Position numbers and translations under genes: made by a program. This document shows, piece by piece, positions 1 to 64,000 of a stretch of DNA of 64,000 nt. The notes under the pieces were generated by a model that ran no database searches, was not told the DNA's origin, and worked only from the letters and a program-made list of their open reading frames with translations. How positions within the stretch are numbered: position 1 is the stretch's first letter; each line of letters starts with the position of its first letter. The stretch covers positions 496,001 to 560,000 of the forward strand of contig NW_026570292.1 of assembly GCF_019649055.1 (NCBI RefSeq). Direction: 5' to 3'. This stretch comes from Paramacrobiotus metropolitanus. Lineage: Eukaryota > Tardigrada > Eutardigrada > Parachela > Macrobiotidae.

Positions 1-2577
1 TCCAGCAATACAGCGGAAAACATTTTGTCATTCGCCCTCTTTCTGTTAAAAAAGAGATATGCTTTACTGGATTTTCCGGGAACAGCTTTGCAATGCGCTT
101 ATATAAATTCTACTACAACTTCTATACATTATGGCTTGATAATGTTAGTTAAAATGTTAGTTAGAAATACGGTAGCAGATGTTGTAACGCACCTTATACA
201 ATAGCCTGTAACAAAGGTCACGCACAGCATGACCGCAACCACTACCACCGGTGCAATAATTTCTGCAAGACTCATGGCATAGAACTTCTGGCTGGTCACA
301 CTTGAATGGCTACAATTTTGCGCGACATACCGATTTTCTTGCTGTCACAGCCGTGCTTATCAAACCCACAGCGTGGTACATCCGGTGGATAGGGACGTCC
401 ACCGAACCAGGCCCATAGCACGGGTTTTATAATGGAAAGGGAATTATTGTCATAGCTACACCAGGCCGCAATCTACAATAATCAGCATAAACAGAAACGC
501 ATAGCAGTCATCTGCATTCTGTGCTTCTTGCCCAGCTTTGTTCAGATTTGTATGCACATACTTCAAATTTTCCACTGCTGACATTTAGGCGGACTATGGG
601 TGTCGGTACATCATTCAATCCGTTGGGGTAGAATTTGACCTCCCTAGACGGAAGGTTGTAGGTATGGTTGAGCAAATCGATGATCACATCCGAAGGAGTT
701 AGATAATCCAGCACGTGGCGAAGGCGTTGTAACCCCTTTAAAACAAAGTTTTATCAGCCCATGCAATGTTACCTGACTATATTAGCTTCCGTTTTCGATT
801 ACCTGCAGAAAGACGGATATAACTTCGAAGAACATGACGGACGTTTGGTCTCTCTATAAAATGCCCATTTTGGAATTTTAGATTTGCGAGTACCACGTGT
901 GACTTGACTAACTTGGCCATTCGGTGGGATCGTTCTGTTCAGCAAAACTTCCGACATTTCCGCTGACCGGTTTGTGAAGTTCTGCATGTTGTCCCAGTCA
1001 ATTCCCAAATCAGAAATTATAATGGTGCACTGAAATCCTTGCAGAGCCTTCTGTATAAACAGAGTTTGTGTTTATTGTAACACAAATAAATTAACATGTT
1101 ATTGTAATAACGAGCAGATTGTCTTACACGGTCGTCTGCCTCGCTGTCATAGCTGTCATTCTGGAACGCTTTCCAGTCAAGTGGATCCGGCGTAAGATAA
1201 CTCGGTTGCCGGTAAGCTGCTATGAATACCTACCCGAGTAGTCGTAGTGAGCGAATAATTTACTTCCCCAAGTAAAACCGTTCTCCAAGCTTCGCAAAAC
1301 TGCCCGTAGTGTAGATAAGGAAAACTTACAAAATCACCGTTAGTCATGTTCAGGTCGAATGCGGTAATCTATCAAGAACGGCCAAAATTAAACGTTCGCG
1401 ATTTTATCCCCCATTAAATTGTTAATTAATACATACCAGTATCTTGCGTAGTAGTTTTGGCAGCACCATGACATATATGACTAGAACAAAATCGTTAGCG
1501 TTAATGGAGTGATCAGCTTCGTACGTTGTAGTTCAATTTCTGTATGAAACTGTTGCACTTACTGCGCACATGCTGTCGCATGCTCTTCAAGATTGCCGTG
1601 GTATTCTCCTCGATATTGCGCGTCGTCAGTTTCGGGCGATAAGCATTTCCGGCTATAAATTGGTTATCCCAGAAAAACTGAAGACCCTCTACACAGTCCC
1701 ATCTGTACATGTCATCATCTTCGCCGCACAGGATCCCGAAAACTGTCCAGTTGTATAAAGTCATAACGGCTTTCAGTGATCCAAACATGTTAGAACTGGG
1801 CGTTGGATATATGTTTAGTGTTGTTGGGTAATAAGTGGTATTGGACAGGCTAGTAACAGATGTGGCGGACAGAAACAAAAGGTCAGCCGCTATATAATTG
1901 AAAGTTTATCATTTGATTTTGCTTGGTAAACATAACAGATCTGTTGTGAAGCACCAGTGATTTTGGCTTATAAGCGACGGAAGTACTGCACGATGAACAA
2001 CAGCTCCTTCTCGACAAATTAGACACCAACGGTATTATTTTAGTTGGGGATTCAAAAAAACTGCTGTACTGCATTCACTAACCACTTGCAAAAAGGCCGA
2101 TATCCAAATTAGGATCCAAACAATATATCTCTGTAAGCACAACACTTTCTTGTGTACTGTACATAAGCTGGATACAGCGTTTTCCAGTACACATTACTAA
2201 TTACCTCCGGCCACAATCGCGGTAATTTGTTCTCTATTAATCGGTTTGAACAAATCCGGTTCCTTCCCATACAGTTCGGCCAATAAGGGAAACGACCGTA
2301 CAGCAAACTCACACCGGTCAGTCAAATTACCGGTGTCGTGACTGACCAAAGATATGACCCTCATATCGGCCAGCAAATCCGGATACATTTCCCGCGCCAT
2401 GTCGAATGTCACATTAACAACAGCGGGATTAACGTACCCGGGAATTCGCGAACTAATCGCTGCTTTGTCATCAATTCCCACATAGACAAAGTTGACCTTA
2501 AGAGCGCCAGTTTGTGCATGCAGCACATGTACATACAGTATAATGAACATGCAGTATGGTGTCCGGTAATTATGCAT
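1..2577 (-). CDS. Receptor guanylate cyclase rGC-A, 3' end beyond window
   Basis: Partial gene for a membrane receptor that should make cGMP when a ligand binds outside. Exons 5' to 3': 2577-2205, 2130-2083, 1889-1563, 1480-1437, 1368-1330, 1229-1128, 1050-913, 853-803, 735-562, 472-331, 262-193, 42-1. The start Met at 2577 gives a signal peptide ending near HVLHA. About 460 residues of natriuretic-receptor-type ligand-binding domain follow (motifs PTTLNIYPTP, NWTVFGILC, DPLDWKAF, CGFD). A single membrane helix lies in exon 262-193 (IIAPVVVVAVMLCVTFV), then the first basic residues of the cytoplasmic side. Kinase-homology and cyclase exons lie left of the window. Exon lengths match rGC-B almost one for one (both have 48, 44, 39, 102, 138, 51, 174 and 70 bases), so the two are recent duplicates. 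The ligand is unknown. Confidence 0.86.
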
Positions 2578-3995
2578 GATAAACGCATGATCTGGCGCGG
2601 AGGAATTTTTTTAACATGAATTAAACTGACGGTGAACACGATATTGTGATAATGACGAAAAACAACGGAAGTCAGCGAATGATAGAGTTAAATAGGCTCC
2701 ATTTGCGGATAGAGCCGAGATGACACACGTCTGAGAAACATGGTACATAGTGATTACCAGAAGTATTGATTACATGTTAAATACTGGACTGTGCTTTTCC
2801 TCTCAACGTTAAATGAATACGAGCAGAAGTATGAAATTACTATGAATACAAGATCGATGCACTGGACTACGTCATCTGTAAAAGTACGTGTACAATACTA
2901 CTTACTGTTCCATCCTGCCAGTTCAGTTTACCAGTACATCGACCGATAATTATGCGAAATTATTGATCACATACATGGCGTCAGATTTGCTTCGACTGAA
3001 ATTTTTGTTTTTTACTGTATCACTTTTGTTTGCGCTATGAGCAACGAAATTTTCACACGTTCTACATAAATTGTCAGAAACAGGAAACACAAGCTTTTGA
3101 CACAGCTACGTCTACAAACACAGGGGGGCGAATAACAGAATAGATCTAAATTCGCCGCCGGTGGTGCTGTTTCCCTTGTAGACGCTGCCTTTCCTCGCTG
3201 AATTTCTTTGCCGATCCGGTTACGTAAAAACTCTAGTGCTCGCGGTTCGCCTGAGTGCAGTTATAACAGTTTAATATTACAGAAGTACAACTGTACAGAT
3301 ACGTACCTTCATTTTGTACAGAGAGTAAAAGCCAATAGATCAAGAAATGTATTTCTTGGTGCTTGTAAACAAAATTGATTTACCATTCAGAAATCTGTTC
3401 ATAATCTGAATCCTAAATCAACTCACAGGATCGATAAAATGTAAATTTCGTAAAGAATAGTCCAAAACGCGAGTTCCGCTAAATCGTTAGTATCGATTTC
3501 TAGCATGAAAAAAAAATGTTATGGAGCATCATCCAAACTACGGCGAACGTATCGACTGCCTCGCCTTTTTCAGCGTTAGCTATACATCGAAAAGCGAAAA
3601 AAGTCAGCTTAATTACGTATATCAGCCCGTTAGCCCTTATATTCTGCACCTGTTCAACAAAATATTAATCCATAAATTCTAGATACGCTGAACTTGCCAT
3701 AATCGATATTAAGTTGACAATCTTAGCGAATTGAAATGGCTACGGCAACTGTTGCACAAAAAAAGTGGGCAAGAACATACATTTATATAACGCGCATTTG
3801 CGTTACTCTGTGTAAATATTTCCCGAAACTACAACGTGTTGCGGTCCTTGTGGAAACGTTGCGTGGCTTGATTCCGTACCAAAGACTTTCCAAGCAGCGA
3901 TTATTGCATTTTATGCAAGCGTAAGACAGAAGTGCAGGAAAATAAACTACACATCATGTCTCCAGCTCAAAGAATGCTGTTATTTGGATGTTGCG
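2578..3995. other. Spacer between rGC-A and rGC-B
   Basis: AT-rich DNA. A 62-codon plus-strand frame at 3736-3924 has no family features and no exon-like neighbours. Presumably holds the rGC-A promoter and the rGC-B 3' UTR. Confidence 0.7.
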
Positions 3996-6900
3996 TTACA
4001 AGGGCATTGTATCGCTAACTGCATGCAACCAATACGTTTTCATGTCGCCCTTGCCCTGGAAAATCGTGCACAACGCTTAGTCTGATAAATCATTACAGGA
4101 TCTGGGCAGTACAAACCGGAAATCTCTGACGTACCTTTATATTGAGCGTTCCCCGAAGCACGAACCGGAATTTCTGTGTACCGCCGGCAAGGCGTTCAAC
4201 GGACTCGCTAACATGGGCTCTTCCTGCTACAGTATTAAAAAAGCATTTGTTTACTCCTACATAAAAGTAGCTTCCTTGTTCTTGGTACCTGCACCCATTT
4301 TTATGCTCATTCCTGCTCGGTGCATAAATACATGTATTACGCCATACTCCAGCCGGGTGACGAAGCAGTTAAATAATTTCCGCATTTGTTAATAATGCTA
4401 GGGTGAAAAACATTTATCTTACCTTCGCCATGTGTTTCCATGCGACTGGCGGTATTCACAGTATCACCAAACCTGATAATTTTGAACGTGATTTAAGTTC
4501 ATGTGCTTTATGCGGTAAGCTGACTAAAAACCCGCACTGTAGTTGCACAGACATACTCAAAGAATTTGGATCGTTTCTATAATTATTATGTGTAAAAGTT
4601 CTCAAGTGGACCACACCTACAAGCAATATCGAGGCATTTTGCTGCCAATAACACCCGCTACGATCGGGCCTGTCAAAGGTCAACAAATGCAAGTTAGAAT
4701 GCGATACGATGAATAAATTTGCAGATGTTATTGAACCTCTTTGGCGTACAAACCGGAATTGATTCCAATTCTAGCACTGAGCCGGTCAGACGAAAGACAC
4801 GTTCGGGCTGATGACAACAGCTGTAGCGCTAACAGGCACAGCTCCATGGCATGCTGTGTGCCGTTGGGTGTCGGCACTCCGCTGGCCACCTGCACAACAA
4901 GTGGTCACATACTTTTACCGATTCGAGGTAGCAACTATGCCATCGTTCACCATGTATGAATCGTTTATCGTTTCCACTTTGTACGTATCGTAAAGGCCGA
5001 ACATCTTATCGAATTCCGAGTAGACATTGTTCAGCAAACCGACGACATCCCAGGGAGACCGGTTCGATAAAAGCAGCGAGAATCCCGGTATGTCACTGAA
5101 CAGTACGGATGCACTGTGGAATGTTTCTGGAAGTATTTCCTCCTTATTGCGCAGTTGATGGACGATTGATCTGCACACCGTACAAATGATTAAAACAAAC
5201 GTATACAACCATAATTATCTGTAACAAATGATCGGTACCCGTACTTCGGGAGAATCTCGGCCAGGAGTAAATCAACATTTTCCCGCTCTTCCATTAAATT
5301 CCTTGTTTTGTCCAGTACAATGCTTTCTAGCTGCTGACTCTGTTCATCCATCAGGCGCATTACATAATCAGCGATATTTTTGGGAAGCCGCAGTTGTCCG
5401 AAAAGATTTCGTAGTTGAATTAAATTGGGTCGGTCAACGGGATCAGCTTGCACACACCGTTGGGTCAACTGATGCCATTTCTGATCGACTGTGGACTTTG
5501 TCGCTGTCCCCATCATTAAAAGGTCTGTTTCTGCAGGTATAGAAGAAAAATCAATTCGTTGTTGGTTGCACTAGTTTTCCTGCTTAATGTTCACCAACAA
5601 GCCGTGTTAAAGGTCATCAGCAATCTATAACGCACTTTTGTGCCCATGGAAAATTTCACTGATCAGTCCAAAATCTTTCACATCTTCAGCCCGATACAGG
5701 AACGCTCTATCGCGCAGTATGGGAAACTGCTTGCCAGTACTTTGCTTTTCCAGACATTCCACTAAATGGAAGCATCCCAGTTTCGCAATTCTTAGACTAT
5801 ATCGATGGTTGATGAAACATGCCTCAATGGATAACGTCCCATGAAACTGCAGAGCCGAAGCATGGATGTACGACAAGCCCTAATATAAATGGGTAAAATT
5901 AAGGTGGTCATTCCTTATAACGCTATTCCATAATAGCTGATATCGCTTACTTGCAGTAAATCCCATAATAAGGATAGCCTGATGGTATCGTCCCGTAAAA
6001 CTGTGCGGGTTCGTAACAGATCACCGGCGTTGCCGCGTTCGTCAAATTCCCACATTAACGACAGCGATCCCTTCGTGATGTTAATGCCCAGGAAGTGTGC
6101 AATATTGGGATGAGATATTTTCAGAACCTGTGATTACCAGAGAATCAAAATCAAGCTTATTCTACTATACTACTATACCAGCGCTGCAGCGTAGAAGATA
6201 AAGCCGTACGGATGTTTACTTACGTCTAGGACAATACTGCGAAATTTCGAGTTGTGAGTAACGATAAATTTGGATGCGCTGTGGTCCAGAGGCACGGTCA
6301 GTGCGGCAGTCAAGAGCAACTGCGAAGTGTCCTCCACAAATATAGCGGAGATTATTTTGTCATCCGCTCTTTTCCTGTAAGAAGCATTATGTCAAGTTTT
6401 ATTATCAACGGCACTCTTACTTCGCGCTACATTTAAAATTCCATCGGTTATAGGCTAAGTAGTATACTGTATAAGTAAGTCTAACACTTAAGCTTTAAAT
6501 ATCTTTGACACCCTTTTTATGATACTGTAACCGCGCGAGCTTAAGGGACAGAAAACTGCCCCAGACCGCCCGCACTAGGCGTCGGCTTCTTTGACATCAA
6601 AGAAACCGACGTCTAGTGCGGGCGGTCCAGGGGAATTTACTGTCCCTTAAACTCGCGCGGGTACAGTAATTTAAGGTAGTTTCACGACTCACCTAATAAA
6701 CACTGCAGCAACGATTGTTGCGCAGAGAATGACAGCTGCTAGCGCCGCTGGTAAGATTATTCCTGCAAAAGGTGACTCTATCGACGATTGTACGTCGCAC
6801 ATGAAGCTACGCATTATTTACCTAACTCCACGCCCAAACATTCATCCTTATCAAACCCACACAGCGGCACATCCGGAGGAAACGGTCGACCGTTGAACCA

Positions 6901-9429
6901 TGCCCACAGCGAAGGGTTCACAAGCGTAATCGTACTGCTGTTATCATAAGTACACGAGGCGGCTATCTGAGGCAAGGAGAGGTGAGGTTCTGATTACAAT
7001 TTGGCAAAACCGTAATATATGCACTTGCAACGTGTGACTGGTAAGTAAGGTCTCTGCAGAGTAGCTCTTAACCTCGAATTTTCCGTTTGTGGTATTGAGG
7101 CGAAGTATGGGCGTTGGCATAATATTTTTTCCATTGGGCGCAAATTTAATTTGCCGGGACGGAAGATCATAAGTGTGGTTGAGCAAATCGGTAATCATTT
7201 CGGACGGGGTCAGGTTGTTTAACCGCGGCAGAAGTCGTTGCAGTCCCTTGAGGACATACACAGATATTAAAGCAAACCACAGATCCCGTTTAACTTGTCT
7301 CAGGGGGATCCATACAGCTTACCTGAAGGAAAACGGACACCACTTCCAGTAACAAAACGGAAGCCATATCGTTCTGAAATGTTAAAAAAAATTTGTACAT
7401 TACTGTTCATCAATTATTCTAAAAGCATCGCGATCGTATCGGTTCTCTCTTATCATACCACATCGTTGGAACCGTATGTTCGGTTCAAAAAAGTTTTAGC
7501 CATGTCGGCTGATCGTTTCGTGAAATTCTCCAGATTCTCCCAATTAATTCCCAGGTCGGAAATGATGATGGTGCACTGAAAGGCTTGGAAGGCTTTCTGC
7601 ATAGTCAAATTCTCTTGTGTTCACTCTCGAAGAAAATGTTAATGATGTACAGTATGTATAATGTACAGGAATTCTGCTAACCGTTAGGTTCACTTACGTA
7701 ATCATCGGTGGAGTTCTCATAACTGTCATCCTGAAAAGCTTTCCAGTGCAGGGGATCAGGTGTCGCATAGCTTGGTGTGCGGTATACAGCAATAAAAGCC
7801 TATAAATTCAACGTAATAGTGCGCAGCTACATGTAAAATAAATTTTGGTGCGGGAGCTACTGCGATATAAATGCAGTAATGCAGTAAACTAATTAGTAAA
7901 AGTTTTTATTTTTAATCATTTGAATAAGTGTATTTAGTACCGACTTAGTATTGGCTAACTGATGTTCCGGAATAAGAAATTTAATTGCGGCTTCCTCATA
8001 AAAACTTACAAAATCACCATTCGTCATGTTGAGCTGGTAGGCGGCAATCTGTCAGCACATGCAATAAAGAAATACCGAAGAAATGCATAATATGGTATCA
8101 CCACAGATAAACTTACCAGTATTTTGCGTAACAGTTTTGGTAGAACCATTATGTAGATAACTGTAAGTACAAATAATCCGCATGCGCCAGAAATCACTAA
8201 CTAACCAGTAAGTCAAATACTTAAGGTCGCCAAAAGGCAAACTAAACAAATACCCAATCATGCAAGTTCTTGGCAGGCGAACTGGATAGAACTGTTTAAC
8301 ATAAAATATCAGTGCACTGTTTTGCCAAAGTATCACTGTACATGTGGATCTAGCCGCAAGCAAATAATTTAAATTCACTGCCTGGTGTGCAGCACTTATG
8401 CTAGGTTTTCGGAATGTTACCCACTGACCGCGAACGTGGTGTTTCATGTCTAGCAGTATCGCCGTAATGTTCTCCTCGAGACTGCGGGTCGTTAATTTTG
8501 GCTGATAGGCATTTCCAGCGTAGAAGCGATTATCCCAGAAATCAATGTCGAATCCGTTGACACACTCGTAATAGTACATGATATCGTCTTGGCTGCACAA
8601 AATACCGAAAACAGTCCAGTTGTTTAAGGTCATGATGGCTTTTAACGAGCTGAACAGGTTGAAGTTCGGCGTGGGCATCAGGTTGATGGTTGTTGGATAC
8701 ATCGTGTTGTTGGACAGCTGAGGAAGGGCTGAAGCGGACAGATACACGAAATCGGCAGCTAAAATTAGTTGTAAGTATACAACATTAAAAAATTGAAACC
8801 TAATATAGATATTGTCGTATTTCGCTTGTGCATATGCAATAGTGTACACTTTACTGACTACTCTAGTTTATAGACGTTCCCTAAATTACTGTGATGCTGC
8901 TTGCACTAGTTTTCTGAAGATTTTTTGTTTACCGGTCGCAAAGAAGCCCATATCCCAATTTGGATCTCCACAGAAAACCTCTAAAATTTAAAGTTACAAT
9001 TAAACTTCCATATTTATTTACGCTTGCACGAAGAACAAATTAAAATTTGAGTAACTGCATACCTCCCGCAACGAGAACTGTAATTCGATCCGCGCTAATC
9101 GGTTGGAATAAATCGGCACGCCGGCCGTACAGCTCCGCCAGCAGCGGGAAGGATCGCACGGTAAACTCACAGGGGTCACTTTCGATACTTCCCGTGTCAT
9201 GGCTAATCAAGGAGACGACGTGCATGTCAGCTAGCAAATCGGGATACATCTCCCGTGCCATCTCGAACGTCACGTTTAACACCGCGGGATTAATGTATCC
9301 CGCAAATCGCGACTTATAACCGGCTGCATCGTCGATTCCCACATGGATGAAATTAACTCGCAATGCTGTACTGTATCGGCACACGGATATCAATGCAATA
9401 ATTAGAAAGTTAATGTCTTTACAATGCAT
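3996..9429 (-). CDS. Receptor guanylate cyclase rGC-B, complete
   Basis: Single-pass receptor expected to turn GTP into cGMP. Exons: 9429-9063, 8980-8933, 8758-8429, 8160-8117, 8048-8010, 7799-7698, 7596-7459, 7373-7323, 7246-7073, 6966-6822, 6762-6693, 6374-6224, 6127-5951, 5879-5636, 5530-5245, 5170-4951, 4889-4754, 4669-4621, 4472-4423, 4226-4135, 4055-3996; 990 residues, all phases agree. Ligand-binding domain about 28-470, membrane helix about 481-502, kinase-homology about 550-735, coiled coil about 740-788, cyclase to 985. Cyclase motifs are whole: FSDIPGF (metal Asp near 815), KVETINDSYM (second Asp near 859), PRYCLFGDTVNTASRME (Cys for guanine choice, Asn and Arg for catalysis). The kinase-homology domain has lost HRD and DFG residues, as usual for the family, and is more diverged than in E and F. 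An upstream in-frame Met at 9522 exists; 9429 is preferred because the signal peptide then matches rGC-A in length. Confidence 0.92.
6523..6668. repeat. 146-base inverted repeat (foldback) in rGC-B intron
   Basis: Two arms of about 70 bases, from tactgta at 6523 to tacagta at 6668, are near reverse complements around a five-base loop (gacat). They share the segments CGCGCGAG, TTAAGGGACAG, GACCGCCCGCACTAG and GACGYCGGYTTCTTT. It lies between the membrane-helix exon and the first kinase-homology exon of rGC-B and is GC-rich in an AT-rich intron. It looks like a small foldback or MITE-type element. No such hairpin was noticed at the same intron in rGC-C to rGC-F. Confidence 0.9.
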
Positions 9430-9982
9430 GGTCGGCAGGAATGCCAATAGCAGAAAAAATGCATGGTTCAATAAGGCAACGGTAAGGTTAAATGGATAGT
9501 GATACACGTATGCCGTGCGCACTTTTCAAGTTCGGCACCTGTCCGGGAAATTGCAGGATAATTGCTGTTCAGATATTTATTTCATGTCAAATACTGACGC
9601 CGCATCGGCGTTAAGGACTCGCGTGTGCAACGATAATCGATTGAAAAATTGCAGCAATTTGTTTTTCCAAAAACGCTCTCTTGGGAATTTGTTACAGCAG
9701 AAGTTATTTGTAACATACCACCTTATGGTTACAGAGCTCTTCCAAAGAAATCGCTCGAAGCGTACGCAAAACAATAATCCTCTGTCTAATTACGAAACAT
9801 GAATAAGCTTCTTTGATCAATACACAACATCCGATAAGTTATCGCAGTTTCCCGTGCAAAACCTCATTAAAGGAAACAAAAATCAAAAGAAATCTACGCC
9901 GCCATTGCGAAGCAGTGAAAACAGTAATCCAGCATGCCGGTATTTATTACAAGAAAAAACTGCAACATGAACTGGTATGGCA
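9430..9982. other. Spacer between rGC-B and rGC-C
   Basis: Holds the rGC-C 3' end and the rGC-B promoter side; an in-frame extension of rGC-B to 9522 is possible. Nothing else seen. Confidence 0.7.
9943..9948 (-). promoter_or_regulatory. Poly-A signal for rGC-C
   Basis: AATAAA on the minus strand, about 35 bases past the rGC-C stop. Confidence 0.55.
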
Positions 9983-12900
9983 TCAAGTGGCAACGTCCCC
10001 ATCCGCATGATGCAGCCAGAACGTTTGCATCGATCCTTTACCCTGTCAGAAAAAAATGCAGGTGTCTAAACTGCGTTCTCCGCGCGTAATGAGGGCATCG
10101 ATCTTCTGACCTTTATCGTCACTTGTCCGCGTGGTGTAAATTTCAAGCTGTTGTCCCGGCGAGCGATGGCTTCCGTTGGCTGGCCAACATGAATCTTTCC
10201 CGCTACAAATTACTTGTCACTGTACATCCTGTGCCTGTTTTACGCGGTATTTCTGTACTGCGCCTAAATTACGGTAGTTAATTTCCCCATTCCAAAGAAC
10301 TAATAATTAGTCCTTTGTAATCACACCTTGTTTATATTAATATGTTATCAATAATATATTTGCAATGTAAGTGCGAAATTTAAAGTAGAACATGCAATGG
10401 TATTGTAAATTTACCTTCGCCATTGGTCTCCATTCGGCTTGCAGTATTTACTGTGTCCCCAAATCTGCAATTATTGAGAGTTAATTTTGTAGGTTACACT
10501 GAACTGGGTGCAGTTGAAATGCGTATGGAATTACGTACAGGCAATAACGAGGCATCCTACTGCCGATAACACTGGCCACTACTGGTCCAGAATTAATGCC
10601 GACTCGGTTGCGAATAACCAGGGCCAAATCGGCTGCAATGGGGATCTCCAGCGTTCTGGAGATCTTGAGCAGATGCAGCGCAAGAAGGCACAACTGTGCG
10701 GCATGCTCGGTGCCGTTCCGCATTGGAACTCCACTGGAAACCTTGAAGAAATACAGGGTTTCGGTGCAATATACCATACATTATACGAGCTTTACTTTAC
10801 GCACATACATATTCGAAAATTACGAACTCGGTTTTGTACATGGATCAGTGTATTAGAAGTGCAATGATATACGTAGAATCTTAAACTTGACTGGAATGTT
10901 TAGATATACAGACGGAAAGTATTAAAGTCTTCGTGACCTTACCATGTACGAGTCGTTAATTGTTTCCACTTTGTATGCTTCGTACAATCCGAACGCATTA
11001 TCGTACGCAGAATACAGTGTATTGAGTATCAACACCAACTGCCACGGGGTACATTGTGTCGCCAGCTTGGCAAACATCGGGATATCACTGAACAGCACAG
11101 ATACCGAGTCGAACGTTTCTGGCTCGATTGTCTTCTTTTCGCGCAACTGGACCACAACGGATCTGAAACACTCATGTTGTACTAAAAGACATTTGGCGGT
11201 GCAAGATCGACTAACTGGGGAAGCATTTCCAGCAACAGCGCATCCACCTTGACCTTTTCCAATGTCAGTTCTTTCGACTTTTCCTGAACCTTCAGCTCAA
11301 GATCGTACATTTGACGGTCCATTGCCTGTAGTACGTATTCGACGATGTTCTTGGACGGTTTGATTTGGCGCAGTGTTTGGCGCACGTCACTTAAACTCGG
11401 ACGCTGCAGTTCGTTGGGACTCTGGCAGCGTTCCGTTAAGTCGCGCCAAATGATTAGTCGCCGGGATGCACCAGATGAAGGTTTGGCTACAAGAAAAAGG
11501 ATATATCAAATAGCAAAAGTATCCCAAATTTTTACTCTTTGAGTGGCCAGTTACCGGCGATTTCCGTTTGGATATCCAAAGACAGCAGTTGGCTCACCAA
11601 GCCAAAATTCCTAACATCTTTTGCACGCATATACGTTAACGATTTGGTTTTCTGCGCGTGCAAGCTTTCGATGATGTGATAGCAACCGGTTTTAGCAATT
11701 TTCAGCGTATAACGGTGATCCACAAAGCAGACATCTTTATTTAAAGCCCCGTGGAATTCCAGCGGCGATTTGTGTATATAAAACAAACCCTGAACAAAAA
11801 GCCGTATTTTTACCTAAACCAAAATTATCAAATCATATAATATTTGAAAGTAAAGGTTACCTGTAACAAATCCCATAACAACGACAGTCGAATGATAACA
11901 TCGTGCAGTACCGGTTTGGTCATGAGGACTGTTTCGATGTTCCCTCGATCATCAAACTCCCAGATTAAGGCGTGCGATTTTCTCAACATGCCGATTCCGT
12001 AGAAGGCACCCAGATTGGGATGGGATAATTTTCTCATCTACGAGATTTTTACGTTAGGCCAAAGTACAACCACTTGGACCGCTGGATTCCCACGATTCCT
12101 TGACAATTTTGCTCTGATGTCAAACTCGTTATTTCTTAAAAACAGTTTCACCTTTAAAACAAGGTGTCGGAACTCGTCGTCATTAGCTAACTGTCGTTTT
12201 GTGAGCGTATTCTCAAGAAGAAGGGACAGTGTCGCTTGTGGCTTAACAGTACTCTTCATGGGCACTAGAGGAGCCAAACCGGTAGTTGCTTCGGAGTACA
12301 TGGACATGTAATCGTCGTCAATAAAAACGTCCATGAACGCCTTCTTATTCGCACGTAACCTACCAAATATTCAACCGTAACAACATCAGACATTTTTCCG
12401 TTAGCAAATAGCTTTTATGCTTACTTGATGCAGCGGTAAAGAATCAGAGTGGCTACCAACAGAACAGCGATCACGGCACACGGAATAATCACCTCTAATA
12501 CAAAGGTCAGTACACAACAGGTAGTTGGCATGTCAAAAACCAGTGACCTTTCGGTTTATGCCAAGTAAAAAATTACAATCACGTTTCTTGCGCTGAACTG
12601 ACCTAACGGCACGCCCTTGCACTTTCGCCCATCGAATCCGCACGGTGGCATATCCGGCGGAAACGGCCGGCCATCCGTCCAGTTCCACAGATCTTTCCGG
12701 ATAACAGAAAACTTCCCCGTATCCTGGTTGTATTCAGCCGCCGTCTGCGATCACAACCCATTGAGTGGTGTTACAGCTTATTAGTCAAACAGCCGACGAG
12801 ATATTAATGTGTATTTATTATCCATAACGCGTTCCTCATTACCTCAAACTCTTTGTTTAGCGGATTGAGGCGTAGGTAGGGTGTCACGCGCTCTTCCCGT

Positions 12901-14919
12901 CCGTCGGCTTTCAAGTGCACCTGCCGCGATGGCAGATGATAAGTGTAGTTTAATAGACCCCGGACAAAACCATCTGCTGTTAAGTGGGTAATGTTCGGTA
13001 ACAGCCTTTCTAACGCCTGAAAAGCGCAAATATCTTTTGTTTACGAATACAACCGTCATGTAATGTATTGCTGACCTTAGCAAAAATTGCCAAAACATCC
13101 ATAAAGAGGACAGCCATAAGGTCCCTCTGAAAAAGCATTATACCGCTCTATAATCACACATTTTTTTAAAATTATATATTTGGGAAATATGCATGCAAAC
13201 AGTAGCAATTCAATGGATGTAGACAAATTTGAAAAAACGTTCGTTTTTGGCAAAACATTTACAAGAATGCGCGATATTTCGTACGTTCAGATTAACAGAA
13301 TTGTACTCGTAGCAAGTGTAAAAACTGTTGTCGTAAAACAGAGAACACTCGAAAAATGAATGAACGTACTCGTTGATCCGGTCGTATTGTCCGATTATAA
13401 TGTTGTTGCGAATAATCGGCAATGGAATCCGTAAAGTTCTCCAGATGCACCCAGTCAACATCCACATCCGAAATAATGATACATCGCTGAAATCCCGCAA
13501 ATGCTTTCTAGAAACCAAGCAGCTTTCATGAAATTGTAGAACGATGCCAGCAAAATGCAGCATTACATAATCATCAGAGGCGTGTTCATCTGGGTGTTCA
13601 TCCATTGCCTGCCAGTGCAAGATCTGCGGTGCGAGATAAAGCGGCTGCCGGTACGCAGCGATGAAGACCTAGAAACCGAGTACCATCTATGTGCAACTCA
13701 CAAGGAAATCTTTATATACAAATTTAAGTAATAAGCTTACATATTCCCCATTTGTCATGCCCATGTCGTAAGCAGTAACCTAGATTAAGCGTTAAAGCGG
13801 GTAAATATTGGTGATTGGTGATACAGTGATACATACAATAACAAATTAATATAAAACTGAAATTGGTAATGACTACACAGCCTCAGCCGACTATGGAAAT
13901 ACGCGGTCTAATCACACAGAACATTTCCTCTAATGAGCCGGTTCTGAAGTACCATAAACTACCCATCAGGTACCAGTAATTCTAAATCCCGTACCATACC
14001 AACCATAAATTTTCGAAGACTGTCCGGTTGTATAAGAAGCCATATGACTGTCAAACAAAGCATTCAGTAAAATTTCAGCATAAGAGAAGATGAATTGGCA
14101 CTGCGATTTTGATTACTTCTGGCGTTATCCATAACCGGCTGCATGGCATCCTTAGCATTGCGATCAAATTCATCCAGCGTATGCCGCGAGCGGAACGTAT
14201 TCAATGGCGCGAAATCATTGTCCCAGAAGTAATCTTTGACGCCATCCCTGCAATCACCACCCCAGGAGGGCTCGTCCGACAAGCAGAATAAACCCGTTGT
14301 AAACCAGCGTTGGTAGCGCAGTAAACTCTTGAGTGCCTTTACAATCAAATCCGTGGGTGTCGGTACCAAATTAACGGTGGTCGGGTAGGTTGTCACATCG
14401 GATAGGCTGGAATCGGGATTGGATGACAAGAAGATGACATTGGCTGCCGTTGCAAACCGGGCAACGTCGGAATTTAAATCACAAAATTCTGGAAAAAACC
14501 GTTGGGATTATAACAATTATATATGATACCGAAAATTAATTGTTCGCCATTTGGTATTTTTTACCTCCCGATATAATGACTGTGATGCTCTGATTGGAGA
14601 ACGCCGGATCGAACAAATCCGGTTGATGACCGTACAGCTGCAACAATGAACTGACCGCACTGTCAATAAAGTAGCAAAAGTCATCTTCATCCGCCGCTGT
14701 AGAATTAGCGAATGCCGGTATGACGGTCAGATTATTCATCACATCCGGATAATACAACTCCAGAGTCTGAAACGCGACATGAAACACCGACGGAGTGATG
14801 AAGGGATAGCTGGGGAATTTGCGTGACGCTTCTTCATCGGCACCCAACGGGATGAAGGTGATATGCAGCGCGGTAATGCCGGTCATCAGGCCACACAGCA
14901 GCACTCTGGTAAACTGCAT
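9983..14919 (-). CDS. Receptor guanylate cyclase rGC-C, complete
   Basis: Same family as rGC-B. Exons: 14919-14565, 14488-14117, 14047-13974, 13779-13741, 13668-13567, 13507-13370, 13126-13076, 13016-12843, 12744-12603, 12494-12425, 12359-12152, 12037-11861, 11789-11555, 11486-11216, 11162-10943, 10741-10539, 10464-10415, 10202-10111, 10042-9983; 1010 residues. Signal peptide 1-18, ligand-binding domain to about 475, membrane helix about 485-505, kinase-homology, coiled coil, and cyclase from about 803. Catalytic motifs are intact: FSDIPMF, KVETINDSYM, MPRYCLFGDTVNTASRME. Three structural differences from A and B: the small exon 1b is fused to exon 2, exon 3 is 30 bases longer, and the intron that splits the INSG/P motif in B, D, E and F is absent (exon 10741-10539 runs through it). 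A minus-strand AATAAA lies at 9943-9948, just past the stop. Confidence 0.92.
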
Positions 14920-16023
14920 GCTGTTGATCGGTCAAAGTCAAATGCCGTGAATGACAGCATTTTTAGTCTGCTTATATGTATGTATTTTGTGTAGTAAAGA
15001 TACATATTACGTAGTGATGTTATGCTGATCTGGCATTTTTTGGCGCAGTACCGGTATTGTGTTAAACGATGATAGCGGTGAACTAGGCACGTGTAGACGC
15101 TGCGGACTACATGCGCAAACATGGAGAGTGTTGTTTACCGTATGCTGCGATAGATTGCCGGGAAGGTCATGCGGTATTGTCAACAAAGCAGGCACTCGTG
15201 GTGAAATGTCAAGAGTCCTTCATTCGCTCGACAGATTCCAGAATGGGCACCGTTACGCCGTACGTGGGAATGTCTCAGTTTGTGAAGGATGATTGATGTG
15301 GTCTAAATAGACGAGTCTCGGAGAATGAACCAGCATCTGTACTGATTGTTTATTCGGCAATGGCCACATTTTAACGAATTTTAACATACGCGGCCACTAC
15401 CAAAATTTCACAATAATTTGCTTGTATTGAGTATTGACGCTTTTGTAAAATTAATATTATTTTGTTTGCTGGGTTATTTACGGAGCTTACGGTTGGTGGA
15501 GGTGAATTTATGGCTTATGTACTTTTAACCTTTTGTACCTTCAGACATTCACTGACAATTAACTAACTGTTGAGATAATTAATTAGTGCTAGTCGCTAGA
15601 ATTACCCAGCTTGCTGATATTTGATAAGTATTTTGACCATTCTCTGGATTTAGTTAATGCAATACTGATTAAGAATGGCAAGAGAATTCAAAATTCAAGA
15701 CGATATACAGCGCCTGTTTTTTCTACACGAAATATTTGATCATGAGCTCATAGCGATCAACACATTCGAAGGACAAATTATTAAAAACCTTCGTTACCCA
15801 ATTAAAAAATAACAACAGTAAGGCACTAAAACTATACCACGCTAAAACCGATTACAACACGCGCTAACAAAGTAAGAAATGCATAAAAAAATAAGAGACA
15901 ATTATAACACCCGCGGGGTGAATTTTAGGAGGTAGATGAAAATCCGTAAACACTACATACTGTCCAGAGATTAATGAACCGCGACAAACCGGTGCATCAT
16001 CCATACCGTATCCCGCCTGGACG
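14920..16023. other. Spacer between rGC-C and the four-helix gene
   Basis: Short open frames overlap on both strands at 15007-15296, but none has a signal peptide, domain motif or supporting splice sites. The rest is AT-rich. Confidence 0.6.
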
Positions 16024-16575
16024 TTAAGCAATCACGAACACCTTCACAGCGACCTTATTCTTCATGGTCCACCACTGACGATTCACCGTCAACCAGGCCA
16101 CAATGAAGCCCAGCATCACGATCTCCATGACGAGGAGCTGCTTGACATCCTGCCAGAAGGCCGCGGCCAGGTCCTCGGGAATCTGGCGACCCACCCGGGC
16201 CACTACCTGCCACCAGCCATACACGGGCACCAGCAGCAGGATGCTGGTGTACAGGAAGAAGCAGTCGGCGGTCAGCATCCAGACGTGCAGGAGACGGTGG
16301 GACTGGACCTGCAGACCGAGGAGCAGCAGGAGGGACGCCATGAACAGGCAGCCGTGCGCGAAGCTGTCCAGGACGCGCAGCCACGGGACGGAGGGCGGGA
16401 TCAGGGGGTTGCGGCCGAAGAAGATGGAGACGGAGACCAGCAGAGTGAAGAGGACGGAGCAGTAGCAGCCTGCCATCTGCAGGTGGCGGAGGGTTTCGCG
16501 GGTGGGTCCCCGTGCCGCCGCTCCCGCTCGCTTGGCAGCTTTGACGAATTCCATCTTGTACGGTGGCAAAGACAC
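16024..16575 (-). CDS. Intronless four-helix membrane protein, unknown
   Basis: One uninterrupted frame of 183 residues, much richer in G and C than its surroundings. Not recognised. Four hydrophobic stretches look like membrane helices, near residues 34-54 (CYCSVLFTLLVSVSIFF), 69-90, 98-121 and 147-164 (LLVMEIVMLGFIVAWLTV). The N terminus is basic (KAAKRAG) with no cleavable signal peptide, so the N end is probably cytoplasmic. It lies between rGC-C and rGC-D in the same direction but shares nothing with them. Third codon positions are mostly C or G, unlike the receptor genes, which explains the long open antisense frames over it. It could be a member of a tetraspan family too diverged to name by eye, or a retrocopy of a spliced gene; no poly-A tail is visible downstream. 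Confidence 0.75.
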   Translation of the reverse strand: MSLPPYKMEFVKAAKRAGAAARGPTRETLRHLQMAGCYCSVLFTLLVSVSIFFGRNPLIPPSVPWLRVLDSFAHGCLFMASLLLLLGLQVQSHRLLHVWMLTADCFFLYTSILLLVPVYGWWQVVARVGRQIPEDLAAAFWQDVKQLLVMEIVMLGFIVAWLTVNRQWWTMKNKVAVKVFVIA

Positions 16576-17413
16576 AGGGACGGCGATACTGAGTGACAGC
16601 TAAAATGCTGAACCGATTTCTGATTAATAAAATTAATGGTCAGTAACAAATTAACAATCGATCAACCAGCAGGAGAGAAAGTTGGGGGAAAAAGGAAACT
16701 CAAAAACCAGTCAACCAACAACCGAGAAAAATTCTGAAAATATTCAACAGGTGAAAAATGAAAATCAGATGGAAAGCGAAGTTTCGCCGCGGCGTTCTGA
16801 CGTAATCGCCATACAACAGTAAGAGAAGATCGGTGGTCACCATGGCGACAGCAAGTGCGGATTTAAAAAGCCGATTTTAAAAAAAACAATAATTATAAAT
16901 TTCGATGTTTCAAAGCGTATGTACGATAATTACAACACATAATTATGCTTACAAATTAATTACAATAGTCTAGCTTTGCCGATTGTTTGACATTTGCTTG
17001 ACACTTGTTTTACCATTTGCTTTGACAGTCTACCTTGAACTTTTTATTTATTGGTTTCCTTTGTGTTCAACAACAATGATTACACACTACGGTTACAAGT
17101 TCCAAAAACAACCAAAATCATTCCCTTCCCCAAATTTGCTTCTGCCCGGCAAAGTCTAGCTTTGCCAATTTTATTTTGCTTCAGACTATAATCGGAGACC
17201 GAGATTATAAAGAGGACATCAGTGAGGGAGCAGCAAATGTACAGCATCCCGGCAAATTTTGAAGCGTGACTTTGTGAACGCACTGACATGTTTTGCGTAA
17301 GCGCGCAGTTATATTTATAGCGAGCATTTGAATAATTAACATAAAAATTAAACAATCACGATGCCAGCCCTAGCGGTAGGGCAACATGGAGATCCGTCAC
17401 CGTTCTTAAGATT
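16576..17413. other. Spacer between the four-helix gene and rGC-D
   Basis: Contains dispersed repeat copy 1 (17051-17155) and the words tctagctttgcc at about 16970 and 17154. No gene seen. Confidence 0.65.
17051..17155. repeat. Dispersed repeat, copy 1
   Basis: About 105 bases starting ttggtttcctttgtgttcaa and ending cttctgcccggcaaagt match a second copy at 46529-46622 in the same orientation, with small substitutions and one 11-base length difference (the extra ttcccttcccc). It lies downstream of rGC-D. Confidence 0.8.
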
Positions 17414-20400
17414 CTAATGTTTTGCTTCCAACCAGAAAGTCTCCATTTCGCCCTTTCCCTGTATGCAAATAAAACACCGTACAATAATACCACACAAAAG
17501 CAGATCTTGTTGGCAATGAGTGATTAGGAAAGTTCACCTTTACCGCAACCTTCCCCCGTGGTACAACAGCGAACCGTCCATCTGATCGAACCAAACACTC
17601 CACATCGTGGCTGATATGGATCTTGCCGGCTGCAACGGTAAAAGTCAAAAATCAACACTCTGTCTGCACAAATCCTAAAGATGACTAGTGACTAGGTAAC
17701 TACAGTCTGTATGTACCACTGTATTTGTACATTAATTGTTATTCTATATACACGTACTATTTTTACAAAAATGTTAATGTAGATGGTAGACCACATCACT
17801 GTGTTAAGCACAAACAAAAATCAAACTGTTCCTGTTGTAGTTGTACACAGCATTACGCAGAGCTAACCAGATCCACTCGACTCCATTCTGCTCGCGCAGT
17901 TGACTGTATCACCGAATCTTAAACAAACCACCCGCAGGTTTCCATGTTAGCGTGACAGATCAACGGCGAAAGCGTTTATCGCAATAACGGTCGCTTACAA
18001 ACAGTATCGAGGCATTCGCAGCCCAATCACTCCCGCAACTACCGGGCCTGAAATCGGTTTCTTTCTTATAGCGAAGATTGCCGTTTGGTACAACATTTTT
18101 AACCAATGGCTATCGTAATGTAGTAATCAGGCTGATATTTAGGCACGTACCGGCATTGATGCCAATCCTTATGACTAGATGCTGACCTTTTCGAAAAGGT
18201 ACAGAGAACGCTTTTGACAACACAGAGAGATGCAAAGCCAAGAGGCAGATTTCAGCAGCGTGTAGAGTGCCGTTTCGTATTGGTACGCCGCTAGCAATCT
18301 ACCAATTCTCCTGGTTATTTTTGTAACTTACAAGTACACTGTACACATATTCGGCGAGTTGGAAAATTTACCATATAGGAATCATTGATCGTTTCCACTT
18401 TGTAGCAGTCGTACTGGCCAATAGCCTGGTCAAAACCAGAATGTGTGGCATTCAGCAATGTAATGGCTTCCAGTGGTGTACAGTGCATGACCAGCTCGGT
18501 GAATTCCGGTATGTCACTAAATAAGATGGTAGCGCTTTCGAAGCTTTCCGGCACGATTACTTCTTTATTGCGCAATTTAATTATGACGGTTCTGCAAAAA
18601 CCCAGTGCGACGCATGTCAGACAGAAGCAGCTTTAATACAGTGCACCAACTTGCTAATTACAAGCAGCACACAGGTCACACACCAACCTCGGCAGCATCT
18701 CCATCAGAATGTCATCGACTTTGCCTGCTTCTTCTACTAATTCTTCCGTTCTTTCCCGGACACGCGACTCCAGCTCGTTGGTCTGCTTTCCCATAACTTT
18801 AATTACGTACTCCACAACATTATTAGGCAAGCCGAACTGGACGAACTGTTTCTTTAGAGTGGTGATGGATGGTCGTTTGGCTAGATCGGCTGACAAACAG
18901 CTGTACGTCAAAGCTGCCCACACCGCTGTCTTATCAGAAGACACTGCAAAGAATTTGAAAACTTTACGCCAAGACACACAAAATTTAATTGAGTCGTTTT
19001 ACTTGAATCATCTTTACTATACGCCAGGAACATTTGGCTGATTTCTCCAAATCCAGCGATGTCCTGTAACCTGTGATGTGCTATAGATTGCCCCGATTTG
19101 GTTGTGCTTAATGAATCCAGTAACTGGCTACATCCTGTCTGCATTATTTTGATGTTGTATCGATTGTCGATAAAGCATACGTCGGGATCGAAACTGCCGT
19201 GATACTGAAGAGGTGAATCGTGAACGTACGATATGCCCTGCAATTTGCAAATACGCTAACTCATTAATGAAGGTCATGCAATGGAAATTATCGAATTCAA
19301 ACACTAACAAGCGCAGAAGCTTTCTCCAAAAAAAATATCACCTGAAGCAGATCGCAGAGCAGCGACAGCCGAATAATTTCATCCCGTAAAGCGCTTCGAT
19401 CGCTCAGTGTCTGCCCAAGACTGCCTTTATGACTACATTCCCAGGTTAACGAAAATGTGTCCTTTACAGTAGAAATTCCGTAAAATGTGGCAATATTTGG
19501 ATGGTGTAACTTCGTGATCTGAAAATTTGGCACTGCGAATTACTTTAGAGCATCGTTAAATTTCAAAACAGCACCTCGAGAGACGTTCTGCGGAATCTGA
19601 CGTTTTTCCACAGCAGTCGCGTGCTAACATTGAGTGGCAGCTTAATGCCGGTTACGGCTGTCGGGCTGCTATCGTGATATTGGTAATTTTTTAGCTCCTC
19701 GGTGGTTAAAATGACGCTGCTCATTTTGATGTCCCCCTTGAACAGTTGTAGAAACAACCGTTTCTCAGCTGCTCTCCTGTAAATGCCATGAGACATTTAA
19801 AGTTAAGTGCAGACAAAGCAAGATCATTTTACGACTCACTTCAGGCGAACTCCAAACAGTAATGCTCCTACACAAATTGACACAGCCACCGCGGCAAGCG
19901 GAATGGCGATTTCTGTAACAACACAGCACCAGTGTTGTTCTTAAAACGAGCTTAGCAAATAAACAAGAAAAAGGTCATTCAAGCTGACAACCGAAACCAC
20001 TGACCGTAATTTGCGACCGTGCTTGTTGGGCATTTCGACCCATCAAACCCGCAGAAGGGTTCATCAGGGGGAAAACTGCGATTGCCATACGGCCCATACC
20101 ATAAGCCGTAATCCGTTATGCGAAACTCGTCATCATCGAAATCATACTGAGCGGCTTCCTATATGGAGGATATGTGAATAAGTGTTTTAAATGAATCATT
20201 TATCAATAGGTGATATGCGATTTCTATTTGGCTTTCTTCGAGACTATGCAGTAGTTTCACAGTTAACGTGCAAAGCAGGAAATAAAGGTTATCCGAATAA
20301 CGGTGTACATTGAACGATCCATTTACTACAATTTATACACACTTTGAACTGGCCGCTGAACTTGTTAAGGCGCTTAATGGGTGTGGGGAAGACAGTCAGA

Positions 20401-23245
20401 CCATCCGCTTTTAGCTCCACCTTTCTGGACGGGAGAGTGTACGACTTTCCCATGGTGCGCCGAATAAAGGAAGACGGAGTTAAATAATCGAGAACCGGCA
20501 TTTGCTTTTGGAGACTCTGTTAAATACCGCCAAAGATTATAACCTCACTGCACCAGCTGCTAATAAGGCTCCAGTGTATGGTTAACCTGGGATAAGATAA
20601 CCATGGCATCGAGGAAAAGGACCCAGGCGATGTTCTGCAGAGTTTTGTACGAATGCGGTTCATCAATGGTTAGTTAGCTGTAAGTATTGCCGCTTACAGC
20701 GAAGCGTGCATGTTAATTACGAGTAGAATTTACCCGGGTCGTTCGTGATATAGTTCTGTTGAAATACACCGCAGTATAGTCGGCAATGCGGGAGGCAGAT
20801 GATGCTTCCTCCGCCTCCAGACCCGTCCAGTTAATTTCTACATCGGAGATGACCAGAGTGTATTCATACGCCGCAAATGCCTTCTGTAATATGCAAACAG
20901 TGAAATCAAATATCAGTGATGGTGCTTTTACATACTAGTGCCTTCAAAATCTCAGACACCCAATTCGTACGTATAGTGATCATATAACACCTGTTTACTT
21001 ATAACATCGAACTATCAAATCCAGATACGAGAACAAAAAAAAGCTGTGTGTTTATAAAGTTTGTGCATGGCTTCCCTATTAATTTTACCATACAGATACT
21101 GTGAGGCTATGGTAGCTGCAAAGGCTATGTCACATATTAAGGTCACATAGCGCATAGGTAGTCACGTACTCAGGTAGCGCAGTGTAACATTTTGTGCGGA
21201 AAACATAGCAGCGTGCGAGTCTAATTGCAATCGATGCGGTAAAAGACCAATGTAATCCTACGCGTTTTTGAGCTGATGCCTGATGGCTTACATAATCGTC
21301 CGCTATATCGTCTGGATTGTTTGTGTAGGCTTTCCACTGCAAATTTTGTCCTCCATGCACCGGCTGGCGGTATGCCGTGAGGAAAACCTACATCATGATT
21401 TATGCAAGTTAGCGATTACACGTGGATGCGCAGAAAACTGCTGATGGAATTGTTTACGTATTCTCCGTTGAGCATTCGCATATCATAGGCAGCAATCTGA
21501 AAAATAACGGGACACGTTCCGTATTTGGATGGACAACTTAATACGCAATTATTACACTTGCCAAAAAGCCGCGAACTTTTCTGGGTTCTACCATAATTAG
21601 GATGACTGTAAAATTAGCTCATTAGGTAATGCATGACGGTCAAATACCACCAATTTATTAAGACAATTCCTCACTTCGAACGCGCTCTTTCATATCGCGC
21701 AAGATATCCGTATAGTTGTGCTTTCCGTCGATGACGTTATAAAGCGGTTTGTACGTTTTAGTTGACGTGAAGTTGTTGTCCTTGAAGTAGTACATGGGAA
21801 AAGTGGTGATGCAATCGAGATTGAACGTCCGATCGAAAGGCGAGCAGATAACGCCCAGTCGTGTCCAGTTGTTCTCCCTCATTACGGCTTTAAGGGCGCC
21901 GACCAGTCGGTCCATGGGGGTGGGGGTCAGATTCAGTGTTGTAGGGAATTCGGTCACATTGGACAGCGTGGTGACGGGGTTGGACGAGACAAACAAAAGG
22001 TTAGCAGCTGCATGAAACCACCACTGTTCAGCTTAGTGTCAAGTACCACCAATACAGCCAACAAAATGCTCACAAATCCAGACAGTTTACCTGCAGCAAA
22101 ACGGCCGATTTCCAGACCAGTCGGTGGACAAAAATCTACAAACGGCAAAATGCATCAAATTTATTTACAGAGTAGTCATACTTCTAGTATTGTGGCTGTT
22201 ACAATATCTACCGCTATGCATTGCTGTACTTTATCTGAGCTATATAAGCACTACTCTAGGATAGGCTGCCAACTGCTCAGCTACTTGAATACTGTTAATG
22301 GCAAGAAGTTACTAATTAAATCATTAGTACTAATACTTTTCAACTAGTTTTTTGCGATTTTCATTTGCCCCTTTCATGTTTATAATACCGTTAATTCTTA
22401 TCATTAATTTTACACATTCATACAGTCAACGTACACTGCAATACTCATACTTAATAGTTAATACTAGGAAAGTGTTTAGTTGTCGATAATACGAAATCAA
22501 CTTTACGTTAGAGCGTCGCGTAGGCTTTGAGTCTTTGACCAATGCCAATATTCGAACTGTATTTGCAAACCTTCCTCGGTACGTTAAGCTATCCTTCATG
22601 AATTTCGCTTTAGAATTACAATACAACAAGTATCAGGATAGAATTCAAAATCATCAATTTTATTGCAGGATGCTTATTTTTGTATTTCCGTAACAAACAC
22701 CATTTATTGATTCGCGCCCGGTTAGTTAAGCAAACACTTATACGATGACCCGAAGACTGCTCAAACGTCGTATTCTCAACCATCATGATACATTTTCCAA
22801 ACAAATTATATTTTGGTAAGCGCTTTGAGCTGGTACCACAGCCTATAACTGTATTAAATTTTGTGATGCAAATTCTCATACCGCCTGAAAAAATGACCGT
22901 CGCATGATGGCTGTCCAGTGTTGGCTGAGAAAATACTGAATCCGGATTTTGCCCAAAAAGTTCCATCAGCTGCGGAAAAGCACGCAAGCTGATGTCACAA
23001 GGGTCATTGGAGATCGGTCCGCCGTCGGTGTCGTTGGCCAGTATGACAAAACTTCTTACGTTCATCCAGAATTCCGGATGCATTTTCTGCAGAATCCGCA
23101 CACTAACATTGGCCACCGATGGTGAAATATACGGCACCAAATATTTTTATCCGGCATAATCACTTAAGCGGTAAAAAACTACATTTAACTGGAAGCCCCA
23201 ACACAGCGAAACAATGAACAATTTACAGATAACGGAAATTAACAT
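17414..23245 (-). CDS. Receptor guanylate cyclase rGC-D with one in-frame stop
   Basis: Exons: 23245-22882, 22135-22091, 22007-21675, 21605-21562, 21496-21458, 21387-21292, 20883-20734, 20634-20587, 20516-20343, 20158-20005, 19912-19840, 19776-19575, 19518-19342, 19237-19018, 18943-18688, 18591-18372, 18298-18151, 18047-17999, 17917-17868, 17629-17538, 17458-17414; 993 codons. Codon 33, at 23149-23147, is TAA. The frame is the same before it (signal peptide, then LNVVFYRLSDYAG) and after it (PYISPSVANVSVRI, as in the paralogues), so it is a point nonsense change rather than a frameshift. Everything downstream is intact: membrane helix in 19912-19840, kinase-homology, coiled coil, and a cyclase with FSDIPEF, KVETINDSYM and PRYCLFGDTVNCASRMES. 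The intron after 21562 starts with GC (TTTTTG|GCAAGT). It could be a young pseudogene, a polymorphic null allele or an assembly error. Confidence 0.85.
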
Positions 23246-23926
23246 TATACAGTCGAAATGCAGCAATCAATCAAGAACAGCTGACACGAGTACTCTGTAT
23301 TAAGAATAACCGATACGATGTGCGACCGGGAGCACAGTGATGCAATCTGACGCAGATACGCACAGAGTAGTATGTGTTTACAGCGAATGCGGTGTCATGC
23401 TTCTGCTTAACCATCATGCGAGATGGAGATTAGTAGGATCACATTATTTGTGACGGTAATGTCTGTGTAAATGCCGAACTGCATTTTACAAATATGTTGC
23501 GAGCATCGCAAATTTCAGGCCTCGCGGAAGTGTACCACTGCGCAGGTCGGCAAGATGATGCCGGATCAAAAGCTTACGCCTCCTTGTGTACTGTGTATGC
23601 AGCGGCGACAATGGGGCTCATCGGCACTTCGCGGAAAGGATGCTTGTGCAAAGCCTTTGAATAGATGCGATTATCTTTCGCTCACCTTTATACTTTTGGG
23701 ATAATTCTTCTCTGATACAATACAATTTACAATAACACAAAAAATTTACCGCATATGCATATGCATATGCGCACTGCTTTGTCAACGAATACAAACGTAT
23801 TTAATTTTTGCCGGTTTGTGGAAACAGTTCACTAACGGTACATCGACTGCTTGTGCATTTCAAAATTACACACAGAATATTAACCCCACTAAAACCCATC
23901 ACAGTAATTTAGAGGAACATCCAGGG
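23246..23926. other. Spacer between rGC-D and rGC-E
   Basis: A self-complementary run gcatatgcatatgcatatgc lies near 23752. A 77-codon plus-strand frame at 23471-23704 shows no recognisable features. Otherwise empty. Confidence 0.65.
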
Positions 23927-26900
23927 TCATCTTTGTTCTGCGTTGATCCCCTCTAACCAATACGTACATCGCATTCCGATACCCTAAAATCGTAAGGATC
24001 TAAATTAGAAATTAGAATATAAAGACACGAAATTATGAACATGTGCAATGCTGTTGACTGTTAAAGTTTGCGCTAAAATCTGGCACGCTGACCTTTAGAT
24101 GAACACTTCCGCGTTCAGTCACTTGAAATGTGGGATCGTGCCACAAATACTCAGCCGTTGTCAAACTAATCTGAATTTTCCCGGGTTCGCTTGTTGTCCC
24201 CAGTCTGGAGGCCATGTTAACCGATTCTCCAAATCTATGGTAACGTGTTAAGAGTATCAAGCTTTTCATCCAGCTTTTTTCTCATGTTTTTTAAAATTTT
24301 TCCTTACATGGAATATCGCGGTCGAACGTTCCCGATGATTCCCGCCGCACACGGCCCTGAAAGTTTGAATTATCATTTTTTTAAATATCTAACAATATAA
24401 CGATCAAGTATCACCGCAGGTTGCGCATGATACCTGAATTAATCCCGATTTTAAGGTTCAGATACGATGGAAAACTGAGTAAGCTGAATTCCTTCGACAG
24501 TCGTTCGGCGACTCTGCCGATTATGAAGACGTGCTCTCCGTCGTTTTCTTTCGGAATACCACTGGCCACCTACAGATCCATACAACTGCGGTTACCAAAA
24601 AGATCTGCACTTTGCTATTCCATCAGGTCACTCATTTAGTACAAGTACAGCGATGCTTTACCAAGTAGCTGTCTGCAACCGCCTCCACTTTGTAGCAATC
24701 GAATCGCGACAAAATGACATCGAACGCCGCAACCATTTCCATCAAAAACCGTATAACATCCGTGAGTTGGCTGGAGCTGCTCATCACGAACTCGTCAAAG
24801 CGGTCAACATAGGTAAAGAGCAGCGAGACGAAACCAAAGAACTTTGGTAGAGCTGGGTGACCTTTCCTTAACTCCACTAAAACCTGCCTATATAAAAATT
24901 TATTCAACTGAGTCTGGGTTCACAAACTTTTCACTGCCATATATTTGTCAACCACCTACAATTCTTTTTATAATTTTATATAATTCTAATGTGCATGTTG
25001 TGTACGAGCAATTGTAAAGGGAATGTTATAGGTACCTTGGTAATAGCTCTGACAAAATTAGATCACACCGCTGCCTTTCCTGACACAAGGCATTTGTACG
25101 GAGCGTAACGGTATTTTCTAACACTTGGGAATAATTTTCCAATCGCCGGACGAGATTCTCCATAAAATGTTTATCGTTGATGCCGGATACTTTGCAGAGG
25201 GCCTGCTTAACGTGTCCAATCTCGGGGCGGTCTGCAGGATCTGCGCTTTGACAGCATCCAGCAATAGAGGCTAAAACCGCTTCCTCTGCCGCCGGTTCTA
25301 AATATTTCGGTCAAGCTAATGCAAGAACTGCCATTTCATCATAGTAGTAATTAGCTCACCTTGGAATAGACATTTTTGGTCACGCATAATCCAGACTATC
25401 ATTCCGCCCAGAGCGTACATATCGGCAGCCGGTCTCGCCATGAGCGCCAATTGCACAAATGAGTTGCAGATATTTCGGTACTCTGGCGGCACGAAACTGT
25501 CGACAAACTCCTTTCCGTAGGTATCAAAACTTGTACGAGATCGTGGTTCGGATTTCATATCGGCTAAGATATCGTAAATTCCTGAATCGGTGATTTGTGC
25601 GTTAAAACTTTTGTCCACGGTGCATTTTGAAGGACGCAGATTGCCATGGCGTGTAAGTGCTGACCGATGAATGTGCGCTAAGCCCTGTATAATTGAAGTT
25701 TTTAAAACCTGTCAAAAGTTCTAATTTAAAAGAAGTACTGTAAAAGTGCTGATAAAAATACTGTATTATTTTAAACAAGAATGCTGTTTCCAGACTCAGA
25801 ATGGCTTCACACACACGTACTTGGACAATATCCCAAATGAGGGAAATTTTCAGATTATTGTCAACGGTAAACTCTTCCAGCAGAACATCCAGTCCGCCAC
25901 GCTGACAACATGTCTTAACAAAGGTGACCATCGTTGGTTGTATGGCAATGCCGACGAGCCGGTTAATGTTTTGGGAGAAATTAGCTAGACGACGCACCTA
26001 AAGTTTAAAAATACACAACAAATAATAGGTAAGCATTAACTGTATAGCGCGAAAACACAACATATTTTGTGTTTCTTACCTCGTTTAGCATATCTTGAGT
26101 AGACTTTCGAAAAACCGGCTTATGAGTAATTTTAATAATCTGCAGTCTAACGGAATGTCCATTGTACGTCATGATATCCTGCTGAACACTTGTAACCCGT
26201 GAGATCCGTGAAATCCGTCGTGTTCCAGACAGATTTAAGTTGGACACCTGCAGAAAGGACCACATCGCGGTTTAACGCAATAGACAAGCCGGTAGTGAGG
26301 CTTTCTGTAGCGAAGTATGTACAAGTGTGGATCGTAGTCGAGGTCTCATCATTTTGTTTAGATCGATGTTCCACCATTCAGCATCTTGATCATTTATCCG
26401 AGCTTTTCTGCAAAGCGTTTCATTTATTTCGTATTATAAGTACTCATACTCTGTTTACAGTCTACCCAGTGTATTGCGAAGTATACATGCATGCACTTAA
26501 CGTTCGAACGCTACGAAAACATCGTGCTTTACAGATGCTGAGGCATTTGGTACCTACCTAATGTAAAGGATGGTTGCCAGCGCACTCAGCATAACTGCAG
26601 AGAATGTTCCAAGTAACACTGGTACAATTATGGATTCTTGACCTTTAATGCAGCCAGCCACGAGGCACAGAAATGTCAAATAAATTTCGTACGCATTTGA
26701 TTAGCATTTTCTAGTGCGCTGACGTAAATCCTTACACATATCGTTTCCATATCCGCACACGGGCATATTTCTTGGCGGTTGGTTATTCCATGTTCCCCAT
26801 TTGATCGAGTAGTTTGCCGCGAGGACCAGATGCGATGTAGGACTGTCATAGCGCATGACTGTCTGTTACAAAATTCTCGATAAGTCGCATGTGGCATTGT

Positions 26901-29267
26901 ATGAAATTTTGATGTAAATAACGAATGCAAGTGTCTGCATAATATATATATTTCGCCGGTTATTTGTTATTATAGGGTACCTCGAATGTTCCAGTGCTTG
27001 GCTGAAAATTTGTTAGGCACATCATATCCTGCCTTTCGCCATATTCATTTAGGAAAACCCGGCCGACACTGGGGAAGCTTAGAGTACGATTTATCAGTAT
27101 ATTAGCAGCAGCTGTCCCATCACGAATATCCAAGTTTTTCGCTATCATTTCGGCGAGTGCCTGGTATAATTCAACTGTGTAGCGTCGCAAACATTTTTAT
27201 TGATCGAACAATTTGATTAAATGTACTACCTGGAAGAATAGTTTACCTGATGATAAAGCAAGACTGAGGCATAGGCCGCAACAACAAAATGCGAAGGCTG
27301 AAAAGAATGAACTCTAATCAAACGATCATGTAACCTAATTTTATTAATTAATCTTTCCAAACGCGCAGGTTTCAGCATTTCGTTACCCCGCTTCCTCCAC
27401 GAAATGTCGCGCTGTATTTGCTAATTGCCCTATCTTTCATCTCCGAAAGCAGGAGAGACATTTCCGGTCTGTAGTCGTAGCAGGCTGTAAGCACGAACAT
27501 GCCAGAAAAGGATTTCATGGCAACCTGAAGATAACGAATGAAAACGTCATCGTAATAAGTTGCATTTATATAAACCAACTTTTTCAGTACAGTACATGGA
27601 CAGGTGAAAGTCGTTCTCACTTTACAGCAAAACATATTCAAATTAGAGGTGTATCCTTAACGATTATTAATTTTTCTTGATAATTATTTGCGCTGCAGTA
27701 CCTCATCGTCCGCATCTCCGACCGCATATTTTAAGGGACCAAACGGATTACTGGGACCGTCCATATAGATGCGTACCTGTGTATGGGCGGTGTGGGTGTG
27801 AATAATGTAATTAGCGGGAAATTTTTCAAGTTATTATTGGACTTACAAATTCAGTTGCAGGTGCGCCGAGACGATATAATGCCATCTATTTTGTAAGAGC
27901 AGTTTCTCAGCATTGCAGTATCTTCTTTTCTCAGCAGTTGTATTACATTGTGAAAAATTAACAAGCTTACATTATATTTTAGTAAGTTTAGTTCTATATA
28001 TGTTTTAGAATTTTCCATTAAAACTTACGGATAAGTTCCTCGCAGTGTCAGGGAGAGTGCTGATCAGCACAACTATAAAATAAATGAAAACTCTAATAAC
28101 GACACCGCATTAGAATACACTAGTACACTAATTATTTTTCTAATGTGTACTAGTCGTACGTTTAATTTACGGTTATTTATGCTGTACGATGTTTTACGCT
28201 TCTCGTTTCAAGGAAAAAATGTACTCGCTGCACCGGTAAAATACAAGCTGGTTCGGTTATGATCACCTCGAGCGACCTGGGCAACACGTGTGACCACCAG
28301 ATCAAAATCCACACTGTCGCTGTTGTTAATCGGGTACGAATAAAACCGTATGGACTTGCCATTGATCCGCAGATGCTTCTCGATTGCATTATACACCATA
28401 ACGTTAAAAATCTGCCGAGTGGAATTATCATACACCATGGCCACGGATGTCCAGTTGTGCTTATGTAAAAAACCCAGTACACTGGCACCGTATGGAGTGT
28501 ACTGAAACGGGGCGAAATCGATGGTTGACGGATACAAGGCACGGTCGCGAAGGTGGGAAAAGGTCGTCCCACTACATCGCCCCACACAGATTAGGATTTC
28601 TAGATTATTTATTTGCTGTTAAACCAGGCGAAATAACTTACGAGTTTAACGTGAATAAATTCCATTCTGTAATTGAAAAAACGATATTACTGTAAATCAG
28701 GAAGCGGTTATGAAATCAAACATGCTGTTGTCTGACCTCTTCCCAAGCTGGCTAATGTTATTGTAGGATTGCAACCTAAAACAATTAGGCTGTACACGTT
28801 AAATGCAATTTTTCAGTACAAAAATTTCCCATATTTACGCGCACATCGGAATTATGTTAATCAGGCCAAAGCTGCTTTAGAAAAGTCAAACACACTGTAC
28901 AATAAAATCTAACCTTCGTGTTTTTACCTGGATAAAATAATGCGCAAACAGTATTTCCATCTGTGCATCTCCTGTAATAGTATTCGGCAACGACATGATA
29001 AGACAAGTCAAAATCCGGGCAGATTGCTAGTTCCTTAGGCGAGATGTATTCCAGAGTGACGTTGAGCATTCCCGGGTACAGCGCGGCCGCGTCGCGTAAT
29101 CCCAGATCAAATCCAGCTGCCGTAAACGGTAATGCTTGTATAAATCGCGGTACGGCCATCCCGTAAACGAAAATAGTAACATTGCGAGAACACTGAACCG
29201 CAAAGATGTATTGTAGCAACAGCAGCACAATTTGCCGACAGAATGCAAAAACCAGTTGGTTGTTCAT
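23927..29267 (-). CDS. Receptor guanylate cyclase-like rGC-E, cyclase site degenerate
   Basis: Exons: 29267-28928, 28775-28737, 28666-28642, 28571-28267, 28072-28029, 27885-27847, 27776-27702, 27524-27387, 27297-27247, 27160-26981, 26862-26736, 26642-26558, 26407-26323, 26247-26080, 25997-25821, 25684-25360, 25297-25036, 24887-24662, 24569-24434, 24356-24308, 24234-24093, 23983-23927; 1024 residues. Signal peptide, then a ligand-binding domain with the classic EWNLFTLNSG segment, carried partly by a 25-base exon. Membrane helix about 459-481. The kinase-homology domain is well kept (SQNINRLVGIAIQP, HGNLRPSKCTVD, ITDSG, VPPEY, AADMYALGG). In the cyclase domain FSDIVGF is replaced by FTYVDRF, so the first metal Asp is gone. 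The second Asp remains (KVEAVADSYL), and the guanine-site Cys is Ser (PRYSI). The Asn and Arg of the catalytic helix remain (FGESVNMASR). Probably inactive alone. Confidence 0.9.
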
Positions 29268-29989
29268 GGCGATTCTGGCGAAGGCCGAAGATCGGAGATT
29301 TTGCCACTACCGCAATGGAGACGGCTCATCTTATCCCATCTGCTCATCAGGCGCCGGCGGGTTGGAAACCTCGATTTCTAATGGATTAAATGGAAAACGG
29401 TTGATTTCCACTAAAGTGACGTTAATCCACATATTACGGCATATTAGGCCCAACATGTCACAAGGTTTACACTGCCGGGCGGCCTCCGTCATATGGAGGA
29501 TATTTCCTTCGCTCAATTCATCGTATCGTCTTATAATTAATTAATGCAATCAGCATCTGCTGGGTACTGTGTCGGTGATGTCTTGATAAATTAATAAAGT
29601 GACATCGGTTCCCAACCTCTTTACTAACTACACTATGAACACGGCAATTGTGGTTACAATGCAGCATACATCCTGCAAAATTTAGATGTAGACGATATTA
29701 TATAAAGACGAAGCCTGACCGGTTATATTCCGCTTCGTGAATAACGGATTTGTTTTACAAATAAAGCGCAATTTATTTTAGATACAACTAGTGCTTTATT
29801 CGTTTCTTGTACGTAGGTACATACGTCAACATAAAATGGTTTCCTCTAAAGAAGTGAATTTGATAATAGAAGACATTGACAACACTAGACATTAAGAAAC
29901 ACACTAGATAATAGAAGACATTGAGGAGGCAACGTTACATTGACTACACAGAATCACAGCTACGGAAACCACTGGTAAATCTGCTGCGG
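29268..29989. other. Spacer between rGC-E and rGC-F
   Basis: Contains two direct copies of gataatagaagacattga (near 29861 and 29905) and candidate rGC-F poly-A signals on the minus strand near 29772 and 29789. Confidence 0.65.
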
Positions 29990-32900
29990 TCACTCCGAAG
30001 TCAAGCTCTCTAACCAGTAGGTGGACCGCCATCCAATGCCCTGCAACCATAAATTATATTATGGCACAATGTAGCTAAGATGCCGAAAAATGCGGCACTA
30101 GTACTACCACCACCAATGATAAACTGCCAAACTGTTTTCTAACCTTCAGATTCATGAGTCCTCTTTCTTTAACGAGAAATGTCGGATCACATCGCAAGTG
30201 CTCGGCGGTTGTCGAGCTAGTTTGTATTTTTCCGGGTACGCTGGTGCTGCCTAATCTGGAAGCCAAGTTGACGGATTCTCCAAATCTACAATGGAATCAC
30301 CGCTGGTCAACGATGACTTGTTCACAATTACACTTTGTACCGTACACGCAGTAACGCGGTCGCACACTGCCAGTGATTCCCGCCGCACAGCTTCCTAAAT
30401 TACACTTCGGATTTAATAGCTGTGAGGTCTAAATACTTTCAAATCTGGAATAGTTCCAGGCAAAACCGTACCGGTATTTACTCCAATCTGGATGTTCAAA
30501 CTAGGCGGAAAACTAAACGCCCAAAATGTGTTTAATAACACATCAGCAAGTCTGCTTATTATGTACACGTGTTCGCCGTCGTTTTCTTTCGGGATACCGC
30601 TCACTATCTGCAAAAAAAACCGTAATTTTAATAAACCATAACCTGTATTTTATCTTAGTTGCTAAAGTATTTCTGCTTAGCGTTTTATTAGAATGCTGGT
30701 TGATGCCTCACCAGGTAGCTATCGGCAACCGTCTCCACCTTGTAACAATCAAATTTCGACAAAACCGTATCGAAAGCCGAGACCATTCGATCGAGAAATC
30801 CCAGGATATCCGCTAACTGGTTAGAGTGACCAATTACGAAGTTATCGAATCCATAGACGTATGTGAACAACAGGGTGACAAATCCGAACAGCCGCGGGAG
30901 AATTGAATGACCTTTTCGCAATTCCACCAAAACCTGTCTGATTGCAAATAGCTTCTGCGCTTAGCTGCTAAGAAAACTTAGAAAACATTGCAAATATTCG
31001 CCATGATATTTGCACTTAGAAAGAATGGCAGTTTACGTGGTATAGGAAGCATAGCTGTTCATAAAAGTGCGGGAACGGTATTAATGTGGTGATTAATCTG
31101 TACGCAAACGTTTTATATATTATAAGAATAAGCTAAAATACCGTGGTAGCAACTCTGCCAAGAGTTGATCGCAGCGTTGTCTTTCCTGTGATAGCGCCTC
31201 TGTACGGACTGCAACTGTACTTTCTAGTGTTAGGGAATAGTTTTCCAGTCTCTTAATAAGATTCTCCATGAAATTCCTATCATCAACACCGGGTAGTCTG
31301 CGCATCCGCTCTTTCACAGCCTCAATTGGCATGCGATGCGCTGGATTTCTCGTTCGACAACTCTGGACAACGCTCCATACTGTATTCTCCGTTGTTGCCG
31401 CCGCGTCTATAATAGAAAAGTTTTAATGTATGGGTGTAGGTTTTTTAAAGTTACCGATGCTTCTGGTGTACCTTCAAATAAGCACTGCTGATCGCTCGTG
31501 ACATACAGTATCACTCCACCGAGAGCGTAAATGTCGGCAGCTGGTTTCGCCATTACGGATAACTGCGCAAACGTATCGCAGACGTGTCGGTACTCAGGCG
31601 GCACAAAGTTATTAGTAAATTCTGTCCCGTAGCTATCGAATGATTTCGACAATCGGGGCGCACTCCTGGATTCCGACAAAAGGTCATACATTCCGACTTC
31701 GGTTATTTGTGCAATAAAGCTTTTATCCACGAGGCATTTTGATGGACGGAGATGGCCGTGGCGTTGGATGCTGGACCGATGAATGTACGATAAGCCCTAT
31801 AAGGCTAACTAAGTTTAATCTTATAGAAACAAAACTCTTTTGTAAATGCCCGCGCAGTACTCGTACTTTGATAACATCCCATATTAGGGAAATTTTTAAA
31901 CTGTTATCCACGAGGAACTCATCCAACAACGTGTCCAGTCCGCCTCGTTGGCAACAGCTTTTTACGAATGTGATTGTGGCCGGTTGTACGGAGATGCCGA
32001 TTAATCGGTTAATATTCTGGGTGGTGTTTGCCAAGCGACGCAGCTGGAAAATCATAAACCACAAAGTTTGTTGGTCAGAAAAAAAGTATTATGTATGGTA
32101 ATGCGATGCACCTCGCACAGTATCAGGTGGCAAGGCTTTCCCAGTGTTGGTTTATGGCTGACTTTCACTGACCGCAGCCGTACAGGTTGACCCTCGTAGA
32201 CCAGAAATGTGTACCGCGAAACTCTACCACGTGTTCCAGAGAAATCCAAGTGGGATATCTGGTAATCAGCAAGCGCATTGTATGAACGGATTTTTGAACG
32301 TTGATACGAGTATCACATCGTCATCATGTAATACAAAATTTGCAAACCATACAAAATTAGAGTGCTGCAACGGCTTCTCCAGCTTCTGTAGGTCGATATG
32401 CCACCAGTCGCTTTCTTGATAACTCGCTTTCATTCTTCTGCAAAAATGAAGGCTGCAATACATATAAATTTGCTTTTATAGCAGCAAGCATATAAATATT
32501 GTTAGATAATCCAAATAGTACCTAATGTAGAACCCGGTGAATACAAAAGCGATCACCACTACTCCAAAAAACGCGCCTAACGGCACGGCGACACGGAATC
32601 CTTGACCTTTACGGGAAATACAAAATTTTCGCGCACAGTTTCCCGTAGTCAGCTCACAATTTACATACATAAATCGTTTCCATACCCGCATACCGGCATA
32701 TTTCTAGGCGGTAGGTTGTCCGCGCTTCCCCAGTCAACTGACCGATTGGCAATAAACATTAGTTTCCCTTCTGCACTAACGTAACGGGCGACATTCTACA
32801 AGCAACATACGCTAATGCCATTAAAATTTGCAGCAACGAACTATAAAGTACCGATAGTTTTACCTCAAATGCGCGAATGTTGGACTGGAAATTCGCTAAA

Positions 32901-34911
32901 CAGACACTGTCCTGTCGTTCACCGTATTCATTCAAAAACACCTTTCCCACAGGGGAAAAGGAAAAGGACCGGTTCAGGAGCGCTTGGGCAACGGTTCGCC
33001 CGTCACGAATATTCCCGTCTGCGCTGACGGTTTCCTGTAGAGCCTACATGTGCACAAGGACCGCTTTATATGTCCGTATTGATTATTCTTTGAAAATAAT
33101 TGAACGGCTTAATTTGGCTTACTTGGAAGTACAGCAGAACTGACGTGTACGCGGCCACAACTAAAGGTGAGGGCTGGAGAGCAAAGACCATAACAAGTGA
33201 TTAAGTTATGATTAAATATCGCCTTCAAGCTCATATCTCGTGTATAATTAAATATACCTATAATAATATACCTAACGCATTTCCCATACCTCGTTTCCTC
33301 CTAGAAACGTTGCGTTGTATTGAGTAACTGCCCTTTCTTTCATCTGCGCCAAAAGCGACGACATGCCTGGACCATAATCATAGCAGACCGATAATAGGAA
33401 CATTCCCGTGAATGATTTTAAAACCTGAATAGTTTTGCAGCACTTTAAAATAATTATCTGGCATATACAGAAAATATATAGAAATTTATATAGAAATTTA
33501 TCTGGCATATATATGTGGCATATGCAAAATATAGTAGTTGCATGCCTCGTCATTGTCGGCATCTCCTGGTTGCTTGAGAGACGTGAAAGGAGAAGCAATG
33601 CCGTCAAAAAAGATGCGTACCTTAAAGCGGTTAATCCAAAACATGTTACAGCGTTTGTTCGATCAGATTACAATATTAAAACATTTTAATGCGGCTTTGT
33701 AAGTGCACTCATGTAAACCGTTATACCGACACTTACGTATTCGGTTGCCGGTGTCCCGAGGCGATAAAAAGCCATCTGAAGGAAACTAGCGTTTTAAACG
33801 CGGTTGACCTTGCATGACATATGGAATCTCAAACTTACCGAGAGATTTCTGGCCGTGCCAGTGGGTAGGCTTATTAAAACAACTAGAAAATAAGAAAGCC
33901 GTGATGTCAAACTGCATTTTGTGGTTTAATTATATACCGTTTTCTTACGTAAGCAATTAGAAAATGCTAACTTATGCTTACCGCGAGCGACCTGCGAAAT
34001 TTGCGAAACCACCCAGTCATAGTTGATGAGGCCCGTGCTGTTAACCACGACAGAATAAAAACGAATACCCTTTCCTTTCAACCGCAGATACTTTTCCACT
34101 TCATGATACACCATAGCGTTGAAAGGCTTCGCGGTGGAGTTATCATAAACCATGGCGACGGATGTCCAGTTATAAGACTGCAGTAAGCGCAATACCATTG
34201 CACCATAAGGAACATACTGGAGGGGCGCAAAGTCGATGGCGGTTGGGTATAGGGTGTGGTCATGCAGATGCGAAAAGGTCGTTCCACTGCAACACGTTGC
34301 CTCATGAATTCATTAACTTGAAAGCTCCAAACGAGCAGGATAAAAACGCACAAACAAAGCGGCGTCAATGCACTTACGAATTCAGCGTAAATATGTTCCA
34401 TTCTAAGGTCAACAAGAACGATTTATTCAAGCGTTGTGCTTAAAAATTAATGCTTTAACAGTTAACTGACCTCTTCCAAGACTGGCCAGTGTAGTCGTCG
34501 GGTTGCAGCCTAATATATGTACCAGTATATATGCATATTTAAACGAGACAAAGAATTAAACCCTTTAATTATTACAAATGCAGTACCTGGGTAAAAAAGC
34601 GCGCACACTTGTGTATTATTTAGGCATTTTTTATAATAATACTCCGCAACAAGTTGGTAGTGCCCGTCGAAATCCGCGCACACTGCTATTTTCTTGGATG
34701 TGATGTATTCCAGACTGATGTTAAACATGCCAGGATGCTGCTGTTCTGCGTCGCGCAATCCCCAATCAAAGCCGGCTGCAGTGAAAGCCAGTGCTTGAAG
34801 AAACGGCGCTGACGACATTCCGTAGACCATAATGGTGACATTACGCTGAGCATGCGCCACATAAATGTACAACAGCATTACAAAGATGCTAACACTAAGA
34901 GCATTGGACAT
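29990..34911 (-). CDS. Receptor guanylate cyclase-like rGC-F, cyclase site degenerate
   Basis: Close paralogue of rGC-E. Exons: 34911-34587, 34509-34471, 34402-34378, 34286-33982, 33882-33839, 33775-33737, 33620-33546, 33424-33290, 33173-33123, 33043-32864, 32795-32669, 32606-32522, 32437-32353, 32258-32112, 32043-31867, 31796-31472, 31406-31142, 30937-30712, 30607-30472, 30394-30346, 30285-30144, 30040-29990; 1010 residues. The Met at 34911 gives a clean signal peptide (SIFVMLLYIYVAHAQ). An upstream in-frame Met exists at 34971. Ligand-binding domain has EWNIFTLNSG; membrane helix about 455-475; kinase-homology has RHGHLRPSKCLVD, ITEVG and AADIYALGG. Cyclase: FTYVYGF in place of FSDIVGF (first metal Asp lost), KVETVADSYL, PRYCV with the guanine-site Cys kept, and FGESVNLASR. 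The intron after 33546 appears to begin with GC. A candidate minus-strand poly-A signal lies near 29772. Confidence 0.9.
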
Positions 34912-36184
34912 CGTTCTCTGCGCGAAAATACAGAAACGCAAGTTTTCTGATACACCGGCCAGACTGAACAAGAAAAGCGAAAAGCACTGGAAGTAGTCGT
35001 GTTTGTGGTTAATCTCCGCCGCTGGAAGTTCAATCCCGGCTGGATGTAATAGCTTTTACTGTAAGTGCCCGTGCTCCAACAATTATTGCAGTCTGGTAAA
35101 CATGTGCAAGTCATTTGCACAGCTTCACGGAATGAGAAAGTATGATCATTGGGTTACACTGACGCACTTCCGTTGTGTTACGAGGAACACGGGTATAATC
35201 AGCTAGCAACATAATCACCAGATTACCAATTAAGCATCGCAACCCAAAAAAAACTGGAATATTCGAAACTGATGCTCTGTACCGACTGCCTGATAATTAT
35301 AAACGTCTTGAGATGACAGTAAAATTTTTGAAGTAAGCGGTAATCACAGTACCGAAAATATCCTGATAATTATTGGTGGAGAAACACGTTCGCAATTATC
35401 TGGTAACTGAACGCTTCTTGGAACAATCCAGAAAACTTTTAACTCCACCTCATGAACGACTTTCAAACACATAAGGGAACGATGCTAATTACAAGCACAG
35501 CTTGTCGGCAAATATGCCTCCTGTGAGTGTTATGTTCACGTACCGTGGTTGCGTGCTCACTGTTCACATTATAGTGAGATTGTGCCCCTCATTTTGGTTG
35601 ACCTTTTCGCTAATTTGCCAAGCCGTCTTTGAAATTAAATACGCTACTTCTTCAGATTAACAACTATTCTGCTTTTCAGATTAACAACTATTCTGCTTTG
35701 GGTGCACCACAAAGGCTTTCCTGGCACGCGCTTTGTACGCCAAAATGTTCCGCTTTAGAACTTTGTCAACATCACCATCGGGAATGACTAGGCTTGGAAA
35801 AGGCACACCGCACGACTGTTTTCCTCCAAAACGGCACGATATATGTTACGTATGCTCAGTAATTCTTTAATTGCACGTCAACTGAAGCTTACTTAGATTT
35901 TTAATGAACCGTCAACCAAAATATTAAGCACGCAATAAAATGCTAATGATACTGTAAAGCTAACGCACCGTTCTTGTGCGGTCTAATTAGTGATTTTAAT
36001 CACCATCGCAAAAGCTGCAGTATTTATGTTACAGCAATGATCAAATTACTGACTGGTGACTAACAGGAATTTTATACGCTAGTATCCAGTAGCCCCGAAT
36101 CGTTGAGGATCGACGGACCAGCAGTCTCATCCAGCGCATCCTTGGGCATGCCCTGTGCGAAACCCGACAAGCCGCTACCCAGGT
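34912..36184. other. Spacer between rGC-F and the adhesion GPCR
   Basis: Contains the 24-base tandem duplication at 35652-35699. A plus-strand frame at 36103-36288 overlaps the last GPCR exon on the other strand. No separate gene seen. Confidence 0.65.
35652..35699. repeat. Perfect 24-base tandem duplication
   Basis: The 24-base unit starting tcagattaacaactattctg and ending cttt occurs twice head to tail at 35652-35675 and 35676-35699, without a mismatch. It lies in the spacer between rGC-F and the adhesion GPCR and suggests a recent replication slip. Confidence 0.95.
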
Positions 36185-39100
36185 TCAGTCCACCGGCCAA
36201 TTCGCGGAAGGGCGAGAAAATGTTGAAGGAGCTGCGCTTTTATGGATCTCCGCGTTGGATGATTCGCGGCGTGATGGGGCGGTGGTGATGGAGCAGACGG
36301 GTGAGTGGGTTTTATGACCTAGAAGGGATTTGCCGTGTTCAGCCGGATGCTCGCGGTCTTTCTCCAGCTGAAAATACAGCAGTCTTAGATAGTTGAGCGG
36401 CAGAAATGTTGTCTAGTCGATGCACGAAACTAAATGCCGGTTCAGACGCGCTTTAACTACGGCCTTCCTCTCATAGTACGAAGCGATATAACTTCTTATA
36501 ACCTGTTTGAGTTTTCCTGTGTTTTCTTGATTAATAGGGCACTTTATTGGTCAAATCAATGCCACAATACACCAATTTGAAGAAAAAAAACACGCTAAAC
36601 TATAACAGCCGCAGTAATTACGGCATCGGTAATCTTACATATTCTTTTCACTGCCTATACAGCTGCAAACTCGCTGATTGCGGTGAATAAGCAGTTTGGG
36701 TTGAGAAGCTCTAGCGCAATATCGTGACAGCACTTAACATTTGTAGACCATGACAGAGACCTTTGTACTCGTGCTGATAGCATAAGCTTGACTGTTATAT
36801 CCTCATTTTTACTTCCGTGTTGGAATTACATGATTCTGTATATTTTGACTGGATGAAGTAAGTGCGCAGCTCTTACCGATTTCTGGCGAGACATTCGAGG
36901 TCCATGGTGTGTATAATGATGGCCATGGCCATGACCGTGACCATGGTGTCCATGCCCCGTTTGGGAGTGCGTCAGTTCGGCCAGTTCGTCAATGATGTCG
37001 TGCTCCTCTTTATCCTTGCTGCCTTCGAAATTGTTCTGCAGGATATTGCGCACCTGCCAATGAACAGCACGGACGTCAGTTTCAAACTAACACCGATTAA
37101 TTAGTGCCATGCAACGTGCCTCATCGTTCATCAAAACCGAGAAGCATAAAAGCGATGATCCCTGCAGAATACTGAAGATGGCAAAGAGAAACTTCAGGAC
37201 CGTGGACTGCATTTTCAGCGCCACCAAGAGGCAGCAGTACATGGCCAGTACGGTGCCCCATTGCGAACGACCGGCTTTCATATAATTCCTGAAAATACCA
37301 CAACCGTAACGCTGGTACAGCAAAAACCAACATTAATTTATTTTTTTGGCATACTTACACGACGAGCTTGTTGCCTTTTTCGCTGAGTGAATAGGAACTC
37401 TGCATGTACTCCTTCAAAGCGATGACTTTCATTAATAACGTCACCTGCAACAAAAGCATTTAATATGGAGAATTGCAGTTGAACAAGGATTCAAAGTGCA
37501 TACGAAAATAATGCCAACACCGGGTCCGCCGACAACGAGGAACCAGTCCCATGAGACAAAACACGCGCCTTTGTGGAAAAACTTCTCCCCTTTGGTAGCC
37601 GCTCCAATCAACACCGGCACAATGGGTACAACTGTAATACGAAAAAGAAACTACTTTTGTGCTCAAAGGTTATGGTGACCCGTCGTCGACCCGAGCAAGC
37701 TTACCCCATCCCATTATCATGAACTTCACCACAGATCCATCTTCCACTTCGTCATTGTTATGCACTAATCGAAACACAACCGCGATTAGCAAATGATTTG
37801 TTTACAAAGTGTGCCATGTATTTGACAAATTTAATGTTTACCGGAATATGTTACAACGCTGTAGATATGGAAAGCTTGGTTCATCATCCAGCAGAACAAG
37901 CATAAAATGAAGTATAAGGTGGCAATGGTGAACACCTTGCAATGCGGCTGTGAAGAGAAAAATGTTAACGTCAAAGGTTTCGAGTACTCCGACCACTGTG
38001 CGTGTTGTACATGTACCGGAAATTCGTGCAGATCGATTCCACACATGAGTGAAAGCTGGGCGAATCCCACCGCTAGTGCCGTGTTCTTATGCAGTGTCGA
38101 CGTATTCGATGTGGTCCTGCTCGAAGAATATTTCACGATCAGAGTATCTGAGAAGCGAGCGTTCCAAAAAGGTCACTCACCTTAAGAACACCAGGATACA
38201 GAAGCCAAGAAGGGAGCACAGTGCCGACATGGCGCAGCCGAAATATGTGGCCCAGTTCATGAAGTAGATGACGATTTTCTCTTCTGACCACTACAGAGTA
38301 CACATAGTAAATTGTTACATTACCCTCACAAGTAAATTTCAGATTATCAATTCACGTATCTAAAGTTTTAGAACGACTAAGGGATGTGGGCCGGTACATG
38401 GAACTAAATTCGTGTAGATGCACGAAAACTTACAATTTCGCGCACTCCCAAACACATTTTTGTCTCGGTTTATGACGTTTTGTAGCCAGAAAACTTGTAT
38501 ACACTGGTGTGAAAACCGTTTGTGCGCGCAACATCCGGTTCGGGAGTTATGTCTGTTAGAAAATTCCAAAAAGTTTAAATGCATTCAGGTGTACCAAAAG
38601 TCTCATATGGACCGATCTCCCTAAAATTTTGCATGTAAATGAACATAACCACGAAGAACGTTTTTACACTGATCCACTGTTACAGCATGCTTTTCAAATT
38701 TTAAAATGAATTTTAAAATTTTTAAAATTCATTTTAAAATTTGAAAAGCATGCTGTAGCAGTGGGTCGATGTAAAAACGATCTTCATGGACATGCCCATT
38801 TACGTGCAATATTTGAGGGAGATCGGTCCATAATGAGACTTTTGGTACACCTGAATGCATTTAAACTTTTTGGAATTTTCTAACAGCCGTAACTCCCGAA
38901 CCGGATGTTGCCCGCACAAACGGTTTTCACACCAGTGTATCAAGTTTTCTGGCTACAGAATGTCATAAACCGAAACAAAAAGTGTTTGGGAGTGCCCGAA
39001 AGAGTAAGTTTTCGTGCATGTACACGAATTTGGTACCATGTACCGGCCCACTTCCCTTAATGAATTTATCAAAATTAATTTAATATTATGTACTTAAAAA

Positions 39101-42100
39101 CTTACAGCAGGATCGTACATATCCGTCGTAACACCGTAGAAGTGACCGGAATTGTTGCATGTACACATAGCACGGCTGAGCGTCTTATGCGGCCGCACAC
39201 AATCTTGTTTGGAAAACTTCCACACAAATCTGTCGAATTTCAACGACACAGTCAGACGTCAAGTTATATAACGATAGGATGATATGGTATGTCGCCAACG
39301 GTACGGAGTATACTGCTCACTGCTTACTGACCCTTTGCGGATTTTCTCATACTGCAGGTGGAAACACTGTGCGTCGGAAATGTTGTGCGTCTAGAAAACG
39401 GTTGCCATATGATATGTCTCGGATGTCACTGATATAAGAGCCATACCGAGAGGAAACTGAAAGTGGTCACAATGTAACGGTAATCCAGAGGCACCGGGTC
39501 CTCCGGGAAGAAACGGATGAGATACAGCGCGGAATTGAGATTATCCTCCAGTTTGGAATTGTTTTTAGTGGCATAAGCCGGATTGGGCAGGAACTCCCGT
39601 ACGTTGGCCACGAATACCGTCGTTACCACGAATGCTATAAACAAAAAAGATTATCGTCCTACGCACTTGCTCTACCAGCTTTATCATTACGCTTAGAACG
39701 CTGGTGGCGTAATGTATCTGCAAAATGTGCTGCAGTTGTAGAGTATGCGGCTACACTTGCGCTCAGAATAAATTTTATCTTGAGGGTTAGAGGCGCTAAA
39801 GTTATGGTTATAAAGAGGTGTAAATAATTAACCAAACATATTTAATTTGTACGAGTAACTATAATTTGCTCACATTTGTAAGTATTTATCAGTCGATATA
39901 AAAAATAAATGTACATATACCGGTATAAGTAAGTACGGGCATAATAACTGTTCATTTCTTGGTTACTTACCGCGTTTATTGGATAAACTGGACTTCCTCT
40001 CGTTAGTGCCCGCCCAAACCGATTTGCGTATAATTGCTTTAGTCTCGGAGAAGCCTTGGAACAGCGGCAGATGCGCCTGGTCATCGCGTGGATAGCGCAG
40101 TGTCGTGGTGTGATTGGTGAAATGCACCTCCATATTGATGGCCAGCTTCTGCATGACACGGGAGAAATTCGCGGTCACTGGCTGACTGCGCTCTACCACG
40201 ACGTCACGCAGAAGAACACCGGCATGGATATCCACGAAACGACTGCAGCAATGACATTCTTTACCAGATTTAAAATATTAAGATTAGACCAACAAATAAC
40301 GCAAAAGCTATCGATTTTATGCGGATCTTTTATAGAACTTAATACTGCATGGTTATTACGGATTTACGGTACGTATACCGGCAGTTTACGTACACGATGA
40401 TGTGCAACAAATGGATAATAGACTGTCCGAAAGGACGCGTCATGTTCCAGGCTTCGCGGTTATCTTGGTCAGGAAGCAAATTATTCTGGAAAAAGGACGC
40501 AAATGAATGATGGAACAATGTTTATTACAACTACTGCACACTACTGTTCAAAACATACAAACACATCCATAATTTGGTTCATGAAGAGCTTAACATCCGT
40601 TGCATTCGGATACAGTTTGGTGCCCTGATCGCTTTGCCATCGATCGACCAACCAGTTTCGGTTGCGGATGCGATCTTCCTGTATTGGATTGCAAGATCTT
40701 ATTTAAGACTGATGGGGCATAAAAAATATGCTTTCTTAATATAAAAATTAAAATTTAACACTTTGGCCGACAATTTGGTTAAGAAAGTGTAAAACAGTTA
40801 TGCAGTGCGAACCTGAAATTCCAGGAGAAATTCGGTGACCTTAATATAGGCGGAAATATCATTGGGCGACTGGCCAACGGACGGCTTGGAGACCTCCACC
40901 AGTTTACGAATGATGGGGAAGACTTTCTCGTACTGCGCTGCTTTGTCACGGGAAAGATCTTCCGCCTGGAGAAACAAACGATTTGTTATGGAATATATGA
41001 TGCACAAATGCCGTGTATTATAGTGACGCTGCATAGCCGACCAGCCAATCAAAACAGCGTTCGAAACGCGGCAGTACTTTACATATAACACTTCGCAAAG
41101 TGTGTCAAATGTAGTAATATACAATCACTGCAGCGCACTTACGTCTTTCAGATGTCGGCGAGTTTCCACGCTGAGACAGGCGTCAATGGACGGGGGATCC
41201 CACTTGCCGCCGCCCTTGGTACCCTGAGCACTGGTGATGTGGCATTGGCGGGTGGCTTTACGCGCCTCCTCCGGCTTCTTCCCCGGACACTCCACCTCCA
41301 CTTTCCGCGTAATGTTTGTCTTGGGCCACTCGATATTCTCCACCATCTCCGCTCGGCATCGGGCTCCTGTCCGGAACAGATTTATGTGTAGGTTAAGAAA
41401 ACCGATACAGCTAAAATATTTGTGAGGCTTTATCGCAGCGATTAAACGGTCGGTTATGGCTAATAATGCGCTGTACCTTTGATGGCGCTGCAGAACCTGT
41501 CACATGTAACTTCGTCGTCGATCCATTCTCCAAAACATTTTTTGTCTGCAGTGTACAAAATCCACGTCAAGTGATTTCGAGTAATCAATACGGATGATCA
41601 CATAATTTGGGTTGACAAAACTATCACAACGAAGTGCGTCGCGAGCAGAAAACATATATTTTTGATATGTCCCTGCAAACTCGTCACGCATATAGTTTGC
41701 TACTTTCCTGCTGTGTCAGAAATTATTCAAATTGTCCTTACTGTGAACACCGGATGGCCATTTGAGTTTGAGAGCCCCGCGTGTTCCATCTCGGAAATCC
41801 GTCCAGCGAACGGCAGACCTAACGCACAGTTAATGTACAATGACCTTTGTATATAGGAATAGTCACTCTACATGCAGACTGGTTAAATATATGCAGCTTA
41901 CAATAAATCTTCCACTACAGTGTAAAAAGGAATTACGACCAACGACTCAATGACCGCTCAGTTTACCCGCAGTATCGTAGATGACAGTCCTTCTGTACAG
42001 CACGGATCTCCTTATTGGGCAACACTGCCGACCAGATATTGAAGTGGCTAATGTCGATCTGCAGGTTGGACGGCTGTGCGTCAATCTGCTCTTTCTCCCG

Positions 42101-45100
42101 GAGTTTCTCATCCGACAGCGTTTTGTCGCGACCGCGATAGTGCTGCGAGCGAGCACCTAGTGTTGTCTCCCCTAACGGATAGGACAAGGTCATCGGGTGT
42201 TCATTGTTCATTAAACTGCAAACTAATGATGCATGCATAGTGCGATGGTTACCGTTTGCCGGCAGGAGCAATCCTGATCCGAAATGTTGTCCACGCCGGA
42301 TACCGTTGCCCTCCTGGTGTATACATGCCGAAAGAAGCGTAGAGTAACAGGTTGTACACTCGTATTTTACTGTGCATCTACTTTTACTTACCACATACAA
42401 TATCCACGATCCACCTGTAACATTAATACAATAACGTCGCCGTTTAAATATTTAAATAAGCAACTCTTTAATTCGGCATATTCGGCCGTATTAGATTATT
42501 TTGCTTGGTATTTGGCTCATTTGTATTGTTACCGGTATAAGATAAGTGTATTTTGCAGAACAAAATCAATTTTATATACTGTTTAACTTATGGTCAGGTT
42601 TTAGATTTAACTTACGATTTAACTTATGGTCGTTGTTCAAAAGAGCTAGAAGAGCTTTTTCATTTGTTCTAGCTGCTGGATATTTGAGTTTTAAATTTAA
42701 ATGGCATTTGCTTGTACAAGTTGTGAAATAAAGCATAAAACGTTTTTAAGATCACATCAATGATACTCGTATCGGTACAACGAACAGGCTTACAGTCACA
42801 TATATGTACTTCTGCTCGTATTAAACCCGAAGTAAAATATTTATAATAATGCTCTTAGTACTATTTTTTAATTGACAAGATGATGGCTGCGTTCTGTTTG
42901 AAATAACTACATACAGTATAAGTTCCTGTAATGCGAAAGATTGATTCAAACAAAATAGTTACTAGACAGTATGGACGTACCCTTGGACTCCCAAGTGAGG
43001 GCAATGTGCCTCCATTGATTCTCGTCACCGTCACGTAGAACGGAATACGCATTCTCCGTCTCATTATACATATTAATCACCAAGTGAAAATTGGGCATTA
43101 TTTTCAGGTAGAATATATTCGGGTGTTCCCTAGAAAATAAAAAAAAACAGTGGTCAACATCGTCGCTTCTTTGGTCTAACAGAATCTAACAGAAGTCACA
43201 CTACAATTATCATACACAGGCAAAACATTTGAGGTGTTCCCTTCTTTTGCAGTGATCGCGGTGAAAGGGAGAACGATTACTTACTTGACCGAGTACGATA
43301 CAATGTAGCCATTGCTGGCCTTCTTCCGGACACGCAGGAAGAAGGCAATCGTGAAGCCGTCCATGGCCCTGAAAAGTAAACATGTACAGCACGAACACTG
43401 CACCGACGGCGGTCCGGCACACATTTGGTACCAAAAATATTGTGGGGGATATTTACACGCATGACGCATCGGTCGACCTAACTGCGGCCTAAACAGAGTA
43501 TCTGTCTGTTATTGATTAATTATTGATCTTTTTGGGTAATCTTTATATTACCAAAATGTTCGGATTTACTCAATCTCAGATTTATTTGCGTTGAACTATG
43601 ATATCAGCATATCCTATAAAAACCTATGCTATGCTGTTTCTAGAAGTTTATGTGTGAATCTTCCTCATAACGTCTCTGCTTGTGTATGGTGTGTAAACAA
43701 ATGCATAATTTTGGTTGCCGAAGGATTTCTATAAAACCATTATGGTGTAATATTCCTAGACGGAGATGACAACAAACCAAAGTGCAGTTTATGTCGCAAT
43801 TATATTTATGATTCTAAGTGGAAAAAAATCTTTATAAATTTTGTGCTTGTAATACTAATATAATTTGCCAAGTAACATACTCTTATTCCAAGGTTGTACA
43901 AAACAGTCACAAGTTTTCTAGAAAAGTAAAAGATCTTCACTGATTACACCTGTCTCGGCCGACAACGAAAAAACTGGACCGGTAAAGTGTACAGTGTCAT
44001 GTACATTTATCCGAAATTTCTCACAAAATTAATAATCGGTTGATAGATGCGCCTACCGTGCCGGCTTTCCCACAAGGACCGCATACTCCTTTTTGGCACC
44101 TCCACTGAATTCCAAACGAGAATTGGTGGCCACAGCTATAAACCATACAAATTAGAAACGTACAGGTACAACACATACTGTAAAATTAATGTAAATAATG
44201 CTGCACAACACGACTGGTACAAGTTTCAACTTGCTTTCTGCTGTATAATTAAGCATATGTTCTTCTGCGATGTGCAGTACACGTCTATAGAAGCTTGCAA
44301 AGTATTGCAGTAAGGTTTATAATTAAACATACGAGCAATTTAGATGCAGGTGTTTAGACCGACTGACACGCCGTAAAAAAATTCTTAATCTGTTAACGCA
44401 GTACGTACCAATGCACATTCCTTGGGAGTTGTACTCAAATCCCGGATTGCAGACGCACTGGTACCTGTATCGATTAGAATCAAGGTTCATCTGTGTTAAT
44501 AGGCAATAACAACTATTTATAACTGAGACGATATACAGAGACACCATTTTAATCGATATTTATTGTTAGAGGTTTTTGGGACGCGTACAGCTTTTAAGGA
44601 AACTGATTGCGAAAAACTCCATAGCTGAAAATTAATGATCTCAAGGAATAATTCCACGGGCGGTGGTTGTACGAGTTTGCACAAAACAGGGTACGAGGTG
44701 CAAATTAAAAGGGCAACCGATAAGCTTACCTCCTTGTAACAGGTTAACAAAATTAATAAGTATACAAACCAACTAACCACTTAACCAGCAGAATCAATCA
44801 CTATATTTTGTACTCGTATATGGGCATTATTCTGCGCATAATATCTACAGTACGAGTATATACGGCTTTTTCCGAATTTCCCGCTGCTATGATCACAGCA
44901 ATTTTAATAATTTTCTCGTATGTTTGCACAATTTTTAGCAACACAGCAATACTAACCCGTTAGCGCCATCTTCGCAGGATGGCTGACGGTAATAACGGTC
45001 ATCGCAGATTGAACTGGAGTTTTTATCGTTCAGATGGGACAGCTCCACTTTGGCCGCCTTCGATACTCCGAGTAAACACAGCACCACAAGGAGCAGACAT

Positions 45101-45126
45101 AATCCCAGATTTCCAGAGTGTTCCAT
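36185..45126 (-). CDS. Adhesion GPCR: EGF, pentraxin, HRM, GAIN/GPS, 7TM
   Basis: Exons: 45126-44953, 44490-44409, 44135-44057, 43368-43285, 43129-42981, 42414-42392, 42313-42253, 42171-41967, 41496-41477, 41366-41143, 40965-40813, 40678-40559, 40485-40379, 40242-39971, 39634-39447, 39390-39332, 39229-39106, 38290-38200, 38147-38017, 37947-37842, 37764-37705, 37631-37504, 37444-37359, 37288-37120, 37053-36877, 36367-36185; 1084 residues, all phases close. Signal peptide 1-25; EGF-like about 36-85 (CVCNPGFEYNSQGMC); pentraxin/LamG-like about 86-285 (WRHIALTWES, FNIWSAVLPNKEI); hormone-receptor motif about 293-367 (CRAEMVENIEWP to WDPPSIDAC); GAIN about 368-645; GPS about 647-708; seven helices about 708-965; His-rich tail. 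The GPS ends CTCNNSGHFYGV where CxCNHLTxF is usual. The domain order resembles vertebrate pentraxin-bearing ADGRD/ADGRG receptors, but I would not assign orthology. An earlier Met at 45150 is possible. Confidence 0.85.
38378..39060. repeat. Large near-perfect palindrome, arms about 340 bases
   Basis: Two arms of about 340 bases read almost identically on opposite strands, from taagggatgtgggcc at 38378 to ggcccacttcccttaa ending at 39060. The centre, near 38719, is gaattttaaaatttttaaaattc, so there is essentially no spacer. The arms differ by scattered substitutions and a few short indels (about 90 percent alike by eye). The element fills most of the intron between the GPS exon and the first-helix exon of the adhesion GPCR. 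It has no long open frame and looks like a non-autonomous foldback element. Confidence 0.93.
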
Positions 45127-46409
45127 TATGGCGAGCAGTGCATTTAGCATCTGCAGCCTTCCGGCAACAACTACACCAACTGATGCTCCGCTATGCTCTT
45201 CCACTGCGGAGGAAACTATAATAACTGGATCGGTTTGATTCTTGCGCAATACTAAATAAATTACGTCGACACAAACACTGGATACATAAACTCACCATTT
45301 ATGTACACAGCAACATTGCAGCTTTATACAGTTTTCTACAAGTCTTCACCCAAAGCGACATAATGCACAAACCAGCTCCACGCGGCATTAATAAAATTGT
45401 TGCAAACTCCGTTATGAAACTGCGTTTCGGGATGCAGCGGGATCGGGACTATCAGAGGGATCGGATTCCCGTGTATTTGTATATCGGGAGCTGCGTTTAA
45501 AACGTCGGCACGTCGACCAACGTCTGCCTGTAACGGATCGAACGCTATTCCCATATATACATAGTATGCATCTATCGCACATGCCGCGCTGCGTGACCAC
45601 AAACGACAGATGCCGGCTGGCAGAAAGGATCAAGCGCTGGAGCGTGGACGTATGTGGGATATCCGCCGCATCGTGCCTGCTGCCGGATGGATGGAGGATG
45701 GATCATGTGGATCCCTGGAATAGGCTGCGCGCTAGTTGCCGATCGATTTGACAGGCTTTGTCCCGATGACACTCTTTACTGATATTTTTTGCACACTATG
45801 CGACGGAGTACAGTATGCAGGGTTTCACACGCGTTTTAAGGATGCAGAATGCACCGATGGACGTAGTACTCGTACATGCCGGATACGTCTCAGTACAACC
45901 ATCGTTTTAGCGGGTGTGATTGCTGTAATTACTCGTATGTACAGTATTTATGTACTCGCACTACACGAGCATAATAATTAAAAATTTTTGGAGTCCACAA
46001 CAAAATTCATTCTTGTCCATCTTGTGTTGTAGAAGTAGGGCACCGTATATACGTACTCGTGCGTGTATACGTCGGATGGAAACGTCCTGGTCGCTGTAAA
46101 GTATTAGTTAAACAGGTGCAGATCGGTACGATGTACTCGTATGCACAATGTGCATGGCCAACACGTGTAATTAGGTTTACATGTATAGGAAAACTTGTGA
46201 CTATTTTATACAACCAAACTGATTAAAAACAAATGAATTGCAAATGCAAAGCGTGTAATTTGACTAATATCCATGCCGGTTCAGCCGCTAGTCATCTCAA
46301 ATACACCTAAATTAACTTCACCAAAACTTTCTGAAAAGTGTTAAATAAAATAACATATTTTAATTGTGCAAATCTTTACATAGCTTAATTTTTCTAATGA
46401 TTGTTGTTT

Positions 46410-46433
46410 GATTGATTGATTGATTGATTGATT
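46410..46433. repeat. (GATT)6 microsatellite
   Basis: Six perfect copies of GATT in an AT-rich spacer. Confidence 0.95.
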
Positions 46434-46456
46434 TAATTTCGAGTAGCCAAGCCCGT

Positions 46457-46505
46457 AACTCTCACATATCCTTATCACGGGCACTCTCACATATCCTTAT
46501 CCGTT
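46457..46505. repeat. Two direct copies of a 19-base unit
   Basis: The unit actctcacatatccttatc occurs twice with an 8-9 base gap (acgggc between the copies). It adjoins the GATT microsatellite. Confidence 0.8.
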
Positions 46506-46528
46506 GAAGAACATCAAATATCGTTTAA

Positions 46529-46622
46529 TTGGTTTCCTTCATGTTTAACAACAACGATTATACTACGGTTACAAATTCCAAAAACAACCAAAATCATCAA
46601 ATTTGCTTCTGCCCGGCAAAGT
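46529..46622. repeat. Dispersed repeat, copy 2
   Basis: Second copy of the repeat at 17051-17155, same orientation, sharing acggttacaa, ttccaaaaacaaccaaaatc and atttgcttctgcccggcaaa. It lies in the spacer between the adhesion GPCR and the small membrane protein genes. Confidence 0.8.
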
Positions 46623-46693
46623 GCCTAACACAGCGGCAGTGTTTCCCTTCATTATCGCTAAACTAATGCGTTGTTTCAAGAAGGCGGTATTTT

Positions 46694-46762
46694 TCTATAA
46701 CAATTTATAATTATTTATAACAATTCATAACTATTTATAACAATTTATAATTCATTTCTATA
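46694..46762. repeat. AT-rich tandem repeat, about 20-base unit
   Basis: About three and a half copies of a unit close to tttataacaatttataatta. Spacer DNA of no evident function. Confidence 0.85.
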
Positions 46763-47591
46763 ACAACAACAATTTTTCTATAGCACTTTACAGAGGAAAT
46801 TAAAGTAAGTTGTACAGGTAAACTGCAAACACAGAATATAACTGGGATTAACTGTAAGTAGTTTAACGGACGTTTATCGTAATTGTGGAATCAGCGTAGC
46901 TGTGTTTTTTTCAGTAAGGCACTTGATCAGCCGTTGCACGCTAGAGTACAGTAACAAAATGAAAGCAACTAAAGCTGTACAATGATAAAGTGCGGTAAAT
47001 GGTGATGATACGAAGTTTGACAGGTTCTACACACCAACACGCTTAAGCACGTTGCGCTACTAGGCCAATCGCTGGTCAACCTGCCACCGGAAGACAGCGG
47101 CGACAAGGCATCTATTCAACGGATTTAATGCCGGGCACTGTAGCCGCTTGTTGGATCAAAGACAGCAGCAGCAAATATATTCGTCCGAAAAAAAAACCGG
47201 TTTGGATGGCGCGTCAAAATTCCACGGAGTCTGTATTTGGGCGTGAACTTAGCCGAGTGTGACTGAGTCAGTAGCGCGGCCAAAGACGAATCTATTCATC
47301 ATTGCTATATACAAAACTGTCTGTACTTATGAATGCTCGATGTACAATTTGTACATGCTTCCAGCCGGTTTTTCTTTAGAGATGTCGGTACAGTAGCGCT
47401 GGAGGAAAACTGATGAAAAGCTGTGGTGCAGCTTACAGTTAATCGTGTTGCAAGAAAGCAGACGGTTGATGATTTTTATTTGTAAGGATATTTTAAAACA
47501 TTTTCTGAACTTTTTTTCTTCTTACTAATTTTGCACGGGACAAGCCGGAAAATCTGTAGAAGTCCCTCAGTTTCATCACCGTTATTCTAAA

Positions 47592-49136
47592 ATGGAAGCC
47601 GGATTATGTGCTATTTGTTGCGGGTGCTTGTACACAATATTCTTCTTGTTTTACTTGGTAAGTAGTCGCGCCTCTGCTTAATCAATATCTTTCGTTTCTT
47701 TAATAAGTTTTTCTAATTTTCTCCGGCAAATATGTAGATATGTGAACATGCTACATATATCATAAAGCTAAACATGTCTGCATAGGTACAGAGTACATTA
47801 AGTTGTTGTCATTTGCTATGGTACTATTTTATATGACATAAAATAAGTTTCTTTTTATCACAACCAATAGTTTTCACGTTTAATTTAGCGAAATGATAGC
47901 TTAGTAATTTTTAGTTATATTGTTTTCGTCGTTAATATAACGTATGAGTAAATCTGTATGCACATGAACGAAATTAATAACAATTACGAAAATAAGCTGA
48001 TAATTATCACTAGTAATCATGATCGAATGACTCCGCTAACAATTATTAATTTTGTATATATATGGTACTTTATGCGTACAACTTTATACAGGCAGCTACG
48101 GTAGCCTCGCCGGCGCTAGCCACGAAGGCGATGGTGGACATGGGACGGTCGATGGAGGACACGCCGGCGCTGTACAAATGGCACGCCGGTCTCGGCTACG
48201 GACTCCTGCTGATGTCCATTATGCGCGGATGCCGCAACAGCTTCGTTACCGGCCTGTTGCGGGGACGGAAAGAGGGCGATGTGGAGGGCGTGGGCCAAGT
48301 GCAGATGAAGCCCAGCTTCAACTGCTGCTGGGAACTTTTGGTACGTGTCTTAGCACAATATATCAGTCGACTAATAGACCAATAAAATCTATCCGTTTCC
48401 CGGATAGATAATACCGTACCAGTGCCATTAAATTATGCACAGAATTTTATTCATTGTTAATGGAAATTGTTGCCGCAAGGCTGGCTAGGGCTTTCACTGC
48501 CGACACTGAATACAACCAAACCAGCATTACAAACTGTAGCGGGCCATTTTTTGTTGGTTAAATTTGCCACAACAAATTTTTAGTCGCAATTAAGATGAAT
48601 ATTTATTTATATGTTCATATGAATATTTATTTATTTGTTATTTGATATTTATATCTTTTTTAAATATACGTAGACTGTTCGTATTTCTTAAATGTCCCAA
48701 ATTTTGCCTACAGTAAATTTCTTAGATGAATATAACATTATGTTGTGGAAAGTATTGGTATGCTTGTATTATGTTCTGATCGATGACGAAAAACTGGTGA
48801 AAACAAATAATATAATTTCTTCAGGTTTCTTTACTGGGCTTGGGCATGACCATTGGCCTTTGTGTGACCAGCTTCAAGATTTACTACGAGCACAGTGATG
48901 CCCACTATAAGCGCAACGACCATCTTTTCTACTCCGCGGTAATCGATATTCTCTCGTCTCACATGTCCATAATTTAATCATATTTTTAACCATTTCTTGT
49001 TTTTCAGATTCTCGGTATGGTCGTCTCGCTGACCGCCCTGCTGGTCATTCCCATAACTATCTGCTGTGCATTCTGCGCGTGCTGCGCCGGTGTTGTGGGC
49101 GGAATCGCTTCCCTAACGTCCCGCAACGAACTCTAA
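47592..49136 (+). CDS. Small Cys-rich multi-pass membrane protein, copy 1
   Basis: Four exons: 47592-47657, 48092-48340, 48825-48938, 49008-49136; 185 residues. Family not recognised. Exon 1 encodes a short Cys-rich start (LCAICCGCLYTIFFLFYL) that forms the first hydrophobic segment. Exon 2 holds the motif VASPALATKAMVDMG, then PALYKWHAGLGYGLLL, and a basic loop. Exon 3 holds a second clear helix (LLGLGMTIGLCVTSFKIYY). Exon 4 holds a third (GMVVSLTALLVIPITICC) followed by the Cys cluster CAFCACCAGVV, a likely palmitoylation site. The exon 2 segment near GYGLLLMSIM may be a fourth helix. All introns are phase 0. The neighbour at 49936 has the same four exons and the same motifs, so the two arose by tandem duplication. 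AATAAA at 49458-49463 fits as the poly-A signal. Confidence 0.83.
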
Positions 49137-49935
49137 CCGGCAACGCCCGGAAAATCATGATTTTACTGCATTTCTGCGTAATTGTTCCACGTTGCTTGTT
49201 GTAATCATTTAAATTTTTTTAATACTAGTACTGTGGATTTTCACGTGTCAGCGGCGTGAATCATAAAAGTTTTATGATTCATGAACATGATACACCCGAT
49301 TGCTAACAGCGTCGCAAATGCTACAAAACCGTTAGATTTCAAACGGGATAAAAATGTTTTTGTTACTGGACTCAAGTATACACACTCATGCAAATTTTCT
49401 CCGGTTTGTTGTCATTTCTTTCTGTTATGTTTTATGCTGACTCAGCCGCACGCTCTGAATAAAACGCATTGAGTATACATAGCTGCAGTGTACGTACAGT
49501 TGTGCTCGTCTATTTATATTGTGTCGCGTCAGTGCCGGTACGGTCAACAAAATGCCGGTATACATGGATTATGCAAAGACTGCATTTTATAAAATCCAGG
49601 CTTTGCTATACGTAGCTCACAAGCGATAATTTTATTAATAATCTACATGCTACAAAATACGAGCGGGACAATATATCCCGGCGAAATTCTAATCTGTTGG
49701 CGCAATGTTTACACTCCTTATCAGTTGTACACAGTTTTATCGGTATTTTGCGTGACGCTTGCACACCGTCGCGATGGGAGACGAAGAAACTGCTGTGGCA
49801 AATGCGTGTTGCGCTGCCGGTGCGAATACCCAGTTTTCTATTTTGCCGTAAACCCTGTATTGTCTACTGTAATAGTGCTTGAAGCAAAACATTTTTGCAA
49901 GTATTTTGAAAAGCGTATTACAATTTTCTGTAATA
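49137..49935. other. Spacer between the two small membrane protein genes
   Basis: Holds the poly-A signal of copy 1 and a possible TATAAAA box for copy 2 at 49588-49594. The 131-codon plus-strand frame at 49647-50042 is out of frame with copy 2 exon 1 and shows no features. Confidence 0.6.
49458..49463 (+). promoter_or_regulatory. Poly-A signal for membrane protein copy 1
   Basis: AATAAA about 320 bases after the stop at 49136 and before the next gene. Confidence 0.5.
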
Positions 49936-51330
49936 ATGGCAGGTATTTGTCTTTTGTGCTGCGGATGCTGCTACCTGATCTTCGCCCTCGCATATTTGGT
50001 AAGATATTCTTTTACAAGAAAGCATTCTACTGCGCAGCGTAGTATTCTGTACTGTAAATAAATATACCGTACATATATACGCGGTATCGTTCTTTTTATA
50101 TGCAAACCATGCGCAATAATAATTACTATGTATTTTAATTAATTATTTTGCTGATCCGTACATGTACGTCGATGAAAGTATATTGCTTATACGAATATAA
50201 TGCAATAATTCAGGCATAAAATTAGATATAAATCAATTTTGCAACAGATTTGATGCTTTACCAATGTCACAAAATGTTATGTAAAACCTTTTTAACAAAC
50301 TAATGTTGCACAAATGCACTGTGCATTGCGTGCACTAGTGCATGCATTTTATCATCTTCCCGCTTAAATTACCCATACGAATAATAGGCTGCCGTGACGG
50401 CGGTGCCGGCACTGGCCACCAAGCACATGGTGGACATGGGCGTGCCGGCAGCGGATATTCCCGCTCTGTGGAAATGGCACGCGGCACTAGGATATGCCTT
50501 CCTCTTGGGCGCCATCTTCCGCTCCTCGCACAACGATTTCATTACCAAATTACGGGCCGGCAAAGATCAGGACCCCGAAAGTGGACAGGCCACAGGATGC
50601 AAAATGGGTTGCCGATGCATCTTTGAATTTCTGGTACAACGTCCTTTTATAATTAGAATAATCTTGATAATAACGAATACGAGGTTTATAATGAACGCGA
50701 GGTACTGACATACCGCAGTATATCAACTTTATTAGTTAACTATTCCGTACATCTGTACGGTATCTTCGTGAAGAATTTCTACTGTATTTAATTTGTACTT
50801 TATTTTGGGCTTTTTGGCAATAGCCGGTATTTACCTCGTTAACTTCACCGATAAAATATACATACAGGGCTCGTACGACTCTGAATATTAATAATGACAT
50901 GATTTCATTCCGTTCTTAGGTCTCTCTTATTCCGCTAGCGATAGCGATTGGATTATTATACACCAGTTTCCAGCTGTACTTTGACTCGCTAAACAAGGAA
51001 ATGTCGTTGCATATGTATTATTCTGCGGTAGGTGCACAATTACAATTACCGAGACGTTTTAAATCCCATATCGTGATTAATTTTGAACGGTTTTGAATTG
51101 ATCGTTTGTAGCATCTTTGTTGACCTCTTCTACCTTCGTTTGCTAGGGGCTTTTACCCGATGTTTTGTGCAGATATCATGTATTAATTGTTGGTGCATGC
51201 ATTGCAGATACTGGGACTGGTTGTGACGATCCCGGCTGTGATCATCTTCCCGTGTATGTTGTTCTGCGCGGTGTGTGCCTGCTGTACTGCCTGTTGTGCC
51301 GGCGTCGTGTCCAGCAGCGCATCCATCTAA
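49936..51330 (+). CDS. Small Cys-rich multi-pass membrane protein, copy 2
   Basis: Four exons: 49936-49998, 50388-50633, 50920-51027, 51208-51330; 179 residues, all introns phase 0 at the same places as in copy 1. Shared features: Cys-rich first helix (ICLLCCGCCYLIFALAYL), the motif VPALATKHMVDMG, PALWKWHAALGYAFLL, a basic loop, a helix in exon 3 (IPLAIAIGLLYTSFQLYF), the exon-ending motif YYSA, and a last helix followed by a dense Cys cluster (CAVCACCTACCAGVV). The conserved AlaThrLysXMetValAspMetGly and LysTrpHisAla motifs are the best handles for a family search. The copies differ most in the exon 2 loop. AATAAA at 51423-51428 fits as the poly-A signal. Function unknown; likely a plasma- or endomembrane scaffold-type protein, but that is a guess from the layout alone. 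Confidence 0.83.
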
Positions 51331-51422
51331 CCAAATTTGGTGTTTTTAATGTTTAAATTTTAACTATATAATCAAGTAGTGTACCAGCGCTCGCAATTTT
51401 TATAAACTGGATGGCTGTTGCG

Positions 51423-51428
51423 AATAAA
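51423..51428 (+). promoter_or_regulatory. Poly-A signal for membrane protein copy 2
   Basis: AATAAA 93 bases after the stop at 51330. Confidence 0.6.
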
Positions 51429-52394
51429 TCACAACAATAATTTAATATGTTCCATATTTTATGTTATCTTACTTTCCGTTATCGTTATTTTTTAGTACAA
51501 GCGTAAACTGAGGAATTGTTTGATTGTTATGTGTTTGATATTAATAATGAAACCTCTTTTGCTCGGGTCGGATCATTCGGGGATAGATTTGGTATCGATG
51601 GCACTGATAGTGAAATTTAGAAGCAAACAATACTTCTACAGTTAATGCAATTATGTACAGTTATGGCACTTTACAGAAGTAAAGTTCCTTTTTTAAATAC
51701 CAATCATTTCCAAACAGATACGTGCTGCAAATAGCCAATATCATTAAAGCAACCCATACTAGTACTCGTAAATGAGTTGTTCTTATCGCATTTGGGGCCT
51801 TCGGCACCTTTAATTGCACAATTTGCGCTGCAGGATATTGCACGCATCATTTTTAGGTGGCAAAAACTAAAGTGTACTACGAGTTTTGTATACGATTCTC
51901 AAGATGCAAGTACACATCCTTAGCATTTGCTACAGTAAAATTTCCAGTACGTACGGCACGCGGTACGGTTGAACTACGAAATCGCATACAGCTGATCGGT
52001 AGCATTGAATGTCTCGCCAAAAAACTGTATTTTTTAAACAAATACCAAAAGTATTACCTGCTAAAATACTTTTACAGCTTGTATAAAACCGCGATACGGT
52101 GACTGGAGTTGTATACCAAATCCATACACTTATAGTTGTACATGCTCGTACGTACTTATATTAAACTGACGAGCGAATTCTCATCGGTTTTCCCGTCCAC
52201 TGTAAGTGGTATTCGCGCCATCCAAACTCGGTTACTCTGAGTGACCTTTGAACGTTAATTCCAGATCTTAACAGTTACTGTTATAACTATCACGTGCGCT
52301 GAGCGCATCGCGAATAGTGGCATAACCAGAACATCGAAGGTGAACCACCGATGCATGCGCCACTGGGAACACCGCACGACGGAGCATCAAATTT

Positions 52395-52402
52395 TATAAA
52401 TA
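52395..52402 (+). promoter_or_regulatory. TATA-like box upstream of the small secreted peptide gene
   Basis: TATAAATA 93 bases upstream of the ATG at 52495. The surroundings are AT-rich, so chance is possible. Confidence 0.45.
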
Positions 52403-52494
52403 ATTATTATGGCTGCCAGTAACGTAATCGATATTACGCGTGTTACATGAGATAATTATTCGGGATTAATTGGATCAATCACGGTTGCGACAAA

Positions 52495-52868
52495 ATGTCG
52501 AGGCATCTAAAACTATGCTGGATGCTGCCTTTTATCTTGCTAGTCATTGGTAAGAATATTTTTCGAGCCACCTTTGTTTTAATTGCTTAATGTAATGTGA
52601 TCTAGAATACAATATTAATAATATGCTCGTAAAACAACGTAAACGATTGTCGTCCATATTAATTACACCGGACTGAATGCGTTTACATATAACAGTTTAC
52701 GTTAATTTACAGCACATTACAAAATTATTCTTTGCAGGATGTGTGCTGAATTTTAGCAGCGCCAGAACATTAACGAAACCGAGCGAAATTATCGACGATG
52801 GGCAATTATCGGAGAACTGCCTGTATTCGCGGGATAACAATAACTTGGTGAAGCGTTCTGGAGGTTAG
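52495..52868 (+). CDS. Small secreted peptide precursor candidate
   Basis: Two exons, 52495-52549 and 52738-52868, encode 61 residues: a signal peptide (LCWMLPFILLVIG, cut probably near FSSA) followed by about 34 residues ending LVKRSGG. The Lys-Arg pair close to the C end is typical of prohormone processing sites, but no amidation signal is seen. Splice sites are good (ATTG|GTAAGA; TTTGCAG|GA). A TATA-like box lies about 100 bases upstream (52395-52402) and an AATAAA at 52942-52947, so a two-exon gene is plausible. Two further donors in exon 2 (after 52847 and after 52863) would instead splice into a GC-rich open stretch at 53205-53354, giving a longer precursor with another Lys-Arg (see findings). 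No known neuropeptide motif was recognised. Confidence 0.55.
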
Positions 52869-52941
52869 AAACCAACCTGGCAGTCTACTCTAGGGTTCAT
52901 TATGTATATCAGACCAAACTGTTGATGCTTAACGCTATACA

Positions 52942-52947
52942 AATAAA
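52942..52947 (+). promoter_or_regulatory. Poly-A signal after the small secreted peptide gene
   Basis: AATAAA 74 bases after the stop at 52868. If used, it ends the transcript before the GC-rich block at 53205. Confidence 0.5.
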
Positions 52948-54057
52948 ATATTTGTAAGTAACACCAAATTCACCAATACACAATCGGTATTTTGTTGTTT
53001 TTTTATTTGTAGTTAAATAAAATTGTAAAATAGCAAAATTAATATTGTCTACAAATACATATTATATGAGCTAGTGTAAGTAGCACTGTTAAAAAGTAGA
53101 TACAGCAATGCTAACGTTCATGACAACTGTTCGATAATTGTTTATACAGAGTCTGTATGTACGAGTATGTAACAAAACGTAACTGCCAATAATTCCGTCG
53201 ACAGGTACCAGGCGCCAGCTGGGCTGGACCCGGCCACCGCGAACCGGCGGATGAGGATAAGCGGGCCACCGTTACGTATTATGCATCCACTCTGCATAAT
53301 ACACCGTGGCCCAGTTTCCTGTACCATCACGCCGCCGAAGGTGTCCGCCGGTGACCTTAATCAAGTTGCTGGCATATATGATGCGCAGTATCACAACCAC
53401 CTCGCCGTGGCGATACTGTGCGGATGGGGATATCTCCGCGGTGCAACAATCATGGTCTTATAGTATCGCTTTTTAAATACTGTACTTCGGTATCTAATCC
53501 ATATGATTCTGACAAATGCATCGTTAACTGTATGTATGTATATTTATATTTTACTATACAAGTATGAACGCAACTGTGTATTGCACAATGTAAACGAATA
53601 CTGCAGTCACTTCCGGTTACAAAATTATCCAAGAGCCAGTAACGGCTGTTCGCGGCTTGTACAAAACTAGCGGTAAATGCCATCTACTTTCTTGCATAAT
53701 ATATATGCAGATGTACGATGGATCTCAATTTTGTACTCAGTCTTTGTTTGCTGTAGATAATGATCACTTTGGCATGCACGTGGGCATTTTAAAGAAAACC
53801 GCTTAACACCTTCATGCCATTTTGTTCTGAAAATATTTTTGCCGTAACCCTTAGTATCCACCCTTAGAATTCAACAAGATCATCCTGAATTTATTTTTAG
53901 ATTCCGTTGTGCATAAAACTGGGTATAAGTTTATAAAACCGCTACAACAACTGCATCTGTACGCATCGCTACACACAATATTTACGATTAAAATATCTTG
54001 TTACGTTAAGCCACACTGAGATCTCTGTTGTACGGTGTATTGCACACATTTGAAATT

Positions 54058-54063
54058 TTATTT
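54058..54063 (-). promoter_or_regulatory. Poly-A signal for the CUB-trypsin gene
   Basis: AATAAA on the minus strand about 50 bases past the stop at 54114. Confidence 0.55.
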
Positions 54064-54113
54064 CCGGCACACCGATTCACTCGTTCGCATACACATAGAA
54101 TGGTTTACATTAT

Positions 54114-57100
54114 TTAGCCAAATCTGATCACGACCGGAGAATTTGACTGATCGGTCGACTGTACACCGCGTACGGAATTCACCCACGACATCATCTGCCA
54201 CACGTTCGTGTATGCTCCTGAAAATTACGCTCCGTTAGCTAGACTTCACAAATGCACAAATAAAATTGTTAATAATTACTGCAGATCACAACAGTCATTT
54301 TATTTTGTATAATTACATATAATTACTACCTGTAATGCGATGTGTAACGTTTTGCCTATCGAAACAATCTTGCAGCACACAAATTTCAGTGTTTGCACTC
54401 AGTCTTATGTACTTACCGAAAACATCACTTCGTCCGCAGCCTGAAACAAATAAAACAATTTTATCGAAACTATTTTGAAGAAAAAAATTAGAGATTAATT
54501 GCCTGTAATTAAGTTCCTCTCCTATTAATTTTAGTGAAAGCAGTCTCGTTTTGACCTTACCTACACCGAAGGATGTTAGTCCAACGATCTCGAAATGGTT
54601 CTGGCGCCGACAGATTAACGGACCACCTATAGCAAACTGCCGCTGTTATTTACGGAAATACTGCCTCGTTTATTGTGAATCCACCATGCAAGAAGGGTAA
54701 TTTCAACCTGAATCGCCGTTGCAGCTATCGTGTGACACCGGATAGATGCTCCCGGCACAAACATGGCTGTTTGTCAGCGTAATCAGTCCGGGAAAGGCTT
54801 GGTTGAAGAATGTCTGACAGGTGGACTGCGGCACCAACGGAACATCCGTTTCCATCAATCGGCTGGACCCACTGGCCGTAACACTCACTTGACCTTTAAA
54901 AGTAGCCAGAAATACAGTAATACAGTAAGTATCTAAATTATTTCAGTACTGGCAACTGTCCCGAGCTTGCAATTATTTCTTGCAACTATTGTATCGCCAT
55001 ATGTCTGTATATTGTATCGCACATACACAGCAGCCAGTAGGTAAATATATTCTTAATACTACGTAGTCAATTTTTGCTGTTTAAAAGTGATTTTAATAAT
55101 GTATCAAATACGCACGTTAAAGGTTTCAGTCTAATTACTTCTTACGTTTTTTGCGCTGCATCGGCGTTGTCAAACCATATCCAGCAATGTAGCAAACGGT
55201 CTATAATAGGTTAAAAGATGTTTTTATCAAAACCTATTCAGGAACTACACATCTGCAGGTAACACGACAAAAAGTGAATGTTACAGTGTATTATACAGAT
55301 ATCTTTACCAGTTTACCGTAAACCGGCGGTATTATTAGAGCATTTTTACCCCTGGTGAAGGCGCTTCCGTCGGCATGCAGATGGGTTTAACGAAAGTGCT
55401 AAAGGTCACCGGCGTGGATAGCCGAATCAGTGCGATATCGTTACTGAAACTCTGGCTGTTGAAATTGGGATTGACGATGGAGAATGCCGCTCGATAGTCC
55501 GTGCCGCGTGCCGGATCCCCGACGGACGCGTTGAAGTCGGTGGCTCCCACGCGCAGCAACAGGTTCTGCGCCGGCTTACTTAAAGAACAATTTGGCGTTA
55601 TTTCGTTGTGATGTGAAGCTCGTACTACCACTGCATTATAATCACGCTAAAAAAATTAATTACTACAGTAAATATGAGACAATGGCGCTCACAGCAATCC
55701 TTTCTTGACTAATTTCTCGACTACTTGACTGCGGTTAAGCGAAGTAATTAACAAAATACGGTTTGCTTACTCAACAGTGCAATGCGCTGCCGTTAAAACC
55801 CAGTTCTGGTCTAAAAGGACACCGCCACAAAATTGACCTGAAAGAAACAAACAGTTTATTATTACAGTTTAATATGATGTACAATACGAGTACTGTAGTA
55901 TAATGATGTAGTACTGTGGCAGCGTTTACACCTCCGTTTTCTTGTCTAGTTATCGCCTAATAAAACCTAATGGGCGTAGCCGGTGCTTTTATACGAATGT
56001 AGTAAAAATGCGGTAATACCACTTTTTCAATTTCTATTTTCTCTAATTAATTTTATTATTCTTTATTTATGTATTAACTTATTATTTCATTTTCACTATT
56101 TTGTTTTGCGTTTCTTTAATTAATTTTGTGGTTTCTAATTATTGAAAATCGCACTACAAAACGCTGCATGCATAAATAACTCAGCGTACCATTGTAGCGT
56201 GCATCGACCAGCGCCACCATATACGGCCAGGAGCCCAGCGTGGCCGGATGACCGCCGATAATGCGGGCCTGTCCGGGCTGCACCACCGGCACCCCGCAAT
56301 CGGCGGAAGGCGGCGGCGCCACCGTCCACGGGAAGGCGGTGGTCACCGGGGGCGCCGTGGGAAAGGTCACGGGCTGGGGTGGCGGCGGCGTCCAGGGGAA
56401 GAAGGGCGGGACGGTGGTGGGAAAGAACGGTGAAGGTGTCGGCGCGAAACCGGACGCCACCGGGAAGAACTGGGCGCGGAAGCCCTTGCGGGGGATGTGG
56501 GAGCCGCGCTGGCCCTGGGCGCAGAAGACGGCGATGAGGCTGTTGGTGGTGGAAGTGAAGATGTTGAAGTCGGCTTTGTCGGCGCGGATAACTGTTTATT
56601 ATCCAGAATGCTGGGATTAATTCGTTTATACTGAACGCAAATCCAGCGTAATTTATCAGAACTGTTTTCCAATCATCCCATGGGGATTTGGAGTCAGGTA
56701 TATTATATTTGACTTTGTTTATAATTGCAGTGCAATAAATAATAAGAGGAAGGAGAGTACAGTAATTAACAAATATATGGCAGAAAAAAATACGTATCTG
56801 CAGTATGCTGAGACGTCTTAACATGGGCTTTTAAAACTGGTCTTTGGAAAACTGTAGCCGCTGTACTACGACAACAACTATGTACGAGTGTGCTATGATC
56901 CAAAAATGCTTTTTTACTTTTTGTTGTAATACGACGTTTTCCAGAGCGAAACATTAACGTAAATTCTACATAACAGAATTTGATATAGTAGGAATTAATA
57001 AATAGTACGGTATTTTTTATGCTTACGAATAAAAGCTTGGCCCTGTGGACCGAGTGCGAAGTAATCCTTGAGACTACAGGCCGGACCCAGCTGGTTAGCA

Positions 57101-57958
57101 TACTGTCCATCCACGACGGCTAAGAAGTCCCGACCGGGAATTCCATACGGCTCCGTAAACTGAATTTGTACCTAATTAACAAAACCGCATAATACCGTAC
57201 ACTGTTAAGAAAATCAGTTTTTTTTCCTTATGGTTAATGCTTTTACTATCAAACTATTCTTGTCGAATCATGGCAATTAATTACTGAGGTATGCAGATGC
57301 CGGCTCGTAAGTTCTTCCGCGAACAGCGCAGAATTTTCCGCCAGTTTTATTAATTAGAAATTCAAAATTTATTTTTTGAAAATATTTGATCAGTATTATA
57401 TACAGAGTATATACGTTCATGCCACAAAAACATTTCGCTTAAAATTTGTCTAAAAAGCTTTCAAAGTTTACCACATTGCCCGGCGGAACGGTTATTGTCC
57501 ACCGGCATTCGGCATAATCGGGATAATTTCCGGGATAATTCTGCGGATACCAGAACATTCCCGCATTCGCCAGAAATCCGCCGCAAGCTGAAACCACAAA
57601 CGCATGGAACTTTGCGAGCTGCCTCATCGGGCGAATGTCAGTAACTATAAATATATATTTACTATATATAGTACATAATTTATATATAACATTTATTTGA
57701 AAAATTAATAATAAATTTGAAATCTATTACATTCTTCATCACTATATATGTACACATTGTTAAATTACCTCTTTTCTGCTTTACTATCAGCGAAGATAAA
57801 TTGTATCACGCTAAATTAGCCGAAATATACTTGCAGTTCACACTCAATCGCACCTATGTACCAGTATATGCGCACTTACTTTGAGCAAATACACAATTGA
57901 GCCAACCGGCAAAAATCGCACAATAAACAACAATCCATTTCCTCCGTAAATCGTCCAT
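54114..57958 (-). CDS. Secreted CUB-domain trypsin-like serine protease
   Basis: Exons: 57958-57880, 57587-57472, 57171-57027, 56591-56190, 55837-55771, 55578-55350, 55200-55146, 54893-54708, 54626-54561, 54440-54417, 54217-54114; 490 residues, phases all close. Signal peptide 1-25. CUB domain about 27-157 (CGGFLANAG, YPGNYPDYAECRW, then NSLIAVFCAQ). A Pro/Thr-rich linker follows to about 205. The protease domain begins at the activation site ARIIGG (cut after Arg near 223). The catalytic triad is complete: His in LTAAHC (near 266), Asp in NDIALIRL (near 317), Ser in CNGDSGGP (near 426). The residue six before the Ser is Asp, which predicts cleavage after Lys or Arg. It should be an extracellular zymogen, with roles such as matrix turnover, digestion or immunity; which one cannot be told. 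A poly-A signal (AATAAA on minus) lies at 54058-54063. Confidence 0.92.
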
Positions 57959-59352
57959 ATTAGGCAACAATAAGCCGCGTGACCTTTAGGTCACCCTATT
58001 CCCGTAAGGGCTGCTGGAGGAAAAAACAACATCAACAGCACCAATTATACCGTGCATTCGACGGCGTCGCTGCCATATGATTAATTACAGGCGCGGTAGA
58101 CATGATAAGCCAGAACGCAGGAAAAAAAACAGCAGCCGGCGAAAAAATTATATTACCGCGTAACCATCATTGTCATTGCCATGGCGTGACAATAGAATGT
58201 CCTAGTCACTGCTGATCCCAGCATAAACGCCGGCATTTTGCCGTACACAATGTCGCGTTGTTCATCGCCGAACAGGAGATCCTGCTACATCGAAGCTTAA
58301 GAAAAAGTGGCGGCGCCAGCACGTTTTGCTTTCTTCACCACTGTGGACAATTGTATCAACAATACATTGAACTGATGATTATGTTTAGGCAAGCTTTTCT
58401 AACTGTATACAGTATATACGCTACCGGTTCCTTTTCACCGCCAATGTTTTTCCCGGCTATAGGCGCCACCGTCGCCGGGGGTCAACTGGCCGGCGCGGCG
58501 TGTTGTGGTTTGCAACGCGCAACGCTCCACCAGTCACCTGACGTCCCGCATCACGCGTATGGTCATTTGCGTAACCGGTCAGCGCGGGTGTCAGTGTCAA
58601 CACGCGTGACGTCGGCTTCCCACGCTTAACGTATTATACCGTTGCCGATTACTGACTTACGATGCGGCTGCCGTGTTTATTTATCAATATTCCATGCATC
58701 GGAGAAACGTGTTTCTATTTCTTTCTGTTTGATACTATGACACAGCGCAACTTGTGGAGAACGGCCATTATTCAGGATTTCAAATAGAATTTCAAACTGC
58801 ACTTTTTTCGTGGAATTATAAATTTATAACAAATATTATTTCATCGTTGGGAAATACAAAATATTCGAACTTGCATTTTGTCTATTCTCGTTTGTGGAAT
58901 AAAGACGAATTTCAAAATTTTTCTAGAAACTTATCTGTAAAATTAACGGCAACTTAAATAATTACTCTTTTGTCGATTTTCGTATTTTCAAAAAAACTTT
59001 CCGGGAATTATCAGTGAAATGAATGACTACTGAATTTTAACAATTTTTAAAGCATTAAAGCGTGTGTGCAACTTCCATCACAAATCGCACCAGAGTCGGG
59101 AGGCGCTGCTTTTTAATAAAACCAAATGAAGCTAAAATCATATAATGAGCGACAATGTCCGGCATTAGACAAAAACAGAGGTTAATAATCCATAAAAAAA
59201 CAACACGAAACCACGCAAACAACGAGTACTCATCAAACAATCAGAAACACAACGACTACTGTACTCCGAACACGTAACAACCAAGGAAACGACTCATCTC
59301 CCGAAAAACCACTCAACACTGCAGTCATCGCGCACCACTCAGCCGATCCCAT
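57959..59352. other. Spacer between the protease and the left BTB gene
   Basis: A 123-codon plus-strand frame at 58258-58629 is partly GC-rich but has no domain, signal peptide or exon partners. The remainder is AT-rich. Confidence 0.6.
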
Positions 59353-62117
59353 CTACTGCGCACCATTCTGCGGCTTCCCCTCGGCCAGCAGCCACTTATT
59401 CACCACGTGATCATCCAACAGCATCCGGTCGAAGCCGACGATCGCCTCCCCGGTCACTCCGTCCACCACATGGCGTTTGCTGCGGGCGAACCCGTGGCGC
59501 ATGCGGTAGGCGCCCTCCATGTAGCCCGAGTGGTCGTTGGTGATGCACTTCTCCGTGCAGTAGCGCACCGCCTGCCCCTTCTTCAGGATGGCCGCCGCCG
59601 GGACCACCGTGTAGGCCGGCACATCCTCCTTGTCGCCGTTCTCGCACCAGACGACGGCGTAGTGCCCGTTGCCGACGACGGCCTGCTGGTACACGGCCGG
59701 GTACCAGCGCGCGTCGGTGCCGCGCACGAACACCTCGTCGTTGGCCACGCAGGGGAAGGTGCGTCGCGGGGCCACGGGTTGGCGCGGGGCGGAGGGGAAG
59801 GCCAGCTGCGGCTTGACGGCCGCGTGCTTCCACTCGTAGATATCCCACAGTTCGTCGCGGCTCAGCAAACCGCACTGCAAACAAAACATGCATGTCATGA
59901 ACAAAATGCAAGTCAATATACATAAAAGTAAATTTATCGTTATTATAAGTTCCATTTACTACTCCAATATATGCCCGGTCAAGGAACGCAAAAAAGTGAC
60001 GGCAAAACCAAGCTTAAATTACAAAGCCACAAGTTCAATTTTAACTGGAAATGTACTTCAATGGAACAACAATTACTGTCAATTAGTCATTATTTCAATT
60101 CACTAGTCAAATATGTACCAGAAAAAGGCACGTAAACCGGATGAAATTACTATAATTACAATTTAATTGGTATTTTATGATAATCAGAATATACATTGAA
60201 ATTCGAAGCGAAGTTACGCACGTATAATTGATAGCCTATAAAAACCTAATTGAACTGAACCAACCTTCACGGGACCGTCAGCCAGTTGACGATCGGTCAT
60301 CAGAGGGAAACGAACACAACGCAGGATCTCGCCCAGCACCTCGCGGAGATTTTCGGGAGTCGGTTCCAGGTCCTTCTGCTTGCAGAATTCCTTAGCCCAT
60401 CTGCAAAAACAAAATGATGCCGTAGTAAACATTGCCGCATCACCATCTACAATCAAGTACCCACTCAATAAATTGGAAAAACTTAAATATTATGAAAAAT
60501 GTATGGAAATATTGTGGTTATTTTCTTAATGTCAGAATTTTTATCGTTTCAATACGTGAGGCGAGCTGTGAAAGTTTCAAGTCAAACTACAACTTAAATG
60601 CGATTAAAATTTAAATCTAATTCACTTATAAAACAATCATCGAAACAAGATCACATGCGACAACGCTAAGTTAATATCTGAAATATCAGTATTGACGAAT
60701 CACCTCAAACGACCTATAATCAGTACGGATACGGCCTCACGCGACCAGAACAGGTCGCCTTTCTAAACCGTCTGACAAGAGAGCGGCACACAACTTACTT
60801 CTCGACCGCCGTGTACACCACGTTCTCGTCCACATCCAGACTGTTACGGTTGACAATCAGGGCCAGTGTGGCGTGCTTGACCGCCACCAGCTGCTCCGAC
60901 TGCAGCACCGCCTGACCCGCCCCGTCGACAAACTCCAGACACTTCTCCACCACGGACTCGGCATCCAAAAACATGGCCTGCAAATGAAATCAATTAAAAA
61001 TGATGAACTATTGACATGAAGCAATCCGATTAACCGCTAATAACGAACGTACATTTTCCAAATTCAGCAGGCAGTTCTCCGCTTTCAGCTGGCGGAGAAG
61101 GAAGGCCGTGCACTGCTCCGACAACAACGGAAGGTCGTACTTCTGCGCGCAGTACAGTGTCTGGAAAGCGTTCTCCTCCGACAGATTCTCCACGCAGTCG
61201 GTATACATGAAGCTGCAAATGTTAACAAACTTCAGATTAAATTACTGGTAGTACATTCACTGTTGTATTTAATCTACAGACACAGCATATCGGCGAATAA
61301 ATAACATTTTCAGCAGACCATCCCAACGAAAATACAGCAATGCTTTTCAGCCGTAAAAATTTATTAATTGTGCTTTCATATATAAGCGTATTTCTGAAGA
61401 CATCATGAATTGTGGAAATTTTAAATCACAATCAGTGATAATCGTTTCGTTGCATTTATTTGAGAACCTGTTATTATGAAATATCGTGAAAAACAGAATG
61501 ACGATAATAAATTAATTACTGAAATTAAAATCATTATTAATTCAGAACACTATTAAATTTAAAAAGGAAACGAAAAGAAATTACATTAAATTTTCAATTC
61601 TGAAAGCACAAATTTTCCGATTTCCCAGTCAGTGCTCGTGTTTCGGAGGAAATTCAAAAAACCTATGCCTGGATTTCGCTTGCACACTGCACGTACGCAC
61701 CTGAGCATGTTGCCGAAGGCTTCAGGGAGAATTTCCGGAATCTCCAGCTCGTCCTTGTTGCGAGCGTCATCCACACCGTCCGATTCTTCCTTGCTGGCAG
61801 CGTCAGCCGCCATCGCTCCATAGAACATGGTGTCGAACACCGCGCTGCTGATGCTCAGCACGTACCTATGAAAAAGCGTGAAATTATCTATCAGAAAAGC
61901 GTAAATTTACTCCAGGGACTCATCAGGATCACGCTGATTTGACTACTTGTAAGACTATTCTACTGGCGTACTTATGGGCGCGGAAGGTCTGGACTTCTCC
62001 ATGCTCTCGTCCTACATGGAACTGCACATCGCTGCGCTCCCCGGTGACCAGACTGTGTTTGACACGCGCGGCGACCCCGCGCACTGTGGCTTGCCAAGCA
62101 CTGACGCTGGTCGACAT
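59353..62117 (-). CDS. BTB-BACK protein with Tudor-like C-terminal region
   Basis: Exons: 62117-61972, 61865-61701, 61212-61053, 60977-60799, 60400-60265, 59874-59353; 435 residues. BTB/POZ domain about 22-120 (GERSDVQFHVG, AHKYVLSISSAVFDTMFYG), followed by a BACK region about 120-260 (CVENLSEENAFQTLYCAQKY, CLEFVDGAG). In BTBD-type proteins a PHR domain would come next. Here the long GC-rich last exon instead carries a segment resembling a Tudor/SH3-like barrel (NDEVFVRGTDARWYPAVY, VVWCENGDKEDVPAYTVVP), about 305-360, and a basic tail. BTB-BACK proteins usually bring substrates to CUL3 ubiquitin ligases; that role is inferred. A TATA-like box lies on this strand at 62334-62341. The acidic loop after YGAMAADAASKEESDG is unusually long for a BTB fold. 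Confidence 0.88.
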
Positions 62118-62728
62118 GGTGAGTGGATAACGATCAACGCGACACTGCTGACTAAACAATAAAAGAAAACACTGAAATCGGCGGCAAAAATCCCGCAGGC
62201 ACGGTAGGAAATCGTGGCAAACTACCAGGAAGAAACCGTGCAGGTTAAGTTGAAATTTAACAAGAACACTGAACAGTGAAAGGCTGTGAAAGCTGAAAAA
62301 TTCAACACCGGCGAAAATGACGTGTGGGCTGGCTATTTATATGACGCTTGCCTTGCGGCTAGCACGTGATCACTTACACGGTGCACAAGAGCCACAGCCC
62401 AGACCGAACGTTTGTACGTACGCGCTGAATGTACGATGAGATCAGCCAATCAGCGGCGTTCTGTTTAAACTTTTAAACGCGTTTTTTCCTGCTCGTTAAA
62501 TCCGCATATCTGCATTCTTTACTGCTGTCAGCGGCCGAAATCTGAAGTCAGAATCTCTTTTTTCTGACTTTCTCGGTAGAGTCTTTTTATCCGAGGTTGC
62601 GCATTTTCCTTTCTTCGTTTTTCATCTGGCAGAGTGTTTCGCTGAACTTGGCCATTGCACTGCTTGTAGGACATCGCATCGAGAGTTTTGTTATCTATTT
62701 TCCCACAGCATCACTCGAATCAGCCATC
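62118..62728. promoter_or_regulatory. Shared divergent promoter region of the two BTB genes
   Basis: Only 611 bases separate the start codons of the two BTB-BACK genes, which point away from each other. The minus strand has a TATAAATA box at 62334-62341, about 220 bases before the left gene's ATG. A CCAAT box lies mid-region at 62446-62450. No clear TATA box was seen for the right gene. Shared control elements are likely. Confidence 0.6.
62334..62341 (-). promoter_or_regulatory. TATA box of the left BTB gene
   Basis: TATAAATA on the minus strand in a locally GC-balanced region, in the right orientation for the gene starting at 62117; implies a 5' UTR of roughly 190 bases. Confidence 0.6.
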
Positions 62729-64000
62729 ATGTCGACCAGTGAAAGTTGTGAAACCGTTCGCCAATGGCAGGCCACAACCCGCGGGGTCGCCAACCGTGTC
62801 AAGCACACGCTGAAAACGGGGGAGCGCAGCGATGTGCAGTTCACGGTGGGCAGCCAACATGGGGAAGCGGAGACCTTCCGCGCACACAAGTAGGCAATTT
62901 TAACTTTTAAGAAAATTTGTATGGAAGATCAGATCAGTAAATTTGTATAGAAGATCAAGAAAACAAACAAGCAGGAGCAAAAGTACGGAAAAACCGTAGA
63001 AGTCACGGTGGTTTGTTTTGGTAGGTACGTGCTGAGCATCAGCAGTGCAGTGTTTGACAGCATGTTTTACGGAAGTTCGGAAGACAGTAAGGACGACAAA
63101 AAGGAAGAGTTCGATGTTCCTGACGTCCATCCTGATGCGTTTGCCAACATGCTCAGGCACGAAATCGGAAAATGAATTCAATTTTTGATAATTATTTTTA
63201 ATACTTGAATAAAAATGGCACGCCATATTTTTATTCCATATCTTTTGAGCATTGATTTATGTATTTCGTCCAGATTTTCTACAGTTACTCTCAGTAAATA
63301 AAATTATAAAAAAAGATTTAAATTTAAGGTTGCTGTAAAAATAATTATTATTGTTTATTAATCTTTATTTATTATTACTGGTTTATTATCCCGCTTGTAT
63401 TTCCTTAATTTTGTTTGCTTATAATTCGTTGTGTATGTTCTTTTTAAATTTTGCAGCTTTGTGTATACTGATGCTGTGGAGAATTTGTCGGAGGAGAACG
63501 CTTATCCGACACTGTACTGTGCGCAGAAATATGGCATTCCACAATTGGCCGAGCAGTGCTCTGTCGTCCTGCTGCGCCAGCTGAAACTGGAGAATTGCCT
63601 GACGAATTTGGAAAATGTGTGTTGAATAACTGTAGAGATGATCATGGATTTATTCTGCGTTGTGACTAGTGATAACCCTTGGATGGTCGATTAATTAATT
63701 ATCGATTACGGTAATCGTTTTTCAGGCTGCTTCTTTGAATGCCGAGGCGATGATCGAGAAGTGTCTAGAATTCGTGGACGGATCCAGCGCGGCCATTCTG
63801 CAGTCGGACAAGCTGAATACGGTCAAACAGGCGACACTGGGGCTGATTGTCAAGCGGAACAGTCTGAACGTGGAGGAGATTGTCGTCTACAAGGCTGTCG
63901 AAAAGTATGTACTCACTGCAAATGTGTGTCACACATTTTACTCTAGCTGCTTTATGACCGGTCAGATAACGGCATCATGTAGATCATGTTTTGTTCGGCC
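62729..64000 (+). CDS. BTB-BACK protein, divergent paralogue, 3' end beyond window
   Basis: Exons seen: 62729-62889, 63025-63156, 63457-63616, 63726-63904; the next exon lies outside the window. The protein matches the minus-strand neighbour along its length (GERSDVQFTVG, AHKYVLSISSAVFDSMFYG, CAQKYGIPQLAEQCS, CLEFVDGSS), with introns at the same positions and phases, so the pair arose by an inverted duplication. The acidic loop in exon 2 is shorter. The intron after 63156 must start with GC (CTCAG|GCACGA): reading on gives a stop after a few codons, while the neighbour has an ordinary GT at the same spot. Both proteins start MSTS and keep the BTB-BACK arrangement; whether this copy also has the Tudor-like last exon cannot be seen. 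Confidence 0.86.

Follow-up and report, generated by a model that had tools for sequence, protein, structure and literature searches.

Receptor guanylyl cyclases E and F of the tardigrade Paramacrobiotus metropolitanus have lost the first catalytic metal Asp and are probable partner subunits

Genes E and F of Paramacrobiotus metropolitanus encode, as judged from their sequences, receptor guanylyl cyclases with intact reading frames and receptor architecture that have lost the first metal-binding Asp of the cyclase domain, retain the complementary half of the active site and belong to a family in which such domains appear to be under purifying selection. With the metal-holding residue lost and the other half of the site kept, the two proteins probably work only as partners of other receptors. 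We regard them as probable working subunits of the kind represented by soluble guanylyl cyclase β1, which would supply the Asn, Arg and guanine-binding half of a shared site.

The two genes lie side by side in the window, the stretch of 64,000 nucleotides that was analyzed. Gene models were built by joining the exons conserved between E and F, with splice sites picked by consensus and by the mutual agreement of both genes.

23927..29267, minus strand: gene E, receptor guanylyl cyclase of 1026 amino acids; 22 exons, 21 GT-AG introns, no internal stop
29990..34911, minus strand: gene F, receptor guanylyl cyclase of 1012 amino acids; 22 exons, 20 GT-AG introns and one GC-AG intron, no internal stop
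25036..25297, minus strand: exon of E (gene model) encoding the last part of the kinase homology domain plus the linker preceding the cyclase domain
31142..31406, minus strand: corresponding exon of F (gene model)

The start codon of F is at 34911 and the stop codon of E is at 23927, in agreement with the extent of 23927-34911 and the intact frames given in a preliminary description of this DNA. Both proteins contain an extracellular ANF_receptor domain (PF01094; 49.5 bits in E and 74.2 bits in F against a Pfam cut-off of 25.4), a kinase homology domain (PK_Tyr_Ser-Thr, PF07714; 31.8 and 27.6 bits, cut-off 23.1) and a class III cyclase domain (Guanylate_cyc, PF00211; 127.3 and 133.2 bits, cut-off 21.9). 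As read from the models, a hydrophobic exon (26558-26642 in E and 32522-32606 in F) lies between the extracellular and kinase homology parts, where a receptor cyclase would have its single membrane-spanning segment. E and F are 59% identical over the whole protein, 63% in the extracellular domain and 67% in the cyclase domain, and the linker is 70% identical over 44 residues.

The active site residues were read at the following positions.

24797..24817, minus strand: E, FTYVDRF where FSDIVGF is expected; first metal Asp replaced by Tyr (TAT, 24809-24811)
30847..30867, minus strand: F, FTYVYGF; first metal Asp replaced by Tyr (TAC, 30859-30861)
24665..24694, minus strand: E, YKVEAVADSY; guanine Glu and second metal Asp (in VADSY) retained
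30715..30744, minus strand: F, YKVETVADSY; guanine Glu and second metal Asp (in VADSY) retained
24310..24321, minus strand: E, PRYS; guanine-site Cys replaced by Ser
30348..30359, minus strand: F, PRYC; guanine-site Cys retained
24204..24233, minus strand: E, FGESVNMASR; Asn-Arg pair retained
30255..30284, minus strand: F, FGESVNLASR; Asn-Arg pair retained

These readings and the Pfam matches bear out the preliminary description in several respects, namely that Tyr occupies the first metal position in both proteins, that the second Asp, the Asn-Arg pair and the cyclase domain are kept, and that E has Ser for the guanine-site Cys. E is further distinguished by Ala in place of Thr in the KVET motif and by an Asp located two positions beyond the missing one, which F does not have. 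A self-sufficient homodimeric cyclase needs both metal Asp residues, the Asn-Arg pair and the guanine Glu in each subunit; E and F possess the pair and the Glu and, with Tyr at the first metal position, lack the full set of metal ligands. The roles of the site residues are those given for soluble guanylyl cyclase in PMC3591389 where it states them, and otherwise those that we take them to have.

Artefactual origins of the Asp loss were considered and rejected. The motif lies within one open exon in each gene, which speaks against a splicing or alignment artefact, and for the first 145 domains of the survey described below the residues at the first-Asp position were counted identically from raw frames and from spliced models. 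An assembly error is countered by the different Tyr codons of E and F and by the lack of this Asp throughout a clade of eight genes. Nor did a profile search across 2367 open stretches find an alternative exon in the window that would restore the Asp.

The residue pattern of E and F has a precedent in soluble guanylyl cyclase, in which, according to the available part of PMC3591389, the metal-binding residues D486 and D530 come from the α subunit and R552 comes from β, and neither homodimer has significant activity. The corresponding motifs of β1 (PDB 4ni2_B) are FSGIVGF, KVETVGDKYM and RYCLFGNTVNLTSR. Like F, β1 has lost the first Asp, which is Gly in β1, and has kept the second Asp, Glu, Cys, Asn and Arg; E differs from β1 among the site residues only by Ser for Cys. 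The β-type half-site pattern, with the first Asp gone and Glu, Asn and Arg present, is thus common to E, F and 4ni2_B, and because F has the residue pattern of β1 and E departs from it at the Cys, we read both as β-type partners. β1 differs in being a heme-binding cytosolic protein with a dedicated α partner, whereas E and F have ligand-binding and kinase homology domains. The best PDB matches to the cyclase domain of F are human GC-C (8fx4; E-value 3.7e-37) and NPR1 (9bcv; 9.3e-33), which, unlike E and F, have FSDIVGF and IGDAY with both metal Asp residues present. Mammalian receptor cyclases are described as homodimers in the accessible text of PMC5225109.

By analogy with the soluble enzyme, a homodimer of E or of F would be unable to hold the two catalytic metals and would make no cGMP, although some residual activity is conceivable. 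A partner receptor with both Asp residues would contribute the metals, and E or F would contribute Asn, Arg and the guanine residues, so that one complete site would form between the subunits of the heterodimer. Such a heterodimer would couple two different extracellular domains to a single active site.

The exon for the N-terminal half of the cyclase domain has matches at no fewer than 225 places in the 170-Mb genome, as compiled from three lists in each of which 150 of 314-366 candidates were scored; near-identical pairs among these places may be haplotype copies. From them 199 domains (194 fetched outside the window and five within it; 26 listed places were left out) were read with a purpose-made profile-to-DNA aligner that allows introns. 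The first Asp was lost in 76 of the 199, the second in 20, and one or both in 87 (the 20 and the 87 include L146, whose second-Asp reading looks like a splice misread); both were retained in 112. The Asp of the FSDIVGF motif, described earlier as invariant, is therefore not so in this genome, and the neighbors of E and F read FSDIP.F. Ten residues replace the first Asp: Ser, Ala, Tyr, Gly, His, Glu, Ile, Gln, Cys and Thr. The sample is biased, because the first 140 domains fetched were the best matches to the exon of F itself; among the later 54, taken from lists queried with Asp-keeping exons, 15 lacked the first Asp. For all copies except E, F and six relatives the reading covered the cyclase part alone, so that these copies are presumed to be receptors.

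E, F and six copies on the same contig (L001-L006) form a clade of eight (SH-aLRT 99), and the first Asp is absent from every member, being Tyr in E, F and L005, Ser in L006, His in L004 and Gly in L001-L003. The loss therefore most simply predates the clade. In L001-L003 the second Asp is replaced by Glu, so that both metal Asp residues are gone. Asn, Arg and Glu are present in all eight. Models of 986-1017 amino acids were obtained for L001, L003, L004 and L006; the L005 model begins inside the extracellular domain, its 5' end missing, and the 5' half of L002 fits the E/F profile poorly. Over the whole tree, with support below 80 on 62 of its 177 inner branches, the first-Asp state changes 17 times by parsimony.

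As read from their substitutions, the metal-lost domains are under purifying selection. L001 and L002, which have lost both Asp residues, differ by 33 synonymous and two nonsynonymous changes (dN/dS 0.015), and each gives 0.02-0.03 when compared with L003. Neutral evolution, named beforehand as an outcome that would speak against the partner reading, was not seen: 23 metal-lost pairs were compared, 12 of them unsaturated, and 11 of these 12 have dN/dS values of 0.015-0.18, similar to the 0.01-0.17 of the five intact pairs with finite non-zero values. The metal-lost pair L008/L009 gave 0.69, to which we attach little weight because the L008 model has a misread stretch. No value is quoted for the cyclase domains of E and F themselves, because their synonymous sites are near or at saturation. 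Neither mark of a pseudogene, a broken frame or neutral evolution, was found for E or F.

The residues that a β-type partner would supply have been kept throughout the metal-lost domains. Asn and Arg were both readable in 180 of the 199 domains and unreadable in 19; both are retained in all 81 readable metal-lost domains. The guanine Glu is present in 199 of 199 domains, and the guanine Cys is kept in 69 of the 74 readable domains without the first Asp. Changes per column were counted on a quick tree built without the four site columns, the tree and the counts using 179 domains. The metal-lost domains fall into 16 clades, eight of them single copies, with 42.6 changes per column. Within these clades eight columns show no change (Glu67, Asn146, Arg150, an edge column, Ser77, His87, Gly132 and Gly142), whereas the first-Asp column has 19 changes against a median of 17, and so is now an average column. 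The half of the site expected from a β-type partner is therefore fixed in the metal-lost clades while the first-Asp column drifts. Invariance alone does not single out the catalytic residues, because five further columns are also unchanged. Across the 80 near-full-length metal-lost domains the identical columns are Glu67, His87, Gly132, Gly142, Asn146, Arg150 and edge column 1. The five other unchanged columns are not known site residues.

Asn, Arg or both are absent from 12 of the 180 readable domains. Eight of these are the converse of E and F, with both metal Asp residues present and Asn and Arg both lost, which parsimony attributes to three events; they retain Glu and Cys, although a pure α-type subunit would need neither. 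In the other four, L049 and L051 were judged to be splice misreads, L175 is a long-branch outlier and L037 lacks Asn only. Because eight domains have lost both residues, Asn and Arg seem dispensable for the fold, and for the same reason the fold alone hardly explains their retention in the metal-lost domains. No domain readable at these positions lacks both halves of the site, a result that rests on about three Asn/Arg losses and has a value of 0.007 when genes are counted and 0.16 when the three events are counted. With so few events a simple 2 × 2 count of complementarity is not relied on, and once events replace genes in the count, the tendency of the two losses to exclude each other is weak.

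The chief rival explanation makes pseudo-cyclases of E and F. Their cyclase domain would bind GTP or a partner without taking part in catalysis, and the receptors would act as dominant-negative subunits, scaffolds or ligand sinks. The missing first Asp, the loss of both Asp residues in the close relatives L001-L003 and the conservation of the fold and linker all agree with this explanation, and the conserved Asn, Arg and Glu could also have a role in GTP binding without catalysis. A scaffold, however, needs neither Asn nor Arg, yet in the metal-lost clades, with their 42.6 changes per column, neither residue has changed, and eight further domains from the family do without them. We therefore consider pseudo-cyclases rather unlikely. 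Of the two options raised in the preliminary description, the partner-only subunit is accordingly favored over the inactive pseudo-receptor, because no readable metal-lost domain has given up Asn, Arg or the guanine Glu, while the first-Asp position has drifted to ten residues. Activity of E and F as homodimers, with the metals held by the second Asp or another residue, is a good deal less probable still: both retain the second Asp and E carries a further Asp two positions past the lost one, but the latter is missing from F, the first-Asp position of the clade is Tyr, Ser, His or Gly, and in the soluble cyclase the same pattern gives a β homodimer without significant activity, as far as the available part of PMC3591389 describes it. 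That E and F are young copies decaying under relaxed or no selection, as the further changes of Cys to Ser and of Thr to Ala in E might suggest, is highly improbable and was already disfavored by frames that are open across 22 exons, by a cyclase domain that is 67% identical against 63% for the extracellular domain, by the dN/dS of 0.015-0.03 among L001-L003 and by an Asp loss that most simply is older than the clade.

The family might constitute a combinatorial receptor system of some 80 or more β-type cyclases, in which the Asn/Arg/guanine half alone is complete, each obliged to pair with a metal-bearing one (112 of the 199 domains have both Asp residues), the metal-bearing ones found including eight converse half-sites; this extension is put forward tentatively. 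Should it hold, and should most copies resemble E and F in being receptors, two different extracellular signals would be read by one active site and the sensory code would consist of pairings rather than of single receptors. A genome with 76 first-Asp losses among 199 domains and the complementary half kept makes obligate heterodimers testable by pairwise assay, and the natural sequences of the metal-lost domains might let the dimer code be read. A protein annotated as guanylate cyclase may, moreover, be incapable of cGMP synthesis alone.

Candidate partners for E and F are found nearby. The profile search of the 2367 open stretches gave five copies of the cyclase exon in the window, one each in E, F and three neighbors, and the neighbors retain every site residue.

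4918..5214, minus strand: open stretch with the exon for the N-terminal half of the cyclase domain of a neighboring copy (wA), from the profile search
10925..11296, minus strand: the same exon of a second neighboring copy (wB), from the profile search
18318..18632, minus strand: the same exon of a third neighboring copy (wC), from the profile search

Of the four copies A-D of the preliminary description, three thus have their cyclase domains inside the window; the fourth (L074) lies 1.2-1.4 kb beyond its left end. Both Asp residues, Asn, Arg, Glu and Cys are present in all four, which would therefore serve as candidate partners. Pairing by tandem neighborhood is not supported as a general rule. 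Among the fetched copies, which leave out 26 listed places, a metal-keeping copy lies within 50 kb of only 11 of the 87 metal-lost copies; 31 have none on their contig, and 45 have one farther away on it.

The idea of receptor cyclase heterodimers is itself already known from ODR-1 and DAF-11 of Caenorhabditis elegans. According to the accessible parts of PMC8045692 and PMC5225109, several receptor cyclases of the worm lack Mg- or GTP-binding residues and have been proposed to be obligate heterodimers, and the inner domains of ODR-1 and DAF-11, placed on the outer part of another receptor, restored a response only together. The same sources treat this pair as a supported case for which proof in its own cells is still awaited, and the reviews, in the text available, rest obligate receptor guanylyl cyclase heterodimers mainly on this one worm pair. 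ODR-1 and DAF-11 resemble E and F in being of receptor type and in belonging to a family with site residues missing, a likeness drawn from their description in those parts and not from the exact residues missing. The accessible portions of the openly licensed literature yielded no description of an animal with so many cyclase copies or so high a proportion of metal-lost ones, and the tardigrade papers found, PMC5531438 among them, described nothing of the kind in their accessible text. The available part of PMC5225109 puts the C. elegans complement at 27 receptor cyclases; the cyclase-exon places counted here number at least 225.

Among the matches listed, at least 225 places in the 170-Mb genome matched the exon encoding the N-terminal half of the cyclase domain, a count that takes in any adenylyl or soluble cyclases besides the receptor type, as well as a few near-identical pairs (L118/L119 and L039/L040) that may be haplotype copies. 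Set against the 27 receptor cyclases reported for C. elegans (PMC5225109), this mixed count is by itself a very large expansion.

The receptor guanylyl cyclase gene E, which lacks the first metal Asp, also carries a substitution at the guanine site.

24310-24321, minus strand: Ser in place of the guanine-site Cys of E, from the reading of the cyclase domain

Three domains from outside the window (L032, L101, and L134) likewise have Ser at this position and form a metal-lost clade apart from E in the tree. Because E and this clade are separate, the Cys-to-Ser replacement seems, as judged from sequence, to have had two origins among metal-lost domains.

The converse of the metal-lost pattern was found in eight cyclase domains (L019, L023, L042, L044, L047, L138, L143, and L144): both metal Asp residues are present, Lys stands in place of Arg, and the Asn position reads Gln, Ala, Val, Thr, or Ser. 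Five of the eight fall in one clade of the cyclase-domain tree.

Two relatives of E and F, L001 and L002, lie on one contig.

Contig C72: L195 with L001, and L196 with L002

L001 and L002 have nearly identical cyclase domains; in gene modeling, the 5' half of L002 showed no fit to the profile built from E and F, and an insertion or rearrangement is possible.

The spliced model of F includes one intron whose boundaries are not GT-AG.

33425-33545, minus strand: F intron with GC-AG instead of GT-AG boundaries
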